A stretch of 64,000 nucleotides of DNA, from contig JAHLLI010000013.1 in NCBI GenBank assembly GCA_020444245.1, positions 1-64,000 on the forward strand, in the 5' to 3' direction. Of the stretch, positions 1 through 64,000 are shown in pieces (positions within the stretch are counted from its first letter, which is position 1; every line of letters begins with the position of its first letter). The notes beneath the pieces are model-generated. The model did not search any database. It was not told the origin of the DNA and saw only the letters and a program-made list of their open reading frames with translations. The stretch comes from Actinomycetales bacterium. GTDB lineage: Bacteria; Actinomycetota; Actinomycetes; Actinomycetales; Cellulomonadaceae. Made by a program: the position numbers and the translations under genes.

Positions 1-732
1 ATCACGACCCGACTCCCACCCCCGCGTCGCGAACGGACGGTTGTAGGACAGCTTGAACGCGCGGGGCTCGGCCGGCGTCTCCCCCGCGAAGCTGCCGGAG
101 GCATAGCCCTGGTAGAAGCTCGACCCGCCGAAGATGTTGTAGGCCTGCCACGTGGTGTCAGACGTCTGGAACACCACGTCGGAGTGCGAGGAGTCATCGC
201 GCACCACGAACGTGATCTGACTCGCGCCGACGCTGTCCTCGAGCAGCGCGATGTACACGCCCGAGACCGCGTCCGACGGGACCGCCCACGAGGCCGACAC
301 CGCCCAGTTCCCGCAGTCGTAGAGTCCGGTGGGCTCGTCGTTGATGCACGCCGGCTGGGACTGGGGCAGGCTCGCCGACGGCGTCACCGACGCGATGTGC
401 CGTGCGCCGAGGCCTCCGTACCAACCCGTGCGGTAGATGTCGATCGAGTACGCCGACGCATCCGTGTTGATCTTGAAGTCGATGGTCTGCCCCGGCTGCA
501 CCGACATCTGGGTCGCGAACCCCTGGATCGTCGGATCACCCGCAGCGGTGATGTCCCACACCGACGGGTCGGTCCCCGGCTTGGAGTTCTCGCACTCGAT
601 CGGGTTCGACCCCGGCCCGCACGGATCAGCCGCCGACGCCGGCGCCGGAACCGCGACCAACCCGCCCACCACCACAGCGGCCGCCGCCACACCCACCACA
701 CCACGCCACACACGACGACCGAGCTGAACCAT
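1..732 (-). CDS. Secreted DUF4082 / N,N-dimethylformamidase beta-subunit-like protein, 3' part missing
   Basis: The 244 N-terminal codons are visible and the gene runs off the left edge. Residues 1-34 form a Sec signal peptide: arginines (LGRRVWR), a long A/V core and a PASA cleavage site. The mature part has the pattern of large exported proteins annotated as N,N-dimethylformamidase beta-like with DUF4082 domains: VWDITAAGDP, TGWYGGLGARHIA, a CGNWAVSA segment and SDTTWQAYNIFGG followed by YNRPF. ATG is preceded by GAGGAG at 6-7 nt. Members of this family are extracellular and often sit near polysaccharide genes, matching the next two genes. Its substrate is unknown; the dimethylformamidase name reflects fold similarity only. 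Family recognition is from motif memory, not a search. Confidence 0.75.
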   Translation of the reverse strand, partial: MVQLGRRVWRGVVGVAAAAVVVGGLVAVPAPASAADPCGPGSNPIECENSKPGTDPSVWDITAAGDPTIQGFATQMSVQPGQTIDFKINTDASAYSIDIYRTGWYGGLGARHIASVTPSASLPQSQPACINDEPTGLYDCGNWAVSASWAVPSDAVSGVYIALLEDSVGASQITFVVRDDSSHSDVVFQTSDTTWQAYNIFGGSSFYQGYASGSFAGETPAEPRAFKLSYNRPFATRGWESGRD

Positions 733-955
733 GCCGAACTCCTCGAGCTGCGGGCCGCGGGGATGCCAGACCGGCGATCGGCCCGCCCCAACGATGACAG
801 ATCGGACAAATCGCCACACCGGCTTCGGGGGTGAATTCCTCCTTTCGGGCGCCCCGGAACACCCGATGGGAGGGCCCGGCGTGCACCGCGCGACCATTCG
901 GTCGACCGCCTGCCAGAATGCACCGGTCCACCATGCGCGCCCGAGGAGTCGCCAG

Positions 956-1582
956 ATGTCCGCAACGACGCCCGACCACGTCCCGCCGCAGATCGCCCCC
1001 ACGGCGGACGTCGACGACCGCGCGACGATCGGCGGCGGGACCCGCGTCTGGCACCTCGCCCAGGTTCGCGAGGATGCACAGGTCGGGGCCGAGTGCATCG
1101 TCGGCCGCGGCGCCTACATCGGCCCGGGCGTGCGGGTGGGTGACCGCTGCAAGATCCAGAACCACGCCCTGGTGTACGAGCCGGCGGTGCTGGAGGACGG
1201 TGTCTTCGTCGGCCCGGCGGTGGTGTTCACCAACGACCACTTCCCGCGGGCCGTCAACCCGGACGGCACGTTGAAGTCCGCCGACGACTGGCACGCCGTG
1301 GGCGTCACGGTGCGGACCGGGGCCTCGATCGGCGCCCGGGCCGTGTGCGTGGCCCCGGTGACGGTCGGTCGCTGGGCCCTGGTCGCGGCGGGCTCGGTGG
1401 TCACCCGGGACGTCCCGGACTTCGCCCTCGTGGCCGGCGTCCCGGCGCGGGTGCGCGGCTGGGTGGGACGCGCCGGCAGCCCACTGGTGGCCGACGGCGA
1501 GGGCAGGTGGCGGTGCGAGACGACGGGCGACCGGTTCGTCGAGGTCGACGGCGTGCTGCGCCTCGCCGACGACGGGCGGTGA
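956..1582 (+). CDS. WbpD/WlbB-like left-handed beta-helix N-acetyltransferase
   Basis: 208 residues. Nearly the whole chain is hexapeptide-repeat sequence (IGGGTR, VREDAQVG, IVGRGAYIGPGVRVGDR), giving a left-handed beta-helix that trimerises. The conserved pattern KIQNHALVYEP, then VVFTNDHFPRA, then ALVAAGSVVTRDVPDFALVAGVPAR, is typical of acetyl-CoA-dependent acetylation of the 3-amino group of UDP-2-acetamido-3-amino sugars (WbpD/WxcM-N type). A C-terminal tail (residues ~170-208) contains RWRCETTGDRF, as in actinobacterial versions. The ATG at 956 has GAGGAG 7 nt upstream, so longer upstream starts are rejected. Probable role: making an N-acetylated nucleotide sugar for surface polysaccharide. 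The exact sugar cannot be read from sequence. Confidence 0.8.
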   Translation: MSATTPDHVPPQIAPTADVDDRATIGGGTRVWHLAQVREDAQVGAECIVGRGAYIGPGVRVGDRCKIQNHALVYEPAVLEDGVFVGPAVVFTNDHFPRAVNPDGTLKSADDWHAVGVTVRTGASIGARAVCVAPVTVGRWALVAAGSVVTRDVPDFALVAGVPARVRGWVGRAGSPLVADGEGRWRCETTGDRFVEVDGVLRLADDGR

Positions 1583-1613
1583 CCGAGCTCGGGCGGACGG
1601 CACCGGACATGGC

Positions 1614-1644
1614 GGTGGCCCGGGCCTCGAAGGCCCGGGCCACC
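1614..1644. terminator. Bidirectional hairpin between convergent genes
   Basis: A perfect 14-bp stem (GGTGGCCCGGGCCT at 1614-1627 and its complement at 1631-1644) with a CGA loop. It lies between the 3' ends of the acetyltransferase (+) and the sugar transferase (-). There is no T tract, which is usual for actinobacterial terminators. Confidence 0.75.
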
Positions 1645-1661
1645 CCGACGCACCAGCGCTG

Positions 1662-3185
1662 CTAGTACGCGCCCGATCCCGCGAAGACGGCCCTGGCCGT
1701 CTTCCAGAGGATCAGCAGGTCCATCGTCACCGACCAGTTGTCGACGTACCGCAGGTCGAGCCGGACGGACTCCTCCCAGCTGAGGTCGGATCGCCCCGAG
1801 ACCTGCCACAGGCCGGTCAGACCGGGCCGCACCCGCAGGCGGCGCCGGACCGGGTCGGCGTACTTGGCGACCTCCTCGCCGAGCGGCGGACGTGGCCCGA
1901 CCAGCGACATGTCCCCGCGGAACACGTTGAAGAGCTGGGGCAGCTCGTCCAGTGAGTAGCGCCGCAGGAACCGGCCGACCGGGGTGACCCTGGGGTCGTT
2001 GCGCATCTTGAACAGCACGCCGTTCCCGTCGCTCTGCTCGGCGAGCTGCCCACGACGCTTGTCGGCGTCGATGTACATGCTCCGCAGCTTCCACATCCGG
2101 AACCGTGCGCCGTCGACGCCCACCCGGGTCTGGCTGTAGAAGGCCGGGCCGGGCGACGTGAGCCGCACGGCCAGCGCCGAGACCAGGATCAACGGGGAGG
2201 CCATGAGCAGCAGCCCGGCACCCACGAACCGGTCCATCAGCGTCTTGGCGACCAGCCGGCGGCGAGGGGCCGCGACCTCGACCTCGAGCAGCGAGAGCCC
2301 CGCGGCCGGGCGCAGCGTGATGCGCGGCCCGGTGACCTCGACGAGGTCGGGGACGACCACGAGCTGCGCCCCCACCCGGTCCAGCGCCCACGAGAGCCGA
2401 CGCAACGCCTCGCCGGACAGCGTCGGTCCCGCCACGACGACCACGTCGATCGCGCGGTCCGCGACGACCTGCGCGGCGTCGGCCACGGCTCCGACGACGG
2501 GGTGGCCGAGGATCTCGGACGGGCCGTCCAGGCTGGGCAGGCAGACCGCCTCGACCCGGTAGCCGTGATAGCTCGCTCCGGCGAGCTCTCCGGTGATCCG
2601 CGAGACGTCGGCCGCCTCGCCGACCACCAACGTCCGCTTCATCGCGCCGCCCTCGCTGCGCTCCTTGTGGACCAGGTGGCGCAGCACGTAGCGCCCGACG
2701 GCCGCGACGACCACGAGCGTCGGGACGCCGGCCAGGACGAGCGGGCGCGGGACGGCGACCTGCGTCACGTACGAGGCACCCATCAGGATCCCGGCACCGA
2801 CGGTGCCCGCCCGGAGCACGGACTGGAACTCCTCCGGCCCGTCGCCGAGCCGCCGCAGGTCGTAGCCGTTGAACGAGGCCACGAGCGCCACGAAACCCGC
2901 CGCGCCGAGCAGCGCCATCGTCACGACCTGCCAGTGCCAGGAGTAGACCGCCACGAGGAAGCCGGTGCCGACCGCGAGGGCGATCACCGAGTCGGCAGCC
3001 AGAGCCCGGCGCTGGAGCCGGGGGCCGACCACCGCCCATCGCCGGGCACGTGCATCGGCGTCGTTGTGCGCTGTGGGACGGACCTCCACGGGTTCGGGAG
3101 AGGCCCAGGACCGCCGCGGCGCCACGGTGACGCGGCGACGGTCGGACACCAAGGGTTCGAGCTCACGATCAAGGGAGAGCGTCAC
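1662..3185 (-). CDS. Exopolysaccharide polyprenyl glycosylphosphotransferase (WbaP/WcaJ type)
   Basis: 507 residues from the GTG at 3185. The N-terminal half has about five membrane segments (residues ~45-150) and a CoA-binding-like nucleotide fold (~150-280). The C-terminal half is the bacterial sugar transferase domain with KTLMDRFVGAGLLLMASP, SPGPAFYSQTRVG, FRMWKLRSM, DELPQLFNVFRGDMSLVGPRPP and RPGLTGLWQVSGRSDLSWEE. It transfers a sugar-1-phosphate from a UDP-sugar to undecaprenyl phosphate, the first membrane step of polysaccharide repeat assembly. An AGAGG about 9 nt upstream supports GTG 3185; a GTG at 3197 is in frame but has no ribosome site. With the acetyltransferase and the DUF4082 protein it marks the end of a surface polysaccharide locus continuing to the left. 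Confidence 0.88.
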   Translation of the reverse strand: MTLSLDRELEPLVSDRRRVTVAPRRSWASPEPVEVRPTAHNDADARARRWAVVGPRLQRRALAADSVIALAVGTGFLVAVYSWHWQVVTMALLGAAGFVALVASFNGYDLRRLGDGPEEFQSVLRAGTVGAGILMGASYVTQVAVPRPLVLAGVPTLVVVAAVGRYVLRHLVHKERSEGGAMKRTLVVGEAADVSRITGELAGASYHGYRVEAVCLPSLDGPSEILGHPVVGAVADAAQVVADRAIDVVVVAGPTLSGEALRRLSWALDRVGAQLVVVPDLVEVTGPRITLRPAAGLSLLEVEVAAPRRRLVAKTLMDRFVGAGLLLMASPLILVSALAVRLTSPGPAFYSQTRVGVDGARFRMWKLRSMYIDADKRRGQLAEQSDGNGVLFKMRNDPRVTPVGRFLRRYSLDELPQLFNVFRGDMSLVGPRPPLGEEVAKYADPVRRRLRVRPGLTGLWQVSGRSDLSWEESVRLDLRYVDNWSVTMDLLILWKTARAVFAGSGAY

Positions 3186-3416
3186 GGGGGGGACCACCTC
3201 TGTGGAGCTGATGACAGCGTGAGGCTACCTCGCATGCGGGGGGCGGAAACATCCCGAATGTCCGATTTCACCCGTTCGGTCGGGACGCCACGCACGCCGT
3301 GTCCCAAACGTGACCTGCGGTCCACCTGTGGGACGCCTGAAAGCCTCGCGGGCGCCACCGCAACCCCGGCCGCCACCGCGGAGCACGGCGGGCGGGCGTT
3401 CCGGCCGCCGCTCGGG

Positions 3417-4016
3417 TCACACGTCGGGTGAGTGGAAGCGCTGCTGAGCCGCGGCCAGACCCTGGGCCACGAGCATCTCCACCGCGTCGGCCGCGGCGTC
3501 CACGAGCCAGGGCAGCTCCTTCTTCTCGGCGCTCGAGAAGTCCGACAGCACGAAGTCGGCGGGATCCTTGCGACCGGGCGGGCGGCCGATGCCGAGCCGC
3601 ACCCGCAGGTAGTCCTTGGTGCCGAGCGCCGAGCTGATGCTGCGCAGGCCGTTGTGCCCGCCCTCGCCGCCGCCGGACTTGAGCCGGACCGCGGCGAACG
3701 GCAGGTCGAGCTCGTCGTGGATCACGACGAGCCGGTCGGCCGGCACCCGGTGGTAGCGCACCAGCGCCGCCACCGGGCCACCGGAGACGTTCATGTACGA
3801 GGTGGGCTGGGCCAGCAGGGCGCGCGGCCCCGGGGCGCCGCCGGGCAGCGTGCCCAGACGCACGTCCGCCACCCGCGCGCGGGAACGGTCGCTCCCGAAG
3901 GACACCCCGGCCCGCCGGGCGAGCTCGGTCGTGACCATCTGCCCGACGTTGTGCCGGTTGCCGGCGTAGCCCGGCCCGGGGTTGCCGAGCCCGACCACGA
4001 GCCAAGGGTCCGCCAT
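3417..4016 (-). CDS. pth: Peptidyl-tRNA hydrolase
   Basis: 199 residues, normal for Pth. It releases tRNA from stalled peptidyl-tRNA in the cytoplasm. Signature motifs are [17 protein letters not shown] near the N terminus (with the catalytic His and Asn), [22 protein letters not shown] (catalytic Asp) and [17 protein letters not shown] 4016 gives the usual start just before [10 protein letters not shown]; an in-frame ATG at 4070 would add 18 basic residues and is less likely. It lies 58 bp downstream of the ribosomal protein L25 gene on the same strand, the common rplY-pth order. Confidence 0.95.
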
Positions 4017-4074
4017 GCCCGTCCCGTCCTCCGCGCCGCGGCGGCGCCACCGCCGCAGAGCGGTGAGCACGCGC

Positions 4075-4707
4075 TCAGGCCTCGTCGGTGGTCTCCGCCT
4101 CGGTGGACTCCGCCGCCTCGCCGGCCGGCAGCTCGATGCCCTCTGCGGCCTCCTCGGTCTCCTCGACCTCGGCGCGCGGCACCGCGATCGTCACGATGCT
4201 CGACTCCGGGTCGCCCAGGAAGACGGAGCCCTCGGGCATGACCAGGTCCGCGCCGCGCACCTGGGTGCCCGCCGCCATGCCGTCGATCGAGACCACGACG
4301 GCCTCGGGCAGATGGGTCGCCTCGGCCTCGAGGGTGACGGTCTGCGCGTCGACCATGTGGATGGTGCCGGGCTGGGACTCGCCGACGATGTGCACGGCGA
4401 CCTCGACGGTGACCTTCTCGCCCTTGCGGACCGCGAGCAGGTCGACGTGCTCGATGACCTGGCGCACCGGGTCCCGCTGGACGTCCTTGGCGATGGCCAG
4501 CGCCTCGGTGCCCTCGATGTCGAGGGTGAACAGGGCGTTGGAGTGCTTGAGCGCGAGCATCGTCTCGTGGCCCGGCAGCGCGATGTGCTGGGGAGCCACG
4601 CCGTGGCCGTACAGCACGGCGGGGATCTGGTCGGCGCGGCGCAGCCGGCGTGCGGCGCCCTTGCCGAACTCGGTGCGGACGGTGGCGGGGAGCTTGGTGT
4701 CGGACAC
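4075..4707 (-). CDS. rplY: 50S ribosomal protein L25, CTC/long form
   Basis: 210 residues: the L25 5S-rRNA-binding domain ([32 protein letters not shown]) plus the TL5/CTC C-terminal beta domain, ending in an acidic tail rich in Glu and Thr. The start is GTG 4707 with AAAGG 8 nt upstream; the longer frame above it has no ribosome site and lacks family similarity. It precedes pth and follows the SIMPL-domain gene in the same direction. The 170 bp upstream (4708-4877) probably holds its promoter; I could not fix one. Confidence 0.95.
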
Positions 4708-4877
4708 GACGAGGACCTTTCGGTGTGGCGGGGGTGACCCGGCTGGCGGTGGGCCTCGGCGCGGGACGGCGGGCGCGCACACCAGGCGCACCGCGTCGAT
4801 CACGGAGGTCGGTCCGAGAACCGAGGTTCGGCCGACTCGCGTCGTCCGCCCTCCCTCGCCGAGGCAACCGCAGCAGT

Positions 4878-5540
4878 CTAGCGGCTGACCGGCGCGACGT
4901 CGTACGCGTCGCCCCACCCGTGGCGCACCACGAGCTCGACGACGACCTCCTGCTCGCCGCCCTCGAGCGGGACCGACGCGGCGGACATCGCCCGTGCCCG
5001 CACCGGCCCGGGGCCCGCCGGACCGGCCTCGCTGACCTCGAACACCGGGCCCAGCGGGCGGCCGGCGAGCTCGGCGAGCTGACGCGCCGCGCCTACCGCG
5101 TCGGCGAATGCCGCGGCTCGGGCCTCGACCCGCGCGGCACCCGGGTCCGAGACCTGCCACGAGGTGCTCTCCACGCGCGCCGGCTCGCCACCCGCCACGA
5201 GCGCGGCGTCGATGGCCTCCCCCGCGTCGGCCAGGTCCCGCAGCCGGGCCTCGACGACCATGGTCACGGTGGTGCGGGGCAACCGGGTCACGCTGCGCCG
5301 CCCCTCGGTGACCTCCTCGCCCCGGTCCGTCCAGCTCGACGTGCTCGTGCGCAGGTCGGTCCGGGCGACGCCCCGCGCGCGCAACGCGTCCACCATCCCT
5401 CGCGACGCCCTCGCGGCCGCGTGATGGGCCGCGGCCGCCTGCGGGCCGGTGACCTGGGCTGCCAGGCGCGCCACGACGACGTCGGGCTGCACCGCGACCC
5501 GGCCGGTGCCCGTAGTGGTGACCCCGACGGGGTCGGCCAT
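4878..5540 (-). CDS. SIMPL-domain (DUF541) protein
   Basis: 220 residues. The N-terminal VGVTTTGTGRVAVQPDVVVARLAAQV is the characteristic opening of SIMPL/DUF541 proteins. The middle carries alternating ARG-rich helices and RTTVTMVVEARLRDLADAGEAIDAAL, and the C-terminal strand pattern is VVVELVVRHGWGD. No signal peptide is evident, although many family members are exported. The ATG overlaps the prs stop (TGATG), so it is translationally coupled to prs. Function is not established for this family in actinobacteria. Confidence 0.75.
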   Translation of the reverse strand: MADPVGVTTTGTGRVAVQPDVVVARLAAQVTGPQAAAAHHAAARASRGMVDALRARGVARTDLRTSTSSWTDRGEEVTEGRRSVTRLPRTTVTMVVEARLRDLADAGEAIDAALVAGGEPARVESTSWQVSDPGAARVEARAAAFADAVGAARQLAELAGRPLGPVFEVSEAGPAGPGPVRARAMSAASVPLEGGEQEVVVELVVRHGWGDAYDVAPVSR

Positions 5541-6523
5541 CACGACGCCCCGTCGAACAGCGAGGTCACCGACCCGTCGTCGAAGACCTCGCGGATGGCC
5601 CGGGCGATCAGCGGCGCGATGGACAGCACGGTGAGCTGCTCGAAGCCCTTGTCGTCCTCGATCGGCAGGGTGTCCGTGACCACGACCTCGCGTGCCCCGG
5701 AGCCCGCCAGGCGCTGCGCCGCGGGCTCGGACAGCACCCCGTGGGTCGCCGCGACGATGACGTCCTTCGCCCCGGCGGCCAGGCACACCCGCACGGCCTC
5801 GGCGATGGTGCCGCCGGTGTCGATCAGGTCGTCGGTGAGGATCGCGGTGCGCCCCTCGACGTCGCCGACCACACGGTTGGCGACCGCCCGGTTGGGCCGG
5901 GTGATGTCGCGCGTCTTGTGGATGAAGGCCAGCGGGCAGCCACCGAACTTCGCGGCCCACTGCTCGGCGACCCGGATCCGGCCGGCGTCCGGGGAGACCA
6001 CCGCGACGTTGGACGGGTCCACCCGGGTGCGCACGTAGTCGACCAGCAGCGGCATCGCCCACAGGTGGTCCACCGGGCCGTCGAAGAAGCCCTGGGTCTG
6101 GGCGCTGTGCATGTCGACGCTCATCAGGCGGTCCGCGCCGGCGGTCTTGAACAGGTCGGCCACCAGACGGGCCGAGATGGGCTCTCGGCCACGGTGCTTC
6201 TTGTCCTGCCGGGAGTAGCCGTAGAACGGCACGATCACCGTGATCGTCTTGGCCGACGCGCGCTTGAGGGCGTCGACCATGATCAGCTGCTCCATGATCC
6301 ACTGGTTGATCGGCGAGGTGTGGCTCTGCAGCACGAAGGCGTCCGCACCGCGGACGCTCTCGCCGAACCGCACGTAGATCTCGCCGTTGGCGAAGTCGTA
6401 GGCCGTGGTGGGCACCAGCTCGACCCCGAGCTCGCGGGCCACGTCGTCGGCCAGCTGTGGGTGCGCCCGTCCGGAGATGAGGACGAGGCGCCGCTCGCCG
6501 TCGGTCGAGATGATCCCGGTCAT
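5540..6523 (-). CDS. prs: Ribose-phosphate pyrophosphokinase (PRPP synthase)
   Basis: 327 residues, normal length. It converts ribose 5-phosphate and ATP to PRPP for purine, pyrimidine, His, Trp and NAD synthesis. It has N-terminal RRLVLISGRAHPQLADDVA, FANGEIYVRFGESVRG, the ATP-loop PFYGYSRQDKKHRGREPISARLVADL, the metal/active-site DMHSAQTQGFFDGPVDHL and the PRPP loop AILTDDLIDTGGTI. Its ATG overlaps the glmU stop (ATGA), giving a glmU-prs-SIMPL coupled operon; glmU-prs adjacency is widespread in Gram-positives. Confidence 0.97.
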   Translation of the reverse strand: MTGIISTDGERRLVLISGRAHPQLADDVARELGVELVPTTAYDFANGEIYVRFGESVRGADAFVLQSHTSPINQWIMEQLIMVDALKRASAKTITVIVPFYGYSRQDKKHRGREPISARLVADLFKTAGADRLMSVDMHSAQTQGFFDGPVDHLWAMPLLVDYVRTRVDPSNVAVVSPDAGRIRVAEQWAAKFGGCPLAFIHKTRDITRPNRAVANRVVGDVEGRTAILTDDLIDTGGTIAEAVRVCLAAGAKDVIVAATHGVLSEPAAQRLAGSGAREVVVTDTLPIEDDKGFEQLTVLSIAPLIARAIREVFDDGSVTSLFDGAS

Positions 6524-8109
6524 GCCCGAGGCTGCCCTTCGTCCGTGGTCGCGGCCTGGGGGTCGCCCGAGGCGGAGTGGGAGCGCAGCTCGGCGATCGC
6601 CTGCGGCGAGAGGGCCGGTGGGTCGTCCGCGTGCTCGCCGAGCGCGAGGCGCGCCGCCTGCGCCGAGGGGCTGTTCTCACGGCGGCGCAGGACCCAGCCG
6701 TCGATGGTCCGCTGCGGCGCGGTGTTGAGCCCGAGGGCTCCGGGCGGCACGTCGCGGCGGATCACCGAGCCGGCGCCGGTGTACGCGCCGTCGCCGATCT
6801 CGACCGGCGCCACCAGGGCGTTGTCCGACCCGATCCGCACGTGGTCGCCGACCGTCGAGTGGTGCTTGGTGACCCCGTCGTAGTTGACGAAGATCGTGCC
6901 CGCGCCGACGTTGGAGTACTCCCCGATCGTGGCGTCGCCCACGTACGACAGGTGCGGGACCTTCGAGTGCGCGCCGATCGTGGCGGCCTTGGTCTCGACG
7001 TACGCGCCGATCTTGCCGTCCGCGCCGAGGTCGGTGCCCGGGCGCAGGTAGGAGAACGGCCCGACCACCGCTCCGGCGCCGATCCGCGCGCCGGTGCCGT
7101 GGCTGCGCACGACCTGCGCGCCGGCCTCGACGACGACATCACGCAGCGTGGTGTCCGGTCCCACCACCGCACCTGCGGCGACCTGCGTGCTGCCGAGCAG
7201 CTGAGTGCCGGGCAGCAGCGTGACATCCGGCTCGAGCTCCACGTCCACGTCCACCCAGGTGGTGGCGGGATCGGCCACGGTCACGCCGGCCAGCATCCAC
7301 TCGACCAGCATGCGCCGGTTCATCTCGGCGGCCAGCCTGGCCAGCGCCACGCGATCGTTGACCCCCTCGACCAGCATCGGGTCGTCCACGGCCACGGCGC
7401 GCACCGCGCCGCCGTCCGCCCTGGCCAGCGCGATGACGTCGGTGAGGTAGACCTCGCCCTGCGCGTTGTCCCGGCCCAGCCGGGCCAGCCCTGCCCGCAG
7501 CACGTCCGCGTCGAAGACGTACACCGAGGAGTTGATCTCGTCCACGGCACGCTCGGCCTCGGTGGCGTCGCGGTGCTCGACGATGCGCGCCACGTCACCG
7601 GTGCCCGGCTCACGCAGCACGCGGCCGTAGCCGGTGGGGTCCGACACGCGCGTGGTCAGCACGGTCACCGCGTTGCGGTCGGAGACGTGCGCGTCGAGCA
7701 GCTCGGCGAGCGTCCCCGCGTCGAGCATCGGCACGTCACCGGCCATCACCACCACCGGACCGAAGACGCGTGCGGGACCGCCCTCGCCCGCCATCGCCGC
7801 AGCGGCCGCGGCAGCGGCGTCGAGGGACGACATCGCGCACTGCACCGCGCGGCCCGTCCCGGGGATGTCGTCCTGGTCGGCGATCAGCACCCCCGGCGCG
7901 AGCTCGAGCGCGTGCGCCTCGACCTGGTCGCGACCGTGGCGCACCACCACCGCCAGACGCTCGGGCTGGAGCGCCGAGGCAGCGGTGATCGCGTGCCCGA
8001 GCATCGAGCGCCCGGCCAGCGTGTGCAGCACCTTGGGTGTGGCCGACCGCATGCGGGTGCCCTCACCCGCAGCGAGGACGACGACGGCGGCGGGGTGGAC
8101 AGCGGTCAC
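6520..8109 (-). CDS. glmU: Bifunctional GlmU: GlcN-1-P acetyltransferase / UDP-GlcNAc pyrophosphorylase
   Basis: 529 residues. The N-terminal uridylyltransferase has LAAGEGTRMRSATPKVLHTLAG, GDVPMLDAGTLAELL and EINSSVYVFDADVL. A left-handed beta-helix acetyltransferase follows with GPFSYLRPGTDLGADGKIGAYVETK, KVPHLSYVGDATIGEYSNVGAG and NYDGVTKH. A 45-residue tail, polar and probably disordered, makes it longer than the E. coli enzyme, as in other actinobacteria. GTG 8109 is preceded by GGGAG. An alanine run (SLDAAAAAAAAMAGEGG) interrupts the pyrophosphorylase domain; it is probably a surface-loop expansion. The product feeds peptidoglycan and other envelope glycans. Confidence 0.95.
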   Translation of the reverse strand: MTAVHPAAVVVLAAGEGTRMRSATPKVLHTLAGRSMLGHAITAASALQPERLAVVVRHGRDQVEAHALELAPGVLIADQDDIPGTGRAVQCAMSSLDAAAAAAAAMAGEGGPARVFGPVVVMAGDVPMLDAGTLAELLDAHVSDRNAVTVLTTRVSDPTGYGRVLREPGTGDVARIVEHRDATEAERAVDEINSSVYVFDADVLRAGLARLGRDNAQGEVYLTDVIALARADGGAVRAVAVDDPMLVEGVNDRVALARLAAEMNRRMLVEWMLAGVTVADPATTWVDVDVELEPDVTLLPGTQLLGSTQVAAGAVVGPDTTLRDVVVEAGAQVVRSHGTGARIGAGAVVGPFSYLRPGTDLGADGKIGAYVETKAATIGAHSKVPHLSYVGDATIGEYSNVGAGTIFVNYDGVTKHHSTVGDHVRIGSDNALVAPVEIGDGAYTGAGSVIRRDVPPGALGLNTAPQRTIDGWVLRRRENSPSAQAARLALGEHADDPPALSPQAIAELRSHSASGDPQAATTDEGQPRA

Positions 8110-8199
8110 CAGGACTCCCGTCGGTTCACCAGCGAGAACGGCCGCGGCCACTCTACCGTCGGCTCGCGGGCTCCGAGACCGCGGCCCGCTCCCACCTGC

Positions 8200-8270
8200 T
8201 CCGCCCCCAGGACTCGAACCTGGACCGCAAGGCTCCAAAGGCCTGCGTGCTGCCATTACACCAGGGCGGA
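8200..8270 (-). tRNA. tRNA-Gln (anticodon UUG)
   Basis: A 71-nt cloverleaf reads on the minus strand from 8270. The acceptor stem TCCGCCC pairs with GGGCGGA. The D arm has GTGTAATGGCAGCAC, the anticodon loop is CTTTGGA (TTG = Gln), and the T arm has GGTTCGAGTCC. There is no 3' CCA in the gene. It stands alone between glmU and a divergent TetR gene. Confidence 0.95.
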
Positions 8271-8336
8271 CCGTGCCGCGCGTGCGCCGGGCCAGTCTGC
8301 CAGCAGTGCCACGGGCGGCACGGCATGATGGGGCCC

Positions 8337-8981
8337 GTGAACACCCCAGCCCGGACCCCACGCGCCCGCATGACCGCGGCGCAGCGCCGGGCACAGCTCC
8401 TCGACGTGTCACGCCAGCTCTTCGGCGAGAAGGGCTTCGACCAGACCAGCGTGGAGGAGATCGCCGCCCGCGCCGGCGTCTCCAAACCCGTCGTGTACGA
8501 GCACTTCGGGGGCAAGGAGGGCATCTACGCGGTGGTGGTGGACCGCGAGATCCAGGCGCTGACCGGGGCTCTGACCGGGGCGCTCGAGGCCGGCGGGCAC
8601 CCGCAGGTGCTCGTCGAGCGCACCGCGCTCGCGCTGCTGGACTACATCGAGTCCTCCACCGACGGGTTCCGGATCCTGGTGCGCGACTCGCCGGTCACCC
8701 AGTCGACCGGCACGTTCTCGAGCCTCATCGGCGACGTCGCCATGCAGGTCGAGCACCTGCTCGCCGACCAGTTCACCCGCCGCGGGCTCGACCCGCGCAC
8801 CGCCCCGATCTACGCCCAGATGCTGGTCGGCATGGTCGCGCTCACCGGCCAGTACTGGCTCGACGTGCGCAAGCCCAAGAAGGCCGAGGTCGCCGCGCAC
8901 CTGGTCAACCTCGCCTGGAACGGGCTGTCCGGCCTGCAGCGCAAGCCGGAGCTGCGCGGCACCGCGGGGCCCGGGTCGTGA
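8337..8981 (+). CDS. TetR-family transcriptional regulator
   Basis: 214 residues. The N-terminal HTH reads RRAQLLDVSRQLFGEKGFDQTSVEEIAARAGVSKPVVYEHFGGKEGIYAVVVDRE, a textbook TetR DNA-binding domain; the helical C-terminal ligand domain is of ordinary size. The start is uncertain: GTG 8337 (chosen, about 7 nt after a CATGAT -10-like element) or ATG 8325/8328. Its stop overlaps the start of the MarR gene (GTGA), so the two are translated together. The regulated target and ligand are unknown; this TetR subgroup is often found as a global or fatty-acid regulator, but that is not shown here. Confidence 0.88.
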   Translation: MNTPARTPRARMTAAQRRAQLLDVSRQLFGEKGFDQTSVEEIAARAGVSKPVVYEHFGGKEGIYAVVVDREIQALTGALTGALEAGGHPQVLVERTALALLDYIESSTDGFRILVRDSPVTQSTGTFSSLIGDVAMQVEHLLADQFTRRGLDPRTAPIYAQMLVGMVALTGQYWLDVRKPKKAEVAAHLVNLAWNGLSGLQRKPELRGTAGPGS

Positions 8982-9466
8982 CCGACGAGGTCGACCGGAT
9001 CATCGACGCGTGGCGGCGCGAGCGCCCGGACCTCGACGTGGCGCCGCTCGCCGTGCTGTCCCGGATCAGCCGGCTGGCCCGGCACCTGGACCTCGCGCGC
9101 GGTCGCGCGTTCAGCGGGCACGGCCTGGAGCAGTGGGAGTTCGACGTGCTCTCCGCGCTGCGCAGGGCCGGCGAGCCCTACGAGCTCTCGCCCGGCGTGC
9201 TGGTCACCCAGACCCTGGTCACCAGCGGCACCATGACCAACCGGATCGACCGGCTCGAGGCCAGAGGCCTCGTGGTGCGCCGCCCGGCACCCGCCGACCG
9301 GCGAGGCGTGCTGGTCCGGCTGACCGAGCCCGGGCGGGCGGCGGTGGACGCCGCGCTGGCCGACCTGCTCGACGTCGAGCGCGCGCTGCTCGCCGCCCTG
9401 CCCGAGCCGGACCGTGCCCGCCTCGCGGACCTGCTGCGGGTGCTCGTCGCACCGTTCGACGCCTGA
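8978..9466 (+). CDS. MarR-family transcriptional regulator
   Basis: 162 residues. A winged helix spans roughly 45-125: EQWEFDVLSALRRAGEPYELSPGVLVTQTLVTSGTMTNRIDRLEARGLVVRRPAPADRRGVLV. TSGTMTNRIDRLE is the recognition helix and DRRGVLVRLT is the wing. GTG overlaps the TetR stop codon. It ends 25 bp from the convergent ABC-F gene. Having two regulators of different families coupled in one transcript without an adjacent target gene is slightly unusual. Confidence 0.9.
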   Translation: MTDEVDRIIDAWRRERPDLDVAPLAVLSRISRLARHLDLARGRAFSGHGLEQWEFDVLSALRRAGEPYELSPGVLVTQTLVTSGTMTNRIDRLEARGLVVRRPAPADRRGVLVRLTEPGRAAVDAALADLLDVERALLAALPEPDRARLADLLRVLVAPFDA

Positions 9467-9491
9467 GCTCGGCCCGGCGACCCGCCGTCGG

Positions 9492-11297
9492 TCACTCCGC
9501 GAGCTCGGCGGCCGCGAGCCACTCGTCCTCGAGCCCGGCCCGCTCGGCTTCGGCGGCCCGCAGCTCTGCGCTCAGGCGCTGCAGCGCCTCGTGGTCGGAC
9601 GCCTGCGCCACCATCGCGTCGTGCAGCCTGCCCACCTCGGCGGCCAGCCGCTCCAGGCGACGCTCGAGGCGCGCGAGGTCCTTGCGCGCCCGACGCACCT
9701 CGGCCGGCGCCCGGCTCGGAGCGAGCCGGTCCGTGGTCGCCCCGTCCCCACGGCCCGCGGCCGCCTGGCCCCCGTCCGGGCCGACCGCCCGTGCCACCGC
9801 GCGGCGCTCCAGGTACTCCTCGACCCCGCCGGGCAGGTCCCGGAGGGTGCCGTCGCCGAGCAGTGCGACCTGCCGGTCGCAGACCCGCTCGAGCAGGTAC
9901 CTGTCGTGCGAGACCACCACCAGCGTGCCGGGCCACCCGTCCAGCAGGTCCTCCACGGCGGTCAGGGTGTCGGTGTCCAGGTCGTTGGTGGGCTCGTCCA
10001 GCAGCAGCACGTTGGGCTCGCCCACCAGCAGGCGCAGCAGCGCCAGGCGCCGGCGCTCCCCGCCGGACAGGTCGCGCACCGGGGTGTGCGCGCGGTCCCG
10101 GGTGAAGCCCAGCCGCTCGACCAGCTGCGCGGCCGTCAGCTCGGCGCCACCGACCGTCGTGCGACGGCGCTCGCGCTCGACCACCTCGACCGCGCGCAGG
10201 TCGCCCAGCGTGTCCAGCTCGGCGACGTCCTGCGACAGGGTTGCGACCACGGCGGTCTTGCCCCTCTTCACCCGACCGGCCAGCACCGGCAGCGATCCGT
10301 CCAGCACGCGCAGCAGCGAGGTCTTGCCCGCGCCGTTGACCCCGACGACGCCCCACCGCTCCCCCGGGCCCAGCCGCCACGTCACGTCCGCCAGCAGCGG
10401 CGGTGCCCCGGGGTAGCCGATGGTCGCGTCCTCGAGGTCCAGCACGTCCTTGCCCTGCCGCGCGGTCGCGAGCCGGGTCAGCTCCAGGGAGTCGCGCGGG
10501 GGCGGCTCGTCGGCGATCAGCGCGGCGGCCGCGTCCAGCCGGAACCGTGGCTTGCTGGTCCGCGCCGGTGCGCCGCGGCGCAGCCACGCGAGCTCCTTGC
10601 GCAGGGCGTTGGCGCGCCTGGAGGCCGTGACCTGCGCCGACCGCGCCCGCTCGGCCCTGGCCAGCACCCAGGCGGCGTAGCCGCCGTCCAGCGGACTCAC
10701 CCGTCCGTCACCCACGACCTCCCAGGTCCGGGTGCACACCGCGTCCAGGAACCAGCGGTCGTGCGTCACCACCACCAGGGCCCCGCTGCCGGAGAAGCGC
10801 CGCACGAGGTGCTCGGCCAGCCACGCGACCCCCTCGACGTCGAGGTGGTTGGTCGGCTCGTCCAGCAGCAGCACGTCCGGGCGGGCCACCAGGAGTGCCG
10901 CGAGCGCGACCCGGCGACGTTGACCGCCGGAGAGCGTCGCGACCGGTGTGGACAGGTCCACGTCGGCCAGCAGGCCGTCGTGCACCTCACGCACCGCCGC
11001 GTCCGAGGCCCAGGTGTGCTCCGCCGCCGGGCCGTGCACCAGGTCGAGAACCGTCCCGGTGACGTCGGGGTCGCGCTGGTCGAGCAGCCCCACGGTCAGC
11101 CCACCCACGTGCGTGACCCGTCCGGCGTCGGGTGCCTGGCGTCGCGCGACCAGCCGGAGCAACGTCGACTTCCCCGCCCCGTTGGGGCCGAGCACCCCCA
11201 CCCGGTCACCGTCGTCGAGGCCGAGCGAGACGCCGTCCAGCAGGGTCCGCGTGCCCACCGCCAGACCGACCCCGTCGAGCCCGAGGAGGTGGCTCAC
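9492..11297 (-). CDS. ABC-F family ATPase (Uup/ribosome-protection type)
   Basis: 601 residues with two ABC domains and no membrane segments. First: GPNGAGKSTLLRL, LSGGQRRRVALAALL, DVLLLDEPTNHLD. Second: GVNGAGKTSLLRV, LSGGERRRLALLRLL, NVLLLDEPTNDLD. The linker between the domains is charged (RANALRKELAWLRRG). The C-terminal arm carries a coiled coil (RKDLARLERRLERLAAEVGRLHD), as in Uup/ABC-F proteins that act on ribosomes or structured nucleic acids. GTG start overlaps the ispE stop (GTGA). Whether it gives antibiotic resistance cannot be judged from sequence; the ispE-linked position suggests a housekeeping member. Confidence 0.9.
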   Translation of the reverse strand: MSHLLGLDGVGLAVGTRTLLDGVSLGLDDGDRVGVLGPNGAGKSTLLRLVARRQAPDAGRVTHVGGLTVGLLDQRDPDVTGTVLDLVHGPAAEHTWASDAAVREVHDGLLADVDLSTPVATLSGGQRRRVALAALLVARPDVLLLDEPTNHLDVEGVAWLAEHLVRRFSGSGALVVVTHDRWFLDAVCTRTWEVVGDGRVSPLDGGYAAWVLARAERARSAQVTASRRANALRKELAWLRRGAPARTSKPRFRLDAAAALIADEPPPRDSLELTRLATARQGKDVLDLEDATIGYPGAPPLLADVTWRLGPGERWGVVGVNGAGKTSLLRVLDGSLPVLAGRVKRGKTAVVATLSQDVAELDTLGDLRAVEVVERERRRTTVGGAELTAAQLVERLGFTRDRAHTPVRDLSGGERRRLALLRLLVGEPNVLLLDEPTNDLDTDTLTAVEDLLDGWPGTLVVVSHDRYLLERVCDRQVALLGDGTLRDLPGGVEEYLERRAVARAVGPDGGQAAAGRGDGATTDRLAPSRAPAEVRRARKDLARLERRLERLAAEVGRLHDAMVAQASDHEALQRLSAELRAAEAERAGLEDEWLAAAELAE

Positions 11298-12205
11298 AGC
11301 ACGCGCGCCCCGGCGACCGGCCCCACCGCGGTCAGGGTGTCGTCGGCCTGACCCGCTGCGCGCATCGCCGCCGCGAGCTCCATCGAGTGCCGGCGGCTGC
11401 GGGCCAGCGCCGCCACGGTCGGCCCCGAGCCGGTGACCACCACGCCCAGCGCGCCGGCCCGGGCCGCGGCCTCCACGGTGCGGCCCAGCTCCGGGGCCAG
11501 CTCCATCGCCGCGGCCTGCAGGTCGTTGCCCAGGCACCGGCCCACGGCGTCGAGGTCCGCCGCCCGCAACGCGGTCAGCAGGTCGCGGTCCGGCTCGGGG
11601 TCGGCCAGGCCGGGGTCGGCGAGCTCGTCGAACCTCTCGAAGACCCTGGGGGTGGACAGGCCGGTGCGCCGCGTGGCCAGCGCCCAGTGGTAGCGGCCAC
11701 GGCTCAGCGCCGGGCTCAGCAGGTCCCCGCGCCTGGTGCCCACGGCGGTGTGCCCGAGCAGGATGAACGGCACGTCGGCCCCGAGCTCGGCGGCGAGCTC
11801 CAGGAGCCGGTCGCGGCTCAGGCCGGCGCCCCACAGGGCGTCGCAGGCCAGCAGCGCCGCGGCGCCGTCGGCCGAGCCGCCCGCCATGCCGCCGGCCACC
11901 GGCACGCTCTTGCGGACCCGCAGGTGCACGAGGGGCTCCAGGCCCACCTCGTCGGCGAGCAGCCGGGCGGCCCGCCAGGCGAGGTTGGTGTCGTCGACCG
12001 GGACGCGCCCGGCGTCGACGCCCTCGACGCTGACCCCGAGGCCCTCCGCCGGGGTCGCGACGACCTCCTCGTAGACCGAGACGGCCTGGAACACGGTGGC
12101 CAGCCGGTGGTAGCCGTCGGGTTGCCGAGGACCGACGCCGAGGCTGAGGTTCAGCTTGCCCGGCGCCCGGACGATCACGGCATCGGGCGTGCTCACACGC
12201 ACCAC
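11294..12205 (-). CDS. ispE: 4-diphosphocytidyl-2-C-methyl-D-erythritol kinase
   Basis: 303 residues. GHMP-kinase fold with the N-terminal APGKLNLSLGVGPRQPDGYH, the ATP-binding glycine loop PVAGGMAGGSADGAAALLACDALWG, and late glycine motif VVTGSGPTVAAL. It phosphorylates CDP-methylerythritol in the MEP isoprenoid pathway. Starts available are GTGs; 12205 is used, and 12196 (before STPDAV) is equally possible. It lies 25 bp after rsmA, the conserved actinobacterial rpf-rsmA-ispE order. Confidence 0.95.
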   Translation of the reverse strand: MVRVSTPDAVIVRAPGKLNLSLGVGPRQPDGYHRLATVFQAVSVYEEVVATPAEGLGVSVEGVDAGRVPVDDTNLAWRAARLLADEVGLEPLVHLRVRKSVPVAGGMAGGSADGAAALLACDALWGAGLSRDRLLELAAELGADVPFILLGHTAVGTRRGDLLSPALSRGRYHWALATRRTGLSTPRVFERFDELADPGLADPEPDRDLLTALRAADLDAVGRCLGNDLQAAAMELAPELGRTVEAAARAGALGVVVTGSGPTVAALARSRRHSMELAAAMRAAGQADDTLTAVGPVAGARVL

Positions 12206-12230
12206 TCTGGCACGTCGGCCGACGCGCCGC

Positions 12231-13109
12231 TCACGTGGCCGCCCGCCTGCCGGGCACGACGACGCCGGCCTCGGCCAGCGCCTTCGCGACCGCCGCGAAC
12301 TGCGTCACGGTGAGCCGTTCGCCACGGGCCGTGGGCTCCACCCCCGCCCGGGTCAGGGCATCGGCCGCCACGGCGCTCGTGCCCGCCACGCCCGCCAGCG
12401 CCGCGCGCAGCATCTTGCGACGCTGGGCGAACGCGGTGTCGACGACCGCGAACACCTGCTCGCGGTCCCCGGGCGGCGGGTCGCGGCGTTCGAGCGCGAC
12501 GAGCGCGGAGTCCACCCGCGGCACCGGCCAGAACGCCGCACGGCCGACGTTGCCGGCCGGGCGTGCGTCCGCGTACCAGGCGGCCTTGACCGACGGGACG
12601 CCGTAGGTGCGCGAACCGGGCGGCGCGACCAGCCGGTCGGCCACCTCCGCCTGCACCATCACCAGCGCGCGCTCCAGCGAGCCGAAGCGCTCCAGGAACG
12701 CCAGGAGCACCGGCACGGCGACGTTGTACGGCAGGTTGGCCACCAGGGCCGTCGGCGGCGGTCCGGGCAGCTCGGTGACCCGCAGGGCGTCGGCGCCCAC
12801 CACCGTGAGCCGACCGGCGGCCTCCGGCAGCCGCTCGGCCACCGTCGCGGGCAGCTGCTCGGCCAGCACGGGGTCGATCTCGACCGCGACCACCTCGGCA
12901 CCGGCTTCGAGCAGGCCCAGGGTCAGCGAGCCGAGACCGGGACCGACCTCGACCACCCGCTCCCCCGGCGTGACCCGGGCCACGCGCACGATCCGGCGCA
13001 CGGTCCCCGGGTCGACGACGAAGTTCTGCCCGAGCGACTTGGTGGGGCGCACGCCGAGGCGGTCCGCCAGCGCGCGCACCTGGCTCGGGCCGAGCAGGGG
13101 GTCGGTCAT
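12231..13109 (-). CDS. rsmA: 16S rRNA (adenine1518-N6/adenine1519-N6)-dimethyltransferase
   Basis: 292 residues, KsgA/Dim1 family. It has [24 protein letters not shown] motif [28 protein letters not shown] and catalytic motif [26 protein letters not shown] -10 element at 13117-13122 lies 7 nt from the ATG, so the transcript is probably leaderless. It dimethylates the two adenines of the 16S 3' hairpin during ribosome maturation. Confidence 0.96.
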
Positions 13110-13136
13110 GGGTGCGAACCTAGCGCCACCGACGCC

Positions 13137-13170
13137 GCAGGCCCGGCCCGCCGGAGCGGACCGGGCCTGC
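13137..13170 (-). terminator. Hairpin after rpf
   Basis: The arms GCAGGCCCGG (13137-13146) and CCGGGCCTGC (13161-13170) pair perfectly, with a further CCGC/GCGG pairing inside. It lies 9 bp beyond the rpf stop and upstream of the rsmA promoter, so it probably separates rpf from rsmA. Confidence 0.65.
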
Positions 13171-13179
13171 TGAGCCGTC

Positions 13180-14352
13180 TCAGCGCAGGCCGAGCTTGGC
13201 CGAGCAGGCGGGCCACTGGCCCCAGCCCGACCGGGCCTGCAACGCCTTGGCGCGGGCGGTCTGCTCGGCGGCGGACGCCTGGGTCGGCAGGCCGGAGCCG
13301 CCCATCGCTCGCCAGGTGCCCAGCGAGAACTGGTACAGGCCGTAGTAGAGCCCGTTGGAGGAGACGGCCTTCGGGTTGCCGCCGGACTCGCACTTGGCCA
13401 GCGCCGCCCACACGTCGCCGCCCACCGAGCTCGACACCGCGGGCGCGGGGCGCGCCTTGGTGCCCACCTCGACGATCGCGGCCACCGGCTCCTTGGTCAC
13501 CGTGTCGCTGACCGTCGTGCGGGACTCCTCGACACCGTCGACGGTGGTGACGCGGGAGACCACGGTGCGCTCGCCGGCCACGCCGGAGCGGACGGTGCGC
13601 TTCTGGCCGGTGTACAGGCCGGAGGTCTTGCGGGTCTGCGTGGCGAAGTCCACGGCAACCACGTCCGTGACGTCCTTCACGACGACGCGCTGGACCTGGA
13701 CGGTCAGGCGCCCGTCGACCAGGTGCACCTGCACGCGGTCGTCGGCGTGCACCGCCACGCCCGCGACCGCGAGCGCCGCGGACAGGCCGGTGGTCGCGGG
13801 CACCGTCGTGGTGGTGCCGTCGGCGACCACGTCGACCGAGCCGCTCGCGGCCAGGCGCACCGGGAGCGCGACGCGTCCCTGGGACCTCGACGGCAGCAGC
13901 GCCACGTCCGCGCCCCGGGCCTCGAGCACGCCGAGCGCGTCCGACGCGGACAGCGCCGTCGACCACACCTTGGTGCTCGTGCCGTCGACGCTGACCTCCA
14001 GCTGGTGGGCGTGACGCACCACGACGGTCGCGCCGTCGGCCAGCGGGGTGGCGCCGACCGGGGTCAGCGCGTCGTGCGCGTCGAGCTGCACGTCCTGGTC
14101 GCCGAGCAGGCCGGAGACCGTGCCGGCGAACGTCGAGACCTGGGTGACGGTGCCGTCGACATCCAGGGTCACCACCTTGTGGGCCTGGGCGACGGCGACG
14201 CCGGTGCCGGCCAGCAGGAGCGCGCCGGTCACGGCGAGCACCACGGGCACGCGGCGCCCGCGGCGGGCAGGCGCGTCGGACTCGGGGGTGGCCGCTGGGG
14301 CGGCGAGGTCGGGGGCGGTCTGCGCCTGGGCGCGGCGGAGGGAGAAGCGCAC
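13180..14352 (-). CDS. rpfB: Resuscitation-promoting factor, DUF348 + G5 + Rpf (RpfB type)
   Basis: 390 residues from GTG 14352 (AGGA 5 nt upstream). A cytoplasmic N terminus with RRGRRVP precedes a single membrane/signal segment. Three DUF348 repeats follow (for example [25 protein letters not shown]), then a G5-type domain ([25 protein letters not shown]) and a C-terminal Rpf lysozyme-like domain: [36 protein letters not shown], paired cysteines (CESGG and PACSAK) and the catalytic Glu in CESGG. It cleaves peptidoglycan at the cell surface and stimulates exit from dormancy. An in-frame ATG at 14400 is an alternative start. It lies downstream of a paralogous gene. Confidence 0.93.
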
Positions 14353-14480
14353 GTGGGTCCTGTCGTCGTTGCACCCGGGCACAGGGAGTGGTGCGCGCAT
14401 GGCGCCCAGCCGGTTGTTCTGGGGGGGCAGGGCCGTCGTGGGCCCCGGGGCTGGTCCGGACTCCCTGATCCGGCCGTCAC

Positions 14481-14501
14481 ACCACCGCGCAGGGCGGTGG
14501 T
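14481..14501 (-). other. Hairpin in the 5' leader of rpf
   Basis: An 8-bp perfect stem, ACCACCGC paired with GCGGTGGT around a 5-nt loop, lies between the predicted rpf promoter and the start codon. The ~170-nt leader is long and strongly structured. rpf genes in many actinobacteria are controlled by a c-di-AMP (ydaO) riboswitch; I looked for its conserved blocks and did not find them convincingly. Confidence 0.45.
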
Positions 14502-14529
14502 CCGTCACCCATGGGATGACATGGTCGAC

Positions 14530-14558
14530 CGTAACCGGATCGTGACCTCCGCTGTCAA
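14530..14558 (-). promoter_or_regulatory. Promoter of rpf
   Basis: A consensus -35 TTGACA (14553-14558), a 17-nt spacer, and a -10-like GTTACG (14530-14535) on the minus strand, putting transcription start near 14523, about 170 nt before the rpf GTG. A related GTTACCGTCG block occurs upstream of the neighbouring paralogue. Confidence 0.6.
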
Positions 14559-14664
14559 GCCGAGGTGTGTCGGACGTGTGCAGATCGCGCGTGGGCACGG
14601 CGCGAACCGCCCGAATCGTGTCGGAACTCACGTCTGGGCCGGGCGGACCGGGCCGCCCGACGCG

Positions 14665-15840
14665 TCAGTACCAGCCGCTCGAGGTGAAGTGCGCCCACGC
14701 CCCGCACGGCGTCCCGTAGCGGTTCGCGATGTAGCCCAGGCCCCACGCGATCTGGGTCGCAGGGTTGGTCTGCCAGTCCGAGCCCGCCGAGGCCATCTTC
14801 GAGCCGGGCAGGGCCTGCGGGATGCCGTACGCACCGGTCGACTTGTTCTGGGCGTTGACCCGCCAGTTGCTCTCCCGGGTCCACAGCGAGTCCAGGCAGG
14901 CGTACTGCTGCTGGTCCCAGCCACGGGCCAGCACCATGTCCAGCCCGATCGCCCGTGCGGTGCCCGGTGCCACCGCCGCGACCTGCGGCAGCTGCTGGGT
15001 CCCGACCTTGATCACCCGGTCGACCGGCTGGGCGAGCACCGAGCGGGTGAGCACGGTCCGGCCGATCTCGACACCGTCGACCAGATAGGCCTCGTAGGTC
15101 TCCACCTCGCGCCCGTCGGAGCCGGCCGAGGCGACCACCTCAGTGCCCTTGAGGATCGACGAGTCGTTCTTCTTGACCGTCTGGTAGGGCACGGTCACCG
15201 TCGCAGAACCGACCCGGATGGTGACCCGCGTGACCATCACCACGAGCCCGTCGACCGCCGCGGCGTCCAGCGGGACCGAGACCAGGTCGTGCTCTCCGAG
15301 CACCACACCCGCCTCGCCGAGAACCTCACGCACCGTCGATGCAGTGGTGTGCACGTCCTGCATGGTGCCGTCGATCGCGACCCGGACGTCCTTGGGCGTC
15401 GACAGGCGCAGCACGCCGCGGCCCACCGTCTCCGAGCGCGACGCAGAGGCGCGCGAGCTGCGCAGCCCGAGCTCGTCGACCACGTCGCCGACGGTGCGCG
15501 CCGTGGTCCACAGCGTGCGTTCCTGACCGTCGACCTCGAGCTGGAGCTCACGGGTGTGCGCGACCACGATCGTCGCGCCACCGTCGACCGGCTGGTCGAC
15601 GGACGGGATCACCACGTCCTTGGCGCCGACCTCGATCTGCTGGGCCGCGAGCACGTCACCGACGGTGCGGCCGAAGACCGTCACCGTCCGGGCCTTGCCG
15701 TCGACCTCGACGACGACCTGCTTGTGCAGGGCCGCGAACCCCGTGGTCCCCGCGACCACGAGCGCCAGCACGCCCGCCTGGGCGGCCAGGCGGTACCGGC
15801 CGGGCAGCCGGCGTGGCTGTCGCGTACTCGCCTCGGGCAC
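14665..15840 (-). CDS. DUF348/G5 protein with C-terminal lytic-transglycosylase-like domain
   Basis: 391 residues from GTG 15840. It has the same architecture as the downstream rpf gene: basic N terminus, one membrane/signal segment (VLALVVAGTTGFAALH), three DUF348 repeats (KQVVVEVDGKARTVTVFGRTVGDVL) and a G5 domain (SSILKGTEVVASAGSDGREVETYEAYLVDG). The C terminus differs: LARGWDQQQYACLDSLWTRESNWRVNAQN, TGAYGIPQALPGSKMASAG and IAWGLGYIANRYG are of the SLT/aggregation-promoting-factor type, with Glu in TRESNW as likely catalyst. It is expected to be a surface peptidoglycan hydrolase. The genes look like a tandem duplication with a swapped catalytic domain. Confidence 0.88.
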   Translation of the reverse strand: MPEASTRQPRRLPGRYRLAAQAGVLALVVAGTTGFAALHKQVVVEVDGKARTVTVFGRTVGDVLAAQQIEVGAKDVVIPSVDQPVDGGATIVVAHTRELQLEVDGQERTLWTTARTVGDVVDELGLRSSRASASRSETVGRGVLRLSTPKDVRVAIDGTMQDVHTTASTVREVLGEAGVVLGEHDLVSVPLDAAAVDGLVVMVTRVTIRVGSATVTVPYQTVKKNDSSILKGTEVVASAGSDGREVETYEAYLVDGVEIGRTVLTRSVLAQPVDRVIKVGTQQLPQVAAVAPGTARAIGLDMVLARGWDQQQYACLDSLWTRESNWRVNAQNKSTGAYGIPQALPGSKMASAGSDWQTNPATQIAWGLGYIANRYGTPCGAWAHFTSSGWY

Positions 15841-15852
15841 TCGGGATCCGAT

Positions 15853-15874
15853 CGTGAGGGTGCAGGACCTCACG
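15853..15874 (-). other. Small hairpin upstream of the G5 transglycosylase gene
   Basis: CGTGAGG and CCTCACG pair (7 bp, 8-nt loop) between a GTTACC -10-like element and the GTG start. It may be a leader structure that limits translation; significance is uncertain. Confidence 0.3.
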
Positions 15875-16001
15875 ACGGTAACGGAATGGACACGGCCGCG
15901 GTAGTCGGTCGAGGCCGCCGGTTCGTCCTGCGCCCCGGCGAACCGGGGCGAAACGGGCACCTCTACCGCCCTGAGCAGGACTTTCACCCCACCGAGAGCG
16001 A

Positions 16002-16973
16002 TCACCAGGGCCCGTAGAGCTCCTCGCCGGTACGCGAGACGAGATCGCACAGGTCGGCCAGGTCGGTGCCCAGCTCCGCGGCGACCTGGGCGGCGGTGAG
16101 GGCCACCAGGTACGGGCCGTTCGGGCGTCCCCGGTACGGGTGCGGCGGCAGGTACGGCGCGTCGGTCTCGAGCAGGATCCGCTCGGGCGGGGTGCGGTGC
16201 AGGGCGTCGCGCAGGTCGGCCGAGGCGGGGTAGCCGACCGGCCCGGCGAACGACAGGTACCAGCCGTGCTCGGCGCACACCTCGGCCAGCGCGCCGTCGC
16301 CGGAGTAGCAGTGGAAGACGGTCCGCTCGGGCGCCCCGTCGGCGAGGAGCACCTCGACCACCTCGTCGTGCGCGTCCCGGTCGTGGATCTGGAGCACCAG
16401 GTCCAGCTCCTTGGCCAGCGCGATGTGCGCGCGGAAGGCCTCGCGCTGCACCGCGCGGCCCTGCTCGCCCGCCCGGAAGTGGTCCAGCCCGGTCTCGCCG
16501 ATCACGCGCACCCGAGGGTTGGCCGCCGCGACCCTTGCGACCTCGGCGATCGCCTCGTCGAGCGGGACCGCATGGTGCGGGCGGGGGTGGGGTTCGAGGC
16601 CGTCGGGGGCCAGCTCGCGGACGCCCGCATGCAGCACCGCCTCGTTGGGGTGGATCGCCAGCCCGCCGAGCACCCGGGCACCGGGCAGCGCCGGGCCGCG
16701 CAGCAGCGCATCCGTCCACGCGACCGACGGCAGGTCGCAGCCGATCTGCACGACGCGGTCGACACCGACCTCCGCCGCGCGGACGAGGTGGTCGGCGACG
16801 GTCGGCTCGCCGTCCAGCCAACCGTCGCCCGGCCCGTCGCCCGAGCGCTCGCGCCAGCCGAAGCCGTCGGCCACCTCCAGGACGTGGTCGAGGTGGGAGT
16901 GATTGTCGACCAGTGGCCGAGGCAGCGGCTCCGGGGCCGGCGGCCAGGACCGGTCGCGGCGCTTGCGACTCAT
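16002..16973 (-). CDS. tatD: TatD-family metal-dependent deoxyribonuclease/hydrolase
   Basis: 323 residues. Metal-site motifs: VDNHSHLDHV at the N terminus, GLAIHPNEA, IGETGLDHFRA, QIHDRDAHDEVVEVL, FHCYSGD and LLETDAPYLPP. The family shows Mg-dependent 3'-5' exonuclease activity. An N-terminal extension (MSRKRRDRSWPPAPEPLPRP) is basic and proline-rich. It starts 10 nt after metG, the classical metG-tatD-rpf order of actinobacteria. Confidence 0.93.
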   Translation of the reverse strand: MSRKRRDRSWPPAPEPLPRPLVDNHSHLDHVLEVADGFGWRERSGDGPGDGWLDGEPTVADHLVRAAEVGVDRVVQIGCDLPSVAWTDALLRGPALPGARVLGGLAIHPNEAVLHAGVRELAPDGLEPHPRPHHAVPLDEAIAEVARVAAANPRVRVIGETGLDHFRAGEQGRAVQREAFRAHIALAKELDLVLQIHDRDAHDEVVEVLLADGAPERTVFHCYSGDGALAEVCAEHGWYLSFAGPVGYPASADLRDALHRTPPERILLETDAPYLPPHPYRGRPNGPYLVALTAAQVAAELGTDLADLCDLVSRTGEELYGPW

Positions 16974-16983
16974 CGCCGGCGGC

Positions 16984-18801
16984 TCACGCCCCGCCCGAGC
17001 CGAGCCGGCCGAGCTCCTCGTCGACCACGGCGGGATCGAGCTTGGTGAACACCGGCGTCGGCTTGCCGACCGGGGTCCCGGGCACCACCGGGCGGGACTC
17101 CCACACCGGTGTGGCGGAGTAGTCGCCGGTGATCACCGGGTAGGCGTCCAGCCCCGCGCCGTCGCCGGGGTCGAGCTCGGTGACCTGCTCGATGCGCGGC
17201 ATCGGCATGAACTCCCCCGTGCCGCCGAGCACCTGGTGCACACGGTTGGCCGAGTGCGGCAGGAACGGCGCGAGCAGGGTGTTGCAGTCCGACACGCACT
17301 GGGCGGCCACGTGCAGCACCGTGCCCAGGCGCTCGCGCTGGGACGGGTCCTTCATCTTGTACGGCTCGGTGACCGTCAGGTACTTGTTCACCTCGCCGAC
17401 CACGCGCATCGCCTCGGCGATCGCGGCCCGCTGCCGGTGCCGGCCGATCAGCCCGCCGACCGCGTCGAACCCGTCCCGCACGGCGGCCAGCACGGCCTCG
17501 TCGACCGGCTCGAGCGGGCCGGCCGCAGGGATCTCGCCGAAGCTCTTGGCGATCATCGTCGCGGTGCGGTTGACCAGGTTGCCCCAACCCGCGACCAGCT
17601 CGGAGTTGGTGCGCTGGACGAACTCCGCCCAGGTGAAGTCGGCGTCGGACGTCTCCGGGCCGGCCGCGCAGATGAAGTAGCGCAGCGCGTCCGGCTGGTA
17701 GCGCGCGAGCATGTCCCCGACCAGGATCACGTGGCCGCGCGAGGTCGACAGCTGCTTGGACTCCATGGTCATGAACTCGCTGGAGACCACCTCGGTGGGC
17801 AGGTTCAGCCGGCCGTACTCCCCCGGCTCACCGCCGCGCTCGCCCTCGCCGTTGTACGCCAGGAGCTCGGCCGGCCAGATCTGGGAGTGGAAGACGATGT
17901 TGTCCTTGCCCATGAAGTAGTACGACAGCGACTCCGGGTCGTTCCACCACTCGCGCCAGCGCTCCGGGGCGCCGATCCTGCGGGCCCACTCGATGCTGGC
18001 CGACAGGTAGCCGATCACCGCGTCGAACCACACGTACAGACGCTTGGTGCGCTGCTCGCGCCAACCGTCGAGCGGGATCGGGATGCCCCAGTCAATGTCC
18101 CGGGTCATGGCCCGGGGGCGGATGTCCTCGAGGATGTTCTGGCTGAACTTGATGACGTTCGGCCGCCACAGCCCGGTGGCCTCGCGCTCGTCCAGCCACT
18201 CGCCGAGCGCGTCGGCGAGCGCCGGCAGGTCCAGGAAGAAGTGCCGGGTCTCGACGAACTCCGGTGTCTCGCCGTTGATCTTGCTGCGGGGCTCGATCAG
18301 GTCGGTCGGGTCCAGCTGGTTGCCGCAGTTGTCGCACTGGTCGCCGCGGGCCTCGGGGTACCGGCAGATCGGGCAGGTGCCCTCGATGTAGCGGTCCGGC
18401 AGGGTGCGGCCCGTCGAGGGGCTGATCGCCGCCTGGGTGGTGCGCTCGACCATGTACCCGTTGCCGTGCACCGTGGTGAACAGCTCCTGCACCGTGCGGT
18501 AGTGGTTGCCGGTGGTGGTCCGGGTGAACAGGTCGTAGGACAGCCCGAGGTCGACGAGGTCCTTGACGATGATCGCGTTGTTCCGGTCGGCCAGCTCCTT
18601 GGCGCTCACACCCTCCTTGTCCGCCTGGACCAGGATCGGCGTGCCGTGCTCGTCGGTGCCGGACACCATGAGCACCTCGTGGCCCGCCATCCGCATGTAC
18701 CGGGAGAAGACGTCGGAGGGCACGCCGAACCCGGCGACGTGTCCGATGTGGCGTGGGCCGTTGGCGTAGGGCCAGGCGACCGCCGAGAGGATGTGGGCCA
18801 T
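16984..18801 (-). CDS. metG: Methionyl-tRNA synthetase
   Basis: 605 residues. Class I signatures: [13 protein letters not shown] (HIGH) and KQLSTSRG (KMSKS equivalent). The zinc knuckle is [17 protein letters not shown]. The anticodon-binding helical domain follows ([15 protein letters not shown]). There is no C-terminal tRNA-binding dimer domain. The start is ATG 18801, directly before [14 protein letters not shown]; a longer frame upstream lacks support. A TAGGAT -10-like element sits 8 nt before the ATG, so the mRNA may be leaderless or nearly so. Confidence 0.97.
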
Positions 18802-18890
18802 GGGCCACGATCCTAGTGAGCGCAGGGACGGTGGCCCGCCGACCGACGGCCCGCCCGAGCCCGCCCGCCGGTTGACGCCCGGCCGGCGCC

Positions 18891-18914
18891 CCGCCCGGTT
18901 GCGCGACCGGGCGG
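18891..18914 (-). terminator. Hairpin after the DUF559 gene
   Basis: CCGCCCGGT (18891-18899) pairs perfectly with ACCGGGCGG (18906-18914) around a 6-nt loop. It lies 52 nt downstream of the DUF559 gene stop and upstream of metG. A partial copy of the GGCCCACGCGGCGAG repeat end lies beside it at about 18939-18953. Confidence 0.5.
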
Positions 18915-18966
18915 CCCAGCGCGGCACCCCGGCCGGCGGCCCACGCGGCGAGGACTCGCCGGCGCA

Positions 18967-19842
18967 TCAGCCCAGCACGAGCCGTCCATGATGCGGGCGC
19001 TCGAGCTGCGGTCGGCTGGGGTTCGCCGCGTGGGCCGCCGCGAGCGCGGCTCCGCAGAAGCGCGCGACCTCCGCGACCACCCGCGCCCGATCGCCCACGA
19101 CGTCCTCGTACGTGTAGCGCAGCACCACGTAGCCCTGAGCATGCGCGGCGCGGTCGCGGTGACGGTCCTCGCGGTACTGGTCGCGGCCCGAGTGGTACGC
19201 GAAGCCGTCGACCTCGACGATCACCCCGTCGACCAGGAAGTCGACCCGGCCGACGCCCGGTACGTGCGCCTGGGACTCGACCGGCAGGCCCGCGTCGAAC
19301 AACGCCACCCGCAGCAGACTCTCCGGCAGCGAGCCGCTGCGGGCATCGACGAGCCCGAGCATCAGCTCGAGCGACCGGGCTCCACGTCCGGGTTGCCGCG
19401 CCCGCACGTCCACCAGCTCGAGGCCTGAGGCGACCGCGGCATCGGCCGCGGCGATCCACTCCGCTCGTGGCAGGCACCGCGCCGCGTGGATCAGGGCCAG
19501 CGGGAGCGGGACCACTCCCCTGGGCGGGGCCGCGCCCGCCCAGTGCTGGACCACTCCCGCGGACGATCCGCGCCCGCGCGGCACCGCTACGTGCACCGCC
19601 TGAGGCGGTCCGAGGAGCGGTAGACCATGGTGCGCGAGGGCTGACACGCAGGTCAGCGACCCACCGTGGGCCAGCGCCATCGCCTGTGCCGCGGCCGCAG
19701 GCAGCGCCACCACTCCCCGGGCCACGCGGACCACCCGCCCGTCGCGAACTGCTGCCGCGAGCCGTGCGCGCTCGGCCGAGGTCCGCGCAACCTCGCCGGA
19801 CCTTGCGAAACCGCCCCGGGAGCGCATCCTCTCCATGATCAT
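18967..19842 (-). CDS. AbiEi-like winged helix + DUF559 endonuclease-like protein
   Basis: About 291 residues. The N-terminal ~60 residues (SGEVARTSAERARLAAAVRDGRVVRVARGVVALP) resemble the winged-helix opening of AbiEi-type antitoxin domains. The C-terminal part is a PD-(D/E)XK-like DUF559 domain with VDFLVDGVIVEVDGFAYHSGRDQYREDRHRDRAAHAQGYVVLRYTYEDVV; Asp, Glu and His of the putative nuclease site are present. This two-domain family is abundant in actinobacteria, usually as orphans, and its role is unproven. Possible starts are ATG 19842, 19836 and 19827. The gene follows a 105-bp repeat element. Confidence 0.75.
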   Translation of the reverse strand: MIMERMRSRGGFARSGEVARTSAERARLAAAVRDGRVVRVARGVVALPAAAAQAMALAHGGSLTCVSALAHHGLPLLGPPQAVHVAVPRGRGSSAGVVQHWAGAAPPRGVVPLPLALIHAARCLPRAEWIAAADAAVASGLELVDVRARQPGRGARSLELMLGLVDARSGSLPESLLRVALFDAGLPVESQAHVPGVGRVDFLVDGVIVEVDGFAYHSGRDQYREDRHRDRAAHAQGYVVLRYTYEDVVGDRARVVAEVARFCGAALAAAHAANPSRPQLERPHHGRLVLG

Positions 19843-19940
19843 CGGCTGAGCGTTGCTGAGCCGGGGCTGCGCAGCCGCGAATGGTCGGCCCGAGTGGGGA
19901 TAGAGGCGGATCGCGTAGGCCTGTGCGCGGCGCCCCACGC

Positions 19941-20045
19941 GGCGCCCCACGCGGCGAGCGACGCCTCGGCCTTGAACGCCCGCGGAGCGCTCCACGATCC
20001 GGACGCTGATCTCGCGCCGACGATGCCTTCGCCGCGTGGGGCGCC
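19941..20045. repeat. 105-bp inverted-repeat-ended element, copy 1
   Basis: The ends GGCGCCCCACGCGGCGA (19941-19957) and its exact inverted complement (20029-20045) bound 105 bp. A second element at 57731-57835 has the same ends (one mismatch), exactly the same length and a matching TCCACG..CGGACGC centre. An extra copy of the left end sits at 19929, giving a local tandem. There is no coding evidence; it looks like a small dispersed repetitive (MITE- or REP-like) sequence. Confidence 0.7.
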
Positions 20046-20080
20046 GCTGGGGCGACGGCGACCGCCGCGCGGCCGGGCGG

Positions 20081-22420
20081 CTACAGCTCGCCGCTGCGGC
20101 GCAGCAGGCGCATCGCGACCCAGCCGATCGGGATCTGCAGCCAGTAGGTGGCGACCCGGAACAGCAGGACGGCGCTGGCCGCGACGCCGGCGTTCACGCC
20201 CGCGGCGGAGAGCAGGCCGATGAGCGCGAGCTCGATCCCGCCGAGGCCGCCCGGCGTCGGGACCGCCGAGCCCGCCAGGTTCCCGGCGAAGTAGATGACG
20301 GCGACCTGGATGAGCGACAGGTGCACGCCGAACGCCGCGAGCGCCGCGTCGAACGCCAGGACCCAGCCCACCGTGAGGATCGCGTTGCCGATCAGCGCCA
20401 CGACCACCCGCCCGGGCTCGCCCAGCACGTCGATGAGCCGCGGCCAGACCTGCTCGAGCATCGGCATGATCTTCGACAGCGCCCAGCGGCGCAGCGGCGC
20501 GATCAGGCCGAGCACCGCGACCAGCAGCACCGCGGCCGCGATCAGCTCGAGCGTCCCGCCGGTGGGCAGCAACGCGGTCGCCGCAGCCGAGCCGGACGCC
20601 ACCGACAGCGCGATGAGCAGCACGAGGGTGACCAGGAACTGCGAGATCTGCACCAGGGCGACGGTGGCCACCGCCAGTGAGGCGGTGACCCCGCGGCGCA
20701 CCATCATCCGCACGTTCAGCGCGCCCGCGCCCAGGTGCGCCGGGGCGGCGAGCGCCAGGAACGCGCCGCCGGCCTGGACGAGCGTGACCCGCCACAGCGG
20801 GAGCTTCACCGGGGAGAACGCCTGCACCGTCAGCGCGGCACCAACGAACGTCGCGATGCCCAGACCGAAGGAGACCAGTGACCACCGCCAGTCGCTGCTC
20901 TCCACCGCCGCGACCACCTGGTCGACGTTGAACTTCGCGAGGATCACGACCAGCGCGACCACCGGCAGCACCACCGTCAGCAGCGTGCCGAGCGAGAACC
21001 GGGTCAGCTTGACCGGCTCCACCTCGGCCTCGCCGAGGTCCTCCGCGAGAGCCTCGCGCAGGCGGCCCAACAGCTCGGTCTCCTCGCGCAGCGCGGCGCG
21101 GGTCGCCCGCGGCATGACCACCGGCTGCAGCAGCGGCGCGACGGCGGACAGCTCCTGGGCGGGCAGCACCGTGCGGGCCGCGGCCAGCGCGCGCGGCACC
21201 CCGACGACGAGGGCCTGGACCGTGAGCATCTGGGCCTCGTCGATCCGGCGCGTCAGGTCCGGCACCGCGAGGTCGCCGTCGTCCCAGCCCAGCAGCCAGG
21301 CGTGCCCTTCGTCGTCGACCCGGACGGTGTCGGCGTCGATCGCGCGGTGCGCGAGGCCGGCCCGGTGCGCGGCCGCCAGCTGGCGCCAGGCGTCCGCCAG
21401 CACGTCGTCGCCGTCGGAGCCGGCCAGGCACCGGTCCGGCGCCGGCTCGGAGACCAGCAGCATCGAGTCGCGGGACTGACCGACCGCGAGCAGCAGCGGC
21501 GTGCGCACCCCGGCCACCCGCGCCGCGTGCGAGACGACCGCGGCGCGCTCGGCGGCCTGTCGCAGCGACAGCCACGCACGACCCTCGATGCCGCGCAGCC
21601 TCAGCGACCGCCACAGCCTCGTGGCGACGCCGAGCACCTGCCGGTCGCCGTCGAGCACCCGCAGCGCGAGCGCTCCGTCGGCGGTCTCGACGAGGTAGCT
21701 GCGGGCGCCCTCGCCGGGCCGGCGCACCAGCCGCCGCGGGACTATCCCGACCCGCCGCAGCCCCTCGACCAGCGCCGCGCCGTAGGCCCGCTCGGTCGGC
21801 ACCCCGGCGACGAGCCGCACGAGGCATCCGGCGAGCCGGCCGAGCAGCACCGCGACCAGCACGCCGGGCAGCGACACCCGGCCGGCCACCAGCTCGACGC
21901 CGATGGTCACGCCGACCACGTTCTGCGACCACGCGACGGTGCGGCGCACCGAGCGCGGCCCGGCCACGGTGAGCAGGCCCGCGATGGTCGCCCACTCGAG
22001 CGGTATCGACACCGACGTGCCGCCGGGCAGGGTCAGCCCCCGCACCAGCGCCTCGGTGCCGACCCACCCGATCAGGGCGGACGTCGCCGCGGCCAGGACG
22101 GCGCCGCCCAGGCCACCGATCACGGCCTCCAGCACGAGCCGGCCCGAGCGCCGCACGGCCAGGTCCAGCAGAACCGTGACGGGCACCGCGACGGCGACGA
22201 CGCCGGCCAGCACCGCGACCGGCACCACGAGCAGGCGGCCCAGCAGCGCGTCGATGCCCTGGACGTCCTGGGCGACGCCCGAGGTCGTGGCGTGCGCGTA
22301 CACCGCCAGCAGCAGGACGACGACGATGCCGAGGGCAGCCAGGGCCGCGCCGGCCGCGTCCTCGACGCTGTGCAGCCTCGCGGAGGAGCGGTCGACGACC
22401 TGCACCCCGCCCGCCGTCAT
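20081..22420 (-). CDS. Flippase-like membrane protein (LPG synthase TM / UPF0104) with kinase-like middle
   Basis: 779 residues. There are about seven N-terminal membrane segments (~20-230). A soluble region (~240-420) looks like a decayed kinase fold: YLVETADGALALRVLDGDRQ, LAAAHRAGLAHRAIDADTVRV where HRD...N would be expected, and LLGWDDGDLA in place of DFG. A C-terminal UPF0104/MprF-like region of about eight helices ends in AGNLAGSAVPTPGGLGGIELALIGLL, a family hallmark. ATG 22420 is chosen because TAGACT lies 8 nt upstream; GTG 22444, overlapping the previous stop, is the alternative. A lipid or polyprenyl-linked substrate transporter role is inferred from the family only. Confidence 0.8.
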   Translation of the reverse strand: MTAGGVQVVDRSSARLHSVEDAAGAALAALGIVVVLLLAVYAHATTSGVAQDVQGIDALLGRLLVVPVAVLAGVVAVAVPVTVLLDLAVRRSGRLVLEAVIGGLGGAVLAAATSALIGWVGTEALVRGLTLPGGTSVSIPLEWATIAGLLTVAGPRSVRRTVAWSQNVVGVTIGVELVAGRVSLPGVLVAVLLGRLAGCLVRLVAGVPTERAYGAALVEGLRRVGIVPRRLVRRPGEGARSYLVETADGALALRVLDGDRQVLGVATRLWRSLRLRGIEGRAWLSLRQAAERAAVVSHAARVAGVRTPLLLAVGQSRDSMLLVSEPAPDRCLAGSDGDDVLADAWRQLAAAHRAGLAHRAIDADTVRVDDEGHAWLLGWDDGDLAVPDLTRRIDEAQMLTVQALVVGVPRALAAARTVLPAQELSAVAPLLQPVVMPRATRAALREETELLGRLREALAEDLGEAEVEPVKLTRFSLGTLLTVVLPVVALVVILAKFNVDQVVAAVESSDWRWSLVSFGLGIATFVGAALTVQAFSPVKLPLWRVTLVQAGGAFLALAAPAHLGAGALNVRMMVRRGVTASLAVATVALVQISQFLVTLVLLIALSVASGSAAATALLPTGGTLELIAAAVLLVAVLGLIAPLRRWALSKIMPMLEQVWPRLIDVLGEPGRVVVALIGNAILTVGWVLAFDAALAAFGVHLSLIQVAVIYFAGNLAGSAVPTPGGLGGIELALIGLLSAAGVNAGVAASAVLLFRVATYWLQIPIGWVAMRLLRRSGEL

Positions 22421-22428
22421 GGCCTCGG

Positions 22429-22434
22429 AGTCTA
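22429..22434 (-). promoter_or_regulatory. -10 element of the UPF0104 gene
   Basis: TAGACT on the minus strand, 8 nt before ATG 22420; it lies inside the end region of the dehydrogenase gene's downstream sequence. It supports the shorter start and a nearly leaderless mRNA. Confidence 0.35.
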
Positions 22435-22440
22435 GGTCGA

Positions 22441-23613
22441 TCACGGCACGGCGAGCCGCAGGACGCGGTCGTCACCGGCGCGCGGCGTGCCACGCCCGTC
22501 GGTGTTGTTGGTGACGACCCACAGCGCCCCGTCGGGTCCGAGCTCGACGTCGCGCAGCCGGCCGAGCCCGTCCAGCGCGACTCGGGGTTCGCCGACCACG
22601 CCGCCCGGCGCCGGGACCTGCCACAGCCGCTCGCCGCGCAGCGCCGCGAGGTAGACCGCGTCGGCGGTCACCACGATGCCGCTGGGCGAGGCGTCGTCGG
22701 TCGGCCAGGTCACGACCGGGTCGACCAGGCCCGCGACGTTCCCCACACCCTCGACGGTCGGCCAGCCGTAGTTGGCACCGGGCTCGATGACGTTGAGCTC
22801 GTCGGCGGTGTTCTGGCCGAACTCACTGGCGTACATCCGCCCGGACGGGTCCCAGCCCACGCCCTGCACGTTGCGGTGGCCGTAGGACCACATCGGGTTG
22901 CCCTCGACCGGGTTGCCCGGAGCGGGGTCCCCGTCCGGCGTCAGGCGCAGGATCTTGCCGGCGAGCGAGCCGGTGTCCTGCGCGAGCGGGCGGTCGCCGG
23001 CGTCGCCGGTCGTGACGTACAGGTAGCCGTCCGGCCCGAACGCGAGCCGTCCGCCGTCGTGGAACGAGTTGCGCGGGATGCCGGCGAGCACCACGTCGAG
23101 CGGTCCGAGCCTGCCGTCGGCGGAGAGCTCGGCCCGGACCACGCGGTTGTCGGTCGCGGTGGTCCGGTACAGGTAGACGAGATGGTCGGTGTCGAAGCCC
23201 GGGGAGACCTCGATGCCGAGCAGCCCCGCCTCACCGTCGGCCGTCGTGTCCGAGGCGAGCTCGTCCGCGCCCGGGCCGCTGACCGTGACGGTGCCGTCCG
23301 CGGTGACCATGAGCACCTGCGCCAGGTCGCGCAGGGTGATCAGCACCGCCCCGGACGGCAGGAACGCGAGGTCCCACGGCGCGCTGAGGCCGGTGAGCAC
23401 ATCGGTGGGGGTCGCGGTCGCGGCGGCGAGGTCCGGGCCGGCCGGGTACGGGTCGCCGAGGCCGGGCGTCGGGGGTGCCGATCGGGTCGAGGTCACGCCG
23501 GACGTGCTCGTGGCCGTCGTCACGCTCGGCTCGACGGGCTCGGGCGTGCAGGCGGTCAGCGCCAGGCCGGCGCCGGCCGCCACCGCCAGGGTGCCCCGTA
23601 CCCGTGTGCCCAT
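22441..23613 (-). CDS. PQQ-dependent glucose/sorbosone dehydrogenase-like lipoprotein
   Basis: 390 residues. Signal peptide with lipobox LALTAC at about residues 17-22, then a Ser/Thr-rich tether. The beta-propeller of soluble aldose sugar dehydrogenases follows: LSAPWDLAFLPSGAVLITLRD, GLLGIEVSPGFDTDHLVYLY, RNSFHDGGRLAFGPDGYLYVTTGDAGD, GHRNVQGVGWDPSGRMYASEFGQNTADELNVIEPGANYGWPTVEG. It is likely anchored outside the membrane and oxidises an aldose. GGAGGGG precedes the ATG. The next gene starts within or just after its stop, so they may be co-transcribed. Confidence 0.9.
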   Translation of the reverse strand: MGTRVRGTLAVAAGAGLALTACTPEPVEPSVTTATSTSGVTSTRSAPPTPGLGDPYPAGPDLAAATATPTDVLTGLSAPWDLAFLPSGAVLITLRDLAQVLMVTADGTVTVSGPGADELASDTTADGEAGLLGIEVSPGFDTDHLVYLYRTTATDNRVVRAELSADGRLGPLDVVLAGIPRNSFHDGGRLAFGPDGYLYVTTGDAGDRPLAQDTGSLAGKILRLTPDGDPAPGNPVEGNPMWSYGHRNVQGVGWDPSGRMYASEFGQNTADELNVIEPGANYGWPTVEGVGNVAGLVDPVVTWPTDDASPSGIVVTADAVYLAALRGERLWQVPAPGGVVGEPRVALDGLGRLRDVELGPDGALWVVTNNTDGRGTPRAGDDRVLRLAVP

Positions 23614-23722
23614 CTCGTCCCCCTCCGCGCCAGTCTGACCGCAGCGGCCACCGGACGCGAGCGCGACGGATCACCGCCCCGGCCGACCCGCACGCCGGGC
23701 TCGAGGTGCCTACGCTGACGAC

Positions 23723-24304
23723 ATGCCACGAGCCCTGATCGTCGTCGACGTCCAACCCACCTTCTGCGAGGGCGGCGAGCTGCCGGTGGCGGGCGGCAAC
23801 GAGGTCGCCCACGCGATCGCCGCCTACGCCGCGGCGCACCGCGACCGCTACGCGCTCGTGGCCACGACCCAGGACTGGCACCTCGACCCTGGGCACCACT
23901 TCGCGACCCCGCCCGAGGAGCCCGACTTCGTCGACACCTGGCCCCCGCACGGCCTCGCCGGGACGCCGAACGCCGAGCTGCACCCGGCGTTGGCGTTCCT
24001 CTCCGCGGACGTCGCGGTGCGCAAGGGCGCCCACGAGGCGGCGTACTCGGGGTTCGAGGGCACCACGGCCGACGGTCGGGACCTGGCGACCGTGCTCACC
24101 GAGGCGGGGGTGACCGACGTGGACGTGGTCGGCATCGCCGAGTCGCACTGCGTCCTGCAGACCACGCTGGACGCGCTGCGCGAGGGCTTCGGTGCGCGAG
24201 TGCTCTCCGACCTGACCGTCCCGGTCAGCGAGGAGCTGGGCGTCGCCGCCCGGGAGCAGATGGCCGCGGCGGGGGCGACGCTGGTCCCCTCGACGTCGCT
24301 CTGA
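23723..24304 (+). CDS. pncA: Nicotinamidase / isochorismatase-family hydrolase
   Basis: 193 residues. ALIVVDVQPTFCEGGEL (catalytic Asp), metal ligands in TTQDWHLDPGHHF, VRKGAHEAAYSGFEG (catalytic Lys) and the nucleophile Cys in GIAESHCVLQTTLDAL. This arrangement is typical of PncA, which makes nicotinate for NAD salvage and activates pyrazinamide in mycobacteria. A TACGCT -10 element (23711-23716) lies 6 nt before the ATG, so the transcript is probably leaderless. Confidence 0.92.
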   Translation: MPRALIVVDVQPTFCEGGELPVAGGNEVAHAIAAYAAAHRDRYALVATTQDWHLDPGHHFATPPEEPDFVDTWPPHGLAGTPNAELHPALAFLSADVAVRKGAHEAAYSGFEGTTADGRDLATVLTEAGVTDVDVVGIAESHCVLQTTLDALREGFGARVLSDLTVPVSEELGVAAREQMAAAGATLVPSTSL

Positions 24305-24372
24305 GCTCGCCCGCGTTCTGCCCTGAGCGGATCGCGGGGCACGCGCGCCGCTCCACATGGCAGCGTCGGCCC

Positions 24373-24747
24373 ATGGACGCCACCGTCATCTCCCTGGCCG
24401 AGCGCCGGGCCGCCAGCGGACGCGTGCCGCGCCCGGCCCGCACCGCACCACCGCCGCCGCCGCCGACGGAGCGCGACCACCGGTCGCAGGCACGTGTGTG
24501 GCGCCGGTCGATCGGGCACCTGCTGCGCACCGCGCGGCTCGACGCGGCGCTGCGGCTGGTGGACGTCGCCGAGGCGGCAGGGGTCTCGCCGCAGTACCTC
24601 TCGGAGGTCGAGCGCGGACGCAAGGAACCCTCGTCGGAGGTGCTCGCGGCGGTCACCGGTGCGCTGGGGATGAGCCTGGTCGACCTTGCCCACGACCTGG
24701 CGCGCGAGGTCGCGGCCCCGTCGGGCGGCGTTCGCCTGGCGGCCTGA
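24373..24747 (+). CDS. XRE-family regulator, ClgR/PopR-like
   Basis: 124 residues. A Pro-rich N-terminal ~35 residues (APPPPPPTERDH) precedes a helix-turn-helix: RSIGHLLRTARLDAALRLVDVAEAAGVSPQYLSEVERGRKEPSSEVLAAVTGALGMSLVDL. The VSPQYLSEVERGRKEPSSE segment matches ClgR, the activator of clp protease genes in actinobacteria, and PopR, which controls clpP3-clpP4 in Streptomyces. It ends 6 bp from the 3' end of a convergent clpP pair, which fits that role. The C-terminal residues (EVAAPSGGVRLAA) end in Ala-Ala, as in ClgR/PopR proteins that are themselves Clp substrates; this last point is inference. Confidence 0.82.
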   Translation: MDATVISLAERRAASGRVPRPARTAPPPPPPTERDHRSQARVWRRSIGHLLRTARLDAALRLVDVAEAAGVSPQYLSEVERGRKEPSSEVLAAVTGALGMSLVDLAHDLAREVAAPSGGVRLAA

Positions 24748-24753
24748 GCCCGG

Positions 24754-25368
24754 TCACCGACGGGCCGCGACGGCGGCGCCCCGCCCGCTGACCACGTGGT
24801 CCGCCAGTCCGTAGGCGATCGCGGCCTCCGCGGGCAGCACGAGGTCGCGGTCGGTGTCCCGGCGCAACGTCGCGACGTCCTTGCCGGTGTGCACCGCGAG
24901 GACCTCCTCGAGCTGCCCGCGCACCCGCACCACCTCGTCGGCGGCGAGGATGAGGTCCGGGATCGCGCCTCGCCCCTGCGTCGAGGGCTGGTGGAGCAGC
25001 ACCCGGGCGTGCGGGAGGATCCCGCGCCGTCCCGCCGCCCCGCCGGCCAGCAGCACGGCCGCCGGGCCGGCAGCCTGGCCCACGCAGGTCGTGGACACCT
25101 CGGGCCGGATGTACTGCATCGCGTCGTAGATCGCGAGCATCGCCGAGGTCGACCCGCCCGGGGAGTTCAGGTACAGGTCGATCGGCGCATCGGGGTCGGC
25201 GGACTCCAGGTGCAGCAGCTGGGCGACCACGACGTTGGACACACCGTCGTCGATCTCGGTACCCAGGTACACCACACGTTCGGACAGCAGCCAGCTGAAC
25301 ACGTCGGTGACCCGCTCGACACCGCCGGCGCGACGCTCGGTGACGTAGGGCACGGTGTAGGCGCTCAT
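24754..25368 (-). CDS. ClpP-family subunit lacking the catalytic serine
   Basis: 204 residues, full ClpP length. The fold motifs are intact: [67 protein letters not shown] and [24 protein letters not shown]. Catalytic His (126) and Asp (171) are present, but the GQAAS motif reads [12 protein letters not shown]: the nucleophile is Gly101 (codon 25066-25068). It is therefore predicted to be proteolytically inactive by itself, as with ClpR subunits that join active ClpPs in mixed rings. ATG overlaps the upstream clpP stop (ATGA), so the two are made together. Confidence 0.92.
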
Positions 25369-25976
25369 CGCACCGCTCCGAAGCCCGCGTGGCCGGCGCC
25401 GGGCCGCACGTCCGACAGGTCGGTCAGCACATGGTCGACGAAGCCGTACTCCAGGGCCTCGTGCGCGGTGAACCAGCGGTCGCGCAGTGAGTCCTCGGCG
25501 ACCCGCTCGACCGGCTGCCCGGTATGGGCAGCGATCAGCCCGAGCACCGTGTCGCGGGTGTGGCGCAGGTCGTCGGCCTGGAGCTCGACGTCCACGGCGG
25601 TGCCGCCGATGCCCGCCGAGCCCTGGTGCAGCAGCACGCGAGAGTGCTCCAGGGCGTACCGCTTGCCAGGGGTCCCGGCGGAGAGCAGGAACTGCCCGGC
25701 GCTGGCCGCCCAGCCCATCGCGAGGGTGCTCACGTCGTTGGGGATCAGGCGCATGACGTCGTGGATCGCGAGCATCGCGGGCACCGAGCCGCCCGGCGAG
25801 TTGATCCACAGGCTGATCTCACGGCGGGGGTCCTCGGCGGACAGCAGGAGGAGCTGCGCGCACAGCCGGTTGCCGGCGGCCTCGTCGAGCTCGGTGCCGA
25901 GCACGACGATGCGCTGGTGCAGCAGTCGGGTGGCCAGGTCGTCGTCCAGGCCGCGGGGGCGGGGTGTGTCGTCCAT
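25365..25976 (-). CDS. clpP: ATP-dependent Clp protease proteolytic subunit (active)
   Basis: 203 residues. It has the full Ser92 ([12 protein letters not shown]), His117 ([12 protein letters not shown]) and Asp162 ([10 protein letters not shown]) triad and the [18 protein letters not shown] loop. It is coupled by ATGA to the serine-less subunit and faces a ClgR/PopR-like regulator, as in the Streptomyces clpP3-clpP4-popR arrangement. It probably forms heteromeric rings with the downstream subunit and works with a ClpX/ClpC unfoldase encoded elsewhere. No trigger factor or clpX lies nearby, so this is likely not the primary clpP1P2 operon. Confidence 0.93.
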
Positions 25977-26084
25977 ACGGCGAGCGTGCCCCGGCTCGGG
26001 GCCGGTCAGAGGGCGCCGCTGCCGAGGGCGGATCCGCCGTCGGCGGAGCCTGTGCGGTGACGGGGGCCCCGGGTCCGCCCCCGG

Positions 26085-26918
26085 TCAGCGCCCCCGGACC
26101 GCGAGCGCCGCGGCGTACAGGTCGCGCTTGGCCACCCCGGTCGCCTCGGCGACCTCGGCGACGACGTCTTTGAGCCGCTCGCCCGCGTCGGCACGAGCCA
26201 GCACCTCCCCGACCAGGTCCGCGACCCGCGGCGCGTGCGCCGGCGCCCCACCGACCACCACGACGATCTCGCCGCGCGGCTCGGCCTGTCCGGCCCACCC
26301 GGCCAAGTCGGCGAGCGGGCCGCGGCGCACCTCCTCGTACGTCTTGGTCAGCTCGCGGCACACGGCTGCGGGACGGTCCGGCCCGAAGGCCGCCGCCATC
26401 GCCTCGAGCGTGGCCGCCAGCCGGTGCGGCGCCTCGAACAGCACGAGCGTGCGCCGCTCGTCGGCCAGCGCGGCCAGCACCGCGTCCCGGGCCGCCGGCC
26501 GGCGCGGCACGAAGCCCTCGAAGCAGAACCGGTCGGTCGCCAGCCCCGACACCGCCAGCGCGGTGAGCACCGCGCTGGGACCGGGCAGTGCGGTGACCGG
26601 CAGACCCGCGTCGACCGCCGCGCGCACGAGCACCAGGCCGGGGTCGGAGACGGTGGGCATGCCCGCGTCCGAGACCACGGCAACGGTGCCCCCGGCCCGG
26701 ACCACGTCCAGCAGCTCGTCGACCCGGCCGGCCTCGTTGTGCTCGTGGTGGCTGACCACCCGGCCGGCGACCCGGACACCCAACCGACGGGCCAGGTCCG
26801 CGAGCCGACGGGTGTCCTCGGCTGCGACCACGTCGGCCTGCTCGAGCAGCTCGCGCAGCCGCGGGGACGCGTCCTGGGCGTTCCCGATCGGGGTCGCTGC
26901 CAGGACGACGGGGCTCAC
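26085..26918 (-). CDS. rsmI: 16S rRNA (cytidine1402-2'-O)-methyltransferase
   Basis: 277 residues, tetrapyrrole-methylase fold: VVLAATPIGNAQDASPRLRELL, VVAAEDTRRLADLARRLGV, AVVSDAGMPTVSDPG, LPGPSAVLTALAVSGLATDRFCFEGFVPRR and KTYEEVRRG. The start is GTG 26918, with TACGCT (26925-26930) 6 nt before it, so leaderless. It is divergent from pmt with 45 bp between the start codons, a conserved actinobacterial neighbourhood. It methylates C1402 in the decoding centre. Confidence 0.95.
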   Translation of the reverse strand: MSPVVLAATPIGNAQDASPRLRELLEQADVVAAEDTRRLADLARRLGVRVAGRVVSHHEHNEAGRVDELLDVVRAGGTVAVVSDAGMPTVSDPGLVLVRAAVDAGLPVTALPGPSAVLTALAVSGLATDRFCFEGFVPRRPAARDAVLAALADERRTLVLFEAPHRLAATLEAMAAAFGPDRPAAVCRELTKTYEEVRRGPLADLAGWAGQAEPRGEIVVVVGGAPAHAPRVADLVGEVLARADAGERLKDVVAEVAEATGVAKRDLYAAALAVRGR

Positions 26919-26924
26919 GTGGTC

Positions 26925-26956
26925 AGCGTACGGGCACAGCGCGAAGCCCTTACCCT
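26925..26956. promoter_or_regulatory. Back-to-back leaderless promoters of rsmI and pmt
   Basis: TACGCT read on the minus strand (26925-26930) ends 6 nt before the rsmI GTG. TACCCT on the plus strand (26951-26956) ends 7 nt before the pmt GTG. Both fit actinobacterial TANNNT elements placing transcription start at the start codon. Confidence 0.5.
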
Positions 26957-26963
26957 GAGGCCC

Positions 26964-28481
26964 GTGCGAGTAGCCGATCTCCGTGCCCACAGGCTGCGCG
27001 GCTGGTTGATCGCGGCGGGGGTCACGCTCCTCGCCGCGCTGCTGCGACTGCCCGGCCTGGGCCGTCCCCCGAAGCTGGTCTTCGACGAGACGTACTACGT
27101 CAAGGACGCCTGGACCCTGCTGAGGCTCGGCTACCCGGCGGTGTGGCCCAAGGAACCGAACCCCCAGTTCGAGGCGGGCCACGTCGACATCTACTCGACG
27201 CAGGCCTCGTACGTGGTGCACCCGCAGGTCGGCAAGTGGTTCATCGCGATCGGCGAGTGGTTCGTCGGCGTCCAGAACCCGGTGGGCTGGCGCATCTCGG
27301 CGGCGATCGCGGGCATCCTGCTGGTGCTCGTGGTCACCCGGATCGGCCGGCGCCTGATGCGCTCGGACGTGCTCGGCGCGGTCGCCGGGCTGCTGGTGGC
27401 CCTGGACGGGCTGGCGATCGTGCAGTCGCGGACCGGGCTGCTGGACGGCTTCCTCGCGCTGACCGTGGCGGCCGCCTTCGCCGCGCTGCTGATCGACCGT
27501 GACCGGACCGCTGAACGCCTCGAACGGCTCGGCCCGCAGGTGCGGTGGGGCCCGTTCGGGCCCCACCTCGGCCTGCGCGGCTGGCGGCTGACCGCCGGCG
27601 TGCTGCTCGGCCTGTCGTGCGGGATCAAGTGGTCGGGCATCTGGTTCGTGGCGGCGTTCGGGCTGCTCTCGGTCGGCTGGGACGCGATGGCGCGGCGCCG
27701 GGCCGGCGTGCCGCGCTGGGCCGTCGGCACGCTGCTGCGCGACTCGGTGCCGGCCTTCGTCTCGCTCGTGCTGGTGGCCGGCGTGACGTACGTCGCGAGC
27801 TGGTTCCGGTGGTTCTCATCCCCGGACTCCTACATGCACAGCTGGGCCGAGCGGCACCCGGGCCAGGGCGTGACGTGGCTGCCCGACACGCTGCGGTCCT
27901 GGGTCGAGTACCACGCCCAGATGTGGGACTTCCACACCCACCTGACCACGCCCCACGACTACGCGGCCAAGGCGTTCACGTGGATGATCCAGTGGCGGCC
28001 GACGTCGTTCTTCTACGAGACGCCCGAACCCGCCCGGCAGGCGTGCGGCTCGGACCGCTGCTCGCAGGCGATCACGTCGCTGGGCAACCCGCTGATCTGG
28101 TGGCTCGGCTGCATCGCGATCGTCGCCGCGATCTACTGGATCGTGAAGCGGCGCGACGCGATCTTCGCCGCGACGCTCACCGGCCTCGCCGCCGGGTGGC
28201 TGCCGTGGTTCCTGTTCCCCGAGCGGACCATCTTCACGTTCTACGCGATCGTCATGCTGCCGTTCGTCGCGCTGACCCTGACCTGGGCGGCGGCGCGGTT
28301 CCTCGGGTTGCACGAGCCCGAGGCGGGCTTCTTCGACGCACCACGTTGGCGGCAGGTCGCCACCGGAACCGCAGGCGTGCTGATCGTGCTGGTGACGGCG
28401 TTCTTCTACCCGATCTGGACGGCCATGGTGGTGCCGTTCTGGTTCTGGCAGCTCCACATGTGGATGCCCAGCTGGGTGTGA
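26964..28481 (+). CDS. pmt: Polyprenyl-phosphate-mannose--protein mannosyltransferase
   Basis: 505 residues, GT39 membrane protein with about ten helices. The first external loop carries the catalytic acidic pair in LVFDETYYVKDAWTLL. VHPQVGKWFIAIGEW, DGLAIVQSRTGLLDGFLA, CGIKWSGIWF, HSWAERHPGQGV and MIQWRPTSFFYE follow the bacterial Pmt pattern. It moves mannose from polyprenyl-phosphomannose onto Ser/Thr of proteins being exported. The start is GTG 26964. It is read divergently from rsmI. Confidence 0.93.
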   Translation: MRVADLRAHRLRGWLIAAGVTLLAALLRLPGLGRPPKLVFDETYYVKDAWTLLRLGYPAVWPKEPNPQFEAGHVDIYSTQASYVVHPQVGKWFIAIGEWFVGVQNPVGWRISAAIAGILLVLVVTRIGRRLMRSDVLGAVAGLLVALDGLAIVQSRTGLLDGFLALTVAAAFAALLIDRDRTAERLERLGPQVRWGPFGPHLGLRGWRLTAGVLLGLSCGIKWSGIWFVAAFGLLSVGWDAMARRRAGVPRWAVGTLLRDSVPAFVSLVLVAGVTYVASWFRWFSSPDSYMHSWAERHPGQGVTWLPDTLRSWVEYHAQMWDFHTHLTTPHDYAAKAFTWMIQWRPTSFFYETPEPARQACGSDRCSQAITSLGNPLIWWLGCIAIVAAIYWIVKRRDAIFAATLTGLAAGWLPWFLFPERTIFTFYAIVMLPFVALTLTWAAARFLGLHEPEAGFFDAPRWRQVATGTAGVLIVLVTAFFYPIWTAMVVPFWFWQLHMWMPSWV

Positions 28482-28553
28482 CCCGGGCGGGCCGGGCCGG
28501 GAGCCGTCGGCCGCACCGCGGCCTCCTCCCGAATCCCCACCACACCGTCAGAA

Positions 28554-28597
28554 CGTGAGGAGGGGCCGACCGCTGACGCGGCCGGCCCCTCCTCACG
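28554..28597. terminator. Bidirectional terminator between pmt and tRNA-Ala
   Basis: A 15-bp perfect stem, CGTGAGGAGGGGCCG (28554-28568) with its complement (28583-28597), extended by four more pairs after one mismatch, and a TGAC loop. It lies between pmt (+) and tRNA-Ala (-) and can serve both. Confidence 0.85.
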
Positions 28598-28673
<76 letters not shown>

Positions 28674-28748
28674 GAAGTGCGCGGACAGATTACCACCGCG
28701 TCGCGACGGGCTCACACCCGGGCCGGAGGTGCGTCACGGGCCCGGCGC

Positions 28749-29102
28749 TCACCCGTCGACGCTCTCGCGGACCAGCGAGGCGAGGGTGTCCGGCGACATG
28801 CCGAGCCCCTTGGCGCGCTCGCCCAGTGCGCGGATCTCGGCGTGCAGGCCGGCGAGGTCCGCGGCGCGGTCGGTCACCACGGCGCCGCGTCCGCGACGCA
28901 GGTCGACGAGGCCCTCGTCGCGCAGGTCCTGGTAGGCGCGCAGCACGGTGTGCAGGTTCACGCCCAGCGACTCGGCGACGTCGCGCGCCGCCGGCAGCCG
29001 GTTCCCCGGGAGCAGCCGACCCGTCGCCATCTCGGTGCGCACCGAGGCCGCGACCTGCGCGAACAGGGCGACGTCGCTCGCCGGGTCGACCCGGATCAGC
29101 AC
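28749..29102 (-). CDS. GntR-family regulator, YtrA subfamily
   Basis: 117 residues: a winged helix (VALFAQVAASVRTEMATGRLLPGNRLPAARDVAESLGVNLHTVLRAYQDLRDEGLVDLRRGRGAVV) plus the short C-terminal helical tail typical of YtrA-type repressors. GTG 29102 has GAGGG about 8 nt upstream; an upstream ATG at 29129 is less likely. It is the second gene after a DUF1648 membrane protein. It probably represses this operon through the palindrome at 30133-30153. Confidence 0.9.
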   Translation of the reverse strand: MLIRVDPASDVALFAQVAASVRTEMATGRLLPGNRLPAARDVAESLGVNLHTVLRAYQDLRDEGLVDLRRGRGAVVTDRAADLAGLHAEIRALGERAKGLGMSPDTLASLVRESVDG

Positions 29103-29112
29103 CGCGTGGCCC

Positions 29113-30111
29113 TCACGCCGCGCCCGCACGGTGCTGTGCCACCAGGCCCTGGAGCACCGAGGCGCCGAGCGCGGCGTCGTCGACCGTGACCACGAACTGG
29201 CGGCCGCTGGTCCGCGTGACCCGCAGCGCCTCGCCGTTGCGCAGGATCACGCCGGTGCCGTGCCCGGCGGTGCGGATCCCGTAGCCGCCGAACTCACCGA
29301 AGCCGACGGTGTCCCCGGTCCCCGCGGAGACGACGTCGTCCAGCGGCACCCGGAACCGCGGCACGCCGAGGGCCGAGGTCACCGTGAGACCCTCCCGGTC
29401 CACCCGCACCGTGAACGAGGCGGTGGACGCGAACGCCAGGAGCACCAGCAACGCCGTGGCCGCGACGATCGGCGCGGCCTCGGGCGAGGTGAACCAGAAG
29501 AGCACGGCCAGAGCCGCGTTGAGTGCCGTGACCGCCAGGAGAAGGCCGGACAGCCAGCGCGCCGCGGTGGCCGTCCTCGTCCACATGACGCGCTCGCCGG
29601 CGCGGACCGGCATCGGCGCGGCCGCCACCGCCCCGGGCACCACGTGGTGCTGCACCGGCTGGGCGAACCAGCCGAGGACCCCGACCGCGAGCGCGGCGAC
29701 CAGGCCCACGAGCATCGCCGGCACGATGCTGGGCGCTGACGCGGCATCGCCGAGCCCTCGCTGCACGGCCACCGACCACGTCGAGATCACCGCGGTCATG
29801 GTCGCCATGCCCGCCGCGGTCGCAGCGAGGAACCGGAAGGTCGCCCCCTGCGCCCCACGACCGAGCGCCGGGATCGTGACCGCCGCCATGATTCCCGGCA
29901 GCAGCAGGCCGGTCGCCGCGGTCATCACGGGGACGACCCACGCCGCGGCGAAGCCGTTCGGGGCTCCCGACGTGCCCCAGTGGACGGCGACCGGGTCGGG
30001 TAGCTGTCCCAGCCAGGCGAGCTGGAGCGCCACCGCGACGACGGTGACCAGCACCGGTACCACGAGGGCGACCCACACGGCCCGGACGACGATGCGACGG
30101 CGGTCCTCCAC
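29113..30111 (-). CDS. DUF1648-domain integral membrane protein
   Basis: 332 residues with about eight hydrophobic helices. The N-terminal region (VAVHWGTSGAPNGFAAAWVVPVMTAATGLLLP) is the DUF1648 signature (HWG..G.P.G). The C-terminal ~100 residues form a soluble beta-rich domain (FTVRVDREGLTVTSALGVPRFRVPLDDVV) like those of SdpI-related and PH-like membrane proteins. GTG 30111 has GAGGAG 8 nt upstream. Genes of this type pair with YtrA-like GntR repressors. The substrate or signal is unknown; roles in toxin immunity or envelope-stress sensing are only possibilities. Confidence 0.8.
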   Translation of the reverse strand: MEDRRRIVVRAVWVALVVPVLVTVVAVALQLAWLGQLPDPVAVHWGTSGAPNGFAAAWVVPVMTAATGLLLPGIMAAVTIPALGRGAQGATFRFLAATAAGMATMTAVISTWSVAVQRGLGDAASAPSIVPAMLVGLVAALAVGVLGWFAQPVQHHVVPGAVAAAPMPVRAGERVMWTRTATAARWLSGLLLAVTALNAALAVLFWFTSPEAAPIVAATALLVLLAFASTASFTVRVDREGLTVTSALGVPRFRVPLDDVVSAGTGDTVGFGEFGGYGIRTAGHGTGVILRNGEALRVTRTSGRQFVVTVDDAALGASVLQGLVAQHRAGAA

Positions 30112-30132
30112 GTCCTCAGCTCCTCGATCGGC

Positions 30133-30153
30133 TGTTATAGAAGAACTATAACA
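30133..30153. promoter_or_regulatory. Palindromic operator for the GntR/DUF1648 operon
   Basis: TGTTATAG-AAGAA-CTATAACA: perfect 8-bp arms with a 5-nt spacer. It is strikingly AT-rich in this GC-rich DNA. It lies 21 nt upstream of the DUF1648 GTG, and its TATAAC (read on the minus strand) can act as the -10 element, so a bound repressor would block transcription. Confidence 0.75.
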
Positions 30154-30192
30154 ATCGAGGTGCCGTGGGGACACGGCCGGTGTGTGAGCGGG

Positions 30193-31191
30193 CTACTCCC
30201 CGGCGGCGCGACGGCGGGCCAGGATCGCGTCGAGCGCGAGACCGCCGGTGGTGGGGCGCTCCTGCGACTCGTCCCCGGTCGCCGCCGGGACGGGCACCGA
30301 CGGCTGCGGGCCGGTCAGCGGGCGCGGCTCCGCACGACGCGCCTCGGGCTTGAGCACGTAGGTCGGCGGGGGTACCGGGACCGGGACCCATGCGGCGTCA
30401 CCGTCGGAGGCGCTCGCCTCGGCGGTCGGCGCGACCGCCTCGCGCGCCGCCGGCACGTCCGCCACGTCTGCCGTCCGCGGCCCGCCGGCGACCACGGGGA
30501 CCTCGCCGGTGGCGAGCACGCTCTGCGCGGCGGCCCGGGCCGGGCCCACCGGCACCTTCTCCATGATCTCGGTGATCGCCTCGGACGGGTGCACCGCGTG
30601 GCCCACCGCGACCGGGGTGCGACGTCCGCGGGGCATCGGGCGCGCGGCCCGTCGGGCAGCGCCGGCGGCCCAGGCCGCATCGGCACGCTGGCCGGCCAGC
30701 ACCGCGCGCCGCCCGGCCACCAGCACACCTGCGAGCAGCAGGGTGGACGCACCGGCGACCGTGGTCGGGAACGAAGCGGCCGGGACCGCCACCCAGGCGG
30801 CGGCCGTGGCGAGCAGGAGGGCGGCGACCAGCCGCCCACGACGACGCGCTCCGGCGGCCCGGCGGGCCAGCGCGCGCGCCCGTGCGGCGTGCTCGTCTGC
30901 GGTCAGGCGCGCGGCGTCGGCGCTGACCCGGTCTGCCACGGACTGCGGTCGGTCCATCGCGCGGTCCCCTCCTCGCGGGTGCAGCTGCACCCGGCCTTGC
31001 GACGGGACGTGCGTGCCCGCCGACGCGGGGACGGGTTCGGCCACCCGGAGCACCCGCAGGTGCTCCGAGAACCGGTCGTCCACCCTGGCCTCGGCCAGCT
31101 GGCGGCGGTGCCGGAGCAGCTGCGGGACCAGGTAGACGATCCACAGACCGGTCACCGCGGCGAGCACGAGCCCGGCCTGCTCCATCCCCAC
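30193..31191 (-). CDS. glpR: GlpR/SepX-like membrane receptor protein
   Basis: 332 residues. An N-terminal membrane helix (GLVLAAVTGLWIVYLVPQLLRHRRQLAEARVDDRFSEHLRVL) opens the chain. A central pair of helices (VAALLLATAAAWVAVPAASF, then VAGASTLLLAGVLVAG) is followed by a long Pro/Ala-rich cytoplasmic tail. This layout, with the YLVPQ..RHRR motif, is that of actinobacterial GlpR/SepX proteins, which link the gephyrin-like Glp to the cell-division and polar-growth machinery. The glp gene is two genes upstream, supporting the call. A TACCGT element (31198-31203) lies 6 nt before GTG 31191, so it has its own leaderless promoter. Confidence 0.8.
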   Translation of the reverse strand: MGMEQAGLVLAAVTGLWIVYLVPQLLRHRRQLAEARVDDRFSEHLRVLRVAEPVPASAGTHVPSQGRVQLHPRGGDRAMDRPQSVADRVSADAARLTADEHAARARALARRAAGARRRGRLVAALLLATAAAWVAVPAASFPTTVAGASTLLLAGVLVAGRRAVLAGQRADAAWAAGAARRAARPMPRGRRTPVAVGHAVHPSEAITEIMEKVPVGPARAAAQSVLATGEVPVVAGGPRTADVADVPAAREAVAPTAEASASDGDAAWVPVPVPPPTYVLKPEARRAEPRPLTGPQPSVPVPAATGDESQERPTTGGLALDAILARRRAAGE

Positions 31192-31221
31192 ACCCAGACG
31201 GTAGGCGAGCAGGTCAGCCGC

Positions 31222-31845
31222 TCACCGCACCGGGGGCGGCGTGTCGGCACCGCCGCGTCGAGCCCGCCAGCGAGCCATCAGCCCGTCGGGCACCTCCTCG
31301 ACCGTCACGGCGAACGTCCGGTGGTCGCGCCAGCCGCCCTGGATGTGCAGGAACCGCTCGCGCACGCCCTCCTCGCGCAGGCCCAGCTTGGCCACCACGC
31401 GCAGGCTGGCGGCGTTCTCCGGCCGGATCGCGACCTCCAGGCGGTGCAGGCCGACCGGACCGAAGCAGTGGTCGACGGTGAGCGCCACGGCCGTCGGCAT
31501 GATGCCCCGGCCGGCCACCTCCCGGCTCACCCAGTAGCCGATCGACCCGGACATCGCCGAGCCCCGGGTGATCGCGGACACCGTGAGCTGGCCGACCAGC
31601 TCGCCGCGGTACTCGACGGCGAACGGCAACGAGTCACCCCGACGCGCCTGGCGCTGCAGCATCCGCACGTACTGACCGAACGTCGGCGCCGGCCCGCGCG
31701 GCGGCACCGGTGCGGTCGCCTCCCACGGGGCGAGCCAGTCGGCGTTCCGGGCCCGCACGTCGAGCCACGCCCGCGCGTCCGAGCGCCGCAACGGCCGGAG
31801 CACCACGTCGCCCTCGCGGAGCACCGCCGGCCACCCGGGCGCCAT
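31222..31845 (-). CDS. GNAT acetyltransferase, RimJ/RimL type
   Basis: 207 residues. It has LREGDVVLRPLRRSDARAWLDVR, IGYWVSREVAGRGIMPTAVALTVDHCF and HRLEVAIRPENAASLRVVAKLGLREEGVRERFLHIQGGWRDH, the ribosomal-protein N-acetyltransferase pattern; acetyl-CoA binds around SREVAGRG. ATG overlaps the glp stop (TGATG). It lies between glp and glpR, a conserved actinobacterial order; a link to cell division is not known. Confidence 0.88.
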   Translation of the reverse strand: MAPGWPAVLREGDVVLRPLRRSDARAWLDVRARNADWLAPWEATAPVPPRGPAPTFGQYVRMLQRQARRGDSLPFAVEYRGELVGQLTVSAITRGSAMSGSIGYWVSREVAGRGIMPTAVALTVDHCFGPVGLHRLEVAIRPENAASLRVVAKLGLREEGVRERFLHIQGGWRDHRTFAVTVEEVPDGLMARWRARRGGADTPPPVR

Positions 31846-33119
31846 CAGCTCTCCAGCACCAGGCAGGCGAGCGAGTCGCCGGCCCGCACGCGGGTGGTGT
31901 CCTCACCGACCACCATCAGCGCGTTCGCCGCCGCGAGCTGGCTCAGCGACACCTTGGACGGGTCGCCGACCGGGTCGACCAGGTACCCGTCGGCCGGCGA
32001 GCCGGTCAGTCGCGCCGGCACGAAGTGCCGCAGGCCGGCCGGCGAGAGCAGCGGCCGGGCCACCGCGGCGCGCACCGACGGCCGGTAGACGCCCGTGTGG
32101 CCGCCCATCGCGCGCAGCGCGGGCCGCACGAACACCTCGTAGGACACCATCGCCGAGACCGGGTGGCCGGGCAGCGCGAAGATCGGGACGCCCACGCCGC
32201 CGGCGCCGAGCCCACCCGGGTGCACCAGGTCGGTCGCCTCGTCGGCGACCTGCACGGTGCCGAAGCCCTGACGGTCGCCCGGCGTCATCGCGACGTGGTC
32301 GAAGCGCACCGTGCCCAGCGGCGCCAGCACGTCGGTCACGGTGTCCCACTGCCCCGGGCTGAGCCCACCGGTGATCAGCACCAGGTCCGCCCTGACCAGC
32401 TGGTCCGCGATCACCTCGCGCAGGCCACCACGCTCGTCAGGCACCGGGCCCACCCGCACCGCGGACGCACCGGCGTCGCGCGCGGCGGCCACCAGGGCGT
32501 GGCCGTTGGCGTCCGGCCGCCGCCCGGGCCCGGCGGCGCGACCCGGCTCCACCAGCTCGTCGCCGACCGTGAGGACCACGACGCGTGGGCGCGGGTGCAC
32601 CCGCAGCCGGCTGCGCCCCACCGCCGCGGCCACCGACAGGTGCCGCGCACCGAGCCGCGTCCCGGCGGTGAGCACCGTCGACCCGACCGGGACGTCGGCG
32701 CCGGCCGGGCGCACGTGGTCACCGGGCTCGGCGCCGCCGCGCAGCACGACGCGGGCGCGACCGCGGTCGGTCCGGTCCAGCGGCACCACCGCGTCCGCAC
32801 CGGCCGGCACCGGGGCACCGGCCGCGACCAGGGCGGCGGCCCCCGGGACCAGGCGCAGCGGCTCGGGTGCCACGACCTGGACGTCCTCGACCACGGGCAG
32901 CACCACCTCGGGCGCCGGGCCCGGCCCGGGCAGGCCGACGTCGGCGGTGCGCACCGCGTACCCGTCGCACGCCGCGACCGCGAAGAGCGGCACGTCATGG
33001 CCGGCGACCACGTCCTCGGCGAGCACGCAGCCGGCGGCGTCGGCCAGCACCGCGTCCAGGGCCGGCACCGGGCGGGCGGCGTCCAGCACTGCGGCGAGGT
33101 GGTCGGCGACGGTTCTCAT
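31845..33119 (-). CDS. glp: Gephyrin-like molybdotransferase Glp (MoeA family)
   Basis: 424 residues with the MoeA domain order: DHLAAVLDAARPVPALDA, VAACDGYAVRTADV, VLTAGTRLGARHLSVAAAVG, VVVLTVGDELVEPG, VLITGGLSPGQWDTVTDVL, LPGHPVSAMVSYEVFVRPAL and C-terminal beta domain. The molybdenum-insertion enzyme MoeA and the corynebacterial Glp share this fold. The neighbours galU and glpR favour Glp, which binds the membrane receptor GlpR and coordinates division and polar elongation. It starts 7 nt after galU. Confidence 0.85.
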   Translation of the reverse strand: MRTVADHLAAVLDAARPVPALDAVLADAAGCVLAEDVVAGHDVPLFAVAACDGYAVRTADVGLPGPGPAPEVVLPVVEDVQVVAPEPLRLVPGAAALVAAGAPVPAGADAVVPLDRTDRGRARVVLRGGAEPGDHVRPAGADVPVGSTVLTAGTRLGARHLSVAAAVGRSRLRVHPRPRVVVLTVGDELVEPGRAAGPGRRPDANGHALVAAARDAGASAVRVGPVPDERGGLREVIADQLVRADLVLITGGLSPGQWDTVTDVLAPLGTVRFDHVAMTPGDRQGFGTVQVADEATDLVHPGGLGAGGVGVPIFALPGHPVSAMVSYEVFVRPALRAMGGHTGVYRPSVRAAVARPLLSPAGLRHFVPARLTGSPADGYLVDPVGDPSKVSLSQLAAANALMVVGEDTTRVRAGDSLACLVLES

Positions 33120-33126
33120 GGTGTCG

Positions 33127-34017
33127 TCACGGCAGCGTCGCGACGTACTCCTTGAGCCAGGCGGTCAGGTCGGGGCCCAGGTCGGGCCGGTCCACCGCGA
33201 TGCGGACCTGCGCCTTGAGGTAGTCCAGCCGGTCGCCGGTGTCGTAGCGGCGGCCGCGGAACACCACGCCGTGCACCCCGCCGCCGTCCTGCGCGGGCAT
33301 GGCGGCCAACGTGGACAGCGCGTCGGTGAGCTGGATCTCGCCGCCACGGCCGGGCTCGGTGTGCTCCAGGACCTCGAACACCGCCGGGTGCAGCACGTAC
33401 CTGCCGATGATCGCCAGGTTGCTCGGCGCGTCGGCGGGGTCGGGCTTCTCGACCATGCCGGTGATCCGCGGCTGGTCGCTCGCCGGGCCGTCGGCCACCA
33501 CCGCGCAGCCGTACATCGAGGTCTGCTCGCGGGGTACCTCCATGAGCGCGACCACGGAGCCGCCGACCCGCTCCTGCAGGTCCAGCATCGTGGTCAGCAG
33601 GGGGTCCCGCGGGTCGATGAGGTCGTCCCCGAGCAGCACCGCGAACGCCTCGCGGCCGACGTGCTGCTTCGCGCACAGCACCGCGTGCCCGAGCCCGCGC
33701 GGCTTGCCCTGCCGGACGAAGTGCACGTTGGCCAGGTCGGTGGACGCCCGCACTGCGGCGAGCCGCTCGGTGTCGCCCTTGGCCTCGAGCGCCTGCTCGA
33801 GCTCCGGCACCGAGTCGAAGTGGTCCGCCAGCGTCCGCTTCGACCGCCCGGTGATCATGAGCACGTCGTCCAGGCCCGCGGCGACCGCCTCCTCCACGAC
33901 GTACTGGATGGCGGGCTTGTCGACCACCGGGAGCATCTCCTTGGGCGTCGACTTGGTCGCGGGCAGGAAGCGGGTGCCAAGACCGGCGGCTGGGATCACG
34001 GCTTTGCTGATGGCCAT
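33127..34017 (-). CDS. galU: UTP--glucose-1-phosphate uridylyltransferase
   Basis: 296 residues: KAVIPAAGLGTRFLPATKSTPKEMLPVVDKPAIQYVVEEAVAAGLDDVLMITGRSKRTLADHFD and GEIQLTDALSTL are diagnostic. It makes UDP-glucose for glycans and trehalose. TAGCCT (34025-34030) ends 7 nt before the ATG, so it is likely leaderless and heads the galU-glp-rimJ operon. Confidence 0.97.
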   Translation of the reverse strand: MAISKAVIPAAGLGTRFLPATKSTPKEMLPVVDKPAIQYVVEEAVAAGLDDVLMITGRSKRTLADHFDSVPELEQALEAKGDTERLAAVRASTDLANVHFVRQGKPRGLGHAVLCAKQHVGREAFAVLLGDDLIDPRDPLLTTMLDLQERVGGSVVALMEVPREQTSMYGCAVVADGPASDQPRITGMVEKPDPADAPSNLAIIGRYVLHPAVFEVLEHTEPGRGGEIQLTDALSTLAAMPAQDGGGVHGVVFRGRRYDTGDRLDYLKAQVRIAVDRPDLGPDLTAWLKEYVATLP

Positions 34018-34119
34018 GCCCGGCAGGCTAGCCGGAGGTGGGCGCCCCGTCGCCCCCGGCCTGGCGGACGCGCCGCGCGGCTCGTGACCCTCGCCGTCGA
34101 GGTTTGCAAGGATGGCCGC

Positions 34120-34764
34120 ATGAGCGCCATCGCCCAGCCCTACCTGCCCTTCGGGTCGGGCGACGAGCTCCCGGTGGTCAAGGAGCAGCTGCGCCGGGCG
34201 ATCCTCGCCGAGCGCGCCAAGCGCTCACCGCGCGAGCTGGAGCGGGCCGCGCACGACTTCGCCCAGGTGGTCGGTGACCTGCCCGAGCTCCGCGCCGCCC
34301 AGACGGTCGCCGCCTACGCCGCGCGCGCGGCCGAGCCGGGCACGACGCCGCTGCTCGACCGGCTGGCCCGCCGGGGCACACGCGTCCTGCTCCCGATGCT
34401 CGGCCCGGGGCTGGCGCGCGAGTGGGCTCTGCTGACCAGCACGGACGAGCTCGAGCTCCGCGCGCCGGGACGCCCGCCGGAGCCGCCGGGCCCGGGACTG
34501 GAGGCTGACGCGCTCGCCCAGGCGGACGCCGTCGTGGTGCCCGCGCTCGCAGTCGACACCGCCGGGCACCGGTTGGGCCACGGCGGCGGCTGGTACGACC
34601 GGGTCCTGGAGCACGTCCGCCCCGGGGTGCCGGTGATCGCGATGGTGTTCGGCGAGGAGATCTACGACGCCGACGAGCGGCCGCTGCCGGTCGAGCCGCA
34701 CGACCGGCTGGTGAACGCCGTGGTGACCACCACCCGGATGCGCGAGCTGCGCCCCGTGGAGTGA
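34120..34764 (+). CDS. 5-formyltetrahydrofolate cyclo-ligase family protein
   Basis: 214 residues: VKEQLRRAILAERAKRSPRELERA near the N terminus, TRVLLPMLGPGLAREWALL and the nucleotide-binding VPALAVDTAGHRLGHGGGWYDRVL. It recycles 5-formyl-THF to methenyl-THF. ATG 34120 has AAGGA 8 nt upstream. It is divergent from galU, the common actinobacterial arrangement. Confidence 0.93.
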   Translation: MSAIAQPYLPFGSGDELPVVKEQLRRAILAERAKRSPRELERAAHDFAQVVGDLPELRAAQTVAAYAARAAEPGTTPLLDRLARRGTRVLLPMLGPGLAREWALLTSTDELELRAPGRPPEPPGPGLEADALAQADAVVVPALAVDTAGHRLGHGGGWYDRVLEHVRPGVPVIAMVFGEEIYDADERPLPVEPHDRLVNAVVTTTRMRELRPVE

Positions 34765-34791
34765 GCGCGGCTGCGCCGGCCCTCGTCGCGG

Positions 34792-37329
34792 CTACCGCGC
34801 CGGCCTCAGGGTGAGGCGCGCCCGGGTCGCCGAGTCGACCGCGTCCCGGCCGAACGGCCAGGCGAACTGGCGACCGTCCACCCACGCGGCGAGCTGGTCG
34901 GTGTAGTGGCGTGACCCGGGGTGGCCCGAGGTGCCGGTCGCGTCGACCCACGTGGAGGCGTCCCAGTCGGACAGGTCGCACACCATCCGCATCGAGGGGC
35001 CGGACACCGCGTCGTAGGAGCCCGACGCCGCGTCCCAGGCCGTCGCATCCACGATGGAGCTCCCGCCGCCCACCGCGACCGGCGTCGGGTCCACCAGCAT
35101 CGTGATCGGCCACGGCGCCGAGCCGCCACCGAGCACGGGGTGCTCGAGAGCGACGCGGTGCAGCCGTCCCCACTGCCAGGCGGTCGGGTCCTTGCCCAGC
35201 TGCACCGTGAGGCGGAGCCTGGCCTGCGACAGGGCGCGGGACAGGACCTCGTCGCGGCTCTCGACCACGTTCACCGTCGTCCGGTCGTCCCACCACCGGC
35301 TGTCGGGCTCAGCGAGCAGGGCCTCGACGACCGCGTACCATCGGTCGCCACCGTCCGGCCACTGGGATTCGGGCAGGTCGTCGTCGAAGGTGTCCGCGAG
35401 CAGGGCGGACCACACGGCGGCGACGTAGGCCGCCGCAGCCGAGTCCGCGGTCATCTGCCCGTCCCAGCCCCGCAGCAGGTCGACGGCCTTGCGGGTGAAC
35501 GCGTCGTCCACCGGCGCCGCGAGCAGCGCGGGCACCAGGGTGTCGACCAGAGCCGTGCGGGTGTCGGTCTGCAGCGCCTGCGTCGAGGCGACGTCGATCG
35601 GCGTCCCGGCGGCGATCTGCTCGGTGAGGACCTGCCGGATCCGGGCCGCCCGGAAGCCGTAGTCCCAGTCGTGGGTGAGGAACGGCTCGTCCGCGCCGGA
35701 GACCACCTGGTTCGCGGCGACGATGAAACCCTCGGGCGGGTCGAGCTCGGCCGGCAGGTCGGCCGGGTCGACCCAGCCCTGCCAGTCGTACCGCGAGTCC
35801 CAGCCCGGCCGGGGCCACGACCCGTCCGAGGGCACCGGGCCGTCGGTGATCACCCGCCGGATCGGGATCCGACCCGGGGCCTGGTAGCCGATGTGGCCGT
35901 CGACGGTGGCGAACACGATGTTCTGCGCAGGGACCTCGAACCTCTCGGCCGCGGCGGCGACGTCGGCGGCGTCGGTGGCCGTGTCCATCGCGAACACCGC
36001 CTCGGCGGTGCGCCCCGGCTCCAGCCCGGTCCACGACAGCGCCACCGCGGGCGATCCGAACCCGCCCGGCTCGACCGGAGCGCCGACCAGCGGGTCCAGG
36101 ACGTCCGAGACGATCGGTCCGTGCACCGTGGAGCGGACCTCGAGGTCGATCGGCTCGCCGCCGGCGACCTTGATCGTCTCCGTGCGGCTCTGGATCGCGA
36201 TCTGCTCGCCGTCGCGCAGGTACGTCTGCGCCGACGTGTCGAGGCGCTCGAGGAAGAAGTCCGAGGTGTCCGCGCCCATGTTGGTCAGGCCCCAGGCCAG
36301 CGACCCGTTGTGCCCGATGATCACCCCGGGGAAGCCCGCGAGCGAGAACCCGGTGACGTCGAACGGGCAGGCGGCACCCACGGTGGTGCAGCGCAGCCCG
36401 ACCTGGGACCAGACCCCGGGCGCCGACAGGTCCAGGTGGGGGTCGTTGGCCAGGATCGGGGCGCCGCTCGCGGTGTGCTCGCCCGACACCGCCCAGGAGT
36501 TCGACCCGATCCCGTCGCCCTCGCCGACCAGGTGCGGCACCATCGACAGCGCCTCGTCGGCCAGCCGGGCGGCCTCCGCGGCGCCGGGGCCCAGGTCGAT
36601 CGTCGGATCGGTGGCCGAGGCCTCGACGTCGCCGCCGACGATCGGGGGGCTGGCCGCGGTCCGGGGGAACAGCTGGTCGGTCATCGCGACGTCGCGCACC
36701 GCGGCGTACACCTGCACGCGGGCCAGCTCGTCCCGGTCGTTCGCGCGCAGGTCCCAGGCCATCGCCTTCAGCCAGACCAGCGAGTCCACCGGGTCCCACG
36801 GCTCGGGCGTGGACAGGTCGATGCGGGTGCCCAGCACGGTGTACTCGACGGCGATGCTGTCCATGTCGCGGTTCGCGAGGTACGCGTTCACGCCGTCCGC
36901 GTAGGCCTGGAGGTACTCGCGCGTCGTGTCGTCGAGCTGGGCCCACTCCGCCGAGGCGACCCGGCGCCAGCCGAGGGTGCGCACCACCTTGTCCGAGTCG
37001 ATCGCGCGCTCGTCGCCGCCGACCAGCTCCGCGAGCCGGCCCGACGCGACGTGCCGACGCAGGTCCATGAGGAAGAACCGGTCCTGCGCGTCGACGTAGC
37101 CCTGGGCGCGGAACAGGTCCGCCGGGGTGTCGGCTTCGATGGTCGGGACGCCGCGCGCGTCGCGGAGCACGGACACCTCGGCGTCCAGCCCGAGCAGGGT
37201 CGCGGTTCCGCCGTGGCTGGGCAGCGGCCGACGGACCAGCACGAGGCCGACCCCGGCGAGCGCGAGCATCGCGACCACCACGACACCGGCGACCACGGCG
37301 AGGACACGGGGCGCACGTCGTCGGGACAC
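34792..37329 (-). CDS. Penicillin acylase (Ntn-hydrolase) family protein
   Basis: 845 residues. The N-terminal membrane anchor/signal follows RRRAPR. The proenzyme reads GLDAEVSVLRDARGVPTIEADTPADLFRAQGYVDAQDRFFLMDLRRHVASGRLAELVG. The self-cleavage site is GIGSNSWAVSGEHTASGAPILANDPHL, around residue 280, with the Ser of NSWAVSG as new N-terminal nucleophile. The beta chain carries the Asn oxyanion region FVIAANQVV. Members hydrolyse beta-lactam side chains, N-acyl-homoserine lactones or other N-acyl compounds; which one applies is not shown. TAGTCT (37336-37341) lies 6 nt before GTG 37329, a leaderless start. Confidence 0.92.
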   Translation of the reverse strand: MSRRRAPRVLAVVAGVVVVAMLALAGVGLVLVRRPLPSHGGTATLLGLDAEVSVLRDARGVPTIEADTPADLFRAQGYVDAQDRFFLMDLRRHVASGRLAELVGGDERAIDSDKVVRTLGWRRVASAEWAQLDDTTREYLQAYADGVNAYLANRDMDSIAVEYTVLGTRIDLSTPEPWDPVDSLVWLKAMAWDLRANDRDELARVQVYAAVRDVAMTDQLFPRTAASPPIVGGDVEASATDPTIDLGPGAAEAARLADEALSMVPHLVGEGDGIGSNSWAVSGEHTASGAPILANDPHLDLSAPGVWSQVGLRCTTVGAACPFDVTGFSLAGFPGVIIGHNGSLAWGLTNMGADTSDFFLERLDTSAQTYLRDGEQIAIQSRTETIKVAGGEPIDLEVRSTVHGPIVSDVLDPLVGAPVEPGGFGSPAVALSWTGLEPGRTAEAVFAMDTATDAADVAAAAERFEVPAQNIVFATVDGHIGYQAPGRIPIRRVITDGPVPSDGSWPRPGWDSRYDWQGWVDPADLPAELDPPEGFIVAANQVVSGADEPFLTHDWDYGFRAARIRQVLTEQIAAGTPIDVASTQALQTDTRTALVDTLVPALLAAPVDDAFTRKAVDLLRGWDGQMTADSAAAAYVAAVWSALLADTFDDDLPESQWPDGGDRWYAVVEALLAEPDSRWWDDRTTVNVVESRDEVLSRALSQARLRLTVQLGKDPTAWQWGRLHRVALEHPVLGGGSAPWPITMLVDPTPVAVGGGSSIVDATAWDAASGSYDAVSGPSMRMVCDLSDWDASTWVDATGTSGHPGSRHYTDQLAAWVDGRQFAWPFGRDAVDSATRARLTLRPAR

Positions 37330-37371
37330 GGTGCGAGACTAACGGCGGATCGGACCGACCGGAGGACGACA

Positions 37372-37779
37372 GTGCCCACCTACTCCTATGCCTGCACCGA
37401 GTGCGAGCACCGCTTCGACGCCCAGCAGGCCTTCACCGACGACGCGCTCACGGACTGCCCTCAGTGCGGCGGCCGGCTGCGCAAGCTGTTCGGCAACGTC
37501 GGCGTCGTGTTCAAGGGGTCGGGCTTCTACCGCACCGATGCGCGCGACGACGCCAAGCGGTCCGGCGGGGCCACCCGGACGGGCCAGAAGCCGGCGTCCG
37601 GCGGGTCGACGTCGGGTTCGTCGTCGGAGGGTTCGTCCTCGGGCACCACGGCCACCGCCGGGTCGGAGGGCTCCTCGTCGTCCGGCGGGTCGGGGTCGAA
37701 GGCCCCGGCCGGGTCCTCGGGCGGCCCGGCCTCGTCCGGGTCCTCGGGCGGCAGCGCCCCGGCGGCCGCGGCCGGCTGA
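37372..37779 (+). CDS. FmdB-type zinc-ribbon protein
   Basis: 135 residues. The N-terminal zinc ribbon MPTYSYACTECEHRFDAQQ..CPQCGGRLRKLFGNVGVVFKGSGFYRTD matches the FmdB/CxxC family. The remaining ~75 residues are a low-complexity Ser/Gly/Ala tail (GSTSGSSSEGSSSGTTATAG). Starts at GTG 37372 with GGAGG 7 nt upstream. Divergent from the acylase gene. Role unknown; regulation of amidase genes was proposed for the namesake. Confidence 0.9.
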   Translation: MPTYSYACTECEHRFDAQQAFTDDALTDCPQCGGRLRKLFGNVGVVFKGSGFYRTDARDDAKRSGGATRTGQKPASGGSTSGSSSEGSSSGTTATAGSEGSSSSGGSGSKAPAGSSGGPASSGSSGGSAPAAAAG

Positions 37780-37864
37780 TCCACAGGCCGCGCCCGGGAC
37801 ACCCCGTCCCCCGCGGCGCCGGTCCGCGAACCCGCCCCACCGTGCGGGCCGCAAGGCTGCCCGC

Positions 37865-38449
37865 GTGCCCCTGCTGCTGACCTTGCGCGTGTGGGCCTGG
37901 CGCGCCAGGCCGCTGCTCGCCCTGGTGCTCCTGGCCCTGCTCGCCCTCGCGGCAGCGCACGCGGTCGCCCCGGACGCGCCGGCGCCCGCCGTGCTGGTGG
38001 CCGCCACCGACCTGGCCGCCGGCGACGTGCTGACCGGCGACGACCTGCGCGCCGTGCCGCTCGACCCGGCACCCGTGGGCGCCCCGACCGACCCAGCCGC
38101 CGTGGTCGGCCGGGCGCTCGCGGTAGCTGTGCCTGCCGGCCTGCCGCTCGTGCCGGAGCTGTTGGACGGCGAGCGGTTCACACGCGACCCGCCGGCGGGC
38201 ACCGTCGTGGTCCCGCTCGAGCTCGACGAGGCGGCCGTGCTGGTCGCCGGGGACCGGGTCGACGTCCTGGCGGTGGGGTGCCCCGAGCACCCGGCCGCGC
38301 TCGCGCGACGCGCCCTGGTGGTCCAGGCAGCCGAGCCGACGGGCTCCGGTGGGGTCGGGCCGGTCCTGGTCGCGGTGACGCGGGCCGAGGTGAGCGAGAT
38401 CTCCGAGGTCCGCGCCGTCTGCCAGCTCGGTGCCGCGCTCGTGGAATGA
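37865..38449 (+). CDS. SAF-domain protein (CpaB/RcpC-like)
   Basis: 194 residues from GTG 37865. One N-terminal membrane helix (RPLLALVLLALLALAAAHAV) is followed by a SAF domain (VLVAATDLAAGDVLTGDDLRAVPLDPAP, AVPAGLPLVPELL). Actinobacterial single-gene versions of this Flp-pilus CpaB type are usual next to fmdB and mscL. No other pilus gene lies here, so its function is uncertain. Confidence 0.85.
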   Translation: MPLLLTLRVWAWRARPLLALVLLALLALAAAHAVAPDAPAPAVLVAATDLAAGDVLTGDDLRAVPLDPAPVGAPTDPAAVVGRALAVAVPAGLPLVPELLDGERFTRDPPAGTVVVPLELDEAAVLVAGDRVDVLAVGCPEHPAALARRALVVQAAEPTGSGGVGPVLVAVTRAEVSEISEVRAVCQLGAALVE

Positions 38450-38515
38450 TCTTCGGGTCCGTTCACCCGATCGGAGCATCCGCAGGCTCTCGACCCCGAC
38501 CACCTGGAGGCACCA

Positions 38516-38896
38516 GTGATCAAGGGTTTCAAGGACTTCATCATGCGCGGCAACGTCGTCGACCTCGCCGTCGCCGTCGTGATCGGCGCGGCGTTCGCCG
38601 GTGTCGTGGACTCGATCGTCAACGGCATCATCACGCCGCTGATCGCCGCGATCTTCGGCAGGTCCAGCCTGGCGAACGTGTGGGTGTTCGAGATCAACCA
38701 CGCCGTCTTCTCGATCGGGCTCGTGCTGCAGGCCGCCCTCAGCTTCCTGGCGGTCGCCGCAGCGATCTACTTCCTCGTCGTCGTGCCGATGAACGCGCTC
38801 GCCGCTCGCCGGTCCAGGGGCGAGGAGCCCGCGCCCGCCGCGCCGGCCGAGGACATCGTGCTGCTGACCGAGATCCGCGACCTGCTCAAGAAGTAG
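38516..38896 (+). CDS. mscL: Large-conductance mechanosensitive channel
   Basis: 126 residues: MIKGFKDFIMRGNVVDLAVAVVIGAAFAGVVDSIVNGIITPLIAAIFG, then a second helix (LQAALSFLAVAAAIYFLVVVPMN) and the charged C-terminal helix EIRDLLKK. It forms a homopentameric pore that opens under osmotic down-shock. Start is GTG 38516 with CTGGAGG upstream. Confidence 0.96.
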   Translation: MIKGFKDFIMRGNVVDLAVAVVIGAAFAGVVDSIVNGIITPLIAAIFGRSSLANVWVFEINHAVFSIGLVLQAALSFLAVAAAIYFLVVVPMNALAARRSRGEEPAPAAPAEDIVLLTEIRDLLKK

Positions 38897-38914
38897 GCGC
38901 CGCCCCGGCCGGCC

Positions 38915-39136
38915 TCACCAGTGCGGGGGCTTCTCCCGCAGGATGCGCTCGTCGTCGTCGGCCTCCGGCCGACCGCCCCAGCCGGCCTCGGTGTCGGCGT
39001 CGTCCTTGGGTGCACGCGGCTCGGGGCCCTCGGCGCGGGCCGTGCCACCGACGGCCCGCCGATGGCCGCGGCGTCCGCGCGGCCGCGGTGCCGACTCCTC
39101 GCCCTGCGGGCCGGTCCCGCGGTCGGGATCAGCCAT
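38915..39136 (-). CDS. Small charged hypothetical protein
   Basis: 73 residues, hydrophilic and rich in Arg, Asp, Glu and Pro, ending in GRPEADDDERILREKPPHW. It is predicted to be disordered. Its ATG lies within the stop of the upstream 1435-residue gene (TGATG), so the two are translated together. The C-terminal DDDERILREKPPHW pattern recalls a small actinobacterial family of unknown function. Coupled position is the only clue to role. Confidence 0.6.
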   Translation of the reverse strand: MADPDRGTGPQGEESAPRPRGRRGHRRAVGGTARAEGPEPRAPKDDADTEAGWGGRPEADDDERILREKPPHW

Positions 39137-42100
39137 CACCGTCCGCCCAGTGCCCGCCGGGCCGCTGCGCCCACCACGGCGTCGATCCGGCTGCCGCGGC
39201 GCTTGAAGCCCAGCTCGGCGCGCAGGGCGGCGGCGAGCCGGGCCTCGTCGCGCTCGACGTCACCGGTGAGCAACCAGGCCGCGAGGTCGTCGAGCTGGTC
39301 GTCGGTGTAGGCCCCGACCGGGAGGCCGGCCGTGACGTCCGGGCGTAGCGGGCGCGGCTCGGACGCGACGATCTCGGGCACCTCGAGCACGCCCTGCTCC
39401 GGTGTGCCCGGCTCCGGCGGGGCTTCCTCGGCCGCATCCTGCCCGGTGCCGCCCGGCGCGGGAGCCTGCGGGGCATCGTCCGCCACGGGAGCGACGTCAC
39501 CGGTCGAGCTCGGGGCGTCGTCGGTCGTCGGGCCGTCGTCCGCCGGCGTTGGCGCGGCGTCACCTGCCGGGGGCGTGCCGGCACCAGACTCGGCCGGCGG
39601 CGTCCCGGCCCCGCTCGGCACGGACCGAGGGGCGATCGTGCGCGGCCGAGCGGCCCGTGCCGCGTACGCCTCGACGACGACCTGCGCGATCGCGTCCGCC
39701 TCGGCCTGCGGGTCGCCGAACGCTGCGGCAGACCAGACCTGGACGACGCTCCAGCCCAGCCGCTCCAGCCGCTCGGCCACCTGGCGGTCCCGCACCCGCA
39801 CGCTCGGCTCGCCCAGGTAGGCGTCGTCGTCGGTGAGCACCGCGACGAGCAGCTCGTCGGGCAGGTCCGGGTGCCCGACCGCCAGCGGCACCGTGGGACC
39901 GCCGGGGGTGCCGTGCTCGACCGCCACGATCAGCCCGAGGCGCCACAGCCGCTCCGCCAGGTCCAGCACCAGGCGGTCGGAGCCGTCCGGCGCGGCGGGC
40001 TCGCCCGCGGCGTCGTCGGGCTCGCCGACCATGGTCAGCAGGTCGCGCAGCAGCTCCGGGCCCGGGGACGTCAGCCGCTCGGGGTCCAGGTCGGAGCCCG
40101 CGAAGCTGGACACCACCACCAGGCGACGACGTGCCGCACCCAACGCCTCGAGCAGCCGGGCGTCGCCTCCCGGCTCTCCGAGCCGGCCGAACCGGTGCAG
40201 CACCCGCCCGTGCGGGGTGCGCCCGAAGCCCACCGTGAGCAGCACCGTGTCGCGGCGCAACGCCTCGGTGGCGGCCAGGTCCACGACCACGAACGGCTCG
40301 CGCGCATCAGGGGCGAAGAACCCGCCGAGCGCCGGGTTCGCACGGACCTCCGCCAGCACGGCCTCGCGCACCCGGTCGGCGTGCTCGGCGGTGAGCGCGA
40401 CCACCGCGAGGGACTCCGACGGCCGGGTCACCGCGTGCTCGACCACCGTCGCGACCACGTGGTCCACCTCCGCGACGGTCGAGGTGACCGCCCCGTCCCG
40501 GCCGGGCATGCCCGTGCCGTCGACCAGGTCCAGGCGGAGCAGCCCGGCGGTGGACGGCAGCGGGGTCGCGGCCACGGCACGGCCGTACCCGTGCTCGGCG
40601 AGGAAGCCGGTCAACCGGGGGTGACGTGGGACGGCGTCCGAGCTCAGCGTCACCGTCGGGAGCACCTCGGCCAGCCCGTGCACGGCGCTGCCCGTCGCGC
40701 ACCGGGTGTCCGCGACCACGACCACCTGACGGGCCCGGGCCAGCGCCCCCACGACGAGCTCGGTGGGCAGGTGGCCGGCCGCGTCGAGGATCAGCAGGTC
40801 CTCGGAGCGGGTCGGCGGCAGCACGTGCGGGACGAGCATCGGGCCCACCACGAGGCAGGGGCGCAGGTGCCGGGTGACGTCGGGGTAGCGGTCGACGGCC
40901 TGGCGCAGGCTGGTGAAGCGGTCCTCGACGATCTCGCCGAACAGCGCCTGGGCCTGCTCGTCGCAGCGGTGCAGCCGCTGGCGCAGCGCCTCCCGCGAGC
41001 CCGCCACGTGCAGCAGCGCGCGGTCGGACAGGTGACGGCGGTCGAGGGTGCGGAACTCCGCGACCAGCCGGGACAGCGACGCGCCGTCGTGGGCCGCCAT
41101 CGCCGGGTCCTGGCGCAGGATCTCCTCGAACGCGGTGCTCCACCAGGCCAGGTCGAGCTCCGCCCCGACCACACCGGCCGCGACCCGCCGCTCGGCGAGG
41201 TCCGCGACGAGGTCGCCCAGCCCGCGCTTGGCCAGGTCGCGCAGCAGCGCAGTGCGCTCCGGCAGCGCAGCGAGCGCGCCGGCGTCGGCGTGCAGGCGGT
41301 CGAGCCGCTCGGCGAGCCGGGCCCAGTCGAGCCCGTCGAGGTCGCCCCCGGCGCCGGTCGGCTCGAGCACCCCGGCCAGGGCCGCGAGGTCCTGGGCCAC
41401 CGCGCGGTGGTCGCGCTCGATGGCCGCGAGGCCCGACGGCAGGCGCGGCCAGCCACCGGCCGGGCAGTGCGCCTGCCAGATCTCCCGCTGGGTGTGCAGC
41501 TCGACCAGCGCGGCGTGCAGGTCCGGCACGGGCCGTCCGGGGCGCAGCAGGTCCTTCGCCTGGCGGCGCAGCCGACGCCGCACCCCCGGGGCCATCTCCA
41601 CACCGCGCTCCGCGCGCCACTGCTTGGTGGCCGTCGCGGCGATCATGTCCGCCGCCGAGCGCTCGAACGCGATGGGCTGGAACACGTCGAGCACCTGGCG
41701 CACCCCGCCCAGCATCCGCAGCTGCTCGGTCCACGCGGCCGGGGTCGTCGGCGGGACCAGCCCGGTCGCCTCGGCGACCTCCGCGCTCGTGTCCCGCATC
41801 CGCGGCACCGCCTCGCGCAGCCGATCGACCCGGTCCAGAGCGGCGCGCGCACGGTCGGCAGTGGGCAGGTCCGCGCCGAACCACGCGGTGGTCGCAGTGC
41901 TCGCGGTGAAGGCGCCGAGACCGGCCACGGTGACCAGGTCGGCCGCGGCCTGCGCCCGCCGTTCGGCGGTGAGCGACTCGGCGACCGGCGCGGTCAGGCG
42001 CACCGTGGTCCGCGGGCTGGGTCGCTGGGCGGTGAGACGGGCCAGCGCCTGGAGCGCGTCGTAGGCCGAGCACCCCCACGGCTCGCGGACGGTGTGCAGC

Positions 42101-43443
42101 GCCTCGACGTAGGCCGCCAGGCGCGACCTGCGGTCCAGCAGCTCGCGGTCCACGATCTCGACCTTCGCGCCGTCCACCAGCACGGGCTCGATCGTCATGG
42201 CGCCCAGCAGCCGGCGGGCCACCTCGCCGCGCCAGCCAGAGTCCGGCGCCACGTCCAGCACCAGGTCACCGAGCCCCAGCTCGGCGAGCCGGCCGGTCAC
42301 GGCGGTCGCTGCCCGCCGGTGCCCGGCGACGTACAGCACGCGGCGCCCGGCGGCCGCCGCGTCCGCGATCACCGCAGCGAGCGTGCCCGGCACGTCGGAC
42401 CCCGCAGGGGCGTCGACCAGGAGGTGGTGGCCGGCCGCCATCGCGTCGAGCACGTACGCCTGCGTCGGGTCCAGGTCGCCGACGCCGCGCTCCTGGTCCA
42501 GCCCGCGGTCCCCGCGCAGTGCCGGCGGGAGCGGGTGGGCGAGCGCGGCGGCAGCGCGCTGGTCACCGCACAGCGCCGCGATCACCTCGTGCCCGGCGAG
42601 TGACGGCGCGAGCTGCTCCAGGTCGTCGACCAACATCTGCTCGGGGTGCATGAACGTGCCCACCACGACCCGGTCGGTCAGCTCGAAGTCGTCCAGCACG
42701 GCCACGCCGAGCGAGCCCAGCCGCTCGAGGGCCGGGCGCGGGTCGAAGCCCTGGGCGGTGAACGCGCCGCGGGCCAGCGACGTCGGGTCGAGCAGCGCAC
42801 CCCGGCGGCGCAGTGCCGCCGCGAGCAACGGGTTGATCTCCAGCGACGGCTCGAGGACGAGGTCGTAGTCGGCCTCGCCCCGGCCGTGGGGCGTGACCGA
42901 CACGGGGCGCAGCAGCACCGGGGCGCGCAGCCGGCGGCGCTCGGCCCCGGGCGTCGCACCCTCGCGGGGCACGGTGTCGTCGTCGACCGACCGCGGGATC
43001 GTGTCCCCCACGCCGGACGCGAGCGCATCCAGGGGGTCGGGCTCCGGATCGTCACCGCGGTCGGTCCAGCTGGCCACCCCGATCGCCAGGAAGGCGGTCG
43101 CCAGACCGGAGCGCAGGGCGTGGTCCTCGGCGAGCGCGCCGACCGCCCGTGCCCGGCGGCGCGCCTGGGCCAGCGCGGCGCCCTCCCGCACCAGGTTCGA
43201 CAGCCGGGTGGGCCGGCCCGCGAACAGCTGGGCGATCCCGGACGGGTGGGCCGCGGACAGGTCGAGCTGCGCCTCACCGAGCCGCTCGACATCGGACAAC
43301 GCGGACTCGCCGGCGGCGTCGAGCAGGGCGTCGCGCCAGCCGCGCACCGCGCCGGCGACCAGGTCGGCGGTCGTCACGGCCGAGACCGGCGAGCTGCGGC
43401 CGGAGTCGGCCGCCCCCCGGTCGGAGCGCTGCACGGGCATCAC
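39136..43443 (-). CDS. Degenerate superfamily-I helicase-like protein with DUF559-like C terminus
   Basis: 1435 residues. The layout is that of DUF4011-type SF1 helicases: LEINPLLAAALRRRG, then the nucleotide-binding region [87 protein letters not shown] and late SF1 motifs (LLTVGFGRTPHGRVLHRFGRL). Walker A has lost GKS/T (APAGSDVPGTLA, residues 345-356) and Walker B reads LDAAG rather than DEAS. A C-terminal restriction-endonuclease-like segment (LTDDDAYLGEPSVRVRDRQVAERLERLGWSVVQVWS) lacks the usual ECDG. It is probably not a working helicase or nuclease. Leaderless start: ACGCTA (43450-43455) lies 6 nt from GTG 43443. Confidence 0.8.
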   Translation of the reverse strand: MMPVQRSDRGAADSGRSSPVSAVTTADLVAGAVRGWRDALLDAAGESALSDVERLGEAQLDLSAAHPSGIAQLFAGRPTRLSNLVREGAALAQARRRARAVGALAEDHALRSGLATAFLAIGVASWTDRGDDPEPDPLDALASGVGDTIPRSVDDDTVPREGATPGAERRRLRAPVLLRPVSVTPHGRGEADYDLVLEPSLEINPLLAAALRRRGALLDPTSLARGAFTAQGFDPRPALERLGSLGVAVLDDFELTDRVVVGTFMHPEQMLVDDLEQLAPSLAGHEVIAALCGDQRAAAALAHPLPPALRGDRGLDQERGVGDLDPTQAYVLDAMAAGHHLLVDAPAGSDVPGTLAAVIADAAAAGRRVLYVAGHRRAATAVTGRLAELGLGDLVLDVAPDSGWRGEVARRLLGAMTIEPVLVDGAKVEIVDRELLDRRSRLAAYVEALHTVREPWGCSAYDALQALARLTAQRPSPRTTVRLTAPVAESLTAERRAQAAADLVTVAGLGAFTASTATTAWFGADLPTADRARAALDRVDRLREAVPRMRDTSAEVAEATGLVPPTTPAAWTEQLRMLGGVRQVLDVFQPIAFERSAADMIAATATKQWRAERGVEMAPGVRRRLRRQAKDLLRPGRPVPDLHAALVELHTQREIWQAHCPAGGWPRLPSGLAAIERDHRAVAQDLAALAGVLEPTGAGGDLDGLDWARLAERLDRLHADAGALAALPERTALLRDLAKRGLGDLVADLAERRVAAGVVGAELDLAWWSTAFEEILRQDPAMAAHDGASLSRLVAEFRTLDRRHLSDRALLHVAGSREALRQRLHRCDEQAQALFGEIVEDRFTSLRQAVDRYPDVTRHLRPCLVVGPMLVPHVLPPTRSEDLLILDAAGHLPTELVVGALARARQVVVVADTRCATGSAVHGLAEVLPTVTLSSDAVPRHPRLTGFLAEHGYGRAVAATPLPSTAGLLRLDLVDGTGMPGRDGAVTSTVAEVDHVVATVVEHAVTRPSESLAVVALTAEHADRVREAVLAEVRANPALGGFFAPDAREPFVVVDLAATEALRRDTVLLTVGFGRTPHGRVLHRFGRLGEPGGDARLLEALGAARRRLVVVSSFAGSDLDPERLTSPGPELLRDLLTMVGEPDDAAGEPAAPDGSDRLVLDLAERLWRLGLIVAVEHGTPGGPTVPLAVGHPDLPDELLVAVLTDDDAYLGEPSVRVRDRQVAERLERLGWSVVQVWSAAAFGDPQAEADAIAQVVVEAYAARAARPRTIAPRSVPSGAGTPPAESGAGTPPAGDAAPTPADDGPTTDDAPSSTGDVAPVADDAPQAPAPGGTGQDAAEEAPPEPGTPEQGVLEVPEIVASEPRPLRPDVTAGLPVGAYTDDQLDDLAAWLLTGDVERDEARLAAALRAELGFKRRGSRIDAVVGAAARRALGGR

Positions 43444-43567
43444 GCCAGCACGCTACGGCGGGGAGGGAGGGTGGCGGGGTCGGCGCGCCGACGGGTGCCC
43501 CGACTGGCCGCGGAGCGGGCCACGAACGGGTGCCGCGACGGGCGACCGCGAACGGCTCCGGACATAC

Positions 43568-43608
43568 GACAGTGCGCGCCGCGCAGGGGGCAGGCGACGC
43601 GCACTGTC
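43568..43608 (-). terminator. Hairpin after the universal stress protein gene
   Basis: 11-bp arms (GACAGTGCGCG and CGCGCACTGTC) flank a 19-nt GC-rich loop. It is 75 nt beyond the USP stop and upstream of the helicase-like gene promoter. The long loop makes it less than certain. Confidence 0.5.
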
Positions 43609-43682
43609 TAGTAACCAGTGTGCTCGCTGCGGCCCTCCTCGTCAAACGCCGTCACCCGTCCGGGTCCCGCGACCGGCGCGGG

Positions 43683-44225
43683 TCAGGTCCAGTGGCTGGC
43701 GCGCCAGTCGATCACCTCGAGCGGCACGATCAGGACGGGTCGGTGCTGGTGGTGGCTGAGGCGCACGGCGAGCGACCCGTCGAGGAACTCGCGCATCCGC
43801 GAGCCGGGCCCGGGCGCCTGGGTGCCGACCACGAAGGCGGCGGCGTCCACGGCGCGCGCGAGGTGGGTCAGCGCCCGGTCGGGGCGCCCGGCGAGGTAGC
43901 GGAACACCCACGGCACCCCGGCGTCGCCGAGCACCTCGGTGAGGTGGCGCTCGTAGGTCTGCTGGCGCTCCTGCCACCGGTCGTCCATGCCGTCCGGGTC
44001 GATCGGCACGTGCAGGACGGTGCCGTCGGCGTACTCCTCGGCGACGTAGCGGCCCTGGTCGACGTAGGCGCAGTAGAGCGTCGACGCCCCGGCCGCCGCG
44101 GCCCACATCGCCGCCGTGAGGGCGACCAGCTCGGGCTGGTCGGGCTCGAGGGCGAGGACGAACGGGTGCCCGGCGACCGGCACCATCCGGTCCGGGCTGG
44201 GCTGCGGCACGTGGTGCGTCGGCAT
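43683..44225 (-). CDS. Universal stress protein-like protein
   Basis: 180 residues from ATG 44225 (GGAGGG 9 nt upstream). USP fold: VLALEPDQPELVALTAAMWAAAAGASTLYCAYVDQ, then ALTHLARAVDAAAFVVGTQAPGPGSRMREFLDGSLAVRLSHHQHRPVLIVPL. The usual ATP-binding glycine run G2xG9xG(S/T) is only partly matched (GTQAPGPGSRMREFLDGS), so ATP binding is uncertain. Single-domain, monocistronic. Confidence 0.82.
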   Translation of the reverse strand: MPTHHVPQPSPDRMVPVAGHPFVLALEPDQPELVALTAAMWAAAAGASTLYCAYVDQGRYVAEEYADGTVLHVPIDPDGMDDRWQERQQTYERHLTEVLGDAGVPWVFRYLAGRPDRALTHLARAVDAAAFVVGTQAPGPGSRMREFLDGSLAVRLSHHQHRPVLIVPLEVIDWRASHWT

Positions 44226-44357
44226 CGATCGGTCCCTCCCGCGGCCGCCGGCCGCCTCGCCGGGCGGCATCGACGTCTGCGTACCACGACGGGCCGCGCC
44301 GCCCGACGTCAGCCTACGGCCGCGCCGCCGCGCCGGCCGCGCCGCGACCCACCGACC

Positions 44358-45941
44358 TCACACGGGGGTCTCGACCGGCTCCGCCCGCGTGGCCACGCCG
44401 GGAGCGGTGTCCGAGAGCGGCCGCGCCTGGATGAACAGCGCGAGCACGGCACCGGCGAGCATGATCGGCACCGCATAGAGGTAGATCGGAGGCAGCGCCG
44501 CGGCGAAGGCGTCGGCGATGGCGGACTGCACCGGCGCGGGCAGGCCGGCGAGCACCTCGGGGGTGAGCGAGCTCACCCCGCCCCCGGCGCCGATCGACTG
44601 CCCGCCGAGCGGCCCGTCCGCCACCTGGGCGGTCAGACGCGTGACGAAGATCGAACCAAACACCGCGATGCCGAGCGAGGCGCCGATCTGCCGGAAGTAG
44701 TTCTGCGCCGATGTCGCGGCACCCAGCACGGCGTGCGGGACGCTGTTCTGCACGATCAGCGTGAGGTTCTGCATCGCGCCTCCGACGCCGAGGCCGAGCA
44801 CCAGCATGGCCAGGGCGAGCATCCAGTACGAGGTGCCGACGCCGATGCGTGACAGGAGCGCGAGACCGCCGGCCGCGACAGCCGCCCCGACCACCGGGTA
44901 GACCCGGTACCGCCCGGTGCGGCTGATCAGCCGACCGGTCACGATGGAGGTGATCAGCATGCCGACGACCATCGGGATCATCATCAGGCCCGACGTCGTG
45001 GCGTTCACCTGCTCGACCATCTGCAGGTAGGTCGGCAGGTAGGCGACCGTGGCGAACATGCCGATGCCGATGGTCACGCCGGCCGCGGCCGGGAAGACGA
45101 AGTTGCGCTCGCGGAACAGCTCGAGCGGGATGATCGGGTGCTCGGCGCGACGCTCCACCGCCACGAAGACCACGCCCGTCACGACGATCCCCACGGCCAG
45201 CAGGAGGATCTGCGGGCTCGCCCAGTCGTAGGTCGTGCCGGCCCAGCTCGTGAGCAGCACGGCAGCGGAGGAGAACAGCGCGAGCAGTCCCGTTCCGGCG
45301 TAGTCCAGCCGCGGACGCGCGCCGATCGGCTTGTGCAGGTGCAGGGTCACCAGCACCGTGGCGAACGCCGCGAGCCCGAGCGGCAGGTTGATGTAGAAGA
45401 CCCACCGCCAGCCGATGTTGTCGGTCAGGTACCCCCCGATCAGGGGCCCGGCGACCGAGGCGAGGCCGAACACGCCGCCCATCAGGCCGGCGTACCGACC
45501 GCGCTGCCGGGGCGGGATGATGTCGCCGACGATGGCCTGGGCGCCGATCATCAGCCCGCCGCCACCGATGCCCTGCAGCGCCCGGAACGCGATGAGCTCA
45601 CCCATGCTCTGGGCGGCACCGGACAGCGCCGACCCGACCAGGAACACCGCGATCGCGAACAGGAAGATCGGCTTGCGGCCGAACAGGTCGCCGATCTTGC
45701 CGTAGATCGGCAGGCCGATCGTGCTGGCGAGCAGGTAGGCCGTCACGACCCACGACAGGTGCTCCAGGCCGTTGAGCTCGCCGACGATGGTCGGCAGCGC
45801 GGTGGCGACGATCGTCTGGTCCAGCGCCGCGAGCAGCATCGCGAGCATGAGACCGACGAAGGTCCACGCGAACTGCCGCTTGTTGCGGGCGACGTCCTCC
45901 GGGTCGGGGAACGCGCCTGCGCCCCGGGTGGGCTGGCTCAT
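44358..45941 (-). CDS. MFS multidrug exporter, DHA2/EmrB-QacA type
   Basis: 527 residues, about 14 helices. Motifs: LAALDQTIVATALPTIVGELNG at the first helix, GKIGDLFGRKPIFLFAIAVFLVGSALSGAAQSM (motif A), RALQGIGGGGLMIGAQAIVGDIIPPRQRGRY (motif C region). It exports small toxic compounds by proton exchange. A strong AAGGAGG precedes the ATG. It is divergent from a MarR gene with operator-like repeats between, so it is probably MarR-repressed. Confidence 0.93.
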   Translation of the reverse strand: MSQPTRGAGAFPDPEDVARNKRQFAWTFVGLMLAMLLAALDQTIVATALPTIVGELNGLEHLSWVVTAYLLASTIGLPIYGKIGDLFGRKPIFLFAIAVFLVGSALSGAAQSMGELIAFRALQGIGGGGLMIGAQAIVGDIIPPRQRGRYAGLMGGVFGLASVAGPLIGGYLTDNIGWRWVFYINLPLGLAAFATVLVTLHLHKPIGARPRLDYAGTGLLALFSSAAVLLTSWAGTTYDWASPQILLLAVGIVVTGVVFVAVERRAEHPIIPLELFRERNFVFPAAAGVTIGIGMFATVAYLPTYLQMVEQVNATTSGLMMIPMVVGMLITSIVTGRLISRTGRYRVYPVVGAAVAAGGLALLSRIGVGTSYWMLALAMLVLGLGVGGAMQNLTLIVQNSVPHAVLGAATSAQNYFRQIGASLGIAVFGSIFVTRLTAQVADGPLGGQSIGAGGGVSSLTPEVLAGLPAPVQSAIADAFAAALPPIYLYAVPIMLAGAVLALFIQARPLSDTAPGVATRAEPVETPV

Positions 45942-45978
45942 GGACGGGCCTCCTTCGGGCGGCGCTCCGCCTCGGACG

Positions 45979-46020
45979 GATTACTTGACTGAGTCTACTG
46001 TTGACTGAGTGCGGTAATCT
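45979..46020. promoter_or_regulatory. MFS/MarR intergenic operator and marR -10
   Basis: Two direct 10-mers TTGACTGAGT (45985-45994, 46001-46010) are framed by inverted GATTAC (45979-45984) and GTAATC (46014-46019). The TAATCT at 46015-46020 ends 6 nt before the marR GTG, so this block overlaps a leaderless marR promoter; the MFS start is 38 nt away on the other side. Confidence 0.65.
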
Positions 46021-46026
46021 ACCCGA

Positions 46027-46491
46027 GTGACGGAGGTGCAGACGACGCAGGCCGTGTCCAGGCGGCTGGCGCGCACACTCATCCTGGTCGGCGAGCAGAT
46101 CAAGGCGTCCTTCGCGGAGTCGGTGGAGTCCCTCGGGCTGCCCGTCCCGCTGGCCCGGACGCTCCTGGCGCTCGGCGCGCCGGAGCCGATGCGCGACCTC
46201 GCCGACCACCTGGCGTGCGACCCCTCGCACATCACCGGGATCGCCGACCGGCTCGAGGAGCGCGGCCTCGTCCGCCGGGTGGTCGGGCACGACCGTCGGG
46301 TCAAGCTGCTCGAGCTCACCGAGGCCGGCGTCGCCATGCGCGAACGGATCGGCGCGGTGGTAGCGGCGAGCTCGCCTACCGCGCGGCTGGAGCCGCACCG
46401 CCGCGAGGAGCTGCTCGCACTGCTCGAGCAGCTGCTCGACCGGCCACCCGAGGACGCGGCACGACCCGCCGCGACGTCCGGGGGCCGCTGA
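46027..46491 (+). CDS. MarR-family regulator of the divergent exporter
   Basis: 154 residues. Winged helix: VPLARTLLALGAPEPMRDLADHLACDPSHITGIADRLEERGLVRRVVGHDRRVKLLELTEAG; the HITGIADRLEERG recognition helix and DRRVKLLELT wing are clear. GTG 46027 is the first base after a TAATCT-N6 promoter. Likely ligand-responsive repressor of the neighbouring MFS pump. Confidence 0.92.
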   Translation: MTEVQTTQAVSRRLARTLILVGEQIKASFAESVESLGLPVPLARTLLALGAPEPMRDLADHLACDPSHITGIADRLEERGLVRRVVGHDRRVKLLELTEAGVAMRERIGAVVAASSPTARLEPHRREELLALLEQLLDRPPEDAARPAATSGGR

Positions 46492-46545
46492 GCCACCCGG
46501 ACGGAGGCCGCGGCACCGGCACGCGCGATCGGCCGCGCCGGCGCC

Positions 46546-47448
46546 TCAGCCCCGGGCGGCGGGCTCGCGCAGTGGCCCGAGACGCTCCAGGAACACCGCG
46601 GCGGCCGGGCTGGGCGAGGCCGGCACCGCGACGGCCACCTCCCACGGCGGCACGTCGCCCTCGAGCGGCACGGCCACCAGCCGGTCGGGTCGCTTCGCGG
46701 CGATCGGCTCGGGCACCACGGCGAGGCCCAGGCCCGCCTCGACCAGGTCGAGCATCGAGTGCACGTCGTTGACCTCGAGCTCGACCCGATGGGTCAGGCC
46801 AGCCGCGGCGAACGCCCGGTCGGTCAGCGCGCGCGCCGCCCAGTCGGGGCGGAACCCGACGAAGGTCTCGGCGGCGACGTCGGCGGCACGCACCCCCGAG
46901 CGACCGGCCAGCGGGTGGCCCGGCGGGCACAGCAGCACCAGGCGGCGCTCGGCCAGCGGGTGGAGCACCACGCCGGCGGGCACCGTCGAGCACACCGCGA
47001 GCACCGCCAGGTCCAGGCGACCGCCGGCCACGTCGGCGAGCAGCGCCGCCGAGCCCGCATAGCCGAGCCGGATCGCGACGCCCGGGTGCTCGGCCCGGAA
47101 CGCGGCGAGCTCGCGCGGCACGTCGAGCACGCCCAGGCACTGCTCGGAGCCCACCGACAGGGTGCCGCCCACCACGCCCCGCACCGCCTGGACGGCCTCA
47201 CGCGCCGCCGCCGCGCTGGCCAGGGTCCGGTGCGACTCCTCGAGGAGCGCGGCGCCGGCCGCCGTCAGCTCGACCCGGCGGGTGCTGCGGATGAACAGCG
47301 ACGCGCCCAGCTCGTCCTCCAGGGCCCGGATCGAGGCGGAGAGCCCCGACTGGGAGATCTGCAGGAGCTCGGCGGCGCGGGTGAAGTGCCGCTCGTTGGC
47401 CACCGCGACGAAGTGCTCGAGCTGGCGCAGCTCCACCTGAACTCCCAT
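46546..47448 (-). CDS. LysR-family transcriptional regulator
   Basis: 300 residues. HTH: VELRQLEHFVAVANERHFTRAAELLQISQSGLSASIRALEDELGASLFIRSTRRVELTAAG. The effector domain is normal (GGTLSVGSEQCLGVLDVPRELAAFRAEHPGV). Divergent from an aldo-keto reductase; the 100-bp gap has palindromes, so it probably controls that gene. Confidence 0.94.
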   Translation of the reverse strand: MGVQVELRQLEHFVAVANERHFTRAAELLQISQSGLSASIRALEDELGASLFIRSTRRVELTAAGAALLEESHRTLASAAAAREAVQAVRGVVGGTLSVGSEQCLGVLDVPRELAAFRAEHPGVAIRLGYAGSAALLADVAGGRLDLAVLAVCSTVPAGVVLHPLAERRLVLLCPPGHPLAGRSGVRAADVAAETFVGFRPDWAARALTDRAFAAAGLTHRVELEVNDVHSMLDLVEAGLGLAVVPEPIAAKRPDRLVAVPLEGDVPPWEVAVAVPASPSPAAAVFLERLGPLREPAARG

Positions 47449-47482
47449 CGCCCGGATCGATCAGTGTCATCGATCCCACCTG

Positions 47483-47513
47483 TTGGACCGATTGATCGGC
47501 CCGCGTGCATAGT
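47483..47513 (+). promoter_or_regulatory. Promoter and palindrome upstream of the aldo-keto reductase
   Basis: -35 TTGGAC (47483-47488) and a -10 CATAGT (47508-47513) with a TG just before it. A CCGATTGATCGG palindrome (47488-47499) lies in the spacer, and a GATCGATCAG..ATCGATC inverted repeat is upstream near the LysR start. Likely LysR binding sites. Confidence 0.5.
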
Positions 47514-47548
47514 AGCCGCGGCCCGATCCCCGGATGAGAAGAGTCGCC

Positions 47549-48559
47549 ATGCCTGCCCCCACCCCGCTACCCACCACCGCGCTCGGCCGGACCGGGATGG
47601 ACATCACCCGGGTCGGGTTCGGAGCGTGGGCGATCGGCGGCGGCGGGTGGCGCTACGCCTGGGGCGAGCAGGACGACGCCGCGTCGGTCGCGGCGATCCG
47701 GCACGCCGTCGAGCAAGGCGTCACGTGGATCGACACCGCCGGCGCGTACGGCTACGGGCACTCCGAGGAGGTCGTGGCCCGCGCGCTGGCCGACCTGCCC
47801 GAGGCCGACCGTCCGTACGTGTTCACCAAGGGCGGTCTGCGACCCGTGGACGGCGACCCGACCCTGGAGCCCCGGCGAGTGGGCGACGCGGCGAGCCTGC
47901 GCGGTGAGGTCGAGCAGTCGCTGCGGCTGCTCGGCGTCGAGCGGATCGACCTCTACCAGATGCACTGGCCGGCCGACGACTGCGGCATCGAGGACTACTG
48001 GCCGGTGTTCCAGGCCCTGGTCGACGAGGGCAAGGTGCGCGCGATCGGCCTGTCCAACCACACCGTGGCCCAGCTCGACGCGGCCGAGGAGATCGCGCAC
48101 GTCGGCGCCCTCCAGCCGCCCCTCAACCTGCTGCACCGCGACGCCGCCGGCGACGTCATCCCGTGGGCCGCGGCGCACGGGACCGGCGTGATCGTCTACT
48201 CGCCGATGGCCTCCGGCCTGCTGACCGGGGCGTTCACAGCGCAGCGCGCCGCCGCCCTGGGCGACGAGGACTGGCGGTCGCGCAACCCCGACTTCTCCGG
48301 CGAGGGGCTGGCGCGGAACCTGGCCCTGGTCGACGCGCTGCGGCCGGTCGCCGAGCGCCACGACGTGGGCGTCGGGCCCGTGGCGGCCGCGTGGACGCTG
48401 ACCGTGCCGGGCGTGTCCGGCGCGATCGTGGGCGCCCGCTCGCCCGAGCAGGTCGACGGCTGGCTGCCCGCCGCCTCGCTCGAGCTCACCGAGGCAGACC
48501 GCGCCGAGATCGCCGCGGCCCTGACCGCCACCGGAGCGGGCGAGGGCCCCGTGCTCTGA
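47549..48559 (+). CDS. Aldo/keto reductase
   Basis: 336 residues, TIM barrel. Catalytic tetrad: DTAGAYGYG (Asp, Tyr), VFTKGG (Lys), LYQMHWPAD (His). NADPH site: SPEQVDGWL region. The substrate is unknown; linkage to a LysR regulator suggests a specific inducer. ATG 47549 is preferred because GAAGAG lies 6 nt upstream; 47534 is in frame. Confidence 0.93.
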   Translation: MPAPTPLPTTALGRTGMDITRVGFGAWAIGGGGWRYAWGEQDDAASVAAIRHAVEQGVTWIDTAGAYGYGHSEEVVARALADLPEADRPYVFTKGGLRPVDGDPTLEPRRVGDAASLRGEVEQSLRLLGVERIDLYQMHWPADDCGIEDYWPVFQALVDEGKVRAIGLSNHTVAQLDAAEEIAHVGALQPPLNLLHRDAAGDVIPWAAAHGTGVIVYSPMASGLLTGAFTAQRAAALGDEDWRSRNPDFSGEGLARNLALVDALRPVAERHDVGVGPVAAAWTLTVPGVSGAIVGARSPEQVDGWLPAASLELTEADRAEIAAALTATGAGEGPVL

Positions 48560-48604
48560 ACGACCGCGTAGCGGCCCCGGCCGAGCGCACCACCCGAGAC
48601 GGAC

Positions 48605-48640
48605 CACGCCCCGGGACCCCACTGCGGGTCCCGGGGCGTG
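48605..48640. terminator. Bidirectional terminator between two aldo-keto reductase genes
   Basis: A perfect 15-bp stem (CACGCCCCGGGACCC, 48605-48619, with its complement at 48626-48640) and a 6-nt loop, between convergent genes. Confidence 0.85.
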
Positions 48641-48668
48641 CCGTCGTCGCAGGGAGCGCCGGCCAGGC

Positions 48669-49712
48669 TCAGCCGCGCCGCTGCACCACGTCGGCCGGGC
48701 CGAGCCGGTCGGACGAGGTCTTGGCCTGGTGCCAGAACGGGTAGCGCATCGGCTCGCGGCTGACCGCGTCGAGCCGGGCGAGCTCGTCGTCGCTCAGCAC
48801 CAGGTCCGCTGCGCCGAGGCTGTCCTGGAGCTGCTCGACCGTGCGCGCACCCACGATCAGCGACGTCACCGCCGGCTGCGCGATCGTCCAGGCGAGCGAG
48901 ACCTGCGCGGCCGAGACGCCGTGGTCCGCGCCGATCGCGACAGCGGTCTCGATGATGTCGTAGAGCCGGTTCTCGTCGGGCACGGGCGGCTCGCCCCACG
49001 CCGACAGGTGCCGCGACCCGGCCGGCGGCTCGACCCCGCGGCGGTACTTGCCGGACAGCAGGCCGCCGGCGAGCGGGCTCCACACCAGGATCCCGAGCCC
49101 CTGGTCGATCGAGACCGGCACCAGCTCGTCCTCGACGTGGCGGGAGTGCATCGAGTAGTGGATCTGCTGGCTGACGAAGCGCTCGTAGCCGCGCGCGTCG
49201 GACACCCCGAGAGCCTTCATGAGCTGCCAGGCCGCGTAGTTCGAGACGCCGATGTAGCGCACCTTGCCGGAGCGGACGAGGTCGTCCAGCGCGGACAGGG
49301 TCTCCTCGAGCGGGGTCTGCCCGTCCCACTCGTGGACCTGGTACAGGTCGATGTGGTCGGTGCGCAGGCGGCGCAGGCTCGCCTCGGCCGAGCGCAGCAC
49401 GTGGTGGCGCGACAGGCCCGCGTCGTTGGGGCCCTCGCCCATCGGCATCCGGCACTTCGTGGCCAGCAGGAAGTCGTCCCGCGACGCGCCGAGGGCCTCG
49501 CCGAGCAGCTCCTCGGACATGCCGGACGAGTAGACGTCGGCCGTGTCGACGAGGTTGATCCCGTGGTCGCGGGCCACCGCGAGCTGGTCGCGGACGCCCT
49601 CGACCCCGATCTGGCCCACCATGGCCGCCCACCCCGTGCCGCCGTAGCCCATCGTGCCGAGCGTGAAGGTCGAGACGCGCAGACCGGACTTGCCCAGCTG
49701 GCGGTACTCCAT
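48669..49712 (-). CDS. Aldo/keto reductase, YajO-like
   Basis: 347 residues. MEYRQLGKSGLRVSTFTLGTMGYGG start, tetrad in NLVDTADVYSSG, LLATKCRM and DLYQVHEWDG; NADPH loop near LIVGARTVEQLQDSL. A typical general aldehyde/ketone reductase. ATG 49712 has GGAGGA 6 nt upstream. Monocistronic; divergent from the ThuA gene. Confidence 0.93.
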   Translation of the reverse strand: MEYRQLGKSGLRVSTFTLGTMGYGGTGWAAMVGQIGVEGVRDQLAVARDHGINLVDTADVYSSGMSEELLGEALGASRDDFLLATKCRMPMGEGPNDAGLSRHHVLRSAEASLRRLRTDHIDLYQVHEWDGQTPLEETLSALDDLVRSGKVRYIGVSNYAAWQLMKALGVSDARGYERFVSQQIHYSMHSRHVEDELVPVSIDQGLGILVWSPLAGGLLSGKYRRGVEPPAGSRHLSAWGEPPVPDENRLYDIIETAVAIGADHGVSAAQVSLAWTIAQPAVTSLIVGARTVEQLQDSLGAADLVLSDDELARLDAVSREPMRYPFWHQAKTSSDRLGPADVVQRRG

Positions 49713-49871
49713 GGATGTCCTCCCGGGTTCGGGCACGGCGACATCGCCACCGCACCGGTGTACCCCCCCATGCTCCCGGCCCGCGGTCATCGCGTCCAAC
49801 AGGTGAATCCGATCGCATCCATCGCCCTGGTCGATCGCAGCGCGCCGGTCGCCGCGTGGCACAGTGGGCGC

Positions 49872-50549
49872 ATGGACGCACGCGCGCTGGTGCTGTGCGG
49901 CGGCGGTCGCCGCTCGGACCCCTGGCACGACCTCGCGGCCACCGGGCACGCCGTCGCGGGCCTCCTCGGCGAGCTGGGCCTGAGCACCCGGCTGAGCTCG
50001 CGCCTGGCCGACGTCGTGGGCGACGGCCGGTTCGACACCGACCTGCTGGTGGTCAACTCCTCCGACGGCGCGCCATCGGCCCCGGGCGACGCGGACGGTG
50101 CCGTGCTCGACGCGGCGATCGAGGCGCACGTCGCGGCCGGCCGGCCGATCCTCGGCGTGCACTCGGCGGCGCTGGCGTTCCCCGACGCTCCCGGCTGGGC
50201 CGCCGTGCTGGGCGCACGCTGGGTGGACGGCACCTCGATGCACCCCGACCTCGACGCGACCACCGTGCAGACGGGCCCGAGCCCCTCGGGCATCGCCGAC
50301 CACCTGGGTGACGTGCACGTCACGGACGAGCGCTACAGCTTCCTCGAGCTGGTCGCCCCGGAGCCGCTGAACCCGCACCTCACCCATCGGCACGCCGGGA
50401 TGGTCCACCCGCTGGCCTGGGCCCGGCGGGTCGGCGAGCGCGACGCACGCGTGGTGTACGACGCGCTCGGCCACGACCTGCGCAGCTACGCCTCGCCGTC
50501 GCGCCGGGCGCTGCTCGCGGCCGAGGTCGCCTGGCTGATGGGGCGCTAG
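49872..50549 (+). CDS. ThuA-like domain protein
   Basis: 225 residues. Class-I glutamine-amidotransferase-like ThuA fold: VLCGGGRRSDPWHDLAATGHAVAGLL, LLVVNSS, AHVAAGRPILGVHSAALAFPDAPGWAAVLGARWVDGT, and PLAWARRVGERDARVVYDALGHD. The usual nucleophile Cys is replaced by His-Ser at GVHSAA, as in other ThuA proteins. Related proteins are linked to sugar use, in keeping with the nearby glycoside genes, but the reaction is unknown. Confidence 0.8.
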   Translation: MDARALVLCGGGRRSDPWHDLAATGHAVAGLLGELGLSTRLSSRLADVVGDGRFDTDLLVVNSSDGAPSAPGDADGAVLDAAIEAHVAAGRPILGVHSAALAFPDAPGWAAVLGARWVDGTSMHPDLDATTVQTGPSPSGIADHLGDVHVTDERYSFLELVAPEPLNPHLTHRHAGMVHPLAWARRVGERDARVVYDALGHDLRSYASPSRRALLAAEVAWLMGR

Positions 50550-51090
50550 GGCCCACGCCGAGCTCGGCAGCACGGTGCGACCCGGTGAGCCAAGACCCAC
50601 GCGGCCACCGATGCGACCGAGGTGTGAAACGAGGCGCTCCAAGACGCGCGGCCGATGAGCGTGAGGGCCCTTCATCCGCGGAGGTTCCATCACGGAAGGC
50701 GCCACGAACCTTCCGCCGTCGCGTCCGGATCTGCCGACGTGCGCGCGGAAGTTCCGTCGCGATGGCGCGATGAACCTTCCGCCGCGCACCCCGAGCTGCC
50801 GATGAGGCAGGCCCTCCACGCACCAACGTGGAAACTCCGGCGCGAAAACCGCGCCGGAAGCTCCACGAACGCGTCCGGCGGGGCGTTCCATGCCCTACCT
50901 GCCGCTACCCGGACGCGAAAGGGGCTGACGGGCCGACGCGCGCTCATGCCGCGGGCCGCGCGCCGGATCGGCTGTCACGCCTCGGTCGCCTGGGGACGCG
51001 TGGCTGGCGGCCGTTCTGCTGCTCCCGCAGGCTCGATCGCCGGTCACGCGGCGCCGGCGCACCGCCGGGGCCCGCGCTGAGCGTTGGCGC
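50550..51090. repeat. Gene-free repeat region with three imperfect hairpins
   Basis: 541 bp without a credible gene. Blocks GAGCTCGGCAGCACG (50560-50574) and TGCGACCGAGGTGTGA (50612-50627) recur at 57593-57607 and 57643-57658 with similar spacing. Three hairpin units follow: 50678-50716 (GCGGAGGTTC..GAACCTTCCGC), 50745-50782 (GCGGAAGTTC..GAACCTTCCGC) and 50827-50867 (CGTGGA..TCCACG with an AAAA loop). The units are ~70-80 bp apart and share CTGCCGA linkers. It reads as a dispersed intergenic repeat, not as coding. Confidence 0.7.
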
Positions 51091-51708
51091 TCAGCCCGCC
51101 GACGCCCGCGGCATCGCCCGCAGAGGCGCCCCCTCCGGCGGGTGGCGGTCCACCAGCCGCACCTGGGCCAGCAGCAGCCGCAGCGCCTCGGCGCCGGCCT
51201 CGGCGGGCCGGTCGGAGACCAGGGTGAGCGGTGAGCGCACCGGCGGGCCCTCCGGCAGGCCGGAGCCGCGCCCGGGCGGGGCGACGACGACCACCGGCAG
51301 GTCGCGCACCAGGGGGCCGCCGGTCGGCGCGACCAGGATCGCCCCGTCGATCAGGTGACCGCGCAGGCGCGCCAGGGTGCGCCGCTCCCACGTCCAGGCG
51401 TTGGCGGTGCCGTCACCGACCGCGACGAGCGTCCCGTAGCCGGTCCCGGCCGCGGCGGCCGAGACACCCTTGAGCACCTCGCCCGCCCAGGCGTCCAGCC
51501 CCGCCGTGACCACGCCGACCACACCGCTGCCGCCGCCGCGCATGCGCTGGGCGATCATGCTCGGCTCGTACCCGAGGCCCTCGACCGCGGCCAGCACGCG
51601 CTCCGCCGTCGCGACGGCGACCCCGGGCCGCTGGTTGATCACCTTGGAGACGGTGGCGATCGACACCCCTGCCAGCCGGGCGACGTCGTGGATGGTCGGC
51701 GGTCCCAT
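51091..51708 (-). CDS. LacI-family regulator, shortened
   Basis: 205 residues against the usual ~340. The DNA-binding end is intact: TIHDVARLAGVSIATVSKVINQRPGVAVATAERVLAAVEGLGYEPS. The sensor domain starts normally (GVVGVVTAGLDAWAGEVLKGVSAAAAGTG, DGAILVAPTG, LPVVVV). It then jumps to what looks like the C-terminal end (SPLTLVSDRPAEAGAEALRLLLAQV). About 130 residues between, including most of the second lobe, are missing. It starts 5 nt after the GH3 gene, so it is co-transcribed. It may bind DNA but not sugar. Confidence 0.85.
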   Translation of the reverse strand: MGPPTIHDVARLAGVSIATVSKVINQRPGVAVATAERVLAAVEGLGYEPSMIAQRMRGGGSGVVGVVTAGLDAWAGEVLKGVSAAAAGTGYGTLVAVGDGTANAWTWERRTLARLRGHLIDGAILVAPTGGPLVRDLPVVVVAPPGRGSGLPEGPPVRSPLTLVSDRPAEAGAEALRLLLAQVRLVDRHPPEGAPLRAMPRASAG

Positions 51709-51713
51709 CGGGC

Positions 51714-54035
51714 TCAGCCCCCGCCGCGCGCGTCGGCGGCCGGGCGCACGTCCACCGTCACCCACCGCGGGTCGGCGACCGTGATCCGGTGCGGGGCGCC
51801 GACCAGGTCGACGGCGGCCTGCGTCTCACGCTCGGCGCACGACGGCCCGACCCACAGCTCGACCGCACCCGGCTCGACGGCGCGCACCAGGTCGCGGCCG
51901 CTGAACGCCAGCCGGGTGGTCGGCACCGAGAAGCCCACCGTGGCCTGCTCACCGGGCTCGAGGACGACGCGCGCGTAGCCCAGCAGCTGGGCCACCGGCC
52001 GGGTGATCGACGCGACCGGATCGTGCGCGTAGAGCTGGACGACGTCGGCCCCGGCGCGGGCGCCGGTGTTGGTCACCCGCACGGTGACGTCGACCGTCCC
52101 GTCGGTGGGGACCTGTGCGGCCCGCACGCTCAGGTCGCTGTGGGTGAACGTCGTGTACGACAGCCCGAACCCGAAGGGGCGTGCCGGCTCGTTGTCCAGG
52201 TCGGACACCGACGACGGCCCGCCGAGCGGCGGGTGCAGGTAGGAGTACGGCTGGGACCCGGCCGAGCGCGGCATGCTCACCGGCAGCCGGCCCGACGGGT
52301 TGACCCGGCCGCTGAGCACCCCGGCGACGGCGGCGGCGCCCTCCTCGCCGGGGAAGAACGCCTGGACCACCGCTGCGCACCGATCGAGCGCCCAGTCCAG
52401 CGCGTACGGGCGGCCGGTGACGGCCACCAGCACCACCGGGGTGCCGGTCGCCAGCACGCGCTCGACGAGCTCGCGCTGCACGCCTGGCAGCTCGAGCGAG
52501 TCGGCGTCGCAGCCCTCCCCCGACGTCCCCCGGCCGAACAGGCCGGCGCGGTCGCCCACCACGACCACGGCGACGTCCGCCGCCGCCGCGGCCCGCTCGG
52601 CGGCCTCGAAGCCGGACCGGTCCGGGTCGTCGACACCGCAGCCCTCGACGTGCTCGACGTGCAGGCCCGGGAGCTCGGCGCTCAGCGCCTGGAGCACCGT
52701 GGGCACCTCGAGGCCGAGCGGCACGTCGGGGAACTGGTCCAGCACGTGGTTGGCGAACGAGTAGCAGCCGAACACCGCGGTGGGGCGGTGCGCGTTCGGC
52801 CCGATCACGGCGACCCGGCCGGCGCGGGCCAGCGGGAGCGCGCCGTCGTTGGCCAGCAGGATCACGGCCTCCTCGGCGAGCCGGGCCGCGAGCGCGCGGT
52901 GCTCGGCCGGGTCGAGGCTGCCCGGGTCGGGCGCCTCGCCCTCGAACGTCTCGTCCAGCAGCCCGAGCGCGGCCTTCTGCCGCAGCACGCGGGTGACGGC
53001 GCGGTCCACGAGCTCGACCGGGACGGCTCCAGCACGCACCGCCGCCGCCAGCGGCCCGAGGTAGGCGTTGCCGGTGGGCAGCTCGACGTCCACGCCCGCA
53101 CGCAGCGCCTGCCCGGCCGCGTCGGCGAGGTCGGCGGCCACGCCGTGCAGCGAGGCCAGGAACGCGATGCCGAAGTAGTCGGCGACCACGACGCCGTCGA
53201 AGCCCCACCGGTCGCGCAGCACGCCGGTGAGCAGGCCGGGGTCGGCCGCTACCGGCAGGCCGTCGATCTCGGCGTAGGAGTGCATGACCGAGCCGACCCC
53301 GGCGTCCAGCACCGCCATCTCGAACGGCACGAGGAGGACGTCGGCGACCTCACGCGGGCCGGCGTGCACGGGGGCGAGGTTGCGGCCGGCACGCGAGTTC
53401 GAGTAGCCGACGAAGTGCTTGAGCGTGGCCACGATCCCCGCGGACTGCAGGCCGCGCACGTAACTGCTCGCGACCGTGCCGACCACGTACGGGTCCTCGG
53501 CGATGCACTCCTCGACCCGGCCCCACCGGGCGTCGCGCACCACGTCGAGCACCGGTGCCAGCCCCTGGTGCACGCCGAGGGAGGCCATCGTCGTGCCGAT
53601 CGCGTGGCCCATCTCCTGGACCAGCGCGGGGTCGAACGACGCGCCCCAGGACAGCGGCGCGGGGAAGGTGGTGGCCTGCCACGCCGCGAGGCCGGTGAGG
53701 CACTCCTCATGGACCAGCGCGGGGATGCCCGGCCTGGTGTGCTCGACCAGCCAGCGCTGCCGCTCGCGCAGCAGCCGTGCGGCAGCGTACGGCTCGACCG
53801 GTGCCGTGCCGTAGAACCGTGTGATCTGGCCGATGCCGTGCCGGGCGAACTCCTCGAACGACACCGGCTCGTCGAGCATCGCGTCCTGCATCGGCGCGAC
53901 CTCGAAGCCGTCGCCCGAGTCGACCCACATGCCGACGAGCTGGGCGAGCTTCTCCTCCAGGGTCAGGCTCGCCACCAGGTCGGCCACCCGGGCACCCTCG
54001 GCGCCGGCCTCGACCCGGTCCCCGGTGGCGGTCAT
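51714..54035 (-). CDS. Glycoside hydrolase family 3 (beta-glucosidase/beta-xylosidase)
   Basis: 773 residues, no signal peptide, so cytoplasmic. GH3 domain with DLVASLTLEEKLAQLVGMW, EECLTGLAAW, LDVVRDARWGRVEECIAEDPYVVG, ATLKHFVGYSNSRAGRNLAPVH (KHF) and the catalytic Asp in DGVVVADYFGIAFL. Then the C-terminal GH3_C sandwich with DVAVVVVGDRAG, VPVVLVAVTGRPYALDWAL region, and a fibronectin-III-like end (RPFGFGLSYTTF, TVDVTVRVTNTGARAGADVVQLY). It hydrolyses beta-1,4 glucosides or xylosides; the GH10 gene nearby favours xylosides. Its ATG overlaps a 19-codon leader ORF. Confidence 0.93.
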   Translation of the reverse strand: MTATGDRVEAGAEGARVADLVASLTLEEKLAQLVGMWVDSGDGFEVAPMQDAMLDEPVSFEEFARHGIGQITRFYGTAPVEPYAAARLLRERQRWLVEHTRPGIPALVHEECLTGLAAWQATTFPAPLSWGASFDPALVQEMGHAIGTTMASLGVHQGLAPVLDVVRDARWGRVEECIAEDPYVVGTVASSYVRGLQSAGIVATLKHFVGYSNSRAGRNLAPVHAGPREVADVLLVPFEMAVLDAGVGSVMHSYAEIDGLPVAADPGLLTGVLRDRWGFDGVVVADYFGIAFLASLHGVAADLADAAGQALRAGVDVELPTGNAYLGPLAAAVRAGAVPVELVDRAVTRVLRQKAALGLLDETFEGEAPDPGSLDPAEHRALAARLAEEAVILLANDGALPLARAGRVAVIGPNAHRPTAVFGCYSFANHVLDQFPDVPLGLEVPTVLQALSAELPGLHVEHVEGCGVDDPDRSGFEAAERAAAAADVAVVVVGDRAGLFGRGTSGEGCDADSLELPGVQRELVERVLATGTPVVLVAVTGRPYALDWALDRCAAVVQAFFPGEEGAAAVAGVLSGRVNPSGRLPVSMPRSAGSQPYSYLHPPLGGPSSVSDLDNEPARPFGFGLSYTTFTHSDLSVRAAQVPTDGTVDVTVRVTNTGARAGADVVQLYAHDPVASITRPVAQLLGYARVVLEPGEQATVGFSVPTTRLAFSGRDLVRAVEPGAVELWVGPSCAERETQAAVDLVGAPHRITVADPRWVTVDVRPAADARGGG

Positions 54036-54091
54036 CGGACCGCGCCCGCGATCCGGTCGTGACCTGCCGGCCTCGTCGTCGGCGTACGCAT
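54032..54091 (-). CDS. 19-codon leader ORF coupled to the GH3 gene
   Basis: ATG 54091 is preceded by a strong GAGAGAGG site 6 nt upstream, whereas the GH3 ATG itself has only a weak one. The peptide is MRTPTTRPAGHDRIAGAVR. Its TGA overlaps the GH3 ATG (ATGA), the classic coupling geometry. It could let ribosomes reach the poorly marked GH3 start. It is too short to judge by homology. Confidence 0.45.
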   Translation of the reverse strand: MRTPTTRPAGHDRIAGAVR

Positions 54092-54164
54092 GGGAGCCTC
54101 TCTCTCGATCGGTCGCAGGCGTGCGTGGCCGGCCCCCATGCGCCGCGCCGTCTCGACGGGTGGT

Positions 54165-54187
54165 CGAAAGTTTCTCCGGAACTTTCG
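54165..54187. promoter_or_regulatory. LacI-type operator between GH3 and lacI genes
   Basis: CGAAAGTT-N7-AACTTTCG, perfect 8-bp arms; each half holds a GAAA-N-TTTC-like core (GAAAGTTTC, GGAACTTTC), as seen for actinobacterial LacI regulators of xylan/cellobiose genes. It is followed by a TACGAT -10-like element at 54196-54201 for lacI. It lies in the divergent promoter region and probably serves both genes. Confidence 0.7.
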
Positions 54188-54250
54188 TTATGCCTTACGA
54201 TAGGGCCGCAGGCAGAGAGCGTCAACGGCAGACGAACTGGAGGAGCCGCC

Positions 54251-55294
54251 ATGGCGAGCAGGGGCGTCACGATCGCGGAGATCGCGGCGGCGGCCGGGGT
54301 CTCCGTCCCCACCGTGTCTCGGGTGCTCAACGGGCGCAAGGGTGTCTCCGCCGAGACCCGGCGCACCATCGAGACGCTGCTCGAGGAGCGCGGCTACGAG
54401 CGGCGCGGGCGACCGGCGCACGGGAGCGGCCTCATCGACTTCGTGATCTCCAGCCTCGAGACGCAGTGGGCCACCACCCTGCTGCGCGGGGCCCAGGCCG
54501 AGGCCTCCCGGCAGGGGGCCGACCTGGTGGTCACCACCACCGACGGCCGGCCGATCGGCACCCCCGACTGGGTCGAGCACCTGGCCGCGCGCGGGTCCGA
54601 CGGGATCGTGCTGGTGGTCTCCGAGCTGCTGCCCGCCGGGCGCGAGCAGCTCGAGCGCCTGCACGTCCCGGTCGTGCTGGTCGACCCGGTCGGCACCGGG
54701 GCACAGCCGTTCGCCACCGTGGCCGCGACCGACTGGGCAGGTGGCCGCGACGCGGCCGACCACCTGCTGAACCTCGGCCATCGGCGGATCGGCTTCATCA
54801 CCGGCCCCATCCAGCAGGTCTGCCACCGCGACCGGCTGGACGGCTACCAGGCCGCTCTGCGGCGCAACGGCGTCCGCCTGGACCCCGACCTGGTGCGCCA
54901 CGGCGACTCCCTGGTCGGCGGCGGGCACCGCCTGGGCGCCGAGCTGCTGGCCCTGCCGGACCCGCCGACCGCGATCATCTCCGGCTCCGACGAGCAGGCC
55001 TACGGCGTGTACCTCGCGGCCCGCGACCGCGGCCTGCGGATCCCCGAGGACCTGTCGGTGGTCGGCAACGACGACGTCGAGCTGTGCCAGTGGATCTCCC
55101 CGCAGCTCACCACCGTGCGCCAGCCCCTGGCCGCCATGGCACGCGAGGCCACCCGCATGGTCATCGAGCTCTCCCGCGGCGGCGTACGGCCGAACCCCCG
55201 CGTGGAGCTGGCCACCTCGGTGGTGGTGCGCGCGTCGACCGCCCCGCCCCGCGCCGTCGGTGCCGCGGCCGGCGCCGTCGAGGCGTCGGCGTGA
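54251..55294 (+). CDS. LacI-family regulator (full length)
   Basis: 347 residues. HTH: GVTIAEIAAAAGVSVPTVSRVLNGRKGVSAETRRTIETLLEERGYERRGR. Periplasmic-binding fold intact: LIDFVISSLETQWATTLLRGAQAEASRQG, GGRDAADHLLNLGHRRIGFITGPIQQVCHRDRLDGYQAAL, PTAIISGSDEQAYGVYLAARDRGLRIPEDLSVVGNDDVELCQWISPQLTTVRQPLAAMAREA. GGAGGAG precedes the ATG. It probably senses a xylo-oligosaccharide and represses GH3 and its own operon. Confidence 0.95.
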   Translation: MASRGVTIAEIAAAAGVSVPTVSRVLNGRKGVSAETRRTIETLLEERGYERRGRPAHGSGLIDFVISSLETQWATTLLRGAQAEASRQGADLVVTTTDGRPIGTPDWVEHLAARGSDGIVLVVSELLPAGREQLERLHVPVVLVDPVGTGAQPFATVAATDWAGGRDAADHLLNLGHRRIGFITGPIQQVCHRDRLDGYQAALRRNGVRLDPDLVRHGDSLVGGGHRLGAELLALPDPPTAIISGSDEQAYGVYLAARDRGLRIPEDLSVVGNDDVELCQWISPQLTTVRQPLAAMAREATRMVIELSRGGVRPNPRVELATSVVVRASTAPPRAVGAAAGAVEASA

Positions 55295-56280
55295 CCGGCC
55301 CTGCGGTCCGCGGCGCGGACGGCGACCTGCTCCCCTGGCTGCGGCCTCTCGGGCGCACCGGACTGACCGTGTCCGCCGTGACCGCGGGCGGCAGCCCGCT
55401 GGGCAGCATGCCCGGGCTGTACGGCCACGAGGTCAGCACCGCCCAGGGCACGGACACGGTGACCGCCGTGCTGCGCAGCGAGATCCGCACGATCGACACC
55501 TCCAACGGCTACTCCGACGGAGAGTCCGAGCGTCGGATCGGGGCAGCGATCGCGGCCTTCGGGGGGCTGCCGGCGGACATGACCGTGATCACCAAGGTCG
55601 ACGCCAGGGGCCGCGACTACTCCGGCGACCGGGTTCGGGCGTCGGTCGACGAGTCCCGAGCCCGGCTCGGCCTGGACCACCTGCCGCTGGTGCACCTGCA
55701 CGACCCGGAGTTCCACGACTTCGACGAACTCACCGCCCCTGGCGGCGCGGTCGACGCGCTCGTCGGGCTCAAGGAGTCCGGCGCGGTCGGGGCGATCGGC
55801 CTGGCCGGCGGGCGCGTGCAGGAGATCGCCCGCTACCTCGCGCTCGGCGTGTTCGACGCGCTGCTGGTGCACAACCGCTGGACGCTGCTGGACCGCAGCG
55901 CCAGCGACCTGCTCGCCCGGGCCGAGGAGCGGGGTCTCGGCCTGATCAACGCGGCGGTCTACGGCGGGGGCATGCTCGCCGCACCCACCGTGGCGCCCGG
56001 CGCGACGTACGGGTACCGGCCGGCACCGCCGGAGATCCTCGACGCGGTCGAGCGGATGCGCGCGGTCTGCGCCCGGCACGGCACGGACCTGGCGACCGCC
56101 GCGCTGCAGCACTCGCTGCGCGACCCGCGGTTCGCCACCACGGTGGTCGGGATGAGCCGGCCGAGCCGGGTCGCGAGCACGCTCGCCGCCGCCTCCGCCA
56201 CGGTGCCCGAGGCGCTGTGGGACGAGCTCGAGGCCCTGCTCCCGCCGCGCCACGTCTGGCTCGACGCCCCCTTCGACTGA
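55291..56280 (+). CDS. Aldo/keto reductase, D-threo-aldose/L-fucose dehydrogenase-like
   Basis: 329 residues. Tetrad in IRTIDTSNGYSDG, MTVITKVDARG and LVHLHDPEFHDF. The LGLGTSPLGG-like opening reads VTAGGSPLGSMPGLYG. Related enzymes oxidise aldoses (fucose, threo-aldoses) with NAD(P). GTG 55291 overlaps the lacI stop (GTGA), so it is translated with it. The position with xylan genes suggests it may act on xylose or arabinose; this is inference. Confidence 0.88.
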   Translation: MTGPAVRGADGDLLPWLRPLGRTGLTVSAVTAGGSPLGSMPGLYGHEVSTAQGTDTVTAVLRSEIRTIDTSNGYSDGESERRIGAAIAAFGGLPADMTVITKVDARGRDYSGDRVRASVDESRARLGLDHLPLVHLHDPEFHDFDELTAPGGAVDALVGLKESGAVGAIGLAGGRVQEIARYLALGVFDALLVHNRWTLLDRSASDLLARAEERGLGLINAAVYGGGMLAAPTVAPGATYGYRPAPPEILDAVERMRAVCARHGTDLATAALQHSLRDPRFATTVVGMSRPSRVASTLAAASATVPEALWDELEALLPPRHVWLDAPFD

Positions 56281-56325
56281 CCCACCGGGTCGACGACGAC
56301 CACCCCGAGCCTGGAAGGAACGCCC

Positions 56326-57594
56326 ATGCAGACCGCGTCCGCCCACGTCCCAGCCGACGTCCGCCACCGCACCGCCGCCGCGACGGTGACCCTGTCCGCC
56401 CCCGACGGCACCCCGCTCGCGGGCCGGGACGTCCGCGTGGAGCAGGTCCGGCACGCCTTCGGCTTCGGCAACATCGGATTCGACTTCATCGAGCTGGCCA
56501 ACGGCGAGACGACCGACGGCGCGCGGGTGTTCGGCGGTGCGCGCACCGAGCAGGCCGCGCACCTCGCCGAGCACTGGTTCGACCTGTACAACATGGCGAC
56601 GCTGCCGTTCTACTGGCGCAGCTTCGAGCCCGAGCGCGGGCGCCCCGACACCCGGCGGCTGCACCGCACCGCGCAGTGGTTCGGCGAGCACGGCGTCACG
56701 GTCAAGGGCCACCCGCTGCTGTGGCACACGCTGGCCCCGCAGTGGCTGCTCGACGTGCCGGCGGACGAGGTCGAGTCCGTGGTCCGGGCGCGGATCCGCC
56801 GCGAGGTCACCGACTTCGCCGACGTGGTGGACATGTGGGACGCGATCAACGAGGCGGTGATCATGCCGGTGTTCACCGCCGAGGTGAACGCGATCACCCC
56901 GCTCGCCCAACGCCTGGGCCGGGTGGAGACCGTCCGGCTCGCGTTCGACACCGCCCGGGAGGCGGGTGCGACCACGCTGGTCCTCAACGACTTCAACATG
57001 TCCCCGCAGTACGAGCGGCTGATCGCCGAGTGCCTGGACGCCGGCGTGCAGATCGACGCGATCGGGCTGCAGAGCCACATGCACCAGGGCTGGTGGGGGG
57101 TCGACAAGACCCTGGACGTCCTCGAGCGGTTCTCCCGGTTCGGGCTGCCGCTGCAGTTCAGCGAGACCACCCTGGTCTCCGGGCACCTCATGCCACCCGA
57201 GATCGTCGACCTCAACGACTACCAGGTCGACAGCTGGCCGTCGACGCCCGACGGCGAGGAGCGCCAGGCCCGAGAGATGGCCACGCACTACACCACGCTC
57301 GTCGAGCACCCGGCGGTGCAGGCGATCACCTACTGGGGCCTGTCCGACGACGGGTCGTGGCTCGGCGCGCCGTCCGGCCTGGTGCGCGCGGACGGCACGC
57401 CCAAGCCCTCGTACGACGCGCTGCACGACCTGATCAAGGGCGCGTGGTGGCTGGCGCCGACCACGGTGGTCAGCGACGAGGCCGGGCGCGTCGGGGTCGA
57501 GGGCTTCCGCGGCACGTACCGCCTCACCGTCGACGGCCGCAGCGCGACGGTAGATCTGACCGCGCCCGGGGAACTCGCGGTCACCCCGTCCTGA
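56326..57594 (+). CDS. Intracellular GH10 endo-xylanase/xylosidase-like enzyme
   Basis: 422 residues, no signal peptide and no binding modules. A ~70-residue N-terminal beta domain (TVTLSAPDGTPLAGRDVRVEQVRHAFGFGN) leads to the GH10 barrel: FYWRSFEPERG, VKGHPLLWHTLAPQWL, WDAINEAVIMP (acid/base Glu), LNDFNM, IDAIGLQSHMH and PLQFSETTLVSG (nucleophile Glu). The C-terminal tail is a short beta segment (FRGTYRLTVDGRSATVDLTAPG). It would cut xylo-oligosaccharides after uptake. The preceding sequence GGAAGGAAC holds the ribosome site. Confidence 0.93.
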   Translation: MQTASAHVPADVRHRTAAATVTLSAPDGTPLAGRDVRVEQVRHAFGFGNIGFDFIELANGETTDGARVFGGARTEQAAHLAEHWFDLYNMATLPFYWRSFEPERGRPDTRRLHRTAQWFGEHGVTVKGHPLLWHTLAPQWLLDVPADEVESVVRARIRREVTDFADVVDMWDAINEAVIMPVFTAEVNAITPLAQRLGRVETVRLAFDTAREAGATTLVLNDFNMSPQYERLIAECLDAGVQIDAIGLQSHMHQGWWGVDKTLDVLERFSRFGLPLQFSETTLVSGHLMPPEIVDLNDYQVDSWPSTPDGEERQAREMATHYTTLVEHPAVQAITYWGLSDDGSWLGAPSGLVRADGTPKPSYDALHDLIKGAWWLAPTTVVSDEAGRVGVEGFRGTYRLTVDGRSATVDLTAPGELAVTPS

Positions 57595-57730
57595 GCTCGG
57601 CGGCACGCGCGGCCCGCTCATCCAAACCCGCGTCGGCTCCGCTGCGACCTAGGTGCGACAGGCGTGCCCGCGGCGTGCGCGGTCCTGGCCGATGTTCGCT
57701 CGGTGAGGCGCGCCTCGCCGACGCGGTCCC
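57593..57730. repeat. Relative of the 50.6-kb repeat block
   Basis: GAGCTCGGCGGCACG (57593-57607) and TGCGACCTAGGTGCGA (57643-57658) match blocks at 50560 and 50612 with one mismatch and two mismatches and nearly the same spacing. A GGCCGATG..GGTGAGG stretch continues the likeness. It begins at the GH10 stop codon. No gene is credible from 57595 to 58027. Confidence 0.6.
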
Positions 57731-57835
57731 GGCGCCCCACGCGGCGAGGAGGCGCTCAGACACCGATCCGTGCTGGGCCGTCCACGTCGCGGACGCCGAC
57801 CAGGGCTGCCGACACCCTTCGCCGCGTCGGGCGCC
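57731..57835. repeat. 105-bp inverted-repeat-ended element, copy 2
   Basis: Left end GGCGCCCCACGCGGCGA (57731-57747) is identical to copy 1; right end TCGCCGCGTCGGGCGCC (57819-57835) differs by one base. Same 105-bp length as 19941-20045, with TCCACG..CGGACGC conserved inside. Confidence 0.7.
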
Positions 57836-57955
57836 GCCACAGCTCGGTGCCGACCACCGCCGGCGGCGTCGGCGAGCACCCTCCGGGTGCCGCGCACTCA
57901 TGGCCGCACACCGCGCGCTTCCTCGAGCGCTGGTCCCCGACGGCTGCGGCCCACC

Positions 57956-57996
57956 GTTGAAGCGTTGGCCTCGCCATGTGAGGCCAACGCTTCAAC
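57956..57996. terminator. Strong hairpin between GH10 and AGE genes
   Basis: A perfect 17-bp stem (GTTGAAGCGTTGGCCTC, 57956-57972, and its complement at 57980-57996), 7-nt loop. Convergent genes end on both sides; the AGE gene stop is 32 bp away. Confidence 0.85.
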
Positions 57997-58027
57997 ACGC
58001 TGCCGATCCCGGCCCGGCTGACGGCGC

Positions 58028-59263
58028 TCAGCCGCGACGGGCCAGCGCGGCGGCGAAGGACGGCACCAGGGGCACCGTCGGCATGAGGGCCGCCTGGTAG
58101 GCGTGGTAGACGTCGGGCTTGCCCGGCCAGACCGTGCCCGCGGGCTGGTTCTGCGGGTCGAGCTCGTGGTGCCACGAGCCGTGCTCGTGGTCGACCAGGT
58201 ACTCCTCGGCGTAGGCCCACCAGCCTGCGGCGTCGTCGGCGTACCGCTGCTCGCCGGTGAGGCGGTGCAGCGCGACGGCGGTGTTCAGCGCCTCGGCCAG
58301 CACCCAGTGCATCCGCTCGCGCACCACCGGGGTGCCGTCCCAGTCGGTGGTGTAGACGAAGCCGTCGGCACCGTCGGCGGCCCAGCCGTCGGCCACCGCG
58401 CGGTCGTAGAGCGCCGCAGCGGCCTCGGCCAACCCCGCGACCCGGCCGCCGCCCAGCGACGCGTCGACCGCCAGCAGCAGCCGCGCCCATTCCAGCCCGT
58501 GGCCCACCGTCGCGCCGTACGGGCGGAACGGGTGCGCCGGCTGGTCGCGGTGGTGCTCGAGCATCGGGGTCCAGTGCGCGTCGAAGTGCTCCGGGATCCG
58601 CCAGTCGTTGCCGCGTGCCCAGGCGACGACGTGCGCGGCGATCCGCCCGGCCCGCTCGTGCCACACCGGGTCACCGGTGACGTCGCCGGCGGCCAGGTAG
58701 GCCTCGACGGTGTGCATGTTCGCGTTGACCCCGCGGTAGGTGTCCAGGGTCGCCCAGGCCCGGTCCCACTCCTCGACCGACAGGCCGGTCTGCTCGTCCC
58801 AGAACCGGGTACCCGCCACGTCGAGGGCCTCGGCGAGCAGTTCGTCCGCGCCGACGGCGCCGGCCACCACCGCGGACGAGGCCGCGAGCACCACGAACGC
58901 GTGACCGTAGGCCTGCTTCGTGGTCACCTCGGGGCCGTCCGGGCCGACCGCCGCGAACCAGCCGCCGCGCTCGTCGTCGTGGAGCGGACCGCGCAGCGCC
59001 GCGACCCCGTGATCCACCAGGGCGCGCAGCGCCGCCGCGTCGGGCCCACCCGGGGCCGGCGGCTCGCCCGCGAGCACACCGAGCGCCGCGACGTGCGTCA
59101 TCCGGCAGGTGATCCACAGCTCCACCGGCCGCGTGAGGTCGACGACGCCGCGCTCGTCGAGCCAGCCGAAGCCCTCCGGCCGCGCCGCGCCCGCCATGAA
59201 TCGCAGCAGGTCCGCGCGCTGCGCCGCCAGGTAGGCCTCATCGCCCGGTGTCGTGGTGCTCAT
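58028..59263 (-). CDS. AGE-family epimerase/isomerase
   Basis: 411 residues, alpha6/alpha6 barrel. ARPEGFGWLDERGVVDLTRPVELWITCRMTHVAALGVLAG, GGWFAAVGPDGPEVTTKQAYGHAFVVLAASSAV, YRGVNANMHTVEAYLAAGDVTGD, YGATVGHGLEWARLLL and GSWHHELDPQNQPAGTVWPGKPDVYHAYQA match mannose/sulfoquinovose isomerases (YihS-like) more than cellobiose epimerase. Conserved His in these motifs form the active site. It is likely a sugar isomerase (mannose-fructose type); substrate unproven. Monocistronic, with the strong terminator after it. Confidence 0.88.
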   Translation of the reverse strand: MSTTTPGDEAYLAAQRADLLRFMAGAARPEGFGWLDERGVVDLTRPVELWITCRMTHVAALGVLAGEPPAPGGPDAAALRALVDHGVAALRGPLHDDERGGWFAAVGPDGPEVTTKQAYGHAFVVLAASSAVVAGAVGADELLAEALDVAGTRFWDEQTGLSVEEWDRAWATLDTYRGVNANMHTVEAYLAAGDVTGDPVWHERAGRIAAHVVAWARGNDWRIPEHFDAHWTPMLEHHRDQPAHPFRPYGATVGHGLEWARLLLAVDASLGGGRVAGLAEAAAALYDRAVADGWAADGADGFVYTTDWDGTPVVRERMHWVLAEALNTAVALHRLTGEQRYADDAAGWWAYAEEYLVDHEHGSWHHELDPQNQPAGTVWPGKPDVYHAYQAALMPTVPLVPSFAAALARRG

Positions 59264-59399
59264 CGTCCGCCCTCTCCTCCATGGAACCGGTCTACCCCAT
59301 CAAGGCTGCTCACGAGCCCGGCCCACCTGCCGATGAGGTGCTCGACAGCACGCGACCGGCGCGAGGGCGCGCATGCGGCGATGAGAGGACCGGCCGGCC

Positions 59400-61043
59400 A
59401 TGACGGTAGTCGACGACCGGGCTCCGGCGGCCGAACCCGCCGAGTCACCGGACGCCGACACGCTCGTCGGCGAGCTCGAGGCGCTGCTGCACACGAACCT
59501 CGCCGGTTGCCTGGACGCCGCCGAGCGCGCCGCGCGAGAGTCCGCCGAGCGCGAGGACCGCCTCGCCGAGATGGTGGCGCATCACTACGTCGCGACGGCG
59601 CGACGGCTCCGGGGCGACGACGCTGGTGCGCTCGCCGCCTGCGACCGCACCGCATCGATCGCGGCCGAGCTCGAGAACCCCGTCTGGCAGGCGCGATCCC
59701 TGGAGTGCCGGGGCCTGGTGCACCACGCCGTCGACGACGACGAGCAGGCGATCGACCTGCTGCGGGAGGCCGTCGAGCTGTGCCGCCGGGCCGGCGACGA
59801 CGCCGCCACGGCGGAGGCGCTCACCGTGCTCGGCCGCACCTACGCCGCCTACCCTCCGTTCGCCGCCCGCGCCGCCGGCGCCCTGGCCGAGGCCCGCCGG
59901 CTCTCCGCCACCGCGCGCGACCCGGACGGTGCGGCCGCGGCGCAGGTGGCCCTGGCGATGACCTACGTGACCACCAGCAAGCAGATCGCCCGGACCAACG
60001 CCAGGGGCGCGGTCGCGGCCGCGCGCCGCGCGCTGGCCGCTGCGCGGCTCGCCGTCGAGGAGGCCGATGCCGCCGGCCTCAGCGGCCTGGCCGTGGACGC
60101 CCGGCTCGCCGTGGCCACGTCCCTCGCCGCGATCGGCGACGACGCCGCGCTCGGCACGACTCTGGACTCGCTCGCCGCGATGCTCGGGCGCTTCCCTTCC
60201 CCGACCCAGCAGCTGGCCCTGCACCACCTGCGCGCGACCTGGCTGTCGCGTCGCGGCCTGCTGGCCGAGGCCAGCGCCGAGGCCGAGCACGGCCTGGCCG
60301 TCGCCGTGCCCAGCGAACGGCTCGCCGACCGCGTGGAGCTGCTCGAGATCCTGGCGGTCACGCTCGAGGCCGCGGGTGACCTCGGGGCTGCCCTGGACGT
60401 GTGGCACCGCCATCGCGACCTGTCCGCCGAGCGCCTGGAGAGCCTCGCCGAACGACGGAGCACCCTGCTCGCAGCCCGGCTCGACGCCGACGAGGCGCTC
60501 GCCACGGCCGACCGGGAGCGCCGCAGGGCGCGCGAGCTCGAGGAGCGCAACGCGAAGCTCACCTGGGAGGCGGGCCACGACGCGCTGACCAGGCTCGCGA
60601 ACCGACGGTCGCTGGAGGCCACCGTCGCCGCGCACTGCGTGTCGCAGGGGCCGCTCTCGGTGTGTCTCATCGACGTCGACCACTTCAAGCGGGTGAACGA
60701 CGAGTGCTCGCACGCGACCGGCGACCGCGTGCTCGAGCGCCTGGGCAGCACCCTCGCGGCGGTGGTCCGCTCCGGTGACCTGGCCGCACGGTACGGCGGC
60801 GAGGAGTTCGCCCTGGTGCTGCCCGGCGCGGACCGTCAGACGGCGGCAGCGGTGGCCGAGCGGGTCCGAGCAAGGGTCGAGGCGCTCACCTGGCCCGTCG
60901 CCGTGCCCGACGGGCGCGTCACCGTGAGCGTCGGCACCGCGACGGCAGACGGCCCCACGTCGTTCGAGGACCTCTTCACCGCTGCCGACGCCGCGATGTA
61001 CCGTGCCAAGCGCGGCGGCCGCAACCGGGTCGAGAGCGCCTGA
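59400..61043 (+). CDS. Diguanylate cyclase with TPR-like sensor region
   Basis: 547 residues. Residues ~20-360 are Ala-rich helical repeats of TPR type (CRGLVHHAVDDDEQAIDLLREAVELCRRAG). A coiled coil follows (ERRSTLLAARLDADEALATADRERRRARELEERNAKL). Then the GGDEF domain: HDALTRLANRRSL, VCLIDVDHFKRVNDECSHATGDRVL, and the active GGEEF at about residue 465. The product-inhibition I-site RSGD lies exactly five residues before GGEEF. It makes c-di-GMP. An EAL gene follows 2 nt later. Confidence 0.93.
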   Translation: MTVVDDRAPAAEPAESPDADTLVGELEALLHTNLAGCLDAAERAARESAEREDRLAEMVAHHYVATARRLRGDDAGALAACDRTASIAAELENPVWQARSLECRGLVHHAVDDDEQAIDLLREAVELCRRAGDDAATAEALTVLGRTYAAYPPFAARAAGALAEARRLSATARDPDGAAAAQVALAMTYVTTSKQIARTNARGAVAAARRALAAARLAVEEADAAGLSGLAVDARLAVATSLAAIGDDAALGTTLDSLAAMLGRFPSPTQQLALHHLRATWLSRRGLLAEASAEAEHGLAVAVPSERLADRVELLEILAVTLEAAGDLGAALDVWHRHRDLSAERLESLAERRSTLLAARLDADEALATADRERRRARELEERNAKLTWEAGHDALTRLANRRSLEATVAAHCVSQGPLSVCLIDVDHFKRVNDECSHATGDRVLERLGSTLAAVVRSGDLAARYGGEEFALVLPGADRQTAAAVAERVRARVEALTWPVAVPDGRVTVSVGTATADGPTSFEDLFTAADAAMYRAKRGGRNRVESA

Positions 61044-61045
61044 CC

Positions 61046-62389
61046 ATGACGAGCCCACCGGAGGACACCGCCGCCCTCGACGCGGAGCTCGACCGCGTGC
61101 TCACCGCGCGCGACCTCGGCGTCGTGTTCCAGCCGCTCGTCTCGCTGCGTACCGACGAGGTGGTCGGCCTCGAGGCGCTCGCCCGCGGCCCGGCCGGGTC
61201 CGCGCTCGAGCACCCCCGTGAGCTGTTCGCAGCCGCCCGACGCCTCGGGCGGGTGGGCGAGCTCGACTGGGCCTGCCGCGCGACCGCCTTCGAGGCGTTC
61301 GCGGCTGCCGACCTCCCGCCGTCGATGTCGCTGTTCGTCAACATCGAGCCGGAGGCCCTGGCAACGCCCTGCCCGCCCGACCTCGTGGAGCAGATCGCCC
61401 GCGCCGAGTCCCTGCTGCGAGTGTTCGTCGAGGTCAACGACCGCGCGTTGGCCACCGATCCGGCCGGCCTGATCCGGACCGTGGACCGGGCCCGCGCGTC
61501 GGGCTGGGGTGTCGCACTGGACGACGTCGGCTCGGGAGAGGCCTCCCTGGCCGTCCTGCCGCTGGTCGGCGCCGACCTGGTCAAGCTCGACCTGCGCCTG
61601 CTCCAGGAGTGCGAGCCCCAGGAGGCCGCGTCGATCACGCTCGGCGCGCTGCGCCTGGTGGAGTCCACCCACGCCGCGCTGCTGGTCGAGGGCATCGAGA
61701 CCGCCGAGGACCTGAGCTGGGCCACGGCGCTCGGCGCGACGTACGGCCAGGGGTACCGCATCGGTGCCCCGGGACCGCTCGCCGAGTCGTACCCGATGCC
61801 ACGCGCCGCGGTCCCGCTGCGCGGCCACCGGACGGACGAGGACGAGGACTGCGCGCCCTCCCACCACCTCGCCGACCGCCCCACGACCACGATGAGCCCC
61901 GAGCTCGTGGACGACGTCGCACGGATGGTCTACCGTGCGGCGCTCGCCCCGGGTGCCGCACCCGTCGTGCTCGCCAGCCGAGGCGCCACCCGCCAGGACG
62001 CCGCACTCGACACCGGCGGCTACCCGAGCCCGCAGACGACGCCGCTGCTGGTCGTGCTGTTCGACGTCGACGGGGACCAGCCCGAGCTCCCGGGCGTGCG
62101 TCAGGTGTCGGTGGCACCGCACGAGGCGCTCGCGAGCGAGACGTTCCTCGTGGTGCTCCGGGACGCCGAGGCCGTCGCGATGGCCGCGTGGCCCTCGGAC
62201 GAGCGCGGACTGGTGGACGTCGCCCTGAGCCAGGACGCCACGGTGGTCCACGAGATCGCGCGGCACCTGATCAGCCGCATCCCGTCGTCCCCGGGCGTGT
62301 ACGAGGAGACCGACGCCGAGGAACCCGAACCCGCGGACGACGCCGAACCCGCTCGGTCCGGGTGGCGCCACCGGCTGCGCCGTTCCTGA
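61046..62389 (+). CDS. EAL-domain c-di-GMP phosphodiesterase with C-terminal DICT-like region
   Basis: 447 residues. EAL at 43-45 (GLEALARGP); FQPLVSL, SLFVNIEP (Asn), FVEVND (first Glu of ExTE; second position is Asp), ALDDVGSGEASL (the two Asp), LVKLDLRL (Lys), VEGIETAEDL (Glu), GQGYRIG (Gln). The catalytic set is essentially present. Residues ~290-420 (PLLVVLFDVDGDQP, ASETFLVVLRDAEAVAMAAW, DATVVHEIARHLISRI) resemble a DICT sensory domain. It probably opposes the cyclase encoded just before it. Confidence 0.88.
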   Translation: MTSPPEDTAALDAELDRVLTARDLGVVFQPLVSLRTDEVVGLEALARGPAGSALEHPRELFAAARRLGRVGELDWACRATAFEAFAAADLPPSMSLFVNIEPEALATPCPPDLVEQIARAESLLRVFVEVNDRALATDPAGLIRTVDRARASGWGVALDDVGSGEASLAVLPLVGADLVKLDLRLLQECEPQEAASITLGALRLVESTHAALLVEGIETAEDLSWATALGATYGQGYRIGAPGPLAESYPMPRAAVPLRGHRTDEDEDCAPSHHLADRPTTTMSPELVDDVARMVYRAALAPGAAPVVLASRGATRQDAALDTGGYPSPQTTPLLVVLFDVDGDQPELPGVRQVSVAPHEALASETFLVVLRDAEAVAMAAWPSDERGLVDVALSQDATVVHEIARHLISRIPSSPGVYEETDAEEPEPADDAEPARSGWRHRLRRS

Positions 62390-62398
62390 GGCCGCGGG

Positions 62399-63892
62399 TC
62401 AGCCGGCAGGCAGGAGCCGGTCGGCGAGCTCGACCCCGTGGCTGGTCGACTCGGGCCGCCCCGGGCGCAGCCGGAAGGGCTCCGGCGCGCTCGAGGGCGG
62501 GTCGGCGCGCAGGTACACCGTCGGGGCGGGCGGCGCGTCGGACCAGCCCAGCGCCAGGTCGGTCAGGTGGGTGACGAGCGCGACTCGCACCCCCGCGTCC
62601 AGGAGCGGCTCGAGCACCTGACGGGCGATCTCGGCCCCCTCGCGCTCGTCGGTGCTCGCGAAGGACTCGTTGGCCAGCACGAGGTCCCCGGGGGCGAGGT
62701 GGTCGACCAGCGTGGACATCCGCGCCAGCTCCTCTGCGAGCTTGCCTGAGTGCAGGCCTTCGTCCTCGCCGCGCCGGAAGTGGCTGACCACGTGCCGGGC
62801 GCGCGGCAGGGCGGCGTGCCGGGCGGCGACCAGCGTGCCCGCCTGGCCCATCAGCTGGGCCTGCCCCAGCGCCCGCAGGAAGGTCGACTTGCCGCCCCGG
62901 TTCGCGCCGGTGACCAGGACCAGCCGCGCGTCGCGCGCCTCAAGGTCGTTGCCCACCACGTCGGCGGCCCCGACGAGCGCGAGGGCGACGTCGCGCAGGT
63001 CGCCGACCCGCACCAGCACGGCCTCGCCCCCGACGGCGATGTCCGGCACGCACAGGGGCACGCCCGTGGGCGCGAGCCGTTCGGCGAGCGCCAGGGCGCC
63101 GACGTAGAACGCCAGCTCGGTGCGCAGGGCGCGGCAGAAGTCCAGGACGTGCTCGGCCGCCTCGCCCACCGCGTCCGCGACGGACACCAGGCCCCGGTCC
63201 CTCAGCTCGGCCAGCGCCCGGGCGCCCGCCTCGTCCCGCTCGGGGACGCGGTAGACCAGCTCGCCGGGGTGCGGGGTCGCGAGCCGCGCGATCCAGCTCC
63301 GGTGGTCCTCGGCGGGGAGGACGAGGGCATGCCCCACGCCCTGCAGGCCCGGCCCGAGCCCGGCGCGCATCACCGTCGTCGGGTCGGCGAGCAGCCTCAG
63401 GTGCTCACCCGCGGAGTCGAAGAACGCCTCGTCCAGCTCGGCGGCCAGGGTCGCGGCCAGCGCACCGAGACCGGTGGAGCTCCACCCGTCCCGCTGCTCG
63501 ACGGTCCGGTCGCGCATGTCGCGCAGCACGGGCAGGCACAGCTCGAGAATCTGGCGGGAGCGTCGCAGCCGGTGGGCCGGGGTCCTCAGGAAGCTGCCGT
63601 GCACCCTCCGGGCGGCGTCGAGCAGGGCGCCCAGGTCCGCGTACAGGCCGCGCACCACCCGCGGGGTGCGCAGGCAGTCGGCCAGCACGTCGTGGCGGTG
63701 GCGCACCACCGGGACCGGTGGCGCCGGTGCGAGCAGCACGGCGCGGGCGACGGCACGCACCAGGCGGTCGCCGTCCGCCATCGCGTCCAGCACCGGGTCG
63801 AGCCCGAGGTCGGCCACCAGGTCGGCCGCCCACGGCGGCTCGGTGGCGTCCAGGTCCAGGTCGGCGCCGGGGTCGAGCAGGTGCGGCCTCAC
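62399..63892 (-). CDS. MutS-related ATPase without mismatch-recognition domain
   Basis: 497 residues. Helical lever region (LYADLGALLDAARRVHGSFL, RSRQILELCLPVLRDMRDRTVEQ) then the MutS ABC ATPase: LVLVTGANRGGKSTFLRALGQAQLMGQAGTLVAARHAAL (Walker A, about residue 330), LAEELARMSTLVDHLAPGDLVLANESFASTDEREGAEIARQVLEPLLDAGVRVALVTHL. The N-terminal mismatch-binding domain of MutS1 is missing, as is the Smr domain of MutS2. GTG 63892 overlaps the next stop (GTGA). A DNA-transaction role is likely but unproved. Confidence 0.85.
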   Translation of the reverse strand: MRPHLLDPGADLDLDATEPPWAADLVADLGLDPVLDAMADGDRLVRAVARAVLLAPAPPVPVVRHRHDVLADCLRTPRVVRGLYADLGALLDAARRVHGSFLRTPAHRLRRSRQILELCLPVLRDMRDRTVEQRDGWSSTGLGALAATLAAELDEAFFDSAGEHLRLLADPTTVMRAGLGPGLQGVGHALVLPAEDHRSWIARLATPHPGELVYRVPERDEAGARALAELRDRGLVSVADAVGEAAEHVLDFCRALRTELAFYVGALALAERLAPTGVPLCVPDIAVGGEAVLVRVGDLRDVALALVGAADVVGNDLEARDARLVLVTGANRGGKSTFLRALGQAQLMGQAGTLVAARHAALPRARHVVSHFRRGEDEGLHSGKLAEELARMSTLVDHLAPGDLVLANESFASTDEREGAEIARQVLEPLLDAGVRVALVTHLTDLALGWSDAPPAPTVYLRADPPSSAPEPFRLRPGRPESTSHGVELADRLLPAG

Positions 63893-64000
63893 CGGTCGCG
63901 CCTCGCGTCGTGGATCCGCTCGAGCACCTGGTCGCGGGTCAGGCCGTACCGCGCGGCCAGGGCGATCGCGTAGGCCCGGCCGTCGGCCGGCGCACGGACC
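63889..64000 (-). CDS. C-terminal end of an upstream gene, possibly a second MutS-like protein (partial)
   Basis: 36 codons of the 3' end are visible: ..PADGRAYAIALAARYGLTRDQVLERI followed by HDARRDR and TGA. The pattern of AYAIALAARYGL resembles the conserved tail of MutS-type ATPases (where cofactor-free enzymes end in a helix after the H-loop). The overlap with the following MutS-like gene supports a two-gene unit. The rest is outside the window. Confidence 0.6.
   Translation of the reverse strand, partial: VRAPADGRAYAIALAARYGLTRDQVLERIHDARRDR

Follow-up and report, generated by a model that had tools for sequence, protein, structure and literature searches.

The window analysed here, a stretch of 64 000 nucleotides from an Actinomycetales bacterium of the family Cellulomonadaceae, carries two adjacent clpP genes that probably (roughly 0.7 in our estimate) encode a PopR-controlled backup Clp core in which the work is fully split, one ring cutting and the other docking the ATPase. 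The first subunit has a complete triad (Ser92, His117 and Asp166). The second has Gly101 at the position of the nucleophile and, judging from its sequence, cannot act as a Ser peptidase.

Locus layout and active sites

The clpP3–clpP4-type operon spans positions 25976–24754 on the minus strand and is faced by a popR-type gene. The features of the locus are as follows:

25365–25976, minus strand: clpP3-type gene (ClpP1-like; clpP-a), 203 aa; catalytic subunit, with GWAASAGQ and LHQGS around the active site
24754–25368, minus strand: clpP4-type gene (ClpP2-like; clpP-b), 204 aa; Ser-less subunit
25365–25368, minus strand: overlap of the two clpP genes, 4 bp
25066–25068, minus strand: codon 101 of the clpP4-type gene, GGC, Gly in place of the catalytic Ser
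24373–24747, plus strand: popR-type XRE regulator gene, convergent with the clpP pair; the product ends in Leu-Ala-Ala (degron-like)
26018–26047, minus strand: predicted PopR operator, matching 19 of 20 positions of a pair of abutting palindromes, TCYGC-N5-GCRGA

A sequence-only reading of this DNA had described two overlapping clpP genes and a convergent XRE gene 6 bp away. The coordinates agree on both counts: the overlap is 4 bp long, and the stop codons of the popR-type gene and the second clpP are 6 bp apart. The gene across the operator from the first clpP is, as read from its sequence, presumably rsmI. Upstream of popR, on the same strand, lies a nicotinamidase-like gene (23723–24304), which matches PRK11609 with 81.5 bits, below the cut-off of 174.

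Against PF00574 (ClpP family; cut-off 20.2 bits), the first subunit scores 209 bits and the second 204.9. A separate housekeeping clpP pair is present on contig C39 of the same genome, so that the clpP3/clpP4-type pair is an additional one. The closest solved structures of the first subunit are mycobacterial ClpP1 chains; the second has its top score against the ClpP2-type chain of 8xon, and its further best matches are ClpP2 and general ClpP chains.

The nucleophile motif of the second subunit is GQAAGPAAV. As the earlier reading had it, Gly101 (codon GGC, 25068–25066) replaces the nucleophilic Ser and His126 is in place; the catalytic Asp, which it had put at position 171, is in fact Asp175. 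The Ser–His–Asp triad by which an active ClpP peptidase is recognized is thus incomplete in this protein. The triad is present in the alignment in all 294 first subunits longer than 150 amino acids, a number that includes 19 housekeeping proteins and some rows from the same species. The L193 partner is counted among them as intact; its first clpP, as extracted, contains an in-frame stop.

Loss of the nucleophile in related operons

We searched 221 genomes of the family, 396 of the order and 393 of the class, together with the best 80 of 122 named loci, and 120 further regions were fetched. This gave 273 operons with both genes and, after omission of 16 operons whose second subunit is identical to one already counted, 257 distinct second subunits, the window's included. 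The counts also exclude L283, which is interrupted, L304, which comes from the genome that contains L165, L103 and L182, whose partners are incomplete, and six ClpPs for which no partner matched (L106, L107, L109, L110, L112 and L113). Among 109 further accessory matches, 60 were fetched, 6 had loci already and 43 were left out; at class level the counts rest on 23 loci only. L182 was considered as a Ser-less subunit without a partner and rejected as such, a partner having been found at about 1095–1583. Recognizable sequence of this partner begins at about residue 46, and a search upstream did not find the part before it; a frameshift, a truncation or an assembly error are the options for the missing start.

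Ser is present in 137 of the 257 second subunits and absent from 120; because relatives were chosen for their similarity to the window's second subunit (best 80 of the 122 named loci; E ≤ 1e-66 in the order and class searches), this share is no census. The 120 Ser-less proteins have Ala (66), Gly (47), Trp (4), Phe (2) or Thr (1) at the nucleophile position. They account for 39 of the 95 family loci read, for 49 of the 84 genomes that have a match outside the family but within the order, and for 30 of the best 80 of 122 named loci (22 from Agromyces, 2 from Leifsonia, 1 each from Leucobacter, Nesterenkonia and Nakamurella, and 3 unplaced).

The earlier reading had reckoned with a strain error or decay, should close relatives all turn out to have Ser. 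The nearest relative found (82 per cent identity) has the same Gly, encoded by a different codon (GGG), and beyond these two there are 118 distinct Ser-less relatives. A sequencing error or strain accident at Gly101 is ruled out by these 119 other distinct proteins. Ser is kept in nine second subunits that are 73–80 per cent identical to the window's, the closest being L119 (79.6 per cent); they include that of G007, a genome of the same genus. The accessory pair is present in 10 of the 19 genomes of this genus, the motif being GQAIGPAAL in G015, GQAASPAAL in G007 and GQAASAAAV in the other six. Two more genomes of the genus show a third, partner-like ClpP match (G003:C113:5020-5535 and G011:C32:619-1128) for which no second subunit was found; these may be lone copies or contig ends.

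Some individual sequences deserve mention. Trp (GQAAWTAAV; L286, L289, L291 and L292) or Phe (GQATFTAAV; L159 and L165) at the nucleophile position is bulky and would fill the active site; the catalytic Asp is replaced by Thr in three of the four Trp cases and by Asn in the Phe cases. A ClpP4-type protein from Luteipulveratus (L061, 4001–4585) keeps the nucleophilic Ser but also has Ser where the catalytic His belongs, so that a subunit can be dead in this way too. The conserved strand NSPGG reads NCEGG in some Ser-less subunits (L068, L090 and L182).

The partners of all 120 Ser-less subunits have SAG at the nucleophile and HQG at the catalytic His. This type of partner is also found beside 23 of the 137 Ser-bearing subunits, the other 114 having other combinations. 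Since Ser is kept in 23 of the 143 systems with a SAG/HQG partner, some of them 73–80 per cent identical to the window's, its loss is not obligatory. The association reflects few evolutionary events, and its rows are not independent evidence.

For the trees, rows were thinned to 135, plus 3 housekeeping ones. In the second-subunit tree, built without the columns around the triad, all Ser losses sit within a single clade (77 rows; SH-aLRT 97), and the state changes eight times or more, or 22 times if only losses are allowed. The first-subunit tree, from which only the catalytic-His columns were omitted, has a matching clade of 76 rows (support 99) with 12 changes. A joint tree of 82 rows, with the active-site columns omitted, splits the 76 rows from six outgroup rows at 100/99; the best tree has 10 changes of the Ser state and the 1000 bootstrap trees have 9–11, or 17–22 under the loss-only assumption. 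Near relatives differ at this site: L007 has Gly and L008 Ser, and L122 has Ala where L123 and L131 have Ser. Some of the changes may be regains of Ser.

All 137 Ser-bearing second subunits use a TCN codon for this residue; a single base change leads from it to Ala, but two are needed for Gly (GGN). It is thus unlikely that Gly arose from Ser in one step. The rest of the triad loosens where Ser is gone: 35 of the 120 Ser-less second subunits have lost Asp as well, versus 1 of the 137 Ser-bearing ones, and 7 versus 1 have lost His.

Docking features, regulator and operator

The docking residues were located by our alignment with S. hawaiiensis, whose pocket for the ATPases has been mutated (PMC9765437). 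The window's second subunit keeps the N-terminal hairpin and the pocket residues Tyr66 and Tyr86. The central pocket Tyr is present in 119 of the 120 Ser-less second subunits; the third pocket position is Tyr in 63, His in 40, Phe in 16 and Trp in 1, and docking could be altered in the 40 proteins with His. Their partners have Trp (89), Leu (28) or Phe (3) at the central position and never an aromatic residue at the third. Of the 137 partners of Ser-bearing subunits, 94 have the central Tyr and 118 have Leu as the third pocket residue. Judged by these residues, part of the pocket change in the first subunit predates the loss of Ser. In all 19 housekeeping pairs, each of the two subunits has Tyr at the central position and either Tyr or Phe at the third.

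The N-terminal loop pattern [IVL]Px[VI] occurs in all 120 Ser-less and all 137 Ser-bearing second subunits and in none of the 257 partners; the same pattern was applied to both subunits, and it misses housekeeping ClpP2 (LPQF; 0 of 19). The predicted model of the second subunit has the ClpP fold (mean pLDDT 88.7) with an N-terminal hairpin (strands 8–12 and 18–22), and that of the first (mean pLDDT 86.8) has no such hairpin. The best solved matches of the second subunit's model are in M. tuberculosis ClpP1P2, with fold hits at TM 0.88. The sequences favour separate docking and cutting subunits as the predicted arrangement.

The XRE regulator had been called ClgR/PopR-like. It does match the ClgR model, weakly (63.5 bits, below the curated cut-off of 170), and a second, stronger ClgR match lies elsewhere in the genome, on C42; the window's regulator is an adjacent ClgR paralogue with a C-terminal Ala-Ala. 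A PopR-type gene is present in 254 of 277 loci and convergent in 253 of them; no PopR-type match was found in 16 of the 277 loci with room for popR, nor in 7 more without room. The C-terminal Ala-Ala is found in 232 of the 254 PopR-type proteins. For Clp substrates, ClgR among them, two terminal alanines are described as the likely main degradation signal (PMC9775585).

Counting short words in the promoters of the first gene, with no motif assumed, brought out TCTGCC/GGCAGA, which was then matched to the published PopR site; TCTGCC is present in 129 of 269 promoters and in 13 of 269 background stretches. A review gives the PopR site of S. lividans as TCTGCC-3N-GGCGAATCTGCC-3N-GGCAGA (PMC9775585). 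Among loci with 200 bp of upstream sequence (unthinned), 16 or more of the 20 operator positions match in 110 of the 120 that are Ser-less and in 99 of the 149 that have Ser. This score is also reached by 2 of 807 shuffles, by 1 of 19 housekeeping promoters and by 42 of 807 background stretches taken from these loci, some of which overlap the true site. The match in the window (19 of 20) lies 41 bp upstream of the clpP3-type ATG. ClgR-type boxes are not enriched upstream (GTTCGC in 23 and GCGAAC in 17 of 269, with background values of 26 and 22).

No dedicated extra Clp ATPase was found near by; the genome has three ClpB_D2-small matches, none of them on the window's contig, so that the common ATPases most likely serve the second core too.

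Proposed division of labour and known Clp systems

PopR of Streptomyces is reported to be degraded by ClpP1P2, with clpP3P4 activated only on failure of the main core (PMC12607617, PMC9765437). By analogy with this genus, the sole system where PopR control and PopR degradation have been shown, the regulator in the window would be destroyed while housekeeping ClpP1P2 works, would accumulate on its failure, and would then switch on the second core. Because it ends in a Clp degron, its destruction by working ClpP1P2 is expected, which would make the second core a backup. Here the ClpP1-like subunit (25976–25365) would hold all cutting sites, the parts that hold the ATPase being gone, and the ClpP2-like subunit (25368–24754), having lost its nucleophile, would provide the axial loop and the docking pocket for ClpX or ClpC. 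We picture a double ring with one dead ring, on whose side the ATPase would dock, and we presume that the second core is active and of benefit.

The operon may thereby represent the end point of the ClpP1P2 division, a docking subunit with no need of its own site having often dropped Ser within the clade. S. hawaiiensis is reported to have a ClpP1 that cuts and a ClpP2 that docks the three ATPases tested, and the Ser-to-Ala change in its ClpP2 leaves full activity (PMC9765437). For M. tuberculosis in vivo, only the activity of ClpP1 is described as essential, ClpP2 being a scaffold for chaperone binding (PMC9067928, PMC4416901). The dedicated secondary Clp core proposed in the sequence-only reading gains from the second operon, the PopR-type regulator, the match to the PopR site and the conserved, paired Ser-less subunit. 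Its further idea, that such a core perhaps tunes substrate choice, finds only indirect support, in the altered residues beside the partner's nucleophile and catalytic His.

The Ser-less protein might instead alternate with the active subunit in mixed rings, both partly active, as ClpR does. The precedent is Synechococcus ClpP3/R, reported to form two identical rings with three active and four inactive subunits (PMC4673316). We consider this arrangement unlikely here, as one protein has the features for docking and the other those for cutting, in the manner of ClpP1P2, which has one ring of each (PMC4416901), and the predicted fold, too, finds its best matches in that complex of M. tuberculosis. 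Much less probable is a Ser-less subunit that pairs with housekeeping ClpP1 and redirects the main protease as a competitor or adaptor. An accessory ClpP of S. hawaiiensis is reported to pair with the housekeeping ClpP2 (PMC12607617), and the window's own genome has a housekeeping pair; however, all 120 Ser-less subunits adjoin the altered partner type, and the two genes overlap by 4 bp in 187 of 277 pairs (with start codons chosen by script), which together point to co-translation and joint evolution.

Decay, with the second subunit a relic that lost its function along with Ser, is the most improbable of the explanations weighed. The additional losses of Asp and His speak for it, as do the interrupted second subunit of L283, which is not counted, and the pair L007/L008, where the second subunit has changed faster than the partner (dN 0.079 versus 0.018). 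Against it, the 120 Ser-less proteins are 193–228 amino acids long, have no in-frame stops and all carry the N-terminal loop motif; comparison of the window's protein with the nearest relative gives a dN of 0.125, well below the dS of 0.506; and the median dN/dS is 0.494 for Ser-less subunits versus 0.515 for their partners (7087 pairs), a crude comparison of Nei–Gojobori counts near saturation. Doubtful, though less so than decay or a housekeeping pairing, is a dead ring that is not passive: the earliest change would have been in the surroundings of the partner's active site, where Ala replaced the Met after the nucleophile and Gly replaced the Pro two residues past the catalytic His, so that the core has seven cutting sites with a remodelled pocket; the emptied sites would then have become peptide-binding control sites, and the result would be a one-ring backup protease that differs in gating and in the sizes of its products. 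The reading that we prefer remains a cutting ring joined to a ring that serves to dock the ATPase.

This lineage may be regarded as a natural experiment, in which the nucleophile of one subunit has been lost many times and that of the other never, among the copies read, and in which the loss occurs only in operons with a specific active-site change in the partner. It bears on the question why Clp cores of two subunit types retain active sites in both, the activity of ClpP2 being reported as dispensable in M. tuberculosis (PMC9067928), and the matched natural pairs with and without Ser, similar in sequence, offer a test of the purpose of the second set. In S. hawaiiensis, ADEP antibiotics are reported to act on ClpP1 via a Tyr in its pocket (PMC9765437), and insensitivity to ADEP is reported for ClpP3P4 of Streptomyces (PMC12607617). 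With a partner that has no ADEP pocket Tyr, cores of this kind might outlast an attack on the main protease.

The closest known system is clpP3–clpP4/PopR of Streptomyces, which, as reported, has like the window adjacent clpP genes, a facing PopR-type gene and an upstream site of the form given in PMC9775585. The Streptomyces loci L108 and L111 share the window's layout and have related upstream sites (18 of 20 and 19 of 20 positions). Their second subunits keep Ser (GQAGSGAAV) where the window's has Gly, and the L108 partner has SMG and HQP where the window's has SAG and HQG. A few bacteria, S. coelicolor and Nocardia among them, have been reported to carry triad-less ClpP alleles (d'Andrea et al. 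2022, PMC9067928); the passages concerned describe no operon, regulator, partner pattern or repeated loss for them, and the literature searched, with subscription papers outside its scope, yielded no report of repeated nucleophile loss in a PopR-controlled operon. The long-known ClpR of cyanobacteria and plastids is likewise a triad-incomplete relative of ClpP, reported to work in a mixed core (PMC4673316, PMC6508832). Unlike ClpR, the window's protein keeps His and Asp and groups with Ser-bearing actinobacterial ClpP4-type proteins, in trees built without ClpR. The housekeeping ClpP1P2 of Mycobacterium and Streptomyces is also reported to consist of one cutting and one ATPase-docking subunit (PMC9067928, PMC9765437); there the Ser of ClpP2 is dispensable yet encoded, whereas in the window's second subunit it is gone from the gene. 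In our best reading, this operon extends the asymmetry of ClpP1P2 one step further.
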